Below are positions 1-47,455 of a stretch of DNA of 47,455 nucleotides, piece after piece. Position numbers and translations under genes: made by a program. Each line of letters opens with the position of its first letter. The first letter of the stretch is position 1. The notes beneath the pieces were generated by a model that did not search any database, was not told the DNA's origin, and saw nothing but the letters and a program-made list of their open reading frames with translations. Source of the stretch: an uncultured Acidobacteriota bacterium (GTDB taxonomy: Bacteria; Acidobacteriota; UBA6911; CAINFC01); the NCBI GenBank assembly GCA_903847975.1, contig CAINFC010000168.1, positions 1-47,455 on the forward strand, in the 5' to 3' direction.

Positions 1-132
1 CACAAACGAAATCTGTTCAGAGTACAAGCTTTAGCTTGCGTGCCACAAGCGGAATCCCGCTCGCAGCGCGCAGCCTGAAGGCTGTACTCAAAACGGTTTT
101 GGTTTGTAAGTTTGTTGTCGGGTGTTTCTCTG
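1..132 (+). repeat. Cloverleaf-type palindromic repeat, copy 1
   Basis: This 132 bp is repeated without a mismatch at 170-301. It contains three hairpins in a row, each with a 5-bp stem and 4-nt loop: CAAGC/GCTTG, AGCGG/CCGCT and CAGCC/GGCTG. They are enclosed by a long imperfect stem ending in GAGTAC/GTACTC. The element starts at the first base of the window, so its left border is not visible. Related copies lie at 8348-8470 (inverted), 47133 onward and 47329 onward. No transposase is adjacent. Confidence 0.9.
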
Positions 133-169
133 GCCCGGCATAAAGCCTAGACTCGACCCGTAACAATCT

Positions 170-301
170 CACAAACGAAATCTGTTCAGAGTACAAGCTT
201 TAGCTTGCGTGCCACAAGCGGAATCCCGCTCGCAGCGCGCAGCCTGAAGGCTGTACTCAAAACGGTTTTGGTTTGTAAGTTTGTTGTCGGGTGTTTCTCT
301 G
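170..301 (+). repeat. Cloverleaf-type palindromic repeat, copy 2
   Basis: This is a perfect direct copy of 1-132 after a 37-bp spacer. It has the same three hairpins (loops TTTA, AATC and TGAA) and the same outer stem. Right after it, at 301-319, comes CTTTTTGCGAAGCCATC, whose reverse complement appears at 18345-18361. That suggests a larger element with terminal inverted repeats. Bases 302-337 hold nothing else recognisable before the stop codon of the neighbouring gene. Confidence 0.9.
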
Positions 302-337
302 CCTTTTTGCGAAGCCATCGATGAAGGTTGGCCCGGC

Positions 338-2599
338 CTACGGGTTCTGCTTTTGACTGCGGCCTCCGTCCGGCCTTGACGGAGCGGACATGGCCGGCGC
401 CGACTGCTGTGGAGCGGCGGACGGCCGCGGAGACACCCAGACATCCCGACCGCGTCCTGTTTCCGGCATCGAGCCGCTCGACCGGGGGCTTATGCTCGGG
501 CTTCTCTCCGTGTAAACTCTTCCCGTTCCCTGGCTCGACCGCTCCATGAACCGGGGCGACTCCGACTGGGTCGACGGGCTTCTGGTTTCCACCGAGGGAC
601 GCTCGAAGGTCCGGCGGGAAGGGGTTTCCGAGGATCCCGTCGAAGGATTCGGACTGGAATAGGCTGGATTCGATCCCGGGAACTGCCGCCGGGAAGGCGC
701 GCTTTCCTGCGTGGCACCGCCACTCCGGACTTCCGGAGCGGGAGTCACGGTACTGCTTTCCCGGCCGGTCCGCATGGATTCGGTCCCCACGCTGCCGCCG
801 CCCGACGGCTCGGAGAAGGTCCTCCGGCGCGGCTCGTAAACTCTTGCCGGACTGGAGCCTTCCCCCTGGTCCGGATTGCGGACCGCCGGAGCCACATCTT
901 TTTCCTCCAACCTGTCGTTCCGGTAGAAAGGCCTTTCTCTGCCGGAAGTATCCGAAGCTCCACGGCGCAGCGAAGTGAGCGGAACCCGGTCCGAATTCGT
1001 GTTTCCGGAAACGGAGGCGCCTCGCTCGGTCTCGGGGCGATAAACCGAAGGCGCTTCATAGGCTGAACGGGACCCGAGCCCGGGCATCTGACGCCGCCCG
1101 GAGGAATCGACCGGCAGCTCGACAAGTCGCGAGCCGCGGGATTCCGACCCTGCGGCCGCTTCCGAACGACCGACAGAGCGCGCCCGGTCCGGCGAAACGG
1201 ATCCGCCGGCTCCCTCGGCCACCGGGCGGATCGTCGGGCGTATTTCCGTCTTGTTGGGCACCATGGCCTGCAGAGAGCCCTCGTGCCGCAGATCGGCCAG
1301 GTGCAGACCCCGGGCGGTGATCTCCGGATGCGGGCTGCGGCTCAGCGAGTTGGGCTGCAGGTCGAGGTCCCGCAGGCTGCCGACCGGGGAGCGCAGCTGG
1401 GCGATTTCCCTTTCCGGGATCTGCCGGAATTCGAAAGGCTTTCCATTGACCAGGTTATCCCGATCCACGCCCAACAGAGAACCGCGGACCGAAAGGTTCT
1501 CCGGGGGCAGGTCTCTCCCGGGGCGGTAATGCCGGTACTCGTTCTGAATGTATGTGTTATGGATGGTCACATGGGTATTGTAGAAAAAGTTGTCGTGGTG
1601 GTAGTAGTCGCGCGGACCCAGAGGCAGCCAGTGAACCCGGCCCTGGTGGTGGTAAAAGTGAACCCGGCCGGGAGACCAGAAATTGAATCCCATATGGTGG
1701 CCCGGGAGCCAGCACCAGCGATGCACCGGATGGTAATGCCAGCTGCCGTAATGGTAGGGCAGCCAACCCCAGGGCTCGTAGGAAACCCAGGTCCAGCCCC
1801 AGTAGGGCCGGGAGATCCAGCGTCCGTGCCGGTAAGGGGACCAGTTGTAGGAGATGCCGATCGGGGACCACCCCCACCCGTAGCTTCCGCCGATGTTGAC
1901 CCACACTCCGAAGCTGTTCAGGGGCTGCACGCCGATGTACACACCCGAAGCCAGATAGCGGTCGCTGGAGTCGGCAAAAACCAGCGCATCGCGCCGGTCG
2001 TTCCAGGAATCCCAGGCGTCTTCCTGGTCCGCCTGCCGGTAGCCGGCTTCGCGAACCGTGTCGACCGGGATGTAAACCGCCTGCTTTCTGCCTACTTTGA
2101 TCGTTTCCGCTCCCCGGAAGATTTCGGCTTTCCCCTTGCGGACGGCCACATCCAGCCCGCCGTCCTTCAGGACCTCCAGCCGATACAGGCCGTCGTCGGC
2201 AAAGCGCACCATTCCCACAGGAGACTGCAGCTGAAAGTCGACCCTGCCGGAGTAGCGGAGGGTCGCCAGACCGAGGGGCATTTCGACCCGCACCAGGTCC
2301 TTTTCCAGCCGCAGGATACGGATTTCCGTATCCTCCGCCAGGCGCAGATAGCTGCCGTCGTCGAATTCGATTTCCACCCGGGAATTGAGGGGCGCATAGA
2401 CGCGGTCGGTTTCCTGCAGCGGGGTGTTCACCGATCCGGCGGCCCAGTCGGTATCCGCTTCGTTTCGAAAGACGACGTTGCCCTCCAGATAGCTGATGCG
2501 CACATAGCGCCGGTCGTAATGTCTGCCCGCCATCAGCGTGGCGGACAGAAGAACCAGGGCAACCAGGAAAAACCAGCTGTTTTTTTGAATGCGGCTCAT
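338..2599 (-). CDS. Secreted FecR-domain / DUF6600-like His-Trp-Tyr-rich protein
   Basis: This 753-residue exported protein has an N-terminal hydrophobic segment (about residues 8-25). A FecR-like beta domain follows (about 32-190), with the pattern 'YLEGNVVFR', 'LQETDRVYAPLNSRVEIEFDDGSYLRL'-type strands. Residues about 215-370 are extremely rich in Trp, Tyr, His and Gly, as in DUF6600 proteins of Acidobacteriota. The C-terminal half (about 430-753) is low-complexity Ser/Arg/Pro/Glu and probably disordered. A GGAGGG ribosome site lies 5 nt before the ATG. Its role is unknown; FecR domains elsewhere sense signals in the periplasm, but no ECF sigma factor is nearby, so a structural or envelope role is equally possible. 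The family call is from memory of such sequences. Confidence 0.75.
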   Translation of the reverse strand: MSRIQKNSWFFLVALVLLSATLMAGRHYDRRYVRISYLEGNVVFRNEADTDWAAGSVNTPLQETDRVYAPLNSRVEIEFDDGSYLRLAEDTEIRILRLEKDLVRVEMPLGLATLRYSGRVDFQLQSPVGMVRFADDGLYRLEVLKDGGLDVAVRKGKAEIFRGAETIKVGRKQAVYIPVDTVREAGYRQADQEDAWDSWNDRRDALVFADSSDRYLASGVYIGVQPLNSFGVWVNIGGSYGWGWSPIGISYNWSPYRHGRWISRPYWGWTWVSYEPWGWLPYHYGSWHYHPVHRWCWLPGHHMGFNFWSPGRVHFYHHQGRVHWLPLGPRDYYHHDNFFYNTHVTIHNTYIQNEYRHYRPGRDLPPENLSVRGSLLGVDRDNLVNGKPFEFRQIPEREIAQLRSPVGSLRDLDLQPNSLSRSPHPEITARGLHLADLRHEGSLQAMVPNKTEIRPTIRPVAEGAGGSVSPDRARSVGRSEAAAGSESRGSRLVELPVDSSGRRQMPGLGSRSAYEAPSVYRPETERGASVSGNTNSDRVPLTSLRRGASDTSGRERPFYRNDRLEEKDVAPAVRNPDQGEGSSPARVYEPRRRTFSEPSGGGSVGTESMRTGRESSTVTPAPEVRSGGATQESAPSRRQFPGSNPAYSSPNPSTGSSETPSRRTFERPSVETRSPSTQSESPRFMERSSQGTGRVYTERSPSISPRSSGSMPETGRGRDVWVSPRPSAAPQQSAPAMSAPSRPDGGRSQKQNP

Positions 2600-2692
2600 A
2601 ACGCCCTCCTTGCTATCCTCTATCGGTTTTCAGGCTCTACATAGAAAATAGACAGGCGAAGGTTATAAAAGGTTTAAGAGTTCGTAAAAAAA

Positions 2693-3562
2693 TCAGGAGT
2701 CCTTGCCCAGATCGCGATGGGTCAGGTCCACGTGGAACCCCTTTTTGCGCAAAAGCTCGGCCACCTTGTTGGCCACGGCTACGGAGCGGTGGCGGCCGCC
2801 GGTGCAACCTATGGAAATGGTCAGGTAGCTTTTCCCTTCCTTCAAGAACCGGGGGTGAAGGTAGGCGATGAAGTCGCGGATGCGGCGCGTAATTCCTTCC
2901 GTGTCCGGATACTGCTCCAGAAAGCGGACCACCGCCCGGTCATTTCCCGATTTCCTGCGCAGATTCTTGACGAAAAAGGGATTGGGCAGAAAGCGGACAT
3001 CGAAAACCAGGTCGGAGTTCATCGGAATTCCATACTTGAAGCCGAAACTGACGATGGAAGTGATCATGCCGCCGTCGGTGTCCGCATCGCGAAAGTGGTC
3101 CGCCACGAAGCGCCGCGCGGTGTGGGCCGTAAAGTCCGAGGTGTCGATCACCTGGTCGGCCAGGGCCTTCAGGCGGCTGAGCTGCTGGCGTTCCTTGCGG
3201 ATCCCGTCGAGGATGGACTTTTCCCGGGCCAGGGGGTGCGGACGGCGGGTTTCGCTGAACCGCTTGACCAGGGTGGCATCGGAAGCCTCCAGGAAAATGA
3301 GGCGGACGGGAAAAGGCTGGGCCCGCAGCTTTTCGAAAATAGTATCGAATTCCCGAAGCAGCGACCCCAGACGGATGTCCACCACGACGGCCATGCGGTT
3401 GAAAGAGTTCCCCTTGGAGGCGGCAATGGCCAACAGCTCGGGAATGATCTGTATCGGCAGGTTGTCCACGCAGTAATAGCCCATATCCTCGAAGGATTTG
3501 AGCAGGGTGTGTTTCCCTGAGCCGCTCATTCCGGTTATGATGGTAAGATTTTTCAGGTTCAT
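2693..3562 (-). CDS. rapZ: RapZ-type nucleotide-binding protein (RNase adapter family)
   Basis: The product is a 289-residue P-loop protein of the RapZ/YvcJ family. In E. coli RapZ directs RNase E to the sRNA GlmZ and senses glucosamine-6-phosphate; elsewhere the role is less clear. The N-terminal P-loop reads GMSGSGKHT, followed by the family signature MGYYCVDNLP. The C-terminal domain has FGFKYGIP, VFDVRFLPNP and IGCTGGRHRSV. The start is set at the ATG immediately before MNLKNLTII, which gives the usual family length; no strong ribosome site is seen. Oddly, the Ser/Thr of the Walker A GK[ST] is replaced by His18, with Thr one residue later. The gene is divergent from the hydrolase gene starting 66 bp away. 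Confidence 0.93.
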   Translation of the reverse strand: MNLKNLTIITGMSGSGKHTLLKSFEDMGYYCVDNLPIQIIPELLAIAASKGNSFNRMAVVVDIRLGSLLREFDTIFEKLRAQPFPVRLIFLEASDATLVKRFSETRRPHPLAREKSILDGIRKERQQLSRLKALADQVIDTSDFTAHTARRFVADHFRDADTDGGMITSIVSFGFKYGIPMNSDLVFDVRFLPNPFFVKNLRRKSGNDRAVVRFLEQYPDTEGITRRIRDFIAYLHPRFLKEGKSYLTISIGCTGGRHRSVAVANKVAELLRKKGFHVDLTHRDLGKDS

Positions 3563-3628
3563 ACGAAATAACAGTATCAAAAATGGACGGGAATTGCACC
3601 CGTCCGGCAAAACAGAAAAGGATTTTGA

Positions 3629-5062
3629 ATGATTCAGAAATCGGTTGCCCGACGCCTCGTCCTGAGCCTGGTTCCGGCTGTGTTCCTGTTTCTTGCCTGC
3701 CCGGCCTTTTCCCAGAAGCATACCGCGCTGGACCGCTACGTGGCCCAGCCCGATCCGGCTTACCATTTCGAGCTGCAGAAGACCATGAGCCTCGAAGGCT
3801 GCACCATCAGCCAGATCAAAATGGTTTCCCAGGTTTGGCGAACCCCGCAGGAGGTCGACCGGCCCCGATGGGACCACTGGCTCAACGTGATACGTCCCGG
3901 CCAGGTGAAAGGGAAAACCGCAATGCTGTTTATCGCCGGCGGGTCCAACGGGGAGGCGGCACCTCGAAACCCGGACCGGATGCTGCTGAAAATCGCCCGG
4001 GAATCGGGTATCGTCGTCGCCGAGCTGCGGGAGATTCCCAACCAGCCCCTCACCTTCGCCGGCGAAGTCCCGATGAAGGAAGACGGGATCATCGCCTATA
4101 CCTGGGACAAGTTCCTGCGGACCGGCGACGAGACCTGGCCGGCCCGGCTGCCGATGACCAAAGCGGCGGTGCGCGCCATGGATACCGTCACCTCATTCTG
4201 CCGGACCGCTCCCGGCGGCAGCCTGGAAGTGGAAAAATTCATCGTCTCCGGCGGCTCCAAGCGCGGCTGGACCGCCTGGACCACGGCGGCTGTCGACCGC
4301 CGGGTGACCGCCATTATCCCTTGCGTGATCGACCTGCTGAATCTGACCCGGTCTTTCCAGCACCATTTCCAGGCTTACGGTTTCTGGGCTCCCGCCGTGG
4401 GCGATTACGTAAAGCTCGGATTGATGGAGCAGATGGATCACCCCCGCTGGAAAAAGCTGATGAAGATTGTGGAGCCCTACGAATACCGCGACCGGCTGAC
4501 CATGCCGAAGTACCTGATCAACGCTGCCGGAGATCAGTTTTTCCTGCCGGACTCCTCGCAATTCTATTTTGACGACCTCAAGGGGGAGAAGTACCTGCGC
4601 TATGTGCCCAATGCCGATCATTCCCTGCGCGGATCGGATGCCCCGGAAAGCATCCTTTCTTTCGTACAGACAGTGGTGGACGGCGCGCCCCGCCCGGCCT
4701 TCCGCTGGAAATTTTCCAAAGACGGTTCCATCCGGGTGCAGTGCGCCACCGCCCCCCGGGAAGTGCGCCTCTGGCAGGCCACCAACCCCAAAGCCCGCGA
4801 CTTCCGCCTGGAAACTCTGGGAGCTGCCTGGAAAAGCTCGGTTCTTTCCGACCAGGGCGAAGGAGCCTACGTAGGGAGCGTGCCGAAGCCGCCGGGCGGG
4901 TGGACCGCCTATTTCGTGGAAATGACCTTTCCGGGCAGCGGGAAAGCGCCTCTGAAGTTCACCACCGGGGTGCGCGTCCATCCCGATACGCTCCCTTTCT
5001 CCAAGCCGGTGATGGCCGGAAAAAAGTCGTCTACGGGGTCTTCCCCTGCAAAGCGGCCTTGA
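3629..5062 (+). CDS. PhoPQ-activated pathogenicity-related (PqaA-type) alpha/beta hydrolase
   Basis: This 477-residue exported protein has a signal peptide (about 1-29, ending in PAFSQ). The rest matches the PhoPQ-activated pathogenicity-related family, a branch of alpha/beta hydrolases. The nucleophile elbow is GGSKRGWT (Ser about 209). The likely acid is the Asp in NAAGDQFF and the likely base the His in NADHSL, both in the expected order. A C-terminal beta domain follows (about 350-450). An AAAAGGA ribosome site lies 6-7 nt before the ATG. The substrate is unknown; family members are implicated in envelope-stress or peptide resistance in Salmonella, but that cannot be transferred here. The 3' end overlaps the convergent ankyrin gene by 32 bp. 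Confidence 0.88.
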   Translation: MIQKSVARRLVLSLVPAVFLFLACPAFSQKHTALDRYVAQPDPAYHFELQKTMSLEGCTISQIKMVSQVWRTPQEVDRPRWDHWLNVIRPGQVKGKTAMLFIAGGSNGEAAPRNPDRMLLKIARESGIVVAELREIPNQPLTFAGEVPMKEDGIIAYTWDKFLRTGDETWPARLPMTKAAVRAMDTVTSFCRTAPGGSLEVEKFIVSGGSKRGWTAWTTAAVDRRVTAIIPCVIDLLNLTRSFQHHFQAYGFWAPAVGDYVKLGLMEQMDHPRWKKLMKIVEPYEYRDRLTMPKYLINAAGDQFFLPDSSQFYFDDLKGEKYLRYVPNADHSLRGSDAPESILSFVQTVVDGAPRPAFRWKFSKDGSIRVQCATAPREVRLWQATNPKARDFRLETLGAAWKSSVLSDQGEGAYVGSVPKPPGGWTAYFVEMTFPGSGKAPLKFTTGVRVHPDTLPFSKPVMAGKKSSTGSSPAKRP

Positions 5063-5963
5063 CAGACGAGCTGCCCGAGCCGGCGGCGAGGTCGCCCGCT
5101 GTCTGCCCCTGGGCATTCTTCAGGGAGGCATCGGCGCCGGCCGAAAGCAGGGTTTTCACCATCAGCGGATGGCTGCTGAGGGTGGCGTTCATCAGGGCCG
5201 TCTCCCCGGTGCGGGACTGAATATTCAGATTGGCGCCGGCTTTGGCCAGGTTTCCGGCAAAAGGGGCCGAGCCGATATTCAGGGCCTGGTCCAGGGCGGA
5301 TACAGCGATTTTGGAGGTTCCCAGATTGTTCGGATCGGCCCCGGCCGAAAGCAGGATCCGGGTAATACCGCTGTGTCCCAGCTTTAATGCCGTTTGCAGA
5401 GGGATATGGCGCCCGGTACCCTTGGCGTCCGCGCCCGCCTTGAGCAGGTCCTGAACCATCCCCGGAGAGCCCATCTCGATGGCCAGGCAGAGCGCGGTCT
5501 GCCCGTCCCTGGCCTGGTGGTTTACGTTTGCCCCACCCTGCAGCAGCTGCTGAACGATCTGGCGCCGAAGACAGCTGATGGCCAGCATCAAACCGGTGTA
5601 GCCGCCGGGATCGGCGGCATCCGCTTTGCCCCCGGAGCTCAGGTAAGAGGCGACCTGGGCAGGCTTCCCCTCCACGATGGCCTGAAAAAAGGCCTCTTCC
5701 GCGGCGGAAGCGGCTTGCGGGGGTAGAGTCGGGACCGCAGGAGCGGCAGGAGCCGGGGAAGCTGCCGGGGCAGGGACCGCAGGCCCGGCCGTACCGGTCG
5801 CTCCCGCACTCGGCAGATTCGAGGCTGGATTCTGCCCGCGAAGCCCGGCCGCCCCCAGAAAAAGCAGGAAAACAGCCAGGCCCATCCCCTTCCAGCCGGA
5901 ATGGGTCAGCCTTCCTTTTATATTTTTATGGTAAAAAAACCGGCGCATCGTTTTCTTCGACAT
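5031..5963 (-). CDS. Exported ankyrin-repeat protein
   Basis: The protein has 310 residues: a cationic N-terminus, a membrane/signal segment (about 27-43), an Ala/Pro-rich linker (about 48-87), then about six ankyrin repeats to the C-terminus. Typical repeat phrases are GYTGLMLAIS, DGQTALCLAIEMG, LLKAGADAK, LLSAGADPN and TGETALMNATLSSHP. Ankyrin repeats bind other proteins. The preceding segment places the array on the outer face of the inner membrane or in the periplasm. The first ATG is assumed; ATG codons at residues 6 and 27 are alternatives. It is convergent with the PqaA-type hydrolase, overlapping it by 32 bp. The partner is unknown. Confidence 0.88.
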   Translation of the reverse strand: MSKKTMRRFFYHKNIKGRLTHSGWKGMGLAVFLLFLGAAGLRGQNPASNLPSAGATGTAGPAVPAPAASPAPAAPAVPTLPPQAASAAEEAFFQAIVEGKPAQVASYLSSGGKADAADPGGYTGLMLAISCLRRQIVQQLLQGGANVNHQARDGQTALCLAIEMGSPGMVQDLLKAGADAKGTGRHIPLQTALKLGHSGITRILLSAGADPNNLGTSKIAVSALDQALNIGSAPFAGNLAKAGANLNIQSRTGETALMNATLSSHPLMVKTLLSAGADASLKNAQGQTAGDLAAGSGSSSVKAALQGKTP

Positions 5964-6062
5964 TATAGCCCGGATGATTATCGGCCAAACCCCTTCCCGC
6001 CTTAAGTTTTTTCTTTCAAAATCGGCCCGATTCTGAAGAGAAAAGACAATATGAAAAGAGCA

Positions 6063-6092
6063 TTGATTTAAATCTCTGTTTGTGGATAAAAT
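6063..6092 (+). promoter_or_regulatory. Candidate sigma-70 promoter for the decaheme cytochrome gene
   Basis: TTGATT at 6063-6068 and TAAAAT at 6087-6092 are separated by 18 bp in an AT-rich stretch upstream of the cytochrome gene. The leader would be about 55 nt and end in a strong GGAGG ribosome site. This is sequence pattern only. Confidence 0.4.
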
Positions 6093-6154
6093 AACCGATC
6101 AAGAAGTTTTACCAGGGTTCAAGTTAATAACCTGAGAAATTTTCAGGAGGGTTC

Positions 6155-8149
6155 ATGAGAAAATTGAGTTATACATTAGGGGCCAGTCTTATCTTGACTT
6201 GCCTTCTTTCGTCCCTGTCTCTTGCCGCGGATGTACCGAAAGCGCTGCATGGAGTCAAGGCGGCCAATCTATCCGAGGCGGCGCAGGACTTCATCCGCCC
6301 GGGTTTGAAATTGAAAATTGAAAGCTTCACCGTTCCGGCCGACACCCTGAAACCTGTTGTGGTTTTCTCGGTTACGGACACCGCCGGACAGCCTGTGGAT
6401 AGAGCCGGCGTCTTCACGCCCGGCACGGTTACTTCGTCCTGGGTGTTCGCCCGCATCAACGCGGACCAGACCCAGTACACGTCCTACACCACCCGGACCC
6501 AGACCAGCCCGATTACCGGCAAAAGTGCGGTTCAGGCCTCCGCCGATTCCGGCGGCACCTATGTGGAGCTGAAGCTCGGCACCTACCAGTACACCTTCGG
6601 GACCAAGCTTCCGGCCAACTATCCCAAGAATGTCACCCACACGCTGGGCGTCTATTCCACCCGCAACCTGACCGCCTGGGGCTACACGAATTATGTAGTC
6701 AACGAGTTTTATCACTATGTGCCCGACGGCAGCCCGGTTAAAAAAATGCGCGACGTCGTCGCCACCGCGGCCTGCAACCAGTGCCACAATCCGATTTCGG
6801 CCCACGGCGGCTCCCGGCGGGAAATGCTGCTCTGCAACATGTGCCATTATCCCGGGGTCATCGACCCGGATACCGGCGAAACGGTGGACATGAAGGTCAT
6901 GACCCACAAGATTCACCGCGGCAGCTCCCTGCCCAGCGTCATCGGCGGCAAAAAGTATATTATTTACGGCAACGCGATGTCCCTTCACGACTACTCGGAA
7001 GTCGGCTTCCCGCAGGATATCCGCAACTGCAACGTATGCCACCAGAAAGCCGTGCAGGCCGAAAACTGGGCCAGCGCTCCTACGCGGGATGCCTGCGCCA
7101 GCTGCCATGACAACATCAACTGGGAGACCGGGGCCAACCACGCCGTCGGTCCGCAGGTTTCCGACGAATACTGCTCTGCCTGCCACCCGGTCGGCGGCGC
7201 CAAGGAATTCGACGTTTCCGTCAAGGGCGCCCACGTCAATCCGATGAAATCCGCGCAGCTCCAAAAGCCGAAGTTCGAGATACTGAGCATCGACAACGCC
7301 GCGCCGGGGAAAAACCCCACCGTTACCTTCCGCATCAGGAATAAGAACGGGAAACTGGTTCCCATCGAATCCATGGCCCGGCTCGGCCTTTCGATTACCG
7401 GACCGACCACCGATTATGCGATTCGCCGCTCGGAAACCTTGAACGCCACCAATTGCATTCCCGACAGCTATACCGGAACCATTTCCTACCGTTTCGCCAC
7501 TCCCTTGCCGGCAACCTGGGCCGGGACGTTCAACTTCGCCATGGAAGGGGCCATGAGCACCGTCCTGAATCCGGGCGGGCCCAAGCAGCAGACCGTCAAT
7601 GACCCGGCGGACGTGGTTTCCAAGTACGTGGCGGTCACCGGCGACAAGATCGTTCCCCGCCGGCAGATCGTTTCGGATGCCAAGTGCGATGCCTGCCACG
7701 ACAAGCTTCGCTTCCACGGCTCGAGCCGGCGCAACGGCGGCAGCTACTGCTCCACCTGCCACGCTCCCGGCTTTGTCAGCGGGAATGCATCCTTGAACAT
7801 GTCCTATATGACGCACAAGATCCATGCCGGAAAAGACCTCAGCCGCGGCTATAAGATCGGCAACGCCGACTTCAGCCACATCGGTTTCCCCGGAGATCTG
7901 CGCGATTGCCAGCAGTGCCATCTCCCGGGGACCTATACGCCTCCTCTGCCGGATGGAATTGCTTCGACGATTACCAAGGATGACTTCTTCACCCCGACCC
8001 CGCCGGTATCCACAGGCTGCCTGAGCTGCCATGACACCAAGGAAGCCGCGGCACACGCGGCGCTGAATATCGCCTCCTTCGGCGAAGCCTGCGCCACCTG
8101 CCACGGAACCGGTACGGAATATGATGTGGCCGTAGCTCACGCCCGCTAG
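6155..8149 (+). CDS. OmcA/MtrC-family decaheme c-type cytochrome
   Basis: The product has 664 residues with a Sec signal peptide (about 1-24, cleavage near SLA/ADV). There are exactly ten CXXCH haem sites in two groups of five, about residues 207-345 and 510-655. Both groups contain the same pattern of CxxCH, then HG(G)S, then CxxCH, then MTHKIH. This pentahaem duplication with flanking beta domains is the OmcA/MtrC architecture, whose members move electrons to extracellular minerals or other acceptors. A GGAGG ribosome site lies 5 nt upstream. No clear lipobox is seen, unlike surface lipoprotein MtrC/OmcA. No outer-membrane porin or MtrA-type cytochrome is in the window. The gene ends in a strong terminator and looks monocistronic. 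Confidence 0.95.
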   Translation: MRKLSYTLGASLILTCLLSSLSLAADVPKALHGVKAANLSEAAQDFIRPGLKLKIESFTVPADTLKPVVVFSVTDTAGQPVDRAGVFTPGTVTSSWVFARINADQTQYTSYTTRTQTSPITGKSAVQASADSGGTYVELKLGTYQYTFGTKLPANYPKNVTHTLGVYSTRNLTAWGYTNYVVNEFYHYVPDGSPVKKMRDVVATAACNQCHNPISAHGGSRREMLLCNMCHYPGVIDPDTGETVDMKVMTHKIHRGSSLPSVIGGKKYIIYGNAMSLHDYSEVGFPQDIRNCNVCHQKAVQAENWASAPTRDACASCHDNINWETGANHAVGPQVSDEYCSACHPVGGAKEFDVSVKGAHVNPMKSAQLQKPKFEILSIDNAAPGKNPTVTFRIRNKNGKLVPIESMARLGLSITGPTTDYAIRRSETLNATNCIPDSYTGTISYRFATPLPATWAGTFNFAMEGAMSTVLNPGGPKQQTVNDPADVVSKYVAVTGDKIVPRRQIVSDAKCDACHDKLRFHGSSRRNGGSYCSTCHAPGFVSGNASLNMSYMTHKIHAGKDLSRGYKIGNADFSHIGFPGDLRDCQQCHLPGTYTPPLPDGIASTITKDDFFTPTPPVSTGCLSCHDTKEAAAHAALNIASFGEACATCHGTGTEYDVAVAHAR

Positions 8150-8180
8150 GCTCATCCTTACAAACTACTGTTCTCCTTCG

Positions 8181-8216
8181 ATCGGGGGGTTGGGAAACCA
8201 GCCCCCCGATTTTTTT
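8181..8216 (+). terminator. Rho-independent terminator after the decaheme cytochrome gene
   Basis: A 13-bp stem (8181-8193 with 8198-8210, one G-U pair) is capped by a GAAA tetraloop and followed by seven T. It lies about 30 nt after the cytochrome stop codon. Confidence 0.93.
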
Positions 8217-8347
8217 GCAGGAACGGCCTCCCGCCAAAACCCAGGCAGTACGCGACCATTTCGTGCCAAAGGCCAGGTCATGTACCGTATCGGGTTCTTT
8301 AATGTCTTGAGCGATTCCGTCAGGAAGGACAAAGGTGCAAACAGTCC

Positions 8348-8470
8348 GAGAAACACCCGAAAAAAAACTTACAAACGAATGCCGTTTTGAGTACAGCCTT
8401 TAGGCTGCTCATCGCAAGAGGGATTCCGCTTGTGGCACACAAGCTTATGCTTGAACTCCAAACAGATTAT
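8348..8470 (-). repeat. Cloverleaf-type palindromic repeat, inverted copy
   Basis: Read on the minus strand this is a diverged copy of the repeat at 1-132. The hairpins are CAAGC-ATAA-GCTTG, a central AGCGG-AATC-CCTCT with one mismatch, and CAGCC-TAAA-GGCTG. The outer stem and the flanking CGGGTGTTTCTC are kept. Compared with copies 1 and 2, the first and third loops change but their stems do not. The surrounding 8217-8543 holds no gene; 8319-8347 resembles the spacer seen next to the other copies. Confidence 0.85.
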
Positions 8471-8543
8471 TTTTAAGAGAGCCCACCCGGCAATGAATTG
8501 CCGGACCACAATCTTGCCGGCCCCTACGGGAGATCGTCTTTAT

Positions 8544-10451
8544 TTACGGGGTGACGAAGCGGGCGCTTTTGACTTCCTTGCCCGCCAGGCGCACGCCGCC
8601 CGACTTCACCCCTTTGACCAGGTAGTCGGCCAGGGAGAAGGATTCCTCCAGCACTTTGAGCCGCGGCTTGGGCTTGTATTCCACCTCGATCCGGGCATCC
8701 TCCTGGGTGGTGAAGGCCAGCATGGTGCACTTTTCGGGGATGATCGAATAGCCCTTGTTGAGGATCCAGCCCTCCACCTGGCAGCGCTTGATATAAGGAA
8801 AGCCGGTCTCGTCGTCCCGGAAGAGGATGGAGAATACGGTTTTGGCCAGCTCGTCCTTGTCCGCCAGGCCGCACCACCACATCCCCTTGTCGACAAAAAT
8901 CTTTTCGGGGACATCGAAAACCGAATAGGTCCCGCTCTTGCGGATGCAGAGCACCCGGTCGAAAGTGGAAACATCGAAGAGCGTGGTGCCGTCCACCTCG
9001 TAGCCCAGGTAGCCGGTCGCCTTGTCGTAGCGCAGCCGCAGGTTGCGCAGGGCGGCTTCGCGGACATCCACCTTGGTGAAAGACACGATTTTCGTTTTCC
9101 GGGGATAATCCGCGCCGTATTTTTCCAGGATCCGGTCGATGAAGGAAACGGCGTATTCCGTCAGCTGCGCCAGGTGGCGGCGGACCTCGCGCAATCGCTG
9201 CTGCAGCTCCTTCATCTCCTCCTGCATCCGCTGGATATCGTATTGGGAAATCCGGCGGATCGGGATTTTCAGGAGGGTTTCCACGTCCTCATCCTTCAGC
9301 TCCCGATCCAGCTCCGCACGGAAAGGGACAAACCCGGCGTAAACCGCCTGGGTCACCGCCTCGGCGGTCTTCATCTCTTCGATGCGCTTGTAGATCCGCT
9401 CTTCGATGAAAATCCTCTCCAGGGTGCGGGCGAATATCTTTTCCTTGAGGCGGTTCTCCTCGACCTTGAGCTCCTGGCGCAGAACCTCCTTGAGCCGCTC
9501 TGCGGCGTGGGCGATCACCTGGCTCACGGTCAGCACCTCCGGCTGGTTTCCGCGGATCACCAGGAGGTTGACGCTCAGGGAGGACTCGCAGGGAGTGAAG
9601 GCGTAAAGGGCATCGACGGTTTCCGCGGTGTGCACCCCGCGGGCCAGATTGATTTCGATCTCGACCTGCTCGGTGGTAAAGTCGTTGATGCTGGAAACCT
9701 TGATCTTGTTGGCCCGGGCGGCCTCTTCGATGCCGGCGATCAGGCTCTCGGTGGTGCAGCCGAAGGGAAGCTCCCGCACGATGATCTTCTTGGGATCGGA
9801 GGTGTCCAGCCGGGCCCGGACCAGCACCTTACCGTTTCCGTCGGCATATTCGGCCACGTCGATCAACCCACCGGTGGCAAAATCCGGGAACAGGAGGATT
9901 TCCTCTCCCAGCAGCCGGCCCCGCAGCGCCCGGAGCACTTCCACGAAATTGTGGGGCAGAATGCGGGTGGACATGCCCACCGCGATGCCCTCCGCCCCGA
10001 GGAGCAGCACCACCGGGATTTTAGCCGGAAAGACCCGCGGCTCCTTGTTGCGGCCGTCGTAGGACTCCTCCCACTCGGTGATGTCCGGGTTGTGGAGCAC
10101 TTCCCTGGACAGCGGCAGAAGCCGGCACTCGATGTAACGCGAGGCCGAGGCCGGATCGCCGGTAAAGATGTTGCCGAAGTTCCCCTGCCGGTCGATGAAC
10201 AGATCCTTGTTGGCCAGGTTCACCAGGGCCTCGTAAATCGAGGCATCGCCGTGCGGATGGTACTGCATGGTGTGCCCGACGATGTTGGCCACCTTGTTGA
10301 ACTTGCCGTCGTCCTTTTCGAAAAGGGAATGGAGGATGCGCCGCTGGACGGGCTTCAGACCGTCGTCGATGTGCGGGATGGCCCGGTCCTTGATGACGTA
10401 GGAGGCGTACTCCAGGAAATTGCGGTCGAAAAGCGGCTTGACGTAAGCCAT
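8544..10451 (-). CDS. parC: DNA topoisomerase IV subunit A (ParC/GyrA family)
   Basis: The protein has 635 residues and is the DNA-cleaving subunit of a type IIA topoisomerase. The catalytic Tyr is Y106 in ASASRYIE. The winged-helix/tower region is complete and a coiled coil (about 395-440) leads to a short C-terminal domain. The sequence DDGKFNKVANIVGHTMQYHPHG is of the Bacteroidetes-like ParC type. The C-terminal part is too short for a full GyrA beta-pinwheel and lacks a GyrA box, which favours ParC. In the quinolone-binding helix the E. coli Ser80 equivalent is Ala70, and Glu84 is kept as Glu74. The ATG follows the parE stop by one nucleotide, implying translational coupling. Confidence 0.93.
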   Translation of the reverse strand: MAYVKPLFDRNFLEYASYVIKDRAIPHIDDGLKPVQRRILHSLFEKDDGKFNKVANIVGHTMQYHPHGDASIYEALVNLANKDLFIDRQGNFGNIFTGDPASASRYIECRLLPLSREVLHNPDITEWEESYDGRNKEPRVFPAKIPVVLLLGAEGIAVGMSTRILPHNFVEVLRALRGRLLGEEILLFPDFATGGLIDVAEYADGNGKVLVRARLDTSDPKKIIVRELPFGCTTESLIAGIEEAARANKIKVSSINDFTTEQVEIEINLARGVHTAETVDALYAFTPCESSLSVNLLVIRGNQPEVLTVSQVIAHAAERLKEVLRQELKVEENRLKEKIFARTLERIFIEERIYKRIEEMKTAEAVTQAVYAGFVPFRAELDRELKDEDVETLLKIPIRRISQYDIQRMQEEMKELQQRLREVRRHLAQLTEYAVSFIDRILEKYGADYPRKTKIVSFTKVDVREAALRNLRLRYDKATGYLGYEVDGTTLFDVSTFDRVLCIRKSGTYSVFDVPEKIFVDKGMWWCGLADKDELAKTVFSILFRDDETGFPYIKRCQVEGWILNKGYSIIPEKCTMLAFTTQEDARIEVEYKPKPRLKVLEESFSLADYLVKGVKSGGVRLAGKEVKSARFVTP

Positions 10452-10452
10452 A

Positions 10453-12258
10453 TCAGATCAGGTTCTCCATGATGTAGGTGCGGCGCTCGGGCGTGTTCTT
10501 TCCCATGTAAAACTCCAGGACCGACGGGATCTGCTGCAGCGACTTCACGTTCACCTCGATCAGGCGTATGTCGGCACCAATGAACGGACCGAACTCTTTG
10601 GGGGATATTTCCCCCAGCCCCTTGAAGCGGGTGACCTCCGCCCCCCGGATCTGGGCCAGGGCCGCTTCCTTTTCTTTTTCCGTGTAGCAGTACACGGTCA
10701 CCTGCTTGTTGCGCACCCGGAACAGGGGGGTTTCCAGGATGAAGATCCGGTTGGAAACCACCAGCTCCTCGAAGTAGTTCAGAAAGAAGGTCAGCAGCAG
10801 GTTGCGGATATGAAAGCCGTCGGTGTCGGCGTCGGTGGCGATGATGATCCGGCCGTAGCGCAGATTGGCGATGTCCTCTTCGATGCCCAGGGCCATCATC
10901 ATGTTGTAGAGCTCTTCGTTTTTATAGATGGCCGCCTGGTTTTTCCCGTAGACGTTCTGCGGCTTGCCCTTCAGGGAAAAGACCGCCTGCAGGTAAACAT
11001 CCCGCGCCGCGACCATGGAGCCGGCCGCCGATTCCCCCTCGGTGATGAAGATGCAGGAATCCTTCCCCTTCTCGCCGTCCTCCAGGTGATACTTGCAGTC
11101 CTTGAGGCAGGGCACCTTGATGGCCACCCGCCGGGCGGCCTCCTTGGCTTCCTTCTTGACGGAAGCCAGCTCCTTGCGCAGCTTTTCGTTGGCGGCGATT
11201 TTCTTCTCCAGCTCCCGGGCCGCCTCGCTGTTCTTGTGGAGCAGGTCGACCAGGGCGCTCTTGACGTCATTGACCAGGTCGCCGCGGATTTCGGTATTGC
11301 CCAGCTTGTTCTTGGTCTGGCTTTCGAACACCGGATTTTTCAGCTTGATGGCCACCACCCCGGCCACCGCCTCGCGCACATCCAGCCCGGAGTAGTTCTT
11401 CTTGTAGAACTCGTTGACCCCTTTCAGGATGCCCTCGCGAAAGGCGGAAAGGTGGGTGCCGCCGTCGTTGGTGAACTGGCCGTTGACGAACGAAAAATAG
11501 GTTTCCCCGTAATTTTCGGTGTGGGTGATGGCGAACTCCAGCTGCTTGGCCTTGTAATGCAGGATGGGGTAGATGATCTTGTCGCCCACTTCAGCCGAAA
11601 GCAGGTCGAGAAGCCCCTGCTTGGATTCGATGCGCTGTTTGTTGAGCAGGATGACCAGCCCCCCGTTCAGGTAGGCGTAGTTCCACATCCGCTGCTCGAT
11701 ATATTCCAGGTTGAAGGCAAACTCCGGAAAGATTTCGGAATCGGGGATGAATTCGATGTAGGTGCCGTTCGGCTGCCCGTCGACTTTGCCCCCCTTTTTG
11801 CTTTTAAGCTTCCCCTTGGAAAAGACGGCCTCGAAGAAATCGCCGTCGCGGTAGGAAATGACCTTGAAATGGTCGGAAAGGGCGTTAACCGCCTTGGTTC
11901 CCACCCCGTTGAGCCCCACCGAGAACTGGAAGACGTCGTCGTTGTACTTGGCCCCGGTATTGATGGTCGAGACGCAGTCGATCACCTTGCCGAGCGGGAT
12001 TCCCCGCCCGTAATCGCGAACCTGCACCAGCGGCCCCTCCACCTGCACCTCGATCCGGCGGCCGAAGCCCATGATATATTCGTCCACGGAGTTGTCCACC
12101 ACCTCCTTCAGCAGGACATAGATGCCGTCGTCGTAGCTGCTGCCGTCGCCCAGCCGGCCGATGTACATCCCGGTCCGCAGCCGGATATGCTCCAGCGAGG
12201 AAAGGGTTTTGATCTTGGACTCGTCGTAGACCGGAAGATCGAATAATCGGTTATTCAT
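10453..12258 (-). CDS. parE: DNA topoisomerase IV subunit B (ParE/GyrB family)
   Basis: The protein has 601 residues and is the ATPase subunit that partners the ParC encoded just downstream. The GHKL ATP site has KEVVDNSVDEY (Glu52, Asn56), DYGRGIP and GLNGVGTKAVNAL. A transducer domain follows, including FVNGQFTNDGGTH. The TOPRIM domain shows EGESAAGS and DADTDGFHIR. The C-terminal MENLI is typical of type IIA B subunits. There is no insertion of the kind found in proteobacterial GyrB. It is first in a two-gene operon with parC. The intergenic region upstream (12259-12447) holds no other recognisable gene. Confidence 0.95.
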   Translation of the reverse strand: MNNRLFDLPVYDESKIKTLSSLEHIRLRTGMYIGRLGDGSSYDDGIYVLLKEVVDNSVDEYIMGFGRRIEVQVEGPLVQVRDYGRGIPLGKVIDCVSTINTGAKYNDDVFQFSVGLNGVGTKAVNALSDHFKVISYRDGDFFEAVFSKGKLKSKKGGKVDGQPNGTYIEFIPDSEIFPEFAFNLEYIEQRMWNYAYLNGGLVILLNKQRIESKQGLLDLLSAEVGDKIIYPILHYKAKQLEFAITHTENYGETYFSFVNGQFTNDGGTHLSAFREGILKGVNEFYKKNYSGLDVREAVAGVVAIKLKNPVFESQTKNKLGNTEIRGDLVNDVKSALVDLLHKNSEAARELEKKIAANEKLRKELASVKKEAKEAARRVAIKVPCLKDCKYHLEDGEKGKDSCIFITEGESAAGSMVAARDVYLQAVFSLKGKPQNVYGKNQAAIYKNEELYNMMMALGIEEDIANLRYGRIIIATDADTDGFHIRNLLLTFFLNYFEELVVSNRIFILETPLFRVRNKQVTVYCYTEKEKEAALAQIRGAEVTRFKGLGEISPKEFGPFIGADIRLIEVNVKSLQQIPSVLEFYMGKNTPERRTYIMENLI

Positions 12259-12447
12259 AGCAAAATAGCTTTTTGTTTTTACCCCGGAAAAATCAACCCC
12301 GAAAGTCTACCATACGCTCCCGCCCAAAAACCAACCATCGCTGACATGTGCGGATCTTCCGGCGGCCTGCGCCGCCCCGGCCCGGCGCTCTACCATGCCG
12401 TCCATCCCCGTGCCCCGGATCCGGAGGAGAATCCGGAAGTCCACCCA

Positions 12448-12789
12448 ATGGATCCCATTTATTCCGGTTTCCTGCACGAGCGGTATTTACCCTGCGGAAA
12501 ATCCAACTGTCGCTGCAAAAATCCTCCGAATCCCCAATGGCATGGCCCCTATTACTTATGGGTCCGTCCGTTCGACGGCAAGCAAGTCAATCGCACTCTT
12601 AAGCCAGGCACGGATCTGGAAAAAGCACGAATCGGGATTGCCGGTTATCCGCTCCTTCAACGCTATTCAGACCAGGTATTGCTGGAAGGCGAGGAGCGAG
12701 TTTTAGAGCCGGATCGAGCTTGGATGGGCGCTGCTGAAAATTACTTCCAATTGTCCAACTGCGATTCTCTTTCACTTCCTTCATTTTAA
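12448..12789 (+). CDS. Small DUF6788-like protein, possibly mobile-element associated
   Basis: The 113-residue product starts MDPIYSGFLHERYLPCGKSN and continues CRCKNPPNPQWHGPYYLWVR. The arrangement of PCGKxNCRC, HGPYY and a following basic strand resembles DUF6788, small proteins often found near transposases. The start is placed at 12448 with GGAAG 8 nt upstream; an upstream ATG at 12346 would add a Pro/Arg-rich segment that looks non-coding. The four Cys/His residues could bind zinc. No transposase or terminal repeats flank it, so it may be a remnant. Codon use seems less GC-rich at third positions than in neighbouring genes. Confidence 0.55.
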   Translation: MDPIYSGFLHERYLPCGKSNCRCKNPPNPQWHGPYYLWVRPFDGKQVNRTLKPGTDLEKARIGIAGYPLLQRYSDQVLLEGEERVLEPDRAWMGAAENYFQLSNCDSLSLPSF

Positions 12790-12822
12790 AAAATGATGCC
12801 CTGAAATTTCCTTGATTTCGCT

Positions 12823-14967
12823 CTATTTCACCGTCAGCGTTCCGGGAAGAACATGGTAATTGTTATTTTCATTGGACTCGAGGATCGACGATCCGTCGTC
12901 GACAAACAGGATCACGTAAAACGTTCCTGCAACTCCCGCCTTGGTGCCAAAGGTAGGAATAGACAAAGTGGCAGAGGCCGCCAGGGAGGCAATCGATTGA
13001 AATCCGATTCGCGTATCGGAGGCGTCCCATTGGTTATTCGTCGAGAGGTAGTAGCCGACCGTAAAGGCTGCAGCCGCAGCCGTTCCCTGGTTGAGGACAT
13101 TGAATGACGTGAAGGTTATCGAACCGCCGATCGCAACCGGGTTCGGGGTTACGGTGGGACCGGTTTGAAAAACAAGGTCCGGTGCGACAATGGTAATGGC
13201 GGAGCTCCAGGTATTATTCGATTCATTGGATTCTGGAACGCTATTGCCGGAGTCGATCAGGAGACCCACATAATAAGTCCCGGCACCGGTATTGGAGGGC
13301 AGAGTCAGCAATTGAGCTCCCGTGCCGCATTGTCCGGAAGGCGCCAGGGCAGCACAGCCATACGAGCCCATCAGCGTGTCGGCCGCGGTAATGGTCGCAT
13401 CGGAGGACTGGTAGTAACCCACCTGGAAGGCTCCGGAGGAGTCATTTCCGTTATTCCTTATGGAGGCAGAAGTCAGGCTGACCTTTCCTCCTATCCCTAT
13501 CGTGGAAGAAAGGAGAGTGGGCACCCCCAGGAAATTCAGCTCGGGGAAGTCGTCGTTGAGGATCGTATAGGTGTGAGTCGCGGGGCTTCCCGGAGACGCA
13601 CCGTCGGCCCCGGTCAGGGCGACGACAATCGTTTCATCCGGCTCCTGGATGGAATCGTTGACCACACTGATGGGGATCGTTTTCGACGTCTCACTCGCAG
13701 GCAATGTGATCGGCGAACTTCCGATCGAGTAATCGCCCGTCAGGCTTGCGGTTCCGGAGGTCGAGAAGTTCACGATAACCGTGGTATAAGCAGCTGCCGA
13801 GAGGTTAACAGTCAGGTATACGGAGGTTGAGGATTCCGTTCCGCTGGAGGATGCCAAGGCGAACGAGACAGTAGGTAAATCATTATCGAGAATCGTGTAT
13901 TGATAGGTATGGGCGGTGCCCACGATAGCATCTACCGGGTTGACAAGCGACAGCTCCAGAATTTCCGCCGGCTCTACCAGCGAGTCATCGATTAGGGTCA
14001 GGACAAGATTTTTCTGGGTTTCGCCGGGAGCGAAGGTCAGGCCGGCAGGAACTGAGTAATCGACGCTGCCCCCTGTCGGTGGGGCGGGTGAGACCGCAAC
14101 CTGGACCGCCACAGTCTTTTCGGATGCCGGGCTGAGGGTTACCGGTATGTTCAGCGTGCCGATCGATTCCAGTCCGCTGCCCACGTTCGATCCGAACTGA
14201 ATCACGGAAGCCGCATCGTCGTCCACGATCGTGTAGGTATGTGTATGCGTTTCTACGGTCCCGTCTGGAGCAGTGCCGACCAGGCGGATGATTACCGTTT
14301 CATCGTACTCGTCCACGGTGTCGTTGATGACCTGGAAAGCGATTGTCTTCCGGGTTTCGCCCGGAGCGAAGGTCAGGTTGCCCGGAGCAAGCAAATAGTC
14401 CGAACCGGGTGTGGCCGTTCCACCGGTTACGGAGAATTGAACCGTGACCGGATCGCTTGCCGCAACGGAGAGAACCACGGTTATCGGGAGCACGGAGGGA
14501 ACCGACTCGGAGCCGCTGGAACCGGCGGCAGCGAATCGGATCCACGAGGTGTTGAATAAAGCCGGGAGAAATATTTTCTGGTTGGTCGGCGTAGCCGCAA
14601 TCGCGGTAATTTCGTTGGCGGACCCGCCCGCCAAAGAGCGGTCCATGGTGCGGGGCAAGCCTCGCTCCTTGCTTCGAGGGGTACGCGCCGGTAGTACCGG
14701 CCCTGACTGCCGGGCTCCCGGAGAAGGGCAGCGGAACAGTTCCCCACCCATACAGGGAGATGGCACGGGCGACGGTGACCTTTGTGCCGACCGCACAGAC
14801 GCCTCTGGAAACTGGCAGTCGCCGGGGGAGGGATCGTTTTCATCGACCAAGGTTGTCACCGTGAGCACAGCGGCCCCGATGCGCAAAGGGGACAGGGACA
14901 GGGGCAGGAACAGGGCGCAGGATATGATCGCTGGTCGGAAAAAGCTGGTGAGGAAGGCTTGGGGCAT
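12823..14967 (-). CDS. Secreted Calx-beta / CARDB repeat protein
   Basis: The product has 714 residues, starting at the ATG preceded by GGAG (5-nt spacing); another in-frame ATG lies 15 nt upstream. After a signal peptide (about 1-33) comes TVTTLVDENDPSPGDC, which resembles the start of a CSLREA-type domain. Residues about 52-110 then become Pro/Ser/Arg-rich and unlike any domain. Three Calx-beta repeats follow (about 150-470), each with FAPGET or similar and a closing TYTI(V/L)(D/N)DD. Two CARDB-like adhesion repeats (about 475-712) have VGYYxSxD..IT and SNNTW/SNENNNY. Calx-beta and CARDB modules are calcium-binding or adhesive beta domains of surface proteins. It is divergent from the larA-like gene. 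Confidence 0.85.
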   Translation of the reverse strand: MPQAFLTSFFRPAIISCALFLPLSLSPLRIGAAVLTVTTLVDENDPSPGDCQFPEASVRSAQRSPSPVPSPCMGGELFRCPSPGARQSGPVLPARTPRSKERGLPRTMDRSLAGGSANEITAIAATPTNQKIFLPALFNTSWIRFAAAGSSGSESVPSVLPITVVLSVAASDPVTVQFSVTGGTATPGSDYLLAPGNLTFAPGETRKTIAFQVINDTVDEYDETVIIRLVGTAPDGTVETHTHTYTIVDDDAASVIQFGSNVGSGLESIGTLNIPVTLSPASEKTVAVQVAVSPAPPTGGSVDYSVPAGLTFAPGETQKNLVLTLIDDSLVEPAEILELSLVNPVDAIVGTAHTYQYTILDNDLPTVSFALASSSGTESSTSVYLTVNLSAAAYTTVIVNFSTSGTASLTGDYSIGSSPITLPASETSKTIPISVVNDSIQEPDETIVVALTGADGASPGSPATHTYTILNDDFPELNFLGVPTLLSSTIGIGGKVSLTSASIRNNGNDSSGAFQVGYYQSSDATITAADTLMGSYGCAALAPSGQCGTGAQLLTLPSNTGAGTYYVGLLIDSGNSVPESNESNNTWSSAITIVAPDLVFQTGPTVTPNPVAIGGSITFTSFNVLNQGTAAAAAFTVGYYLSTNNQWDASDTRIGFQSIASLAASATLSIPTFGTKAGVAGTFYVILFVDDGSSILESNENNNYHVLPGTLTVK

Positions 14968-15379
14968 ATATTCTCCATGCAAAAGGGTGACGCCAAGGGA
15001 ACCCGACAGGAAAGCGGGAAATCGCTCTCGCCCATTGCTCGCGCATAATGAGTGTACGATTCATTATATACAAATTCAAGTAAAGAAGAGCGGGCATGTG
15101 GAAGCGGCCGATATACGCAAAGGCGCCGGTTGTCTTTCGACAGGGCCAGAGAGCAGAAGCTGCACCCCGGGCACAGCGTCCGTTTGCTCGAATGACCTAC
15201 CCGGAAGGTCGGCTAATATTCTGTTTATTCAAATCGGCTGTCCTTGCTTTCGTTCTTTGATTTCAAGACAGAACACGGGAGCAATTCCATATTCGTGCTC
15301 TGCCCGCCTCAGCGGCAGCAGCCTGTGGCTCCCGGCTTTGTTGCGCGAATCCGCTTTTCGCATTATGATTGCGGGCGGT
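14968..15379. other. Divergent intergenic region between Calx-beta and larA-like genes
   Basis: This 412-bp stretch carries no convincing gene. It has an AT-rich patch near 15050-15085. On the minus strand a TATAAT lies at 15063-15068, a plausible -10 for the Calx-beta gene, but without a good -35. No ribosome site of note precedes the larA-like start. A long plus-strand reading frame runs through from 14444, but its composition is not protein-like here. Confidence 0.5.
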
Positions 15380-16657
15380 ATGAACCGGGAAGAATCAGGA
15401 TCGATCACACTGCCCTTTGGCGACCGGGAGCTGACTTTCCGGCTGCCGGCGCGCAACCTGGTGGCCGTCGCCTCGCCTCAGCGCGTGGCGGAACCGGTCG
15501 ACGAGGCCGGGGAGATCCGGCGGGCCCTGGCGGAGCCCATCGGCGGGCCCCGGCTTGCGGAAGCCGCCCGGCGGGCCCGGAGGGTGGTGATTGCCGCCGA
15601 CGACTTCACCCGCTGCACTCCGGTGGAGCGCATGGTCCCGGCGCTGCTCGACGAGCTCAACCGCGGCGGCATTCGCGACGAGCAGGTCACGGTGCTCATC
15701 GCTCTCGGCACGCACCGCCCGATGTCCGAAGCGGAAGTCCGGGAACACTTCGGCCCCGAGGTCGTCGAGCGGGTACAGGTCGTCAACCACGAATGGCAGG
15801 AGGCTTCGGCCCTGCGCTCCCTTGGAACCACCGCTTCGGGCACCCCGGTCGAAATCAACCGGCTGGCTCTCGAGGCCGATTTTCTGATCGGCGTCGGAAG
15901 CATTGTGCCCCACCACATTCCCGGCTATTCGGGGGGAGCTAAAATCGTTCAGCCGGGAATTTCGGGTGCGGAGACCACCGGGGCCACCCACTACCTGAGC
16001 ACCCGCGCCGCGCAGTCCTACCTGGGCCGGGAAGAAAATCCGGTTCGCGCGGAAATCGACGGGATCGGCGCCCGAGTGGGGCTGAAAGCCATTTTCAATG
16101 CGGTGCTCGACCCGGATGGCCGGCTGGTCCAGGCCTTCTACGGCGATCCGCTGCAGGCCCACCGCCGCGGCGTGGTGCGTTCGCGGCAGGTTTTCGGGGT
16201 CCGGCTTCCCGGCCGGGCGGATATTGTGATTGCCGGATCCCATCCGTACGACATCGAATTCTGGCAGGCCCACAAGACGCTTTACCCCGCGGACCTGGCG
16301 GTAAAGGACGGCGGGACGATCATTCTGGTTTCGCCCTGTCCGGAAGGAGTTTCGGTCACCCACCGCGACATGCTCGATTTCACCCGCTTCGACCCCGGGC
16401 GCCTGGAGCAGATGATCGAAGACCGGCAGCTGAAGGATCTGGTTTCCGCGGCTCTGGCCCTGGCCTGGGCGAAAGTCCGGCAGCGCTCCGCCGTTCACCT
16501 GGTCAGCGACGGAATCCCTTCGGAAGAGGCCGCCGCGCTCGGATTCCATCCCTTCGAAAGCATCCCTGCGGCGCTGGCCGCCGCCATGCTCCGCCACGGG
16601 CCCGAAGCCACAGTGACCGTTCTGCCCCACGCCCCGGCCACCCTGCCGCTTTTATGA
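15380..16657 (+). CDS. LarA-type nickel-dependent 2-hydroxyacid racemase/epimerase
   Basis: The product has 425 residues, almost the length of Lactobacillus plantarum LarA (424). It keeps DDFTRCTP, ALGTHRPM, HHIPGYSGGAK and GATHYLS. His112, His178, Lys188 and His204 line up with LarA His108, His174, Lys184 and His200, which hold the nickel-pincer cofactor; all four differ by the same offset of four. The start MNREES is chosen for length; an ATG 15 nt upstream is possible. The stop overlaps the transporter start (ATGA), so the two are translationally coupled. LarB, LarC and LarE, which make the cofactor, are not in the window. LarA homologues act on lactate, malate, tartrate-like and sugar acids, so the substrate is open. 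Confidence 0.88.
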   Translation: MNREESGSITLPFGDRELTFRLPARNLVAVASPQRVAEPVDEAGEIRRALAEPIGGPRLAEAARRARRVVIAADDFTRCTPVERMVPALLDELNRGGIRDEQVTVLIALGTHRPMSEAEVREHFGPEVVERVQVVNHEWQEASALRSLGTTASGTPVEINRLALEADFLIGVGSIVPHHIPGYSGGAKIVQPGISGAETTGATHYLSTRAAQSYLGREENPVRAEIDGIGARVGLKAIFNAVLDPDGRLVQAFYGDPLQAHRRGVVRSRQVFGVRLPGRADIVIAGSHPYDIEFWQAHKTLYPADLAVKDGGTIILVSPCPEGVSVTHRDMLDFTRFDPGRLEQMIEDRQLKDLVSAALALAWAKVRQRSAVHLVSDGIPSEEAAALGFHPFESIPAALAAAMLRHGPEATVTVLPHAPATLPLL

Positions 16658-17952
16658 CCTTGAGCACCGGCCGACCTCCGGAGCGATCCGAAGACAGGAT
16701 ATACCGCCGGGTCACCGGGCGGCTGATCCCCTTTCTGATGCTCTGCTACGTGGTGGCCTACCTGGACCGGGTCAACGTCGGCTTTGCCCGGCTGCAAATG
16801 CTTCGCGACCTCCGGTTCAGCGAAACCGTCTACGGGCTGGGAGCCGGGGTCTTCTTCCTCGGCTACTTCCTTTTCGAGGTTCCGAGCAACCTGATTCTGC
16901 ACCGCGTCGGGGCCCGGGCCTGGATCGCACGGATCATGATCACCTGGGGAATCATTTCCGGCGCCTGCCTCTGGATCACCACCCCGGCGATGTTCTACCT
17001 GCTGCGCTTTCTGCTGGGCGTGGCGGAAGCCGGCTTTTACCCGGGCATCATTCTGTATCTGACCCGTTATTACCCGGCGGAGCGCCGCGCCCGGGTTATC
17101 GCTCTCTTCATGTCGGCCATACCGCTTTCCGGGGTTTTCGGCAGCCCGCTTTCCGGCTGGATCATGGAATCGTTTAACGGCTCGGGCGGCTGGGCCGGCT
17201 GGCAGTGGATGTTTCTTCTGGAGGCCATCCCGGCGGTGCTTCTGGGACTGGCGGTCTTCTTTTATCTTTCCGACGACATCCGCTCGACCCGCTGGCTGGA
17301 CGAGGAGGAAAAGAAAATCCTGGAAAAAAACATCGACCGGGATTCCGCCGGAATGAAAGCGCATGCTTCCCTTTTTGCCCTGTTCCGGGACGGCCGCATC
17401 TGGAGCATGTCGGCCATTTATTTCTGCTGCGTGATGGGGCAATACGGCCTGACTCTCTGGATGCCGACCCTGATCCAGGCGGCCGGAGCGGTGAGCCTCC
17501 TGCATATCGGCATGCTTACGGCGATCCCTTACATCGCCGCCGTACTGGCCATGATTCTGCTGGGACAAAGCGCGGACCGACGCCGGGAACGGCGATATCA
17601 CCTGGCTCTGCCCATGCTGTTCGGTGCCGCCGGCCTCATGGCCAGCGTCTGGGCAGGAGACAGGACGGGCCTTGCGGTGCTCTGCCTGTCGGTGGCCGCC
17701 GGGGGAATTCTCTCCTCCGCGCCTCTCTTCTGGAGCCTGCCGACCTCTTTTCTGCGCGGCGTTTCCGCCGCGGCCGGCATTGCGGCCATCAACTCGGTGG
17801 GCAATCTGGCGGGTTTTGCCAGCCCTTACCTGATGGGCTGGCTGAAAGATCTGACCGGGAACACCGCCGCCGGGATGTACATCCTGGCGGCAATCCTGAC
17901 CGCCGGCGCTCTGGCCGTACTGCGCATCCCGGTACGCCAGGTCAACCGGTAA
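16654..17952 (+). CDS. MFS transporter, anion:cation symporter family
   Basis: The protein has 432 residues and about 12 membrane helices. The N-terminal half has RLIPFLMLCYVVAYLDRVNVGFA, a signature of the ACS family (tartrate, glucarate, galactonate and 4-hydroxyphenylacetate carriers). A cytoplasmic loop rich in charge lies between helices 6 and 7 (about 215-245). The ATG sits inside the stop of the LarA-type gene (4-bp overlap), so carrier and racemase are made together. A 2-hydroxy or sugar acid substrate is inferred from this pairing. After the stop comes a repeat-rich island with a possible transcript end. Confidence 0.9.
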   Translation: MTLSTGRPPERSEDRIYRRVTGRLIPFLMLCYVVAYLDRVNVGFARLQMLRDLRFSETVYGLGAGVFFLGYFLFEVPSNLILHRVGARAWIARIMITWGIISGACLWITTPAMFYLLRFLLGVAEAGFYPGIILYLTRYYPAERRARVIALFMSAIPLSGVFGSPLSGWIMESFNGSGGWAGWQWMFLLEAIPAVLLGLAVFFYLSDDIRSTRWLDEEEKKILEKNIDRDSAGMKAHASLFALFRDGRIWSMSAIYFCCVMGQYGLTLWMPTLIQAAGAVSLLHIGMLTAIPYIAAVLAMILLGQSADRRRERRYHLALPMLFGAAGLMASVWAGDRTGLAVLCLSVAAGGILSSAPLFWSLPTSFLRGVSAAAGIAAINSVGNLAGFASPYLMGWLKDLTGNTAAGMYILAAILTAGALAVLRIPVRQVNR

Positions 17953-17972
17953 GGGGTACCGCCGTTTTGGAA

Positions 17973-18061
17973 TTCAGAATCCAGAAGATAGAATTCAGAA
18001 TAGGGGTAACCTGTAGGAAAAATGTCTTTTATATTCTGGATTCTGGCTACTGCATTCTGAC
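17973..18061. repeat. Inverted repeat with TCAGAATCCAGAA-type arms
   Basis: Arms at 17973-18002 and 18032-18061 are imperfect reverse complements built from short units resembling TTCAGAATCCAGAA and ATTCTGGATTCTGG. It lies about 20 bp after the MFS stop codon, so it may fold in the transcript end. The following T-run (18067-18074) starts a spacer resembling those beside the cloverleaf repeats. Confidence 0.65.
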
Positions 18062-18065
18062 TTCC

Positions 18066-18132
18066 TGTTTTTTTGCACCGTCATCCTTCCTGGCAGCCCG
18101 GCAAAAAGTCCGGAACCCCGAAAGGGGTTCCG
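18066..18132 (+). repeat. CTTTTT...AAAAAG spacer module plus GAAA-loop hairpin
   Basis: TTTTTTTGCACC (from 18067) and GGCAAAAAGTC (to 18110) bound an imperfect inverted module of about 44 bp, resembling 18320-18363 and 47097-47140. Immediately after, CGGAACCCC (18111-18119) and GGGGTTCCG (18124-18132) form a perfect 9-bp stem with a GAAA loop. Confidence 0.65.
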
Positions 18133-18140
18133 GGGATCAC

Positions 18141-18288
18141 AGCCCGGGGTGAAGCTCCGGGAAGCGATGTTGTATTGAGTGTCGAGCCCTGTAAGGGCGT
18201 CCTAAAACGAACGGGAAATTGGATTTAGGGCGCCCCTACAGGGCTCTGATTTCCGAATGCCATCATTCCCGGGGCTTCACCCCGGGCT
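18141..18288. repeat. Nested double inverted repeat (148 bp)
   Basis: Outer arms at 18141-18169 and 18261-18288 are near-perfect reverse complements, and each is itself palindromic (CCCGGGG..CTCCGGG). Inner arms at 18184-18206 and 18224-18246 match in 21 of 23 positions and enclose a 17-nt loop. The whole could extrude as a long cruciform or form a stable RNA. It carries no open frame of note. Confidence 0.85.
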
Positions 18289-18319
18289 GAGGATATGGGA
18301 GGCTTTCCGCCTCCTTCCA

Positions 18320-18600
18320 GGCTTTTTACCGCGCTGTCCTTCCTGATGGCTTCGCAAAAAGTCGCATTGGTTCCCGGCAATTCTCACAAGTCGATCCGGA
18401 TCCGATTCGCAATAAAATCCGTATGGAGTTCCACCTTTTGGTGGCGCGGTGCGAGGAGTTATGTTCTGCTGTTCCTTACGGGACTCTGGCGCGGAATAAG
18501 GGGCCTGTGCCGGATGGCGCAAGGCCTTCCAGGGCCACGGGGGACCCCCACGGTGCGATATCCGCTTTTTCGCCCCGTGGGGCACACCTCCAAGTCCCGA
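18320..18600. repeat. Degenerate repeat-derived region with hairpins
   Basis: GATGGCTTCGCAAAAAGTC at 18345-18363 is the reverse complement of the sequence after cloverleaf copy 2. Downstream, AAATCCGTATGGAGTT matches the left outer arm of the cloverleaf family (AAATCCGTTTGGAGTT). It is followed by CCACC-TTTT-GGTGG (18431-18444) where the other copies have CAAGC-TTTA-GCTTG. Another 13-bp stem with one mismatch is at 18546-18558/18570-18582. The right half of a cloverleaf is not clear. No gene is seen in 18289-18632. Confidence 0.6.
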
Positions 18601-18632
18601 AAGGAACGGCCGTTTATGGGGAGGCAACCTGC

Positions 18633-19421
18633 CTAATTGGTTTTGGGCTGTCCTGCCGCCGGCTGGCCCGCCGGCGGCGGCGGATTGATGGAGATCATCT
18701 CCACGTCGAAGATCAGGACCGCGTTGGGCCCGATATCCGGCCCGGCCTGACGGTCGCCATAAGCTAAAGCGGAGGGAACATAGAGCTTCCACTTGGCCCC
18801 GGGCTTCATCAGAAGCAGCGCCTCCTTCATGCCCGGGATAACCCCGTTGACCGAAAAAGTGGCCGGCTCGCCCCGGCTGTAGGAGCTGTCGAACTCCTTG
18901 CCGCCGATCAATGTTCCCCGGTAGTGCACCAGTACCGTTTCGCTCTCCTTGGGGGAAACCCCGGCCCCCATGGCCACCACCTCATACTGCAGACCGCTCG
19001 GCAGGGTCACCACGCCCTCTTTGGCCTTATTGGCGGCCAGGAAGGCATCTCCTTCGGTTTTGTTCTTCTCCCCCTGCACTTTCTGGAGCTGCTGCTGCTT
19101 CTGCGTCTGCTCCTGCTGGAAGGCAGCGAGTGTCTGCTGCACCTGCTGTTCGGTGAGAAGCGGCTTGGCGCCCGACATGACATCCTGGATTCCTTTAAAC
19201 AGCATGGGGTAGTCCACTTCGATCGCATTGCCCTTCAGGTTGGATCCAATACTCATGCCGATGCTGTAGCTGACCTTGGCCTTCGGATCGGCAAGGGCGG
19301 CGGCCGCATCCCCCGAGGGGGCGGCACTTTCCGGCCTGGCCGCAGGCTGCTGGGAGCGGCAGACGCTGAAACACGCCGGAGCACAGAGGATCAGGGCAAA
19401 AACCACATTGCGTTTCTTCAT
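18633..19421 (-). CDS. Exported FKBP-type peptidyl-prolyl isomerase
   Basis: The product has 262 residues. A signal segment (about 1-23) contains several Cys; a lipoprotein form is possible but the lipobox is poor. An N-terminal dimerisation/chaperone-like domain (about 48-125) has VSYSIGMSIGSNLK and a long Gln/Lys-rich helix, as in FkpA and Mip. The C-terminal FKBP domain (about 135-245) has VLVHYRGTLIGGKEFDSSY, VIPGMKEALLLMKPGAKWKLYVP and LIFDVEMISI. It would help fold exported proteins by isomerising prolyl bonds. An AGGAAG ribosome site precedes the ATG. The Pro/Gly tail is low complexity. It is preceded by a 153-bp gap without features. Confidence 0.92.
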   Translation of the reverse strand: MKKRNVVFALILCAPACFSVCRSQQPAARPESAAPSGDAAAALADPKAKVSYSIGMSIGSNLKGNAIEVDYPMLFKGIQDVMSGAKPLLTEQQVQQTLAAFQQEQTQKQQQLQKVQGEKNKTEGDAFLAANKAKEGVVTLPSGLQYEVVAMGAGVSPKESETVLVHYRGTLIGGKEFDSSYSRGEPATFSVNGVIPGMKEALLLMKPGAKWKLYVPSALAYGDRQAGPDIGPNAVLIFDVEMISINPPPPAGQPAAGQPKTN

Positions 19422-19574
19422 TCTTCTTCCTAATTTTTTGGGTTAAACCCGCTTCGGTAAGGCGCCGAAATCGCCCGGCGGCAACACTCCGCCACCGGGA
19501 TTATATCTTCTTAGCGGGATGAGAGGCAGAAAAAGCTTTCCCCGGCAAGGCAGGAAGAAGGCCGAAAATCTCCG

Positions 19575-19751
19575 CTAGCAGCAGCGCGGACGCACGAATT
19601 TCCTCTCCAGCCGCCCGTCGGCGAATTTTCGCCACTCCCGCGAAGAATGCCGGAGGCCGTGCGCCTTCAGGTGCCGTTCATAGGCCTTTTCGTCGCCCAG
19701 CTCCTGCAGCAGCCGCCAGAGAAAGCGGCAAACAGCTTCCAGGGCTTTCAT
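19575..19751 (-). CDS. YbdD/YjiX-family small protein, CstA partner
   Basis: This 58-residue protein resembles E. coli YbdD/YjiX, encoded immediately downstream of CstA-type carriers. It has a conserved pattern of aromatic and acidic residues (LGDEKAYERHLKAHG, then a WRKFADGR segment) and ends in RPRCC, like the family's C-terminal RCC. A GGAGG ribosome site lies within the end of cstA, and the ATG overlaps the cstA stop by 4 bp. In E. coli the small protein is needed for CstA-type pyruvate uptake; a similar accessory role is inferred. The invariant C-terminal Cys pair suggests metal binding or redox. Confidence 0.88.
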   Translation of the reverse strand: MKALEAVCRFLWRLLQELGDEKAYERHLKAHGLRHSSREWRKFADGRLERKFVRPRCC

Positions 19752-21817
19752 AATTCCTCCGTGAGCCGGCTGGGAACGAAGGGGGCTTCCTGCAGGGCCG
19801 CCGATTCTTTCCCCCGCAGAATTCCCACCCACACCCGCAGGGAATTGGCCAGCACCACCGACACCAGCACCAGCAGCAGGGCGCAGACGGCAGCATCCAA
19901 TCGGGCATTGAACACCAGGGTTTTGTGGCGCAGCATCTCCGCCGCCGTCAGGGAGCCACGCTCCAGGATCGACTGCAGCTGACCGGCCTGGGCCAGGAAT
20001 CCGATTTTGGGATCCGGGGAAAAAATTTTCAGGAATCCCCCGGTGTAGGTGACCGTAATCAGCCAGGCCAGAGGCAGGCAGGTGATCCAGGCATAGCGCC
20101 AGCGGGCCATTTTCAGCAGGATAGTGGTGGCCACGCACAGCGCGATGGCCGCCAGCAGCTGGTTGGAAATGCCGAACAGCGGCCACAGCGAGTTGATTCC
20201 GCCCAGAGGATCGATGACTCCCTGGTACAGGAAATAGCCCCAGGCGGCCACGATCCCCAGGCTGGTGGCGTAGACCCCCGGCATCCAGCCGGTCCGCCCC
20301 CAGGGAGCGTGAATCTGTCCGAGAAGGTCCTGGACCATGAACCGCCCGACCCGCGTGCCGGCATCGATGATGGTCAGGATAAAGAGGGCTTCGAACATGA
20401 TGGCAAAGTGGTACCAGAAGCCGAGAATGGCCTCTCCTCCGCCGGTGCGGGCAAAAATATGGGCCATGCCCAGTGCCAGAGAGGGAGCTCCGCCGGTGCG
20501 GGAGAAGAGCGTCTGTTCCCCAACGCTTCGGGCCAGAGCCTCCATCCGCTGTGGAGACACCGGAAAGCCCCAGGAGGAGATGACCGCGGAGGCCGCCTCC
20601 GGGCTGGACCCGACCACTCCCGCCGGGGAATTGACCGCAAAATATACGCCCGGCTCCAGGGCGCAGGCAGCCACCAGCGCCATGATGGCGACAAAGCCCT
20701 CCAGCAGCATGGCACCGTAGCCTACAGGCAGGGCGTGCCTTTCGCGGGCGATCATCTTGGGCGTGGTTCCGGAGGAGATCAGCGAATGAAATCCGGAAAT
20801 GGCTCCGCAGGCGATGGTAATGAAGCAGAAGGGAAAGATTTTACCGGAAAAAATCGGACCGGTACCGTCGGCAAAACGGGTCAGGGCCGGAAGCGACAGG
20901 GCGGGATGCACCAGGAATACCCCCGCGCCCAGCATCAGGATCACGCCCAGCTTGACGAAAGTGCTGAGGTAGTCGCGCGGCGCCAGCAGCAGCCATACCG
21001 GCAGGGCGCTGGCCAGGAAGCCGTACAGCATGATCCAGCCGGCCAGGGCCACCGCGGACAGGGTAAAGAAGGGTGCCCAGGAGGAATGGGCGACCCACTG
21101 TCCGCCCCAGATGCTGGCGACGACCAGGAGAAAGCCGATGGCCGAACATTCCAAAACTTTCCCCGGACGCCAGAAGCGCAGGTAGAGCCCCATGAAAACG
21201 GCGATCGGCATGGTGGCCGCAATCGTAAAGGTCCCCCACGGACTGCCCTTCAGCGCATTGACCACCACCAGGGCGACGACTCCCAGCAGGATGACCATGA
21301 TGCAAAGTACGGTAATCGAGGCAATCACTCCGCCCACCCGGCCGATTTCTTCGCGGGCCATCTGCCCCATGCTTTTTCCGTCGCGCCGCATGGAGGCAAA
21401 AAGGATGAAGAAATCCTGCACCGCCCCGCCGAGCACGGCGCCCAGAATGATCCACAGCGTTCCGGGAAGGTACCCGAACTGGGCGGCCAGCACCGGGCCG
21501 ACCAGCGGACCGGGTCCGGCAATAGCCGCAAAATGATGCCCGAAAAGGATCCATTTATGGGTGGGCTCGAAGTCGTGGCCGTTCCGGAACCGCTCCGCGG
21601 GAGTGGCTCTCTCATCATTCAGGCACATCACCCGCACGGCGATGAATTTCCCGTAAAAGCGGTAGCCGACCAGGAAAATGCAGGAGGCAGCGGTAACCAG
21701 CCAGAGGCTGTTAACCTGCTCCTCGCGCATCAGGGCGATGCCCGCCAGGCAGAATGCTCCCAGGGCGGCCACCAGCCCCCAGGCCACGCCGCCCAGCCAT
21801 TTTTTCCCGTTCCTCAT
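19748..21817 (-). CDS. cstA: CstA-family carbon-starvation / pyruvate transporter
   Basis: The protein has 689 residues with about 16-18 membrane helices. Family signatures include HHFAAIAGPGPLVGPVLAAQFGY near residue 95, the LWIILGAVLGGAVQDF segment, and ISGFHSLISSGTTPKMI around 345. In E. coli, CstA and its paralogue BtsT carry pyruvate, and early work linked CstA to peptide use during carbon starvation. The gene starts 48 bp after ribF and is followed, with a 4-bp overlap, by the YbdD-like gene. It may thus share a transcript with DUF1844, the PhnP-like gene and ribF. An AAGGA lies about 10 nt before the ATG. Confidence 0.93.
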   Translation of the reverse strand: MRNGKKWLGGVAWGLVAALGAFCLAGIALMREEQVNSLWLVTAASCIFLVGYRFYGKFIAVRVMCLNDERATPAERFRNGHDFEPTHKWILFGHHFAAIAGPGPLVGPVLAAQFGYLPGTLWIILGAVLGGAVQDFFILFASMRRDGKSMGQMAREEIGRVGGVIASITVLCIMVILLGVVALVVVNALKGSPWGTFTIAATMPIAVFMGLYLRFWRPGKVLECSAIGFLLVVASIWGGQWVAHSSWAPFFTLSAVALAGWIMLYGFLASALPVWLLLAPRDYLSTFVKLGVILMLGAGVFLVHPALSLPALTRFADGTGPIFSGKIFPFCFITIACGAISGFHSLISSGTTPKMIARERHALPVGYGAMLLEGFVAIMALVAACALEPGVYFAVNSPAGVVGSSPEAASAVISSWGFPVSPQRMEALARSVGEQTLFSRTGGAPSLALGMAHIFARTGGGEAILGFWYHFAIMFEALFILTIIDAGTRVGRFMVQDLLGQIHAPWGRTGWMPGVYATSLGIVAAWGYFLYQGVIDPLGGINSLWPLFGISNQLLAAIALCVATTILLKMARWRYAWITCLPLAWLITVTYTGGFLKIFSPDPKIGFLAQAGQLQSILERGSLTAAEMLRHKTLVFNARLDAAVCALLLVLVSVVLANSLRVWVGILRGKESAALQEAPFVPSRLTEEL

Positions 21818-21865
21818 ATCGAAGCCGTTCCTTGTATAAATGAAATAGTACGAGCCGGTCGCGGA

Positions 21866-22825
21866 TTACAGGGAGCAGGAACTGCTCTCCCCTTTGGCTG
21901 CGAAAAATCGCCTGGCCCTCCGGCAGTCCAGGCCGATCTGGTGCTGCAGGGCTTCCAGCCCGGAAAATTTCTTTTCCTGGCGAAGCCGGGCCAGAAAATG
22001 AACCTCCATCCGGGCGCCGTAAATATCTCCGGAAAAATCCAGCAGGTGGGTTTCCACGCGCAGCGGCGGATTCCCTTTCTGCCGGATCGTGGGCCGGTAC
22101 CCGATGTGGGTCAGGCCAGGCTGCCGCCTGCCGCGGAACCCAGCCACGGTCAGATAGACACCGGCGGGAGGGATCAGCTCGTTTTCCGGTTCCAGGTTGG
22201 CAGTCGGAAACTGCAGCCGGCTGCCGAGCCGGTCTCCGTGAACGACGGCCCCTACCAGAGCCGGCGGCCGCCCCAACAGCTTGCCGGCCAGCCGGACCCG
22301 GCCGTGGAGGATGAGGCGGCGAATCCCGGTGCTGCGCACCGGGAGCCGGTGATAGCTTTTTTCCTCGACCTCCTGCACCGCAAATCCCCTTTCCGCACCG
22401 AGGTGTTGCAGGTAGGAAAAGTTCCCCTTTCGGCCGGAGCCGAAATGGAAGTTACGGCCGACGCAGATGCTCTGCGGCCCCAGCCGCCCGCAGAGAATAT
22501 TCTCTGCAAATTCATGGTGGCTGAGGCGGGCGACATCGGGAGTGAAAGGAATAACCCAGAGAAAATCGACGCCCAGCGACTGCAGGGCGGCACAGCGCTG
22601 CCCGAAGGTCTGCAGCATCAGCGGAGCCTGCTCCGGAGCCAGAATGCGCAGGGGGTGAGGGTAAAAGGTCATCAGCACGCTGGTTCCGGCGCTCTCCCGG
22701 GCCTGCTGGCCCACCCGGCGGATGACCTCCTGGTGCCCGAGATGCACGCCGTCGAAGGTTCCCAGGGCCAGAACCGGAAACGGCAGCTTGGGCGGGCAGT
22801 TCTCCAGGCCTACGGCGACTTTCAT
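21866..22825 (-). CDS. ribF: Bifunctional riboflavin kinase / FAD synthetase
   Basis: The product has 319 residues. The N-terminal adenylyltransferase domain has LALGTFDGVHLGHQEVI and MTFYPHPLRIL, then VGRNFHFGSGRKGN and RSTGIRRLI. The C-terminal kinase domain has GDRLGSRLQFPTANLEP and GVYLTVAGF. It converts riboflavin to FMN and then FAD. The start is the ATG at MKVAVGLEN, which overlaps the stop of the PhnP-like gene by 4 bp; a longer reading frame upstream would lie entirely inside that gene. No FMN riboswitch is visible upstream, as expected for an internal operon gene. Confidence 0.95.
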   Translation of the reverse strand: MKVAVGLENCPPKLPFPVLALGTFDGVHLGHQEVIRRVGQQARESAGTSVLMTFYPHPLRILAPEQAPLMLQTFGQRCAALQSLGVDFLWVIPFTPDVARLSHHEFAENILCGRLGPQSICVGRNFHFGSGRKGNFSYLQHLGAERGFAVQEVEEKSYHRLPVRSTGIRRLILHGRVRLAGKLLGRPPALVGAVVHGDRLGSRLQFPTANLEPENELIPPAGVYLTVAGFRGRRQPGLTHIGYRPTIRQKGNPPLRVETHLLDFSGDIYGARMEVHFLARLRQEKKFSGLEALQHQIGLDCRRARRFFAAKGESSSCSL

Positions 22826-23577
22826 ACTTCCAGGCTGAGTCCGTCGTAGGCCAGATGAATGCCCGGAGGAAGGCTGCGATCGGTCTCCTGGTGATCCAGG
22901 TGATGGCACATGTGGGTAAAGTAGGTCTCCCGGGCCCCGATCCGCTGCGCGGCCGCCACCGCCTGCTCCACGGTAAAGTGCTTGCGGTGCGGTTTGTGAC
23001 GCAGTGCCCCCAGAACCAGGAGAGACAGGCCTTCGAGCAGGGCAAAGGACTCCTCCGGGATGGCGCTGACATCCGTCAGGTACGCCATGGAGCCCAGCCG
23101 GTAGCCGAGGATGGACAGGGAACCGTGCACCACAGGGACGGGAAGGATGTCCAGGCCAAAAACGGAAAAGGGGCCCTCTACCGGGATCAGCTGCATGTGG
23201 GGAAGATCATGGCTGTGCTTCTCCGGAAAGGCGTAGCGAAAAGTGATTCGTATCTCCTGCAGGCAGTCCTCCCGCCCGTAACAGGGAACCGGCTGCTTCT
23301 GCATCTGATTGAACGGCCGGAGATCGTCCAGTCCGAGAATGTGGTCGGCATGAGAATGGGTGAAAAGGATGGCATCCAGCCGGCGGATGCCGTAGCGCAG
23401 GGCCTGCTGGCGGAAGTCGATTCCGGTATCGATCAGCAGGGTGCGGTCTCCGACCTCAATCCATGCCGAGGGGCGCAGGCGCCTGTTCCTCGGATCGGAA
23501 GAAAGGCAGACCGCACAGGAGCAGCCCAGCATGGGCACTCCCATCGATGTGCCGGTCCCCAACAGGGTCATCTTCAT
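22822..23577 (-). CDS. PhnP-like metallo-beta-lactamase-fold phosphodiesterase
   Basis: The protein has 251 residues of the metallo-beta-lactamase fold. It opens with MTLLGTGTSMGVPMLGCSCAVC, the PhnP-type start whose Cys pair binds a structural zinc in E. coli PhnP. The catalytic metal motif is THSHADHILGLDDLRPF, followed by a late VVHG, YLTDVS and the C-terminal HMCHHLDH. PhnP cleaves cyclic phosphodiesters; without any phn genes nearby a general phosphodiesterase role is likely. Its start and stop each overlap neighbouring genes by 4 bp (DUF1844 before, ribF after), giving a tightly coupled trio. Confidence 0.9.
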   Translation of the reverse strand: MKMTLLGTGTSMGVPMLGCSCAVCLSSDPRNRRLRPSAWIEVGDRTLLIDTGIDFRQQALRYGIRRLDAILFTHSHADHILGLDDLRPFNQMQKQPVPCYGREDCLQEIRITFRYAFPEKHSHDLPHMQLIPVEGPFSVFGLDILPVPVVHGSLSILGYRLGSMAYLTDVSAIPEESFALLEGLSLLVLGALRHKPHRKHFTVEQAVAAAQRIGARETYFTHMCHHLDHQETDRSLPPGIHLAYDGLSLEV

Positions 23578-23963
23578 AAGGCGAGGTTCCGCTGTTTCTC
23601 CAGGTAAATCATCCGCAGTTCATAGAGGACGTTGTTCAAAAGCTTGTCTTCCTCCTCGCTCAGGTTGCCTTTGGTTTTCTCTTTCAACAACCCGAGAATA
23701 TCGATCATCTCCTTCCCTCCCTCGATATTTTCCTCCCGGGTGCCATCTTCCTCTACGGGAAGCACGCCAAAGGCAGCCATGGCGGAAGTATAAAAGGAAA
23801 GGACGAAGGTGATGAAGTTGATTTCCCCCTCGCCCGGCTTTTCCCCCGGCAGACTTTCCGGGCTGCCCGGCCCGGAGGCAGAGGAAGGGGCAGGCTCCTC
23901 GGAGCGATCTTCCTGCCCTCGTTTATCGACAACCACGAAACGGGAACCCTTGCCCTCTTGCAT
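23574..23963 (-). CDS. DUF1844 domain protein
   Basis: The 129-residue protein has a disordered acidic/Pro-rich N-terminus (about 10-47). DUF1844 follows: INFITFVLSFYTSAMAAFGVL, a loop, then EMIDILGLLKEKTKGNLSEEEDKLLNNVLYELRM-type helices. DUF1844 proteins are small and of unknown function, found mainly in Acidobacteriota, Deltaproteobacteria-like groups and Planctomycetes. This is the first gene of the coupled minus-strand operon; a GGAGG lies about 10 nt before the ATG and its stop overlaps the PhnP-like start. The hydrophobic helix might be membrane-associated. Confidence 0.88.
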   Translation of the reverse strand: MQEGKGSRFVVVDKRGQEDRSEEPAPSSASGPGSPESLPGEKPGEGEINFITFVLSFYTSAMAAFGVLPVEEDGTREENIEGGKEMIDILGLLKEKTKGNLSEEEDKLLNNVLYELRMIYLEKQRNLAL

Positions 23964-24208
23964 AGTGGAACTTTCCTCCTGTATTCATTTTTCCATGCCC
24001 GCACCGGAGCGGATTTTTCTTTCCAAAGAAGTAAATTTATCATATTCTTATCTTCCTTCGGCAAGCCGCCGTATCGTCCATGGACGGGGCAGAAGACTCC
24101 GGAGGAGCGTTAACCGTGCGGGCGGAGCAGGCGGATTGCCGGCGCATTCCCATGACTTCCGCCCGCGGATCAAGGAGCCTGCAGGACGGGGTTCCAGGAG
24201 GAGTGCGG

Positions 24209-25000
24209 ATGTTGGGCGAACAGATACTTCGGCTGGTAGAGATCATGGCGCGCCTGCGATCTTCGCAGGGATGCCCCTGGGACCGGGAGCAGGACCATCA
24301 ATCCCTCAAACCCTACCTGGTGGAAGAAGCCTATGAGGTTCTGGAGGCGATTGAAAACCGGGATGATCAGGCCCTGCGGGAAGAGCTGGGTGACCTGCTG
24401 CTGCAGGTGGTTTTCCATGCCCAGCTGGCCAACGAGGAAGGGCGGTTTCACCTCGGCGAAGTGGTCGAAGGGATCTGTGAAAAGCTGATCCGCCGGCACC
24501 CTCACGTTTTTGCCGGAATGGAGTTTCAGACCAGCGGAGAGGTCCTTCAGAACTGGAAAAAAATAAAGGCAGCCGAAAAAGGAACTCCTTTCGAGGAAAA
24601 GCCGCCCTCCATTTTTGACGGCCTGCCCGGCAACATGCCTGCCTTGACGGAAGCGCACCAGATTTCGCGAAGGGCGGCACGCGTCGGATTCGACTGGCCG
24701 GCGGTACAGGATGTTTTCGAGAAGCTTGCCGAAGAGGTTGGCGAGCTGAAGGAAGCCGTGCAAAGCCAGACTCCGGCCAGAGCGCGAGAGGAGCTGGGGG
24801 ACCTGCTGTTCGTGGTGGTCAACCTTGCCCGACAGCTGGGAGCCGATCCGGATCTGGCCCTGCGCCAGGCCAATCAAAAATTCATGAGACGATTCCGGTT
24901 CATGGAAGAAAAGATCGCCCGCCAGGGCGGAAAACTGGAACAATCGAGCCTGGAAGAAATGGAAACTCTCTGGCAACAGGCCAAACAGGAAGAGCATTGA
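24209..25000 (+). CDS. mazG: Nucleoside triphosphate pyrophosphohydrolase MazG
   Basis: The product has 263 residues, the same length as E. coli MazG. It has two tandem MazG domains: the first with CPWDREQDHQSLKPYLVEEAYEV and EELGDLLLQVVFHAQ, the second with FEKLAEEVGELKEAV and REELGDLLFVVVNLAR. The EExxE and ELGD motifs that bind magnesium are intact in both. It hydrolyses non-canonical or excess NTPs to NMP and pyrophosphate. The start MLGEQIL is chosen because AGGAGGAG lies 6-9 nt upstream and because it gives the family length; an upstream ATG at 24080 would add an unconserved stretch. It is divergent from the DUF1844 operon. Confidence 0.95.
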   Translation: MLGEQILRLVEIMARLRSSQGCPWDREQDHQSLKPYLVEEAYEVLEAIENRDDQALREELGDLLLQVVFHAQLANEEGRFHLGEVVEGICEKLIRRHPHVFAGMEFQTSGEVLQNWKKIKAAEKGTPFEEKPPSIFDGLPGNMPALTEAHQISRRAARVGFDWPAVQDVFEKLAEEVGELKEAVQSQTPARAREELGDLLFVVVNLARQLGADPDLALRQANQKFMRRFRFMEEKIARQGGKLEQSSLEEMETLWQQAKQEEH

Positions 25001-25025
25001 GAATCCGCCGGCCGCATCTTTACCG

Positions 25026-25106
25026 GATGACCTGGTAAAAAGTTCAATCCTCCTTACGGGATTTTGGTCCCGGGCGAGACTTTTTGGCGCTTTATCGTCC
25101 TCCATC
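25026..25106. repeat. Small palindromic element with AAAAAGT/ACTTTTT borders
   Basis: AAAAAGT at 25037-25043 and ACTTTTT at 25079-25085 flank an inner hairpin CGGGA (25057-25061) / TCCCG (25068-25072). GAT and ATC lie at the outer edges. It resembles the spacer modules near the cloverleaf repeats and sits 25 bp after mazG, where it could also act as a transcript end. Confidence 0.55.
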
Positions 25107-25167
25107 ACAGAAGAGACAGCACGGCAAGTGGTAATATTGTTCTTTCTTCATTTTGGGGAGGTTCGCT

Positions 25168-28100
25168 ATGAGGTTGGACCGTTTCAAGGCAATCAGTGGT
25201 TCTATTTTCGTTTTGTTGATTGCTGCCGCCATTATCCTGCCGGAAAGTCAGGGGTCCATTCTATCCCTTGGAGGAGCCGGGACGGCCTTTGGATTCGCCT
25301 ACCCGACGACAACCATAACAGGATCCACGACCTCAACATCTACCACCAGCTCGATCCGAAACACCAGCACGACGGCTTATCCTGCGCCGTCCTCAACGGC
25401 ATCCTCCAGCTCCTCGACGTCCTCCACCTCCAGTTCCAGTTCCTCCAGCAGCTCCACCTCCACGATCCGAATCTCGACGACCACCAGCATTCCGGTTTCC
25501 ACCACCCTATTTCCGACCACTTCCACGGTTACCATCACCACAACCTCCACCACCCTGCTCAACACCACCAGCTCAACGGTTGCAGTCACTACCAGCAGTT
25601 CCCTTGGGCCCCCCAGCTCTACTACTACCTCCTCCACCAGCAGTTCCTCCACGCTTCTTTTAACAACCAGCACCAGCACCACGAGCACAAGCACGACCAG
25701 TTCCTCTACCACCAGTAGTAATAGCTCCACTTCCTCCACAAGGATTACCACCTCCTCTACCACCTCCAGTTCCTCCACGAGCACCACCACATCGACCAGT
25801 ACCAGCACGTCCTCCACCACCACATCGAGCACTTCCAGCTCCTCCAGTTCCTCGACGTCCAGTTCCTCGACGTCCAGCTCCTCGACCTCCAGCTCCTCGA
25901 CCTCGTCGACCCTGCCCATGCTGGTATTGGGAATTCATCCCTCTTCCGGAACAACGGGCACGATAACCGATATCGACGGGATGAATTTCTCACCCTTTCC
26001 TTCCGAAAGTGTCGTATCCTTCAGCCAGATTCCCGGAACGGTGCTGGCTGCTTCCAGCAGCCGTCTGACTGTCAAGGTCCCGGCGGGGCTTACTCCGGGT
26101 CCGGTTCCGGTGGTGGTGCGGACCAGGCAGGCAACCGCGCCCTCCCTTTCGTTCGGGTATTATTCCCCGGCGCAGGTTCTGGTCACCGAGGTTATGCCTT
26201 CCCACGGACCGGCAGGCAGCCTGATCTCCATCTCGGGAAGCAATTTCCTTCACTCTTCCGGCTTTATCGAAGCGAACGGAGCCGGCCTCAACCCCCAGGT
26301 TCAGTTCAGGACATCGCAGGGCGGATGGATCGATGCCCCCATTCTGTCTGCCACCTCCACAGCCCTCGTCGTTCAGGTCCCGCCCGGCGCTGTTTCCGGA
26401 GATCTGCGCATTACCAACCTGGACGGACAAAGCTATACCGCCCAGTTCCTGGTGGATCCCAGTTCCTCCGGAAATCCTCTACCTGCAGCGGTTAACTGGC
26501 AGAGCAACTTCAGTTACAACCGGACGCCCATCGATCTGGCGATTGACCCCTTTTCCGGATTTCTTCTGGTCCTCATGACGGGAACCAACCGGATTGAAGT
26601 ATTTCCGTTGCAATCCAAGGATTTTACAAACCCGGCTTTTTCGATGAACCTGAGCTCCACGCCCAGCAGAATTATTCTGGACAACACACGAAGGCTGGGC
26701 TTTGTCAGCAACAGAAACAGCGACAGCATCACCGTATTCCGCCTGCCGGCCAGCAGCAGCAATGCCGCCCTGACTACACTGCAAAACATTCCCACCGGTT
26801 ATCAGCCCCTGGGGATGTCCATCGATGCGGCCCGGGGTATCCTGGCCGTAGCCAACTCCGGAGCTAACAGCGTGAGCCTGATCCACATGGACAGCCTGCA
26901 GACACTGACCACGATTCCAGTCGGCACTAGTCCTCAGAGCGTCGCCTTTCATCCGCTGAACCGACGCCTGTATGTTTCCCACTCTGGAAGCGATTTCATT
27001 TCGGTCATCAACACATTCAATTACCAGACTTTATCTCCCATTCCGGTCGGAGCCGGGCAGGGAACGCTTTTGCTGGAGCCGCAGAGCGACATGCTTCTGG
27101 CTGCTATTGAAGAGTCCAACGTCCTTTACACCATCCGGCTGTCCACCGGAAAGACCAGGATTGTGGGGGTCGGCGCCCACCCCGTTGACCTGGCTTACAG
27201 CCCGACGCGCTCTTCCTTTTTAGTAGTAAACAGGGACAGCGGAAATCTTCTGGAACTGGACACCAGCCTGGAGCAGGTCCTGTCGAACGTTCCGATCGGA
27301 AGTTCGCCCCTGGCTATTGCGCTGGATGAAAAGGATTCTCAGGTCTGGGTGATCAACAGCAAGGGAATTCTTGCTCCCGGCAAGGGGCTTTCCTTCCCCG
27401 ATAGCAGCGGGTTTTTCGAACAGGACGGGTATTCCAGCGTTAGCCGGTTGACACTCCCGCTGCAGCTGGTTTTCCCGCTGATGACCCGACAGGGGCTAGA
27501 CCAGATGATGGGTATCGCCCTGGTCAATCCGACGGCGAGTCCTTTGCGCCTGGTATTCACCCTTTTGAACCCGGGTGGAACCAAGGCTCCCGATGGTTTG
27601 TTCCCCAATCCTCGCACCTGGGACCTGGCCTCATCCAACCAGATGACCGTTCTGGACAGTCAGATCCTGGGAGGAACGCCTCCCTCGGACGGATGGGTGC
27701 ACATTCAAACCGACTCCAACCGAATCAAGGGCTTTTCCCTGGTATTCGATCGCGACGTCCGGTATATGGATGGAACGGCGGAAAACAACCGGTCGTTGCA
27801 AAAAGCCGTTTTCCCGGCCCTGGAAAAAAGCTCCGGCGGGTTCTCCGAGTTCACCCTGTGCAATTACTCCATTCTTTCGGCTTCCGTCCTTTTCCGTCTG
27901 GTTGGAGTGGATGGCAAGTCACTCAGCGAAACGACCATCGCTATTCCCTCCTGGGGATACCTGCACCGAAAGCTGACGGAGCTTTTTCCGAACGCCCCGC
28001 TTTCCCAGGCCTCCTACCTGACGATGGAAAGCAGCGTGCCGCTGCGAGCCCGCCAGTCTTTCGGCACGGACAATCGCTTTGCGGTTCTGAATGCCCTGGA

Positions 28101-28782
28101 CCAGGCCCGAACTTCCAACACGCTCGATTTCGCCCATTTCGCCTCCGGCGGGGCCTACAGCACACGGCTCACCCTGATCAACCTGGCAGCCGAAACCCAG
28201 CAGGTAGTGGTTTCAGCCCTGGACGATGCCGGTAATTTGATGAAAACAGGCAACGTGACCAATCCATGGACCGGCGAGATTCCCAGCCAGATCAAAGTGG
28301 AAATCGACCTTCAGAATAACATGGGATTCGGCGGAAGCTCCATTCAGCAGGGTTCTCTCCATGTATCCGGCAATCGTGGTCAGTTGATCGGGTACATTAC
28401 GTTCGGGACCAGCGAAGCCCTGGTCAGCTCTATACCCCAGGACAATCCGGCTACGTCCATGACTTTTTCCCACATCGCCGAAACCCTGGATGGCAAGTTT
28501 AACTACTTTACCGGGTTTGCAGCGTATAATCCCAACCAGGAGCCGGTGGGAATTCAGGTGGTGGCACACCGGGCCGACGGCAGCATCCTTGGAAACTGGA
28601 ACGGAACCCTGCTCCCCAAAGGACATTTCAGCCGACTGTTGCGGGAGCTGCCTGGTATTGCCGGTTCTGTCCTGGGCCAGACCGGCGGCTATTTTGAGGT
28701 CAACGCCACCAATCCGATTTTCGCCCTTTCGCTCTTCGGCAAGGGAGACCTTTCGGCACTGGCAGCCATTCCCGCGCAATAG
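25168..28782 (+). CDS. Large secreted IPT/TIG and beta-propeller protein with Ser/Thr stalk
   Basis: The product has 1204 residues. The start is the ATG after GGGGAGG (7-nt spacing). An N-terminal hydrophobic segment (about 10-25) is followed by about 200 residues that are almost only Ser and Thr (about 47-248). Two IPT/TIG beta domains come next (about 249-435). Then comes a seven-bladed-type YVTN/NHL propeller (about 450-750), with phrases such as GYQPLGMSIDAARGILAVANS and GTSPQSVAFHPLNRRLYVSHSGSD. The last 430 residues are repeated beta domains with patterns like FPxxA.GG..xTxLxLxN. Such proteins sit on or outside the cell and bind or scaffold; no enzyme motif is seen. No sorting signal was recognised at the C-terminus. 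The gene appears monocistronic. Confidence 0.88.
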   Translation: MRLDRFKAISGSIFVLLIAAAIILPESQGSILSLGGAGTAFGFAYPTTTITGSTTSTSTTSSIRNTSTTAYPAPSSTASSSSSTSSTSSSSSSSSSTSTIRISTTTSIPVSTTLFPTTSTVTITTTSTTLLNTTSSTVAVTTSSSLGPPSSTTTSSTSSSSTLLLTTSTSTTSTSTTSSSTTSSNSSTSSTRITTSSTTSSSSTSTTTSTSTSTSSTTTSSTSSSSSSSTSSSSTSSSSTSSSSTSSTLPMLVLGIHPSSGTTGTITDIDGMNFSPFPSESVVSFSQIPGTVLAASSSRLTVKVPAGLTPGPVPVVVRTRQATAPSLSFGYYSPAQVLVTEVMPSHGPAGSLISISGSNFLHSSGFIEANGAGLNPQVQFRTSQGGWIDAPILSATSTALVVQVPPGAVSGDLRITNLDGQSYTAQFLVDPSSSGNPLPAAVNWQSNFSYNRTPIDLAIDPFSGFLLVLMTGTNRIEVFPLQSKDFTNPAFSMNLSSTPSRIILDNTRRLGFVSNRNSDSITVFRLPASSSNAALTTLQNIPTGYQPLGMSIDAARGILAVANSGANSVSLIHMDSLQTLTTIPVGTSPQSVAFHPLNRRLYVSHSGSDFISVINTFNYQTLSPIPVGAGQGTLLLEPQSDMLLAAIEESNVLYTIRLSTGKTRIVGVGAHPVDLAYSPTRSSFLVVNRDSGNLLELDTSLEQVLSNVPIGSSPLAIALDEKDSQVWVINSKGILAPGKGLSFPDSSGFFEQDGYSSVSRLTLPLQLVFPLMTRQGLDQMMGIALVNPTASPLRLVFTLLNPGGTKAPDGLFPNPRTWDLASSNQMTVLDSQILGGTPPSDGWVHIQTDSNRIKGFSLVFDRDVRYMDGTAENNRSLQKAVFPALEKSSGGFSEFTLCNYSILSASVLFRLVGVDGKSLSETTIAIPSWGYLHRKLTELFPNAPLSQASYLTMESSVPLRARQSFGTDNRFAVLNALDQARTSNTLDFAHFASGGAYSTRLTLINLAAETQQVVVSALDDAGNLMKTGNVTNPWTGEIPSQIKVEIDLQNNMGFGGSSIQQGSLHVSGNRGQLIGYITFGTSEALVSSIPQDNPATSMTFSHIAETLDGKFNYFTGFAAYNPNQEPVGIQVVAHRADGSILGNWNGTLLPKGHFSRLLRELPGIAGSVLGQTGGYFEVNATNPIFALSLFGKGDLSALAAIPAQ
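25306..25911 (+). repeat. Low-complexity Ser/Thr-coding tract with 15-bp tandem units
   Basis: About 600 bp within the stalk gene use mostly TCC, AGC, TCG, ACG, ACC and AGT codons. Near 25855-25910 the unit TCCTCGACGTCCAGT and its variants recur every 15 bp. The opposite strand therefore shows spurious Val/Glu/Leu-rich and Gly/Arg-rich frames. Confidence 0.85.
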
Positions 28783-28790
28783 TCGGACAT

Positions 28791-28830
28791 TTCCGGGAGC
28801 CGCCGCCGGGAAACGGCTTCCCCCGAAAAT
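28791..28830 (+). terminator. Possible terminator after the Ser/Thr-stalk gene
   Basis: GGGAGCCG and CGGCTTCCC can pair with one bulge around an 11-nt loop just after the stop codon. A clear T-run is missing, so this is weak. Confidence 0.35.
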
Positions 28831-28939
28831 TTGCATCTTAAAGGAATATTCTATCCTAGCCATGCCATTTTCATGAAACTTTTGCCGAAACCTTCTCGTA
28901 ATAACACTCGGTTTTACTTTTGACATCGGAGAGGGCCTC

Positions 28940-30430
28940 ATGAAACAGAAAATGAGCAAGAAGAAGAAATGGATTATTTATTCCTCGGTGGGCGTGGTCC
29001 TGGTAGCCGTTATCACAACCAGCCTTCTCTGGAATAAGAAAACCCTGGTGGAGGTGCAGACCGGCAAGGTGGAAAAGAAGGACCTGCTGGAATCCAAGGT
29101 TTCCGCTACCGGGGAAATTCGGGCCAAGGAATTCATCGACATCCAGGCGGAAATTACCGGGATCATCACCGAACTGCCCATCAAGGAGGGCGACCGGGTA
29201 AAGAAGGGCGACCTTCTCTTAAAGTTGGACCCCCTGCAGAGCACGGCTGAAATGGAAGCCACCAAGGCGTCCTATGAAGCGGCCATGTCCGACGCCGGAA
29301 CCCAGAAGGTGCAGATCGCCTCTGCGGAGGCCAACATCCTGCGGGATGAAGCCCAGTTGAAGCAGCTGAGTTCGGAACTGGAGCAGGCCCAGTACAATTT
29401 TGGCCGCTCCCAGAAAAGCTTTGCGCGCATGCAACAGCTGCATGAGGAAAATCTGATTTCGCGCGAGGAATACGAGCAGTCCCAGAATCAGATGCGCATC
29501 TACAAAACCCAATGCGATGCGACCGAGGCGCGGATTGCCCAGATAAAAGCGCAGACCAAGGTAACCAACCTCTCCATCCAGCAGATGAAGTCAGCCTACC
29601 AGTCGGCGATGAATCGGGCCGGGGCCTCCCAGGCCAACCTCAGGAGGTCCGTGGACCAGCTGCGAAAGACCACCATCTTTTCCCCGTTAACCGGCATTAT
29701 CACCAAGAAAAACGTGGAGATCGGGGAACGCGCCGTACCGGGAATACAGAGCAACCCGCAAGCCACGCTGCTGACCATTGCCGACATGTCGGTCGTGCAG
29801 GTGGAGCTGAAAGTCGATGAAACGGACATTGTCAACGTAGCCCTCGGAAACGACGCCAAGGTAAAAGTGGACGCCCTTCCCGACCAGGAAATCAAGGGAA
29901 AAGTCACGGAGATCGGAAGCAGCCCTATCAATGCGGGCACCACCACCGCCTCTCAGGAAGCCAAGGATTTCAAAGTCATCGTCGACCTGATCGACCCACC
30001 CGATGTGTTGAAATCCGGACTCTCGGCCACCGCGGTCATCACCACCAAAACCAAGAATAATGTTCTGACCATACCTTTCCAGGCTCTGACCATCCGGGAC
30101 GTGGAAGTGGATGATGCCGGTCATTATGTGCCTCCCAAGGAAAAAGCGGGGGAAAAGAATGCGGTATCCGCCGACACGGACAAGTCCGCTAAAAAAGCCA
30201 AGAAAAAAGAACTTCAGGGTATCTTTATCGTCGACAAAAGCAACAAGGCACGGTTCACCCCCATTGAAACCGGTATCACGGGTGAAACGGAAATAGAAGT
30301 GATCAAAGGGCTTGCGGAAAACCAGGAGATTGTCACCGGCAGTTACAAAACCATTCGTACCCTGGAAGAGGGCACGGAAGTGAAAATAAATAATACCAAG
30401 AAACCCGAAGCAGCGGCGGAGGCTAAATAG
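28940..30430 (+). CDS. Periplasmic adaptor (HlyD/MacA-type membrane fusion protein)
   Basis: The product has 496 residues. A single N-terminal membrane helix (about 12-29) anchors it. A beta-barrel/lipoyl half ([21 protein letters not shown]) is followed by a long coiled-coil hairpin (about 90-245). The second lipoyl half ([20 protein letters not shown]) precedes beta-barrel and membrane-proximal domains. A Lys/Ala-rich insert (about 395-430) interrupts the last domain. It would link an inner-membrane ABC permease to an outer-membrane channel. The next gene, 4 bp on, is the matching ATPase. GAGAGGG lies just before the ATG. Confidence 0.9.
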
Positions 30431-30434
30431 CAGC

Positions 30435-31136
30435 ATGTCCCAAACGAACGGCATTATCATTAAGACGGAAGATCTCTGGAAAACCTATGAAATGGGTTCC
30501 GAGCAGATTCACGCCCTTCGGGGAGTGGACGTTACCATTCATAAGGGTGAATATGTAGCCATCATGGGTCCCTCCGGTTCGGGCAAATCGACCTTGATGA
30601 ACCTCATCGGCTGCCTGGACACCCCCACCAAGGGGAATTATTACCTGAATGGAAAGCTGGTCAGCGAGCTGAACGACGACGAGCTGGCCTTTATCCGCAA
30701 CAAGGAAATCGGCTTCATTTTCCAGACCTTCAACCTGCTGCCCCGGGCCACCGCTCTGCACAATGTGGAGCTGCCCCTGATTTACAACGGCACGCCGGCT
30801 CATGAGCGGAAATCCAAGGCAATCGAGGCTTTGAAGCAGGTGGAACTGGTGGAACGTATGAGCCACCGCCCCAATGAGCTCTCCGGGGGACAGAGGCAGC
30901 GCGTTGCGATTGCCCGGGCCCTGGTGAACAACCCTTCCCTGATCGTGGCAGACGAGCCGACCGGCAACCTGGATTCCAAAACCAGCATGGAAATCATGGG
31001 GCTCCTGGACAAGCTACACCACATTGGGAACACGATCGTTCTGGTCACCCACGAGCACGACATCGCCGCGTTCGCCCACCGCCAGATTCATCTCCGGGAT
31101 GGACATATCGAAATCGACAAGCTTACGCCGCACTAA
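30435..31136 (+). CDS. ABC transporter ATP-binding protein (MacB/LolD type)
   Basis: The protein has 233 residues and all ABC motifs: Walker [11 protein letters not shown]-loop FQTFNLLP, signature [15 protein letters not shown], Walker [13 protein letters not shown] and the switch His in VTHEHD. The sequence is closest in style to the ATPases of MacAB and LolCDE systems, which move lipoproteins, peptides or drugs outward from the periplasmic face. It is cotranscribed with the adaptor (4-bp gap). No FtsX/MacB-type permease follows: the next gene is queC after a terminator, so the permease must be elsewhere. Confidence 0.93.
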
Positions 31137-31160
31137 GCCTGCGAATTTTCCCTTTCCACG

Positions 31161-31210
31161 GCTCCCGCGGGTTCGGAAGAACCGTTCCCTCGTCCCCCGG
31201 GAGCTTTTTT
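31161..31210 (+). terminator. Rho-independent terminator after the ABC ATPase gene
   Basis: GCTCCCG (31161-31167) pairs with CGGGAGC (31198-31204), with a smaller GGTTC/GAACC hairpin inside, and is followed by six T. It separates the ABC pair from queC. Confidence 0.75.
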
Positions 31211-31228
31211 CATTCCACGAGGTGATTT

Positions 31229-31936
31229 ATGCCCCCAACCGGACCTTCGGTTTCTTCCGTATGCCTTTTGAGCGGCGGCATGGACAGCTGCGTTACAGCA
31301 GCCATCGCATTGCGGCAGGGACCGGCCGCCTTTCTGCATATCAGCTACGGCCAGCGCACCTGGGAAAGGGAGCGGCGCGCATTCCGGGAAATGTCCGACT
31401 ATTACCGGGTTGGGCTCAGCAAAGAAGTCTCTTTCGATTTCCTGAGGGAAATCGGAGGATCCGCGTTAACCGATCCTTCGATTCCTTTGCCGGAAGCCGA
31501 TCCCGGGCGGGAGGGGATCCCTGTTTCCTACGTCCCTTTTCGAAACGCACTCTTTCTGGCCCTGGCTGTGTCCTGGGCAGAAGTGCTGGGGGCCGAATCG
31601 GTCTTCATCGGGGCGGTAGAGCAGGACAGCTCTGGCTATCCGGACTGCCGGCAGACTTTTTACGACGCCTATAACCGCGTCATCCGGGAAGGAACCAGGC
31701 CGGAGAGCCGGATTTCCGTAGTTACTCCCTTGATTGCCATGAAAAAAAGCGAGATTGTAAAGCTGGGACAGAAGCTCGGCGCGCCCTTTTCCCTTTCCTG
31801 GTCCTGCTATCAGGCGGCAGAAAAAGCATGCGGGCGCTGCGATTCCTGCCTTTTGCGTCGCACCGCCTTTCGGCAGGCGGGATGCGAGGATCCGATTCCT
31901 TACGACGACCCGGTGCCGCCCGTTTCTCACGGATAG
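31229..31936 (+). CDS. queC: 7-cyano-7-deazaguanine synthase (QueC family)
   Basis: The product has 235 residues. The PP-loop SGGMDS (about 15-20) activates the substrate with ATP, and VPFRNALFLALA is a family motif. The C-terminal zinc site is CYQAAEKACGRCDSC. QueC converts 7-carboxy-7-deazaguanine and ammonia to preQ0, the precursor of queuosine in tRNA and of some 7-deazaguanine DNA marks. The ATG follows GAGGTGA (6-nt spacing). No queD, queE, queF, tgt or dpd genes are in the window. The 3' end overlaps the convergent secreted-protein gene by 10 bp. No preQ1 riboswitch was recognised upstream. Confidence 0.92.
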   Translation: MPPTGPSVSSVCLLSGGMDSCVTAAIALRQGPAAFLHISYGQRTWERERRAFREMSDYYRVGLSKEVSFDFLREIGGSALTDPSIPLPEADPGREGIPVSYVPFRNALFLALAVSWAEVLGAESVFIGAVEQDSSGYPDCRQTFYDAYNRVIREGTRPESRISVVTPLIAMKKSEIVKLGQKLGAPFSLSWSCYQAAEKACGRCDSCLLRRTAFRQAGCEDPIPYDDPVPPVSHG

Positions 31937-32970
31937 GCGGAACCGCTGACAGTAAAAGTCAGGCTATTGGAAGTCCCTTCATTGGTGCTGCCGGCCGGAT
32001 TCACCACTTTAACCGCTGCCGTTGTGGAAGCCGCCGTCAGATTGGCGGTAACAGCCGCCGACAGTGTTTGCGGAGTAGTATTGAGCGACCGGGAAGTCAC
32101 GGACAGCTCCGTCGAATTCCAGTAAACGCGGGATCCGGAATGAAATCTCTCCCCGGACAGAACCAGAGTAAAGGCGCCCATCCCGGGGGCAACGCGCGTC
32201 GGATTCATGGAAGTCAGGGAGGGCAGCAGAGCGACGGAAGCGCTCAGGTCGCTGACTCCCAGCGTGCTGAAAACGGAAAAACTGCTGTCGTAGCGCAAGG
32301 CGGTTACGGCCAGGGCGCCGGCACTGAGGCGCAGTTCCGCCCGCCCCGACGGAGCTCCGGCGATCATCTCAAACAGAAACCGGGCAGCATGCTGGCTGGC
32401 GCCCAGCGAGATGGGCACGGATCCCACCTGGCTCCCCTTGGTATCATACAGGACCAGCGTTCCGGAAGCCGTTACCGTGGACGGGTTTGCCATGGCGAAT
32501 CCGGTGTGAAAGCCGTCTTCGTCGACAAAAAAATCGGCCGCCTTCAGGGTGTCGACTCCGGATACCGATGCCTCCACCGCAAGCTTTCCTCCGGAAAAAA
32601 GCTGAAAAACCGCGTTTCCGCCAATGTCCGCCGCCGGGGAGGTGGAAACCCGTGCCCAGCCAGCGGCAACCGAGGTCCCCGTCCCGGCCGTCTGTACCTT
32701 GAGCGCTCCGTAGGCGGACAAAGGAAAGGTGAAACTTGCGGAAGTTGTGCTGCCAATGGTCACCGTCCAGGGCTGACCGGAGTCTTTAAAAAACTCGATC
32801 TGCGCACTGGTGGAGGTACCGGAGTGATTGGTCAGCAACAGCGTGGTTTTGTAGCTGCCCCCATCGGCGATCTGAGGAAAATAGAGCCGGCTGGCAGCAG
32901 ATGCAGTACCGCCCGCTGCCCCAAGGAACACAAGAAACATCAGCAGAGGAATCCGAGTCCGTTCGCGCAT
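31927..32970 (-). CDS. Secreted beta-domain protein with C-terminal IPT/TIG domain
   Basis: The product has 347 residues with a Sec signal peptide (about 1-25, cleavage near ASAA). Residues about 28-240 form a beta-rich region resembling the C-terminal part of the Ser/Thr-stalk protein at 25168-28782. Shared patterns are FPQIADGGSYKTTLLLTNHS, an EASVSG strand, and GFHTGFAMANPS followed by DTKGSQVGS. Residues about 250-340 look like an IPT/TIG Ig-like fold (PSLTSMNPTRVAPGMGAFTL). There are no catalytic motifs. No ribosome site is obvious before the ATG. A surface or matrix role is likely but not shown. Confidence 0.78.
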   Translation of the reverse strand: MRERTRIPLLMFLVFLGAAGGTASAASRLYFPQIADGGSYKTTLLLTNHSGTSTSAQIEFFKDSGQPWTVTIGSTTSASFTFPLSAYGALKVQTAGTGTSVAAGWARVSTSPAADIGGNAVFQLFSGGKLAVEASVSGVDTLKAADFFVDEDGFHTGFAMANPSTVTASGTLVLYDTKGSQVGSVPISLGASQHAARFLFEMIAGAPSGRAELRLSAGALAVTALRYDSSFSVFSTLGVSDLSASVALLPSLTSMNPTRVAPGMGAFTLVLSGERFHSGSRVYWNSTELSVTSRSLNTTPQTLSAAVTANLTAASTTAAVKVVNPAGSTNEGTSNSLTFTVSGSAYP

Positions 32971-33061
32971 AATATTTTATCCGGCAAGCCCTTTGGCCGC
33001 AAAAGGGGTAATTTTACCAAATATTGGAGAGAGGGCGCACCAAGGGCTTTCCGGCTGGCGC

Positions 33062-33109
33062 CGAAAATCTGAAATCAGAAGGGATTGGGCCCCGCGGCCC
33101 AATCCCTTC
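33062..33109 (-). terminator. Terminator after the subtilase gene
   Basis: A perfect 14-bp stem (33078-33091 with 33096-33109) has the 4-nt loop CCGC. On the minus strand it is followed by a T-rich stretch. It lies about 30 bp after the subtilase stop codon. Confidence 0.7.
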
Positions 33110-33140
33110 CCGAATGGTGAGAAGAGCAGAAAATCGAATT

Positions 33141-35513
33141 TTACTGCAGGGTTCTTCGGGCAACCTGGGTAGGCAGGCTGCAGCTGGCACAGCCGATGGG
33201 AATCGGCGCACCCATAAAGTTGTAAGCTTTGGTGTCGGAGCAGAGCAGCGGAATATTGGTCCCTGCCGGAATGCCGGAGGTGACATTAAAGGTCAGGTAC
33301 ATCAGGATTCCGTCGCCCAGAACATTCTGGTTCGGCCCGGAAATCAGGAAGCGCAACCGTCCCGGATACTGCACTCCAATACCGATTTCCTTGAAGGCAT
33401 TGTAGGTCGAGGGCCCCTTGGAAACTCCCACATAGGTGAGCTGAGCCGGATCAAAGCTCAGGTCCGCCTGTACGGCAACCGCCCCGGCTCCCTGCACCAC
33501 GGTGGCCAAACTGATGGGAACCACAACCTCGGTTCCCGGGTTGGCGCGCGGACAGCTGACATTCAACACCAGATCCGAAGGCGGAAGGGTAGTCGTCGTC
33601 ACCGGGTGGGTGGTGGTAGTCACCCAGTAGGTGGTGGTGGTGATCGGGATGGAAGTCGTAGGCACGGTAGTAGGCACCCAGGTGGAGGTCGTAGGCGTCC
33701 AGGTGGTCGTGGTGGTGGCCAGGAACGTGGTGCTGGTTGCGGATGGAATACCGGTTACGACCACCGAAGCCATCAGGATCCGATTCGAGGTGCTCATATC
33801 AAAGAGAGAGAAGGTATAGTTCCCCGCCATGATCCACGGCACCGCGATGCTGAAGTAGGTAGTGGTGAAAATTCCGGTAACCGGGGTTTCCGCCAGATCC
33901 GGATTTCGGGCCCACAGCTGCACGGCCCGGCTTCCGGGGTTGTAAACCTGCAGGGTGACTCCGCAGGCAGTCTGTCCGGGAGCAATGGTGCAGTACGGGG
34001 GAGTGGCGGTAACCGTCGGCGTTCCCGAAAGAGTAGTCGAAGTGGGATACGTGGTGGTCGTGGTGCTGGTGCTGGCCGAGGTACCCGGAACGTAATCGAC
34101 AGCCCGCACGGCAGCATCAATCTGGATTCTCGGATAAAACGTGGAGCAGGCCACCACGGGCCGGCCGGTGGAAGTCAGAGAAGAAAGAACTTCATCGAAG
34201 GTGGCGGTGGGCTTTTTCCCTTTGAGGATGGCCCAGGCACCGGCCACGTGGGGAGCGGCCATGGAAGTTCCCATATAAGCGCCGTAGCTGACGCCCGGCA
34301 CGGAGGAAGTAATCACTTCCCCGGGAGCCAGCAGGCTCATGTAGCTCGAGCAGTTGGAAAAAGCGCTAAGTTCGTCCAGAGGCAGCGTGCCGGTCCCATC
34401 GGTTGTCGAACCGACGCTGACCACGTTGGAAAGGCAGGCCGGAACTGTCAGTCCTATGTTGCTGCCGTTGTTACCCGCGGCCACAATGGTCGCCACGCCG
34501 GCCAGCCGCAGCCGGTCCACGGCCGATTTCATCGCTGTAGTGTAAATCGTCCGGTTGTCGCAAAAGGCATCGTAGACTTCGGCGCCGCCCAGGCTGAGGT
34601 TGACGGAGGCGATCTTCAGGCCGCTGGTCTGCTGCAGGGTGAGAACTCTTTCCAGACTGGAATAAACATCCGAAAAATAAAAGGCCACGCAAGGGGTCAC
34701 ATAATTCGGACAAATGGCCGCACTGTCAAACCGGGAACCGGCCTGAATAGCGATAATGCTGGCATCCCGGGCAATACCGGAAAAGCTCTGCCCTTTGCCC
34801 GCCGCGATTCCGGCCACATGGGTGCCGTGCCCGCAGTCCTGAATGGTCGTGCTGCAGTTCACCCCGGCATCCGTTCCCACGTAGGAAACTCCTCCGGGAC
34901 AGATGTTGACCGCGCTGTCGGGCGGATAGGTCGTCGAATAGCAGGCTTCCGAAACCACCTTGCCCCGCAGAAACGGATGGAACTTGTCCACACCGGTATC
35001 CACGATGGCGATGGTTTGCCCTGCGCCGGTGTTTCCGGCCATCCAGGCCTGTGCCGCTCCGACGATCGCTGCGCTCTGCGCCAGGGAGGGATAAAAAATA
35101 ATGTCTTTACCGACGCTGGCGACTTCGGGTAGAGAAGTCAGTTTCTCCAGCGCTGAAGCGCTGACCTCCAGCGCCATGTAAGGAAACACTTCAAATTTCC
35201 TGATATCCTTGATCTCGCCTTTCTCCAATCGATTCAGCACCGATTCCTGCACAGCAGCAATCGCGGCCTGCTTCGACCTGAGATTGTCGGGAGTTATCGC
35301 CTCCGTTGCGGCAGAAGCCGCCTCGGAAGTCTTCAGCGCGACGATTACCCGAACCGATCCATCTGCTTTTGCTTTTTCCAGCAAGGAGGAGAGATCATCA
35401 CGGGAGTTGGACGCCGCTGCTAAAAGGGTTGTGAGGCAAAAGACCGGCAAGAACAGACAGCACAGCTCTCTGATTCTCGCTTTTCCCGCGGTTGGGGAAT
35501 AACCACCTTTCAT
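33141..35513 (-). CDS. Secreted subtilisin-like (S8) protease with Thr-rich linkers and cohesin domain
   Basis: The product has 790 residues; the ATG is chosen because GGAAGGAAG lies 3-5 nt before it. A signal peptide (about 15-34) and an I9-like propeptide (about 50-143) precede the catalytic domain. The triad is Asp172 (AIVDTGVD), His229 (GHGTHVAG) and Ser417 (GTSMAAPHVAG), with oxyanion Asn348 (AAGNNG). Several Cys suggest disulfides. A Thr-rich linker (about 479-503), a beta domain (about 507-590) and a second Thr/Trp/Pro-rich linker (about 592-645) follow. The end (about 648-770) matches a cohesin domain: LVLNVSCPRANPGTEVVVPISL and DLSFDPAQLTYVGV. Cohesins bind dockerin modules, so the enzyme may be assembled with partners; no dockerin is seen in the window. 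Confidence 0.92.
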   Translation of the reverse strand: MKGGYSPTAGKARIRELCCLFLPVFCLTTLLAAASNSRDDLSSLLEKAKADGSVRVIVALKTSEAASAATEAITPDNLRSKQAAIAAVQESVLNRLEKGEIKDIRKFEVFPYMALEVSASALEKLTSLPEVASVGKDIIFYPSLAQSAAIVGAAQAWMAGNTGAGQTIAIVDTGVDKFHPFLRGKVVSEACYSTTYPPDSAVNICPGGVSYVGTDAGVNCSTTIQDCGHGTHVAGIAAGKGQSFSGIARDASIIAIQAGSRFDSAAICPNYVTPCVAFYFSDVYSSLERVLTLQQTSGLKIASVNLSLGGAEVYDAFCDNRTIYTTAMKSAVDRLRLAGVATIVAAGNNGSNIGLTVPACLSNVVSVGSTTDGTGTLPLDELSAFSNCSSYMSLLAPGEVITSSVPGVSYGAYMGTSMAAPHVAGAWAILKGKKPTATFDEVLSSLTSTGRPVVACSTFYPRIQIDAAVRAVDYVPGTSASTSTTTTTYPTSTTLSGTPTVTATPPYCTIAPGQTACGVTLQVYNPGSRAVQLWARNPDLAETPVTGIFTTTYFSIAVPWIMAGNYTFSLFDMSTSNRILMASVVVTGIPSATSTTFLATTTTTWTPTTSTWVPTTVPTTSIPITTTTYWVTTTTHPVTTTTLPPSDLVLNVSCPRANPGTEVVVPISLATVVQGAGAVAVQADLSFDPAQLTYVGVSKGPSTYNAFKEIGIGVQYPGRLRFLISGPNQNVLGDGILMYLTFNVTSGIPAGTNIPLLCSDTKAYNFMGAPIPIGCASCSLPTQVARRTLQ

Positions 35514-35899
35514 AGCTTCCTTCCTTTCCATGAACACAAGAATAATAGACGCCCTCAGGGGCCGTCTCCTTTTTGCCGGCACCTTTCTCCCCGGAAGCTT
35601 GGCCGTGTATAAGCGTCCGAAGGCTCGTCTGCTATGCTACCGGCTGAACATAAGGCTCCAAGCCTTAAAATCTTGTTCCTATATTTTACACTACTTGATC
35701 GGTAATAACATATCTTAAATAAATATTTTTTTATATATTTTTTTTCCAAAAGGGAATCCATTTCCGTGACCTGGAATGCGGAAGCTGAAAATTCCAGGAT
35801 TTTTTTGGCCGGAAAAAGAAAAACGGTTATTCCACCGTGGTCAGGCCACAGCGGAATAACCGTTCGAGTCTTGCTGGGATTGGGTTTTAGGAGAGTTTC
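35514..35899. other. AT-rich intergenic region upstream of the subtilase
   Basis: This region is sharply AT-rich at 35685-35760, unlike the rest of the window, and probably holds the subtilase promoter. AAGGCT-TCCA-like palindromes occur near 35651-35665. No gene is seen. The minus-strand terminator of the next gene occupies 35810-35864. Confidence 0.5.
35810..35864 (-). terminator. Terminator after the DUF1080 lipoprotein gene
   Basis: A 12-bp perfect stem (35822-35833 with 35853-35864) and an inner GTGG/CCAC stem are followed on the minus strand by a run of T broken by one C. It lies about 35 bp after the stop codon. Confidence 0.85.
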
Positions 35900-36847
35900 T
35901 TAAAGAATAGGAGTAATTACCGCCTTGCGAATCCAGATCTTTCCGTGATCTCCCTGGATCATGAGGGGGCCCGGTTCCCCTTCGTTGGCATCCAGTGCTC
36001 CTCCGGTGATTCCTTCGATCAGAGAATTGTCCTGGACCTTCTGTCCATTCAATAAAACCGTCACCCGGTTGCCCACCAGGGTGATTTCCACGGCCTGCCA
36101 TTCCCCGGCGGGCTTGCTGGCGTTGACCGCGGGAGCCACACGGCTGTAAATGGACATATGGCCGTGTTTTTCCGTCGGGGTTCCGGCATCATCCAGGACC
36201 TGCAGCTCATAACGGCCGCGCAGATAGATGCCGCTGTTGCTTTTGGGTTCCAGCTTGTACTCCAGTTGCAGCTTGAAATCCTGGAATTTCTGTTCCGTGA
36301 CGATATTGTTGGCGTGAGCCTCATTCTGCAGGATCCCGTCGATCACCGACCACCCCGATGGCCTGGCTGGAAATTGCAGGGTCCACCCGGCCAGGCTTCG
36401 GGAATCGAAGAGATTGATTTCCTTGCCGAACTTATGCTTGCCGTTGGCGTTGTATTCCTTCCACTTCGGAGGGCGCACGCCGACCCAGCTGATCTTTTCC
36501 TTTCCGGTATCGAGCACTCCGACTAATTTACCGTCCTTGACGCTGGCGCGGTGCACCGGCTTTGGTTTTTGCGGATTCTTGGGATCGGGGCCGATCGAAA
36601 AAACCAGCTCCTGATTCTCGATGGCGATTTCCGGTAGAGGCAGTACGCTGCCGCCCCGATTCAGGAACTGGCCGGCCGGCTTTCCGTCCTTCATCGCAAC
36701 CTCCAGCCAGAAGACGTACGTCTCCTTTTCCGTTTTCCCCATGATATCCCACTTCCCCAGGAAGGGATTGGCGGACTGGCTCCAGAGCGAGCAGGCGGTA
36801 AGAAGCAGAACCAGGATACCCACCGCCAGGTTTGTTTTTTTCTTCAT
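35900..36847 (-). CDS. DUF1080 (3-keto-disaccharide hydrolase-like) lipoprotein
   Basis: The product has 315 residues. The lipobox LTAC (Cys19) marks a lipoprotein. The first part (about 25-125) is a small beta domain of unknown role (NPFLGKWDIMGKTEKETYVFWLEV). The second (about 140-315) is DUF1080, a concanavalin-like fold with LFDSRSLAGWTLQ, NSGIYLRGRYELQVLD, GEWQAVEITLVGNRVTVLLNG and IQGDHGKIWIRK. Some DUF1080 proteins cleave 3-keto-glycosides made by periplasmic sugar oxidoreductases. No such oxidoreductase is encoded nearby. AGGAG lies 9 nt before the ATG. It ends in a strong terminator and is probably monocistronic. Confidence 0.9.
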   Translation of the reverse strand: MKKKTNLAVGILVLLLTACSLWSQSANPFLGKWDIMGKTEKETYVFWLEVAMKDGKPAGQFLNRGGSVLPLPEIAIENQELVFSIGPDPKNPQKPKPVHRASVKDGKLVGVLDTGKEKISWVGVRPPKWKEYNANGKHKFGKEINLFDSRSLAGWTLQFPARPSGWSVIDGILQNEAHANNIVTEQKFQDFKLQLEYKLEPKSNSGIYLRGRYELQVLDDAGTPTEKHGHMSIYSRVAPAVNASKPAGEWQAVEITLVGNRVTVLLNGQKVQDNSLIEGITGGALDANEGEPGPLMIQGDHGKIWIRKAVITPIL

Positions 36848-37132
36848 GCGAATTCACTCCTTTCAACAAAAAAATTAACCCGCACGCCGAGGCCGGGGGA
36901 GGGCCCCGCGCGGCAGAATCGCCCCACGAAATCCTTTCCTTTGTGTCCCCGATTTCCCGTCAATTGTATATCAGGCTTTGCGGTTTGCGATAAAATATAT
37001 TTTTTCGTCAGGGTTCTGACTCTTGCGCAAACAGGCAGCGGCGTACCTTGCCGGAGCGGCCTGGCGTCCGGTTCATCCGACACACCCGTCAGGCCTGATA
37101 CGAACGGGTCGGCTCAAAAGGAGACTTATTGC

Positions 37133-38362
37133 ATGCAGGAGAACGGATTCCAGCAGGAAGCCAAGATTTTATACCGTCGGTTGGACGCTCTTTTCCGATC
37201 CATCCCCTCGGATTCCTCCCAAACCCGCCTGATTGAGGTTTTTCTCGGGGATCTTTTCCGGGATTTTCGGGAGGACATTCGCCTTTCCTCCATTTTCCTG
37301 TACCAGGAGCGGCGCACGCGGTTCAGCCTGATCGACCATATCGGCTGCATCGAATCGCTGCCCGCCAAATACCTGAGCCCGGGCACGCCTGCCCTGCAGC
37401 TCCTGTTCGAGCACCTGGTCTACATCTATACGGATTCCAGCATTGCCTATCCGGGATCCACTCACGCCTCGCTGCAGAAGCGGGCTTCCTCCGCCATGGT
37501 GCTGGGAGATACCCCGAACCGCTACGTGATCCTGTTCCTATTGGATCCCGGCTGGGAAAGAGAGGAGCTCGATTTCCTCCTGAACACGCTGCGCACCGCT
37601 CTCGGCACCCGTCTGATGGAAAGCAGGCTGCTCGGAACCTTCCGGGAGGCGGCTGAAATCCAGCAGAGCCTTCTGCCCGACCGCCCCCCCGAGTTTCCCG
37701 GATTCGACATCGCCAGCACGACTTTCCCTGCCGAGGAAGTAGGCGGCGACTTCTTCGATTACATTCTGTTTTCCGACCAGATGCTCGGCTTCAGCATCGG
37801 CGATGCCAGCGGGCACGGCCTGCCGGCCGCCCTTCTGGTTCGCGATGTGGTCATCGGATTGCGCATGGGCCTGGAAAAAGAGATGAAGATGACCCACGCC
37901 TTTACCAAGCTGAACCGGATTATCCACCGCAGCCGCCTGTCCAGCCGTTTCATTTCCATTTTTTACGGGGAGCTGGAGGACAACGGGAACCTGATTTACG
38001 TCAATGCCGGTCATCAGCCTCCGCTCCTGTACCACAAAGGCAGTTTCCGGGAGCTGACCTCCGGCGGCACGGTGATCGGCCCGCTGCCCGAAGTGCAGTT
38101 CCAGCGGGGATTCGTGCGCCTGGAGCCGGGAGCGTCGCTGATCGCCTTTACCGACGGGATCGTGGAAAGAAGGAATGCCTCCGGGGAGATGTTCGGGCTG
38201 GACCGGCTGAAAAAGCAGATCGCGCAGTGCCAGGCACTGCCCGCCTCCGTCTGCCTGGAAAAGGTGCTGTCGGAAGTGAGGTCATTCGGCAACGACGCAC
38301 CGTGGGAGGACGATGCCACTCTGGCCATTCTCAAACGGCACAGGAAGAGGCAGGAAGTTTGA
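37133..38362 (+). CDS. PPM/SpoIIE-type serine phosphatase with N-terminal sensor domain
   Basis: The product has 409 residues; the start MQENGF follows AAAAGGAGA (about 9 nt). Residues about 1-165 look like a GAF-type sensor domain. A short helix EIQQSLLPDRPPEFPG, typical of RsbU-like regulators, leads into the phosphatase domain (about 185-405). Metal-binding motifs are EEVGGDFFDYI, GDASGHGLPAALL, NAGHQPPLL, FTDGIVERRN and WEDDATL. Such proteins dephosphorylate anti-sigma-factor antagonists or similar Ser-phosphorylated partners. No STAS or HATPase gene adjoins it. There is no membrane segment, so it is probably cytoplasmic. It is divergent from the DUF1080 gene. Confidence 0.9.
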   Translation: MQENGFQQEAKILYRRLDALFRSIPSDSSQTRLIEVFLGDLFRDFREDIRLSSIFLYQERRTRFSLIDHIGCIESLPAKYLSPGTPALQLLFEHLVYIYTDSSIAYPGSTHASLQKRASSAMVLGDTPNRYVILFLLDPGWEREELDFLLNTLRTALGTRLMESRLLGTFREAAEIQQSLLPDRPPEFPGFDIASTTFPAEEVGGDFFDYILFSDQMLGFSIGDASGHGLPAALLVRDVVIGLRMGLEKEMKMTHAFTKLNRIIHRSRLSSRFISIFYGELEDNGNLIYVNAGHQPPLLYHKGSFRELTSGGTVIGPLPEVQFQRGFVRLEPGASLIAFTDGIVERRNASGEMFGLDRLKKQIAQCQALPASVCLEKVLSEVRSFGNDAPWEDDATLAILKRHRKRQEV

Positions 38363-38372
38363 ACGGGAGCAC

Positions 38373-38412
38373 GGGCAGGCAAGACGGCGGAACCAGCCGC
38401 GCCTGCCTGCCC
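38373..38412. terminator. Inverted repeat between convergent genes
   Basis: GGGCAGGCA (38373-38381) pairs with TGCCTGCCC (38404-38412), with GGCGG/CCGCC-like pairing inside. It sits between the convergent phosphatase and TPR genes. A T-run is missing on both strands, so termination is only probable. Confidence 0.45.
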
Positions 38413-38426
38413 TGAAACGGGTACGG

Positions 38427-39443
38427 CTAAAGCTTCAACTCGGATTTCGCCTTGGCGATCATTTCATCCAGGCCGTTGAGGGTGTTGTTGTGCCTGGGCT
38501 TGAAAATCTGCTCCAGGTATTCCCTGGCCTTTGTGGCCGTCGGCTTACCCAGGGCTACAACCTTGGCGAAGGCTTCCATAGCCTTGTCCAGCTCCTGCAG
38601 GCGCCACTGGCTCATCCCGATGATGAAATAAGCGGCGTCGTTCTGCGGAAAAATCTTGATGCTTTCCGACAGGCTCTTGATGGCGCCGGCATAATCTTTT
38701 TTCCCATAGGCCAGGTTGGCCTGCAGCGCGTAGGCTTTTACCTTGATGGGATTCCACTGCTCGGCGGTCCAACCCGCGGGAGGAGCATCCGGAAAGGTCT
38801 GCAGCAGGGTATTGTAGTTTTCCATCGCCTTGTCCAGGTTTTTCTGGGCGGTGTTGTAGTCCGCCATCCAAACCAGGAACCCTACGCCTTTTTGCGGCCC
38901 AAGGGCTTCTACGGCCTTGGGAGCAAACTCCGCCAGCTTGGCGGCATTATTGGTGGCCAGGTAGCAGTCGGCAAGAATGAGAGTCGTCTGGTTGTCGGGC
39001 TTGGTGGCGTAGATCTTTTCGCCCAGCTCGATAGCCTGCGCAAAGTTCTTGGCCTGGTAGGCCGCCGTGAACTTCTGGTAAATCAGTTCCGAATTGTTGG
39101 GGAACAGCTGCAGCATCTTTGCGGAAAGAGCCTTGGCCTTGTCCGCCTGGCCGGCCTTGGTGTATTCCTCCTGGATCTGGGAGAAAAAGGACGGCATGTA
39201 CTGAAGGATCTTGGCCTTGGGATTGACGGCTTTCATGAAGCCTTCCAGTTTCGCTTCCCGGTCCGCCAGTGGAAGCTTCATGATCCCTTCGACCACTTCC
39301 AGATGTTTTCCATAGACCCATTCCGACTCCGGCGGAATGCCGGCAGGTATTTGCACCGGATCCTGGGCGGCGGCTTTAACGATAAAAAAGCACAGCAAAA
39401 GAAAGGAAACAGACAATGTCATTCGCGAAAAACCAGGTTTCAT
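38427..39443 (-). CDS. Exported tetratricopeptide-repeat protein
   Basis: The product has 338 residues with a signal peptide (about 1-26, cleavage near AAAQ). About six TPR-like helical pairs span about 90-330, for example YTKAGQADKAKALSAKMLQL, YQAKNFAQAIELGEKIYA, LAYGKKDYAGAIKSLSESIK and QWRLQELDKAMEAFAKVVAL. TPRs bind proteins; this one would act in the periplasm. GGAGG lies 8 nt before the ATG. It is convergent with the phosphatase gene and could share a transcript with the glutaminyl cyclase gene 117 bp upstream. The function is unknown. Confidence 0.87.
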   Translation of the reverse strand: MKPGFSRMTLSVSFLLLCFFIVKAAAQDPVQIPAGIPPESEWVYGKHLEVVEGIMKLPLADREAKLEGFMKAVNPKAKILQYMPSFFSQIQEEYTKAGQADKAKALSAKMLQLFPNNSELIYQKFTAAYQAKNFAQAIELGEKIYATKPDNQTTLILADCYLATNNAAKLAEFAPKAVEALGPQKGVGFLVWMADYNTAQKNLDKAMENYNTLLQTFPDAPPAGWTAEQWNPIKVKAYALQANLAYGKKDYAGAIKSLSESIKIFPQNDAAYFIIGMSQWRLQELDKAMEAFAKVVALGKPTATKAREYLEQIFKPRHNNTLNGLDEMIAKAKSELKL

Positions 39444-39560
39444 CTGGTAAACCTCCTTCCAAACGTTCGTAGTTGAACCCCTAATCTCAAATGTCTATTA
39501 AGTTACATAAAAAAGCTGCGGAAGCAAAGGGGGTAAATCCAATTTGATTTCCAACGGCAG

Positions 39561-40376
39561 CTACTTTCTGATCCGGGTGGTTTTCCCCGGCGGAATGAGC
39601 TGGATTTCAAAAAGGCGCGGCCAGTACTTTCCGGTGATGAAAATGCGGTTCTGGTCCCTGTCGTAGGCGATTCCATTGAGCACATCGGCCCGGGATTGTT
39701 CGGCGGAAGTCAACAGACTGCCTAAATATAGCCAGCCGGTGACCTTGCCGCTTTCCGGCTGAATTCGGGCAATACGGTCCTCCTGCCAGATGTTGGCAAA
39801 AACCTCTCCCTGGATATATTCCAGCTCATTCAGGTTCTTGATCGGAAGTGAGCCGTCCTTCACCTCGACCCATTTGGCAATTTTCTGGTTCTTGGGATCC
39901 ATGAAGTAGAGCAGGCTGGTACCATCGCTCAGAATCCACTGCCGGCTGTCGCTGGTGATTCCCCAGCCCTCCGTCGAGATGCGGAACTGGCTTTCCAGCT
40001 TGAAGGATGCCTTGTCGTAGATAAATCCGACGCCGGAAGTCCAGGTCAGCTGCACCAGCCGGCTTCCCCAGATCAGCAGCCCTTCGCCAAAGTATTGCCC
40101 GGGAAGATTGTAAACCTGCAGAACCTTACCTGTTTCCAGCTCCACGCGCCGCAGGCTGGATGATCCGTATTGTCCGGTGCTCTCGTAAAGGAAACCATCT
40201 TCGTACTGCAGGCCCTGCGTATAAGCCAGGGGGTCGTGGGGATAGGTGCGCACCACCCGAAAGCCGCAGGCGGGTGCCGTGGAAGAGGAACCCGCCGGCG
40301 GGCCCTGCAATCCGAAAGTGCGAACACCCAGAACCAGCAGCATTGCCGCCGGGAGGAGCCAGGAACCTGTTTTCAT
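39561..40376 (-). CDS. Glutaminyl-peptide cyclotransferase (bacterial/plant QC family)
   Basis: The product has 271 residues with a signal peptide (about 1-23). The rest is a five-bladed propeller of the plant/bacterial-type glutamine cyclotransferase. Signatures are TYPHDPLAYTQGLQYEDGFLYESTGQYG, SSLRRVELETGKVL, GWGITSD, LNELEYIQGEVFANIW and the terminal DVLNGIAYD, ITGKYWPRLFEI. It forms N-terminal pyroglutamate on exported proteins, protecting them from aminopeptidases. The start MKTGSW is preferred as it gives a clean signal peptide; ATG codons upstream at 40394 and 40442 are possible. The upstream 40377-40680 is a divergent promoter region shared with the acyl-CoA dehydrogenase gene, with nothing else recognised. 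Confidence 0.93.
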   Translation of the reverse strand: MKTGSWLLPAAMLLVLGVRTFGLQGPPAGSSSTAPACGFRVVRTYPHDPLAYTQGLQYEDGFLYESTGQYGSSSLRRVELETGKVLQVYNLPGQYFGEGLLIWGSRLVQLTWTSGVGFIYDKASFKLESQFRISTEGWGITSDSRQWILSDGTSLLYFMDPKNQKIAKWVEVKDGSLPIKNLNELEYIQGEVFANIWQEDRIARIQPESGKVTGWLYLGSLLTSAEQSRADVLNGIAYDRDQNRIFITGKYWPRLFEIQLIPPGKTTRIRK

Positions 40377-40680
40377 ATCGGATACGCCAACCATTGTTCG
40401 CCTGCAGCAGCCGTCAACCACCGTACGATTCCGCCGGTTCATCTGCCGGCTGTTTGCAGTTTACCGGCTAAACTCCAAAAACTCAAGCGACCCGAAGGAA
40501 AACCCGCCGCAAGGGATCCGCAAAACTTGCGAGGAACGAGGGAAGCCGCGGGGCGCTCACAAATCCCGTTTTCCCGGAGCGGTGCTTTGTGGTACAGTAT
40601 GCGTTTCACCAGTGTCCCGGTCTACCCGGATTGTTAACTATTTTCGCAAGAAACCATGGGTCGCAAGGAAAAGTAAATTT

Positions 40681-41841
40681 ATGAACTATTTTTTAACCGA
40701 ACTGCAGGAGATGATCCGCGACATCTGCCATAAAATCGGAGAGGAAAAAATCAAGCCGGTCCGAGCCAGGTATGACGAAACTCAGGAATTCCCCTGGGAC
40801 GTCGTCAAGGTTCTGGCGGAAACGGACATCTGCGGATGCTATATCCCCGAGGAATATGGCGGCATGGGCGGCGGGATCATGGAGATGGTGATCGCTACCG
40901 AGGAACTGTCCCGGTTTTGCGGAGGAATCGCCCTGGCGTTTGCCGCTACGGGACTCGGCACCTATCCGATCCTGCTGTTCGGCACGCCTGAGCAGAAGGC
41001 GAAATACCTTCCCGACATCGCCAAGGGTAAGAAACTGGCCGCCTTCGCCATCACCGAAGCCAACGCCGGCAGCGATGCCAGCGGCATTTCCACCACGGCA
41101 CGGAAGGACGGGGACTCCTATATTCTCAACGGGACCAAGCAGTGGATCACCAACGGCGGAGAGGCGGAAACGTATTCGGTCGTCGCCCTGACCGACAAAT
41201 CCAAGGGAGGACGCGGAGCCAGCGCCTTTATTCTGGAAAAAGGAATGCCCGGCTTCTCCTTCGGAAAGAAAGAGGACAAAATGGGAATCCGCGCCTCAGC
41301 CACCCGTGAGCTGGTTTTTGAAGACTGCCGGGTGCCGAAAAGCCAGCTGCTGGGCCGCGAGGGAATGGGATTCCTGGTGGCTATGAAGACCTTCGACCGC
41401 ACCCGCCCGGGAGTTGCCTCCCAGGCCGTCGGCATCGCCCAGGGCGCCCTGGATGAGGCCCTGCGCTATGCGCACCAGCGGCATCAGTTCGGCAAACCGA
41501 TCTCCTCCTTCCAGGGGATTCAGTTCATGCTGGCGGACATGGCTATGAAAGTGGAAGCCTCGCGCGCTATGGTTTATGCCGCCGCGAGAATGATCGACGC
41601 CGGCGAGGAGAAGTTCAGCAAGGAAAGCGCCATGTGCAAAGCCTTTGCCAGCGACGTGGCCATGGAAGTGACTACCAATGCCGTGCAGATACTCGGCGGC
41701 TACGGGTATATGAAGGAATTTCCCGTCGAGAAGATGATGCGCGACGCCAAGATTACCCAGATTTACGAGGGAACCAACCAGATCCAGCGCGGCGTAATCG
41801 CCAGCCACATGATCAAGGACCTCCTGTCTCACAAGAGCTGA
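40681..41841 (+). CDS. Acyl-CoA dehydrogenase
   Basis: The product has 386 residues, the usual length. The N-terminal helical domain, the central beta domain (AFAITEANAGSDASGISTTA, WITNGGEAE) and the C-terminal helical domain are all present. The catalytic base is Glu about 363 in QIYEGTNQIQR. It also has RHQFGKPISSFQGIQFMLADMA and LGGYGYMKEFPVEKMMRDAK, typical of short- to medium-chain or branched-chain enzymes. It oxidises acyl-CoA to 2-enoyl-CoA with FAD, passing electrons to an electron-transfer flavoprotein that is not encoded here. The start is the ATG with AAGGA about 10 nt upstream; upstream in-frame sequence looks non-coding. Confidence 0.95.
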   Translation: MNYFLTELQEMIRDICHKIGEEKIKPVRARYDETQEFPWDVVKVLAETDICGCYIPEEYGGMGGGIMEMVIATEELSRFCGGIALAFAATGLGTYPILLFGTPEQKAKYLPDIAKGKKLAAFAITEANAGSDASGISTTARKDGDSYILNGTKQWITNGGEAETYSVVALTDKSKGGRGASAFILEKGMPGFSFGKKEDKMGIRASATRELVFEDCRVPKSQLLGREGMGFLVAMKTFDRTRPGVASQAVGIAQGALDEALRYAHQRHQFGKPISSFQGIQFMLADMAMKVEASRAMVYAAARMIDAGEEKFSKESAMCKAFASDVAMEVTTNAVQILGGYGYMKEFPVEKMMRDAKITQIYEGTNQIQRGVIASHMIKDLLSHKS

Positions 41842-41846
41842 TGTCC

Positions 41847-42061
41847 TGCGGGGCCATCCTGCGGGATGGCCCCGCAAAAAGACCCTCTCCCCGTCCGAAA
41901 TATCCGGAGCACCTCATTCTTCCTTCCTGATCTTCCCTTCTTCCTGTGAAGTGATTGGACTTACAGGAAGAAAAAGGAAGAGCGGGAAGAAAAGCGGAAG
42001 GACCTGTCGTCCGCAGACGGGGACTTTTTACCGGTTTGCCCTGCGGGATGGCCCCGCGGCT
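41847..42061. repeat. Palindromic intergenic element with repeated GGATGGCCCCGC arms
   Basis: A perfect 13-bp stem (41847-41859 with 41864-41876, loop TGCG) follows the acyl-CoA dehydrogenase stop. The 17-bp sequence 41859-41875 recurs at 42041-42057. Between them lie AAAAAG (41876-41881) and CTTTTTA (42024-42030) in inverted orientation, plus a TCTTCCTGT/ACAGGAAGA hairpin. The borders resemble the spacer modules beside the cloverleaf repeats. The first hairpin may also end the dehydrogenase transcript, though no T-run follows. Confidence 0.6.
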
Positions 42062-42067
42062 TGTCTC

Positions 42068-42859
42068 TCAGAGCAGACCCTCGGTCCTTTTGCGCTGCAG
42101 GACGACGGATTCCCCGAGCCTGGCAAGGGCATCGATAAAGCCCACTGCAAAACTGCCGGGCCCCAGGGACTGCTCCGCCGCCATCTCGCCGGCAATGCCC
42201 ATGGTCGTCATGGCGTGAGCCGCGGCGGCAAACGGATCGTCATGGACCGCGGCGAAAGCACCCGTCAAGGCGGAGGCGGCGCAACCCATGCCGGTTACGC
42301 GGCTCATCAGCGGATGGCCGTTGAAAATTCGCACCATTCTGTCGTTGCTCACGATCAGGTCGGCGGCTCCACTGACGGAAACCACGCATTCCGCCGCCCG
42401 GGACAGCGCCAGGGCCTCCTCCTGGACCTCCGCCGGAGTGTGCACGCTGTCCACTCCCCGGGTTCCGGACCGCTCGCAAAGCAGGGAGCGGATCTCGGAA
42501 GCGTTTCCGCGGATAATGGTCGGACGGACGGATTCAATCAGCCGGAGCGCCGTTTCCGTCCGGAAGCGGGTTGCCCCGCTCCCGACCGGATCCAGCACCA
42601 CCGGGATTTGCCTCTGCCGGGCGGCACGTCCCGCCCGGCACATGGCTTCCACCCAGGGGCCGCTCAGCGTGCCGATGTTGAGGACCAGCGCCCGGGAAAG
42701 GCCAACCATCTCTTCCACCTCTTCCAAGGCGTGGGCCATCACCGGGGCAGCACCAATGGCCAGGAGGGTGTTGGCGGTAAAATTCATCACCACGTAGTTG
42801 GTGATGTTATGAACCAGAGGCGCCTGTGCGCGTATGGTCTGAATGTCTTTCCAGGGCAT
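42068..42859 (-). CDS. thiM: Hydroxyethylthiazole kinase
   Basis: The product has 263 residues of the ribokinase-like ThiM family. It opens with PLVHNITNYVVMNFTANTLLAIGAAPVMAH and continues with VLDPVGSGATRFR, IIRGNASEI and the late VTGMGCAASALTGAF with the catalytic-site Cys. ThiM phosphorylates 4-methyl-5-(2-hydroxyethyl)thiazole to salvage thiamine. No thiE, thiD or TPP riboswitch is in the window; the gene instead follows the PfkB kinase gene by 17 bp on the same strand. No clear ribosome site is seen, so coupling to the upstream gene is likely. Confidence 0.95.
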   Translation of the reverse strand: MPWKDIQTIRAQAPLVHNITNYVVMNFTANTLLAIGAAPVMAHALEEVEEMVGLSRALVLNIGTLSGPWVEAMCRAGRAARQRQIPVVLDPVGSGATRFRTETALRLIESVRPTIIRGNASEIRSLLCERSGTRGVDSVHTPAEVQEEALALSRAAECVVSVSGAADLIVSNDRMVRIFNGHPLMSRVTGMGCAASALTGAFAAVHDDPFAAAAHAMTTMGIAGEMAAEQSLGPGSFAVGFIDALARLGESVVLQRKRTEGLL

Positions 42860-42876
42860 CGTCTGTCCGCTCGGGC

Positions 42877-43959
42877 CTAACGCTGAATCCGGGCGGATCC
42901 GCCCTTGGCGAAAGCCCTCACCTGGTCTACGGTAGCCATGGTCGTGTCACCCGGGAAAGTAGTCAGCAGCGCTCCGTGGGCCCAGCCCAGCCTCACGGCA
43001 TCTTCCGGGGCTTCTCCGGTGAGCATGCCGTAGAAAAATCCCGCGGCATAGCCGTCGCCCCCGCCAACCCGGTCCACGACATCCAGCTCGCAGGCAGGAG
43101 CCACAAAAGTTTCGCCGTTTACCCAGGCAACGGCGCCCCAGCTGTGACGGTTGGTGGAATGAACTTCTCGCAGGGTGGTGGCCACCACTCTCACCTGCGG
43201 ATACATGGCAACCACCTTGTCGATCATCCCGAAGAAGGTGCTTGGATCCAGCTGGGATTTGGCGGCCACTTCCGGCCCAGGGATCCCCAGGCCCAGCTGC
43301 AGATCCTCTTCGTTGCCGACCAGGACGTCGACATTCTCCACAATCCGGGCAATCACCGCCAGGGCCCTCTGGTGGCCGCCCCAGATGTTCCAAAGCTTGG
43401 CCCGGTAGTTGAGATCGAAGGAGGTTACCGCACCGGCGGCCTTGGCGGCCTTCATCCCTTCGATGATCAGCTCGCCCGTGGTTTCCGACAGGGCGGCAAA
43501 GATGCCGCCGCTATGAAACCAGCGCACGCCGCTCTCAAAAATGGCCTTCCAGTCGAAATCGCCCGGCTGGAGCATGGCACCCGCTTCGTGGCTGCGGTTG
43601 TAGAAAACCACCGGAGCTCGAACTCCCTGGCCGCGGTCGCTGTATACCGTCGCCATGTTCGGACCATTGACCCCGTTGTGCGCAAAACGCTTGTAAAAAG
43701 GCCTGACGCCCATGGCCCGGACCCGCTCGGCAATCAGGTCGCCGATCGGATAGTCCACCATGGCGGTGGCGATTCCCGTTTTCAGCCCGAAGCAGTCCGA
43801 AAGATTGGCGGCGCAGTTAAACTCCCCTCCGCTGACATGGATCTGGCACTCCGTCGCCTTGCGAAAGGGCACCACGCCGGGATCCAGCCTATGAACCAGC
43901 GCCCCGAGAGAAAGAAAATCAAGAGCGCCCTCCTGCGGAATGGACAAACCATACTTCAT
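42877..43959 (-). CDS. PfkB-family sugar kinase, 2-keto-3-deoxygluconate kinase-like
   Basis: The product has 360 residues of the PfkB/ribokinase family. It has VSGGEFNCAANLS near the start (substrate loop), FYNRSHEAGAMLQPGDFDW, FDLNYRAKLW, VLVGNEEDLQLGLG and the anion-hole/catalytic motif DRVGGGDGYAAGFFYG (Asp as base). The FDLNYRxxLW and NEED segments are typical of 2-keto-3-deoxygluconate kinases, which phosphorylate an intermediate of uronate and gluconate breakdown. A GGAGGGGAG lies before the ATG. It is followed 17 bp later by thiM. The nearby sulfatase suggests polysaccharide use, but the exact sugar is not certain. Confidence 0.88.
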   Translation of the reverse strand: MKYGLSIPQEGALDFLSLGALVHRLDPGVVPFRKATECQIHVSGGEFNCAANLSDCFGLKTGIATAMVDYPIGDLIAERVRAMGVRPFYKRFAHNGVNGPNMATVYSDRGQGVRAPVVFYNRSHEAGAMLQPGDFDWKAIFESGVRWFHSGGIFAALSETTGELIIEGMKAAKAAGAVTSFDLNYRAKLWNIWGGHQRALAVIARIVENVDVLVGNEEDLQLGLGIPGPEVAAKSQLDPSTFFGMIDKVVAMYPQVRVVATTLREVHSTNRHSWGAVAWVNGETFVAPACELDVVDRVGGGDGYAAGFFYGMLTGEAPEDAVRLGWAHGALLTTFPGDTTMATVDQVRAFAKGGSARIQR

Positions 43960-44041
43960 AGCAATCTCCCCTCCCTGTTAAAATGACATAAATGAATTTC
44001 CGGATTTGCACCCCAGGCGATTTTAGGGTTCCCGGTCAAAA

Positions 44042-44086
44042 TTGTCAAACACAGCTTGACATCCACCCGGTCGTGTCAATTATAGT
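44042..44086 (+). promoter_or_regulatory. Promoter with three TGTCAA/TTGACA half-sites
   Basis: TTGACA at 44056-44061 and TATAGT at 44081-44086 resemble a sigma-70 promoter with a 19-bp spacer. TTGTCAA at 44042 and TGTCAA at 44074-44079 form inverted pairs with the central TTGACA, as an operator might. The -10 lies only 9 bp from the ATG of the PHP-like gene, and no ribosome site is present, so the mRNA could be leaderless. Confidence 0.5.
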
Positions 44087-44095
44087 AATTGGCGT

Positions 44096-45115
44096 ATGTA
44101 TAAACGGATGATCCTGTGTTTCGGCCTTCCGGTTCTGATCGCCCTGATTCTGCCCGCTCCGGAATCCGCCGCCCAAAGCATCCTGACTCCCGGCACGGGA
44201 ATTTCCGGTGCGCTCTTCCCGCTGCGAGAAATGGACATGCACCTGCACGCCGGCATGGAGCGGCAGGAGGACCTGAGCCGATGGATCGACCGGATGGTGG
44301 AGGACGGCCGCCGCGCCATTGTACTCCTGGATCACCTGGAGCTGTACCGCAGGACGCCGGAGGAGCTGGCCGCCTGGAACGAAAAAAACCATTTCCCCGG
44401 CCGCTACCGGGGCGGCCCCGAGGGGCACCGGGCCCTGATGAACGATTTCCGGCAGGCCGCGGAAGCCCGCCGTGATGTGCTCCTTTTCAGCGGCTGGGAG
44501 ATTTCCGAAACCGAGCTGGATGAAACCCTGGAGGCCGCCCCGATGCGCATGGCCGAAGTGATCGGGTGGCACATCTCCCCTCGCAACGGACGGAAAGCCC
44601 CCGACGGCCAGGATCTGCTCCGGCGGGTGCGGCAAATCCGGGAAGCGCAGAACCGGTTCCCGGTGCCCATGATCGTCTTTCATCCGTTCAGCATGCGGCT
44701 GGAAAACCTGAGCCGGACGGCGTCCGCTGCGGGGCGCGACCCCAAAACGCTCTCCGTTTCCGAGTGCCGCTTTTTTCAGCCCGGGGAGCAGGAGGAGCTG
44801 GCGCAGCTCCTGCGCGGCAGCTCCATTTACATCGAGATGTCCCTGGACCACGATCGCTACTGGGATTATCCCGCCATGCGCGAGGCGCTGATCGCCGATA
44901 TCCGGCCGCTGGCCGAAAAAGGCGTCTCCTTCACCATCGCTACGGACCACCACTCGGTGGCGGCCGCCGCCCGCCCGTTTCATCCCGAACGCTATTGTCT
45001 TCCCTGCGGGGTCACCGCGGAAAACAGCAACACCCTGATCCGGGAGCTTTTGGCCGCACGAGCCAGGAAGGCTCTGCAGACCGCACCGGCCGCCGCTCCC
45101 CCCATTTTCCCCTGA
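44096..45115 (+). CDS. Exported PHP-like metal-dependent hydrolase
   Basis: The product has 339 residues with a signal peptide (about 1-26, cleavage near SAAQ). Metal-site patterns in order are REMDMHLHAG (about 44-53), LLFSGWEIS, VIGWHIS, IVFHPFSM and ATDHHS (about 284). This His/Asp/Glu layout matches the PHP or amidohydrolase-like superfamily, though the family is not certain. The substrate is unknown. It is followed 13 bp later by a sulfatase gene, so they are probably cotranscribed; a role in processing a sulfated or phosphorylated compound is inferred. No ribosome site precedes the ATG. Confidence 0.72.
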   Translation: MYKRMILCFGLPVLIALILPAPESAAQSILTPGTGISGALFPLREMDMHLHAGMERQEDLSRWIDRMVEDGRRAIVLLDHLELYRRTPEELAAWNEKNHFPGRYRGGPEGHRALMNDFRQAAEARRDVLLFSGWEISETELDETLEAAPMRMAEVIGWHISPRNGRKAPDGQDLLRRVRQIREAQNRFPVPMIVFHPFSMRLENLSRTASAAGRDPKTLSVSECRFFQPGEQEELAQLLRGSSIYIEMSLDHDRYWDYPAMREALIADIRPLAEKGVSFTIATDHHSVAAAARPFHPERYCLPCGVTAENSNTLIRELLAARARKALQTAPAAAPPIFP

Positions 45116-45128
45116 GGATTTCATAACC

Positions 45129-46994
45129 ATGCAACGACGCGCTTTCCTTTCCACCCTGGCCTCTGCCGCGCTCCTCCCGGAACAGCCGCAGGCCTCGACC
45201 TCCGAACCCGCCCTTCCTCCCCCGAACATTCTCTGGATTGTCAGCGAGGACAACAATCCCTATCTGGGAGCCTACGGGGATCCTGTCGCCGAAACCCCCA
45301 CCCTAGACCGGCTGGCAGCGGAAGGGGTGCTGTATCAAAACTGCTTCTCTCCCGCGCCGGTCTGCGCCCCCACACGCTTCACCCTGATCACCGGGGTGTA
45401 TGCCACCAGCTGCGGCCCCGCGGAGCATATGCGCGCCCAGGGAAACATCCCGCCTTTTCTGCGCGGCTTTCCCGCCTATTTGCGCGAAGCCGGCTATTAC
45501 TGCACCAACAACGCCAAGACCGATTACAACGCGGCCATCGACCTGAAAGACACCTGGGACGAATGCAGCAAGCAGGCCCACTGGCGGAAGCGCCCGGCCG
45601 GCAAGCCTTTCTTTGCGATCTTCAACCACGAGGTGACCCACGAAAGCCAGGTGTTCCCCAGCAATCAGGCCAAGTACGAGCCGCGCAGCCGTCCGACCGA
45701 TCCGTCGAAAGTCCGGGTTCCCGCCTACCACCCCGATATTCCCGAAATACGGGAGGACCGGGCCCACTACTACGACCAGATGGCCCGGCTGGACCAGCAG
45801 GTGGCTGTGCTGCTCCAGGCCCTGGAAGAAGACGGGCTGGCGGAAAGCACCATCGTGTTTTATTACGGCGACAACGGGGGGGTGCTTCCGCGGAGCAAGC
45901 GCTTCTGCTTCGACAGCGGCCTGCATGTGCCCCTGATCATCCGCTTTCCGAAAAAGTATGCCCACCTGGCTCCCGCCGGGCCCGGATCGAAAATCTCCGC
46001 TCCGCTGACCTTTGTCGATTTCGCCCCTACCCTCCTCCGGCTGGCCGGGCTGCCGCCCAGGGACTACATGCAGGGGAAAGCCTTTCTGGGCGCCCCGGGC
46101 CTGTCCCCCGGGAAATACGCCTTCAGTTTCCGGAACCGTATGGACGAGCGCTACGACATGGTCCGCACCGTGCGGGACGAGCGATTCCGATATACCCGCA
46201 ATTTCATGCCGCACCTGATCTATGGCCAGCACGTCCAGTACCTTTGGCAGCAGCGGGGTGTGGGCGCCTGGGAAAGCCTTTACCGGCAGGGGAAGCTTCA
46301 CGGGGCGCAAAAAGCTTTCTGGGAAGAAAAGCCTTTTGAGGAGCTGTACGATCTGAAAAATGATCCGGATGAAATCCGCAACCTGGCGCAAAGCAAGGAC
46401 CATCAGCAAATCCTGAAGCGGATGCGCGGCGAGCTGGAAAAGCACATTCTGGCGGTCCGCGACAATGGATTTATCCCGGAAGGTTCGACCCTGGAGGGCT
46501 ATCTACCCAGCCGGGATCCGGGAAAATATCCCCTGGAGCGAATATTGGAAACGGCCAACGAAGTCTGCCGGAGGGATCCGGCAGGACTGCCCGGAATCCT
46601 CCGCTGGATGGAGGACGAAAACGAATGCATCCGCTACTGGGCCGTTCTGGGCTGCGTCATGCTGCGGGAAAAGGCCGGAAAAGCGGAAGCCGCGCTGCGC
46701 AAGCATCTCCGGCAGGACCTTCCCCCGATTCAGGTGGCCGCCGCCGAAGCCCTGTGCTACCTCGGAGGCGAGCAGTCCGCCCTGCCTTTCCTGGAAGCCA
46801 CGCTGCGAAGCCATGCCAATCCCTGGGTGCGGCTGCAGGCGGCCAACGCCCTGCAGAATATCGGCGAAAAGGCCCGGCCGGCCATAGGCGCTCTGGAGCA
46901 GGCCACGCGGGACGCCAACAACTACGTGGTGCGCGCCGCCGGCTACACCTATGCGGTGCTGAAAGGAATTCCCCCGCCGCAGGAGCGCGGCTAG
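45129..46994 (+). CDS. Sulfatase with C-terminal HEAT repeats
   Basis: The product has 621 residues. The N-terminus MQRRAFLSTLASAALLP carries a twin-arginine-like RRAFL motif before a short hydrophobic stretch. The sulfatase domain (about 35-470) has the formylglycine motif VCAPTRFTLITG (Cys to be converted), metal ligands in SEDNNPYLGAYG and YYGDNGG, and FNHEVTHES. The subfamily resembles heparan N-sulfatase-type or arylsulfatases, but the substrate cannot be set. Residues about 490-615 form HEAT-like helices (IQVAAAEALCYLG, PWVRLQAANALQNIGEKARPAI). It needs a formylglycine-generating or anaerobic sulfatase-maturing enzyme that is not in the window. It lies just downstream of the PHP-like gene. 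Confidence 0.92.
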   Translation: MQRRAFLSTLASAALLPEQPQASTSEPALPPPNILWIVSEDNNPYLGAYGDPVAETPTLDRLAAEGVLYQNCFSPAPVCAPTRFTLITGVYATSCGPAEHMRAQGNIPPFLRGFPAYLREAGYYCTNNAKTDYNAAIDLKDTWDECSKQAHWRKRPAGKPFFAIFNHEVTHESQVFPSNQAKYEPRSRPTDPSKVRVPAYHPDIPEIREDRAHYYDQMARLDQQVAVLLQALEEDGLAESTIVFYYGDNGGVLPRSKRFCFDSGLHVPLIIRFPKKYAHLAPAGPGSKISAPLTFVDFAPTLLRLAGLPPRDYMQGKAFLGAPGLSPGKYAFSFRNRMDERYDMVRTVRDERFRYTRNFMPHLIYGQHVQYLWQQRGVGAWESLYRQGKLHGAQKAFWEEKPFEELYDLKNDPDEIRNLAQSKDHQQILKRMRGELEKHILAVRDNGFIPEGSTLEGYLPSRDPGKYPLERILETANEVCRRDPAGLPGILRWMEDENECIRYWAVLGCVMLREKAGKAEAALRKHLRQDLPPIQVAAAEALCYLGGEQSALPFLEATLRSHANPWVRLQAANALQNIGEKARPAIGALEQATRDANNYVVRAAGYTYAVLKGIPPPQERG

Positions 46995-47008
46995 CCGGCT
47001 CTTCCGGC

Positions 47009-47052
47009 CTGCGGCGCCGTTCTGTCCCCATCGGTCGGGGAAGGCGCCGCAG
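47009..47052 (+). terminator. Hairpin after the sulfatase gene, possible terminator
   Basis: CTGCGGCGCC (47009-47018) pairs perfectly with GGCGCCGCAG (47043-47052), with a CCCC/GGGG hairpin inside. It lies 14 bp after the stop codon. A T-run is absent. Confidence 0.5.
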
Positions 47053-47132
47053 CATCAATCCCTGGCAAACCGGGGCAGCCCTGAATGGTTTTCCGCCACT
47101 TTTTGCACCTTCATCCGAATTGTAAAACTGGC

Positions 47133-47259
47133 AAAAAGTCGTGATTCGATCCATAACAATCTCTCAAACGAAATCCGTTTGGAGTTCAAGCTTTAGCTTG
47201 CTTGCCACGAGCGGAAACCTGCTTGAAGCACGCAGCCTAAAGGCTGTACTCAAAACGGC
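47133..47259 (+). repeat. Cloverleaf-type palindromic repeat, copy 4, with its leader
   Basis: This is a perfect 127-bp match to 47329-47455. The hairpins are CAAGC-TTTA-GCTTG, AGCGG-AAAC-CTGCT (one G-T pair) and CAGCC-TAAA-GGCTG. The outer stem (TCAAACGAAA.. with ..TTTCGTTTGA) is better matched than in copies 1 and 2; its right arm runs on to 47270 in this copy. The leader is AAAAAGTCGTGATTCGATCC. Confidence 0.9.
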
Positions 47260-47328
47260 TTTCGTTTGAAAGTTTGTTTTCGGGTGTTTTTAGGCCTTTT
47301 TCCGGGCCATCATTTTTGATAATCTCGT
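47260..47328 (+). repeat. Right arm of the copy 4 outer stem and spacer module
   Basis: It begins with the remainder of the outer stem of copy 4 and the TTTTCGGGTGTTTTT tail seen after other copies. CCTTTTT near 47295 and AAAAAGTC at 47329 bound another CTTTTT...AAAAAG module like those at 18066 and 47097. Confidence 0.7.
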
Positions 47329-47455
47329 AAAAAGTCGTGATTCGATCCATAACAATCTCTCAAACGAAATCCGTTTGGAGTTCAAGCTTTAGCTTGCTTG
47401 CCACGAGCGGAAACCTGCTTGAAGCACGCAGCCTAAAGGCTGTACTCAAAACGGC
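47329..47455 (+). repeat. Cloverleaf-type palindromic repeat, copy 5, cut by the window end
   Basis: This is identical to 47133-47259 and is truncated within the right arm of the outer stem by the end of the sequence. Confidence 0.9.

Follow-up and report, generated by a model that had tools for sequence, protein, structure and literature searches.

The hairpin repeats of the window (the whole 47,455-nucleotide stretch analysed here, which is the complete contig C168 of an uncultured Acidobacteriota genome of 8.13 Mb in 326 contigs) very probably represent a REPIN, of the substrate type of the genome's own RAYT, that was captured as cargo of a MITE with terminal inverted repeats (TIRs), 6-bp target duplications, and IS1182-like ends. 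We read the REPIN as MITE cargo because the REPIN core lies in TIR units, the 6 bases on the two sides of these units match far more often than expected by chance, and the same ends bound an IS1182-like gene. The kind of element (REPIN/RAYT) is known, while the arrangement is new in its third hairpin, its AGAG/GGAG tag, and its capture by a MITE.

The five copies of the repeat described in an initial annotation of the window were all found at the positions it gave, each with three hairpins of a 5-bp stem and a 4-nt loop (Table 1). In these copies, hairpin 1 reads CAAGC-TTTA/ATAA-GCTTG, hairpin 2 AGCGG-AATC/AAAC-C(C/T)GCT, and hairpin 3 CAGCC-TGAA/TAAA-GGCTG. The G-T pair in hairpin 2 of copies 4 and 5 and the single mismatch in the inverted copy were seen as well. 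The degenerate relative with a CCACC/GGTGG stem is also real, and its span in Table 1 includes the tag. Copies 1–2 and 4–5 reach the ends of the contig, and thus the repeats lie at assembly breaks. A multihaem cytochrome related to MtrC/MtrF is encoded at 6155–8146, beside the inverted copy 3.

Table 1. Positions of the repeat copies and related elements in the window, and of the RAYT gene and the IS1182-like element on other contigs of the same genome.
Feature	Position	Strand	Details
Copy 1, REPIN core	15..95	+	REP 20-38 (hairpin 1 at 25-38), hairpin 2 at 48-61; 5' part of host element cut by contig end
Copy 1, inverted REP	71-89	+	hairpin 3 at 71-84
Copy 2, REPIN core	184..264	+	identical to copy 1; hairpins 194-207, 217-230, 240-253
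Right terminal inverted repeat of MITE holding copy 2	301..319	+	GCCTTTTTGCGAAGCCATC; next 6 bases GATGAA
Copy 3 (inverted), REPIN core	8383..8463	-	hairpins 8440-8453, 8417-8430 (one mismatch), 8394-8407
Copy 3, degenerate right end	8328-8346	-	
Element with same terminal repeats as REPIN MITE, non-REPIN cargo	18092..18338	+	CTTCCT on both sides (perfect 6-bp target duplication)
Degenerate relative	18345..18444	+	left terminal repeat GATGGCTTCGCAAAAAGTC at 18345-18363, then long 5' arm, one REP
REP of degenerate relative	18425-18444	+	GGAGTT-CCACC-TTTT-GGTGG
Element with same terminal repeats as REPIN MITE, non-REPIN cargo	41865..42040	+	CTGCGG on both sides (perfect 6-bp target duplication)
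Copy 4, one whole MITE with REPIN cargo	47122..47311	+	left end 47122-47140, right end 47293-47311
Copy 4, REPIN core	47177-47257	+	hairpins 47187-47200, 47210-47223, 47233-47246
Copy 5, second MITE with REPIN cargo	47318..47455	+	left end 47318-47336, REPIN core 47373-47453, right end lost at contig end
RAYT gene, 200 aa	G000:C213:3152-3754 (= L054)	-	NF047646 above cut-off
Broken IS1182-like insertion sequence with MITE ends	G000:C220 (L295), about 1297-3180		frames interrupted

With 150 of 3358 candidates scored, a covariance model of the core matched the genome 147 times. Since the element reads almost the same on both strands and gives quasi-symmetric matches on the reverse strand, these reduce to at least 116 places on ~80 contigs, that is, about 115 copies, and thus the family extends beyond the window contig, a point on which the initial annotation had made its reading depend. 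The core consists of GTTY-rGAGTWC, hairpin 1, a linker, hairpin 2, a linker, hairpin 3, and WACTC. Across the family, hairpin 1 is CAAGC-TTYA-GCTTG in most copies, hairpin 2 is AGCGG-AAWC-CYGCT, and hairpin 3 is CAGCC-TRAA-GGCTG. On the opposite strand, hairpin 3 reads GAGTWCAGCC-TTYA-GGCTG, with the tag and the loop of hairpin 1. The tag-hairpin pattern GAGTWCARSCTTYAGSYTG occurs at 107 sites in the genome and at none in a reversed control, and the sites are often in inverted pairs on opposite strands with their starts at a fixed spacing of 51 bp. Therefore, the "cloverleaf", for which the annotation knew no named family, is a REPIN, mainly two inverted REP units around a third hairpin. Each REP unit has the tag GAGTWC (GTTY-[GA]GAG-TN in its longer form), a 5-bp stem, and a TTYA loop. 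The canonical 5' GTAG tag is absent, and AGAG or GGAG is found instead; GTAG is the usual tag but not a universal one, and RAYT-adjacent REPs that lack GT[AG]G have been described (PMC6006769).

Hairpin 2 shares its stem with hairpin 1 but has an altered loop, and in the copy at C93:16877 hairpin 1 is tandemly duplicated beside hairpin 2. Thus, hairpin 2 is probably a third REP that has degenerated. The outer stem of about 24 bp that was said to enclose the hairpins is present in the copies with a long 5' arm and is confined to them, while the other copies have AAAAAGTCTTCTTTGTTC at the same place. A good number of copies in the genome have lost 6 bases of hairpin 1, changing CAAGCTTTAGCTTG to CAAGCTTG (e.g., C322:10632, C248:6060, C186:10290), and the sequence of this loss is consistent with slippage between two AGCTT repeats.

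Three window copies fold as single-stranded DNA better than their dinucleotide shuffles (z of −3.4, −2.5, and −3.8). The cloverleaf layout holds in part: the three hairpins are real, but in most copies checked the structure of minimum energy is a single long rod in which hairpin 1 pairs with hairpin 3. We compared 79 distinct copies with a tree-aware null, a simple Fitch-based construction of our own applied to repeats that also recombine, and found that pairing in hairpins 1 and 3 was kept at 95% (83 ± 4% in the null) with a double-change score of 2662 (301 ± 273 in the null), neither of which was reached in 400 simulations. Fully compensated stem alleles include CAGCC/GGCTG, CAGTC/GACTG, CCACC/GGTGG, and CCGCC/GGCGG, and the CAGGC/GCCTG allele of hairpin 1 is likewise fully compensated. 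Pairing in hairpin 2 was also above the null (3/400), with no covariation. The outer stem showed neither covariation nor an excess of double changes over the null (97/400); it is largely the two inverted recognition tags. Pairing and double changes of the rod were not above the null (33/400 and 108/400), and the rod was rejected as the conserved structure on covariation, despite having the lowest energy in most copies checked. The proposed selection on hairpin structure is thus borne out by the compensated changes in hairpins 1 and 3 taken as a set. Pair by pair, the covariation check did not come out: a tree-aware test of all ~4000 pairs gave none with E below 1 (about 3 at best), with the two best pairs both in hairpin 3.

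A search for a RAYT gene with the same hairpins in its flanks, which the initial annotation had suggested, found one on contig C213. The protein scored 84.5 bits against NCBIfam NF047646 (cut-off 80). PF01797 (Y1_Tnp) missed it (20.3, Pfam cut-off 23), and the gene was reached via the hairpins on C213. Its sequence match in the PDB is the TnpA_REP structure 4ER8 (E 3e-6), a RAYT bound to a REP hairpin, which is also the top fold match of its AlphaFold model (pLDDT 85, E 2.9e-9). The HxH motif and the catalytic tyrosine are intact, and H89, H91, and Y149 do not vary across 14 sequences. This is the only strong RAYT match in its genome; the only PF01797 hit there is a truncated IS200/IS605-like gene without these hairpins, which was rejected. 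A full element lies 3' of the RAYT gene and a tandem partial-plus-full element lies 5' of it. These flanking copies have no TIRs and are among the most symmetric in the genome. The neighbouring regions of C213 (1–3033 and 3918–8798) encode a Druantia DruE/DpdJ-like helicase and a protein of 1626 aa that resembles type IIG restriction-methyltransferases, with the RAYT and the REPINs between them. The RAYT and its REPINs are therefore likely to lie within a defence locus.

Related RAYTs often have hairpins of the same kind beside them. In the 396 genomes of the phylum that were searched, there are 16 close relatives (49–58% identity), and under the pattern used nine of them have GAGTNC-tagged hairpins on either side. 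No such flanking hairpin pairs were seen at the ten distant RAYTs that the search gave (about 30–37% identity). In the named collection, 345 stretches encode RAYT relatives, and the best 80 of the 345 are from Acidobacteriota, Verrucomicrobia, Planctomycetes, Calditrichota/KSB1, and others. Tagged hairpins of this design, with different stems, often flank related RAYTs of several phyla (49–61% identical). A strict GAGT-tagged hairpin with a 5-bp stem and a 4-nt loop was found on both sides in 40 and on one side in 6 of the 72 related RAYT loci for which both flanks could be read, compared with 0 of 70 background segments. The tag consensus of 250 aligned hairpins near related RAYT genes is GTTY[GA][GT][AT]GTN, and many non-acidobacterial members read GTAG at the tag position; these hairpins were preselected for the TTYA loop, so the loop is no independent evidence. 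A three-hairpin model found REPINs among 76 related RAYT loci and four loci of G015, but the three best alignments shown skip the positions of the middle hairpin. G015, a relative of the same class (e.g., L033, L052), has 449 GAGTWC-tagged hairpins, many in inverted pairs spaced 32 bp apart. A RAYT of the matching clade was looked for in G015 and not found. The RAYT at L106 1456–2109 of G015 was rejected as the partner of these hairpins, as its flank holds a different REP, of a GC-rich CTAC/GTAG type.

In the readable dispersed copies, the mobile unit extends beyond the cloverleaf and is a MITE with TIRs and 6-bp target duplications, which the initial annotation did not describe. Dispersed copies with both ends readable are units of 155–240 bp with a mode of 158 bp (10 of the 24 units listed are 158 bp long and the others 155–238 bp), and their terminal inverted repeats read GAY...CGYAAAAAGTC. 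Near-identical copies agree almost exactly from the left GAYAATCTCGYAAAAAGTC to the right GACTTTTTRCGAGATTRTC, with identity limits at GAYAATCTCG... and ...GAGATTRTC, and differ at once outside. Target duplication could be tested in 48 of the 116 copies, the other 68 having one or both ends degenerate or off the contig. The flanking 6-mers match at 5–6 of 6 bases in 24 of these 48 copies (1.9 expected, maximum of 8 in 5000 shuffles) and at only 0–2 bases in 16. The sharp unit ends and the matching 6-mers are marks of transposition with 6-bp target duplications. In the window, the flanking 6-mers of the copy 4 MITE do not match (CGAATT and ATTTTT), and two elements with the same ends and other cargo have perfect duplications (Table 1). 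A half-end pattern allowing up to three mismatches occurs at 235 sites in the genome and at 6 in the control.

The MITE ends also bound a broken IS1182-like insertion sequence on contig C220, the only parent copy of this kind found in the genome. Its transposase pieces match DUF772, DDE_Tnp_1, and NF033551 (IS1182), the last two below their cut-offs; the IS1182 score falls short of the curated cut-off owing to the fragmented state of the gene. Elements with the same ends lie directly next to the insertion sequence. This copy is broken and has unequal 6-mers on its two sides (ATCCTT and AGAGAA), so it is tied to the MITEs by its ends only.

Not all copies have readable ends. The copies adjacent to the RAYT gene and those at C275:17643, C118:3389, and C275:106462 have no clear TIR ends, and the terminal palindromes occur also alone or with other cargo. 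These observations would fit an ordinary REPIN spread wholly by the RAYT, with the AAAAAGTC palindromes an unrelated repeat that lies alongside by chance. We consider this unlikely, since the near-identical copies stay identical exactly to the TIR ends and then stop, and the flanking 6-mers match far above chance; target duplications are not expected of a Y1 transposase (IS200/IS605). If the family were instead purely a TIR MITE, its inner palindrome would be merely REPIN-like and the RAYT flanks would hold MITE fragments, which agrees with the readable dispersed copies being whole TIR units. However, flanking hairpins of this tagged design are shared by related RAYTs from other genera and phyla, and members of the clade in other phyla were largely seen to have tagged hairpins but not these TIRs. 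The copies beside the genome's own RAYT are among the most symmetric, without TIRs. A pure MITE is therefore very improbable.

Two further readings concern the hairpins themselves. Strong predicted RNA folds (z of −4.4 and −5.5 in two of three copies) and the compensated stem changes could be taken for a structured non-coding RNA or riboregulator family kept for its RNA fold. No Rfam family matched the repeat at the gathering threshold, though, covariation is absent in hairpin 2 and the outer stem, and about 115 dispersed copies with target duplications speak against an RNA family, so we give this reading hardly any weight. DNA, which the initial annotation had named beside RNA, is borne out as the likely substrate of the hairpins. 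Sites of a site-specific recombinase would also have palindromes with two arms around a 6-base centre, as in attC- or dif-like sites, and folding as a single strand is also a property of attC sites. Here the central 6 bases vary by site and recur on either side of the unit, as a target duplication would. Reading of the ends revealed no attC core boxes, and a DDE-type transposase gene lies between ends of the same kind; recombinase sites are thus the least credible of these explanations.

Under the preferred reading, a REPIN captured by a MITE, the RAYT most likely once made the TIR-less REPINs and may still recognise them, and it would recognise and cleave the hairpins in single-stranded DNA. 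One REPIN would then have become the cargo of an IS1182-like MITE, an order of capture that we infer, and most readable dispersed copies would have spread as a MITE of 155–240 bp that left 6-bp target duplications and was presumably mobilised by a DDE transposase. For both enzymes, transposition is an inference from the sequences. A bolder version, which we hold to be improbable, is a two-enzyme element with both layers active, in which the RAYT would act on folded single-stranded DNA and the DDE transposase on double-stranded TIR DNA, with the third hairpin functional in a new RAYT substrate that has an AGAG/GGAG guide.

Like REPINs with RAYTs (Bertels and Rainey 2011, PMC3116915), the elements described here have two inverted hairpin-forming REPs, are dispersed, and are tied to a REP-flanked RAYT. 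REPINs can also form a single long hairpin (Bertels and Rainey 2011, PMC3116915). In contrast to those REPINs, there is a third conserved hairpin between the REPs, and most readable copies are inside a TIR element with target duplications. REP_Mb of Marinomonas sp. MWYL1 and its TnpA_REP (PMC8266576) have in common with our system a perfect 5-bp stem, a TTTA loop, and a tag two bases upstream, but the Marinomonas tag is GTAG, as in many of the non-acidobacterial relatives, rather than AGAG or GGAG. The Marinomonas REP is cleaved in vitro (PMC8266576), while the system described here was studied computationally. The protein resembles TnpA_REP subclass 2.8 (Quentin et al. 2018, PMC6006769) in its NHYH and W[YH] motifs, a YIHxNP-like tyrosine motif, a length of about 200 aa, and a proline-rich N-terminal stretch. 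Subclass 2.8, whose tyrosine motif is YIHYNP, has been described from cyanobacteria and with long GT[AG]G REPs (PMC6006769), whereas the REPs here are short and differ in their tag; the likeness is by protein motifs only.

In Pseudomonas putida and P. fluorescens, double inverted repeats also join REP units, there degenerate GTAG-1 units, to unrelated terminal palindromes or stem-loops and have multiplied by hundreds, but the portion of that paper at hand gives no target duplication or insertion-sequence parent (Di Nocera 2013, PMC3733652). MITEs of DDE insertion sequences are likewise short non-coding units with target duplications and terminal repeats in common with a transposase gene; unlike them, the MITEs described here carry REPIN cargo, and the only parent copy found, which is IS1182-like, is broken. 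A literature search turned up no paper that deals directly with REPINs carried within MITEs.

These results tie an acidobacterial repeat family to a specific transposase. They suggest that in one RAYT clade, spread over several phyla, the tag position, the stem length, and the TTYA loop persist while the stem sequence drifts by compensated changes, and that the GTAG guide has been replaced by AGAG/GGAG in Acidobacteriota. A RAYT clade with such varied tags lends itself to tests of how the guide determines where cleavage occurs. Capture by a TIR MITE would be a plain route by which a REPIN can multiply without its RAYT, and it is relevant to the debated spread of REPINs.
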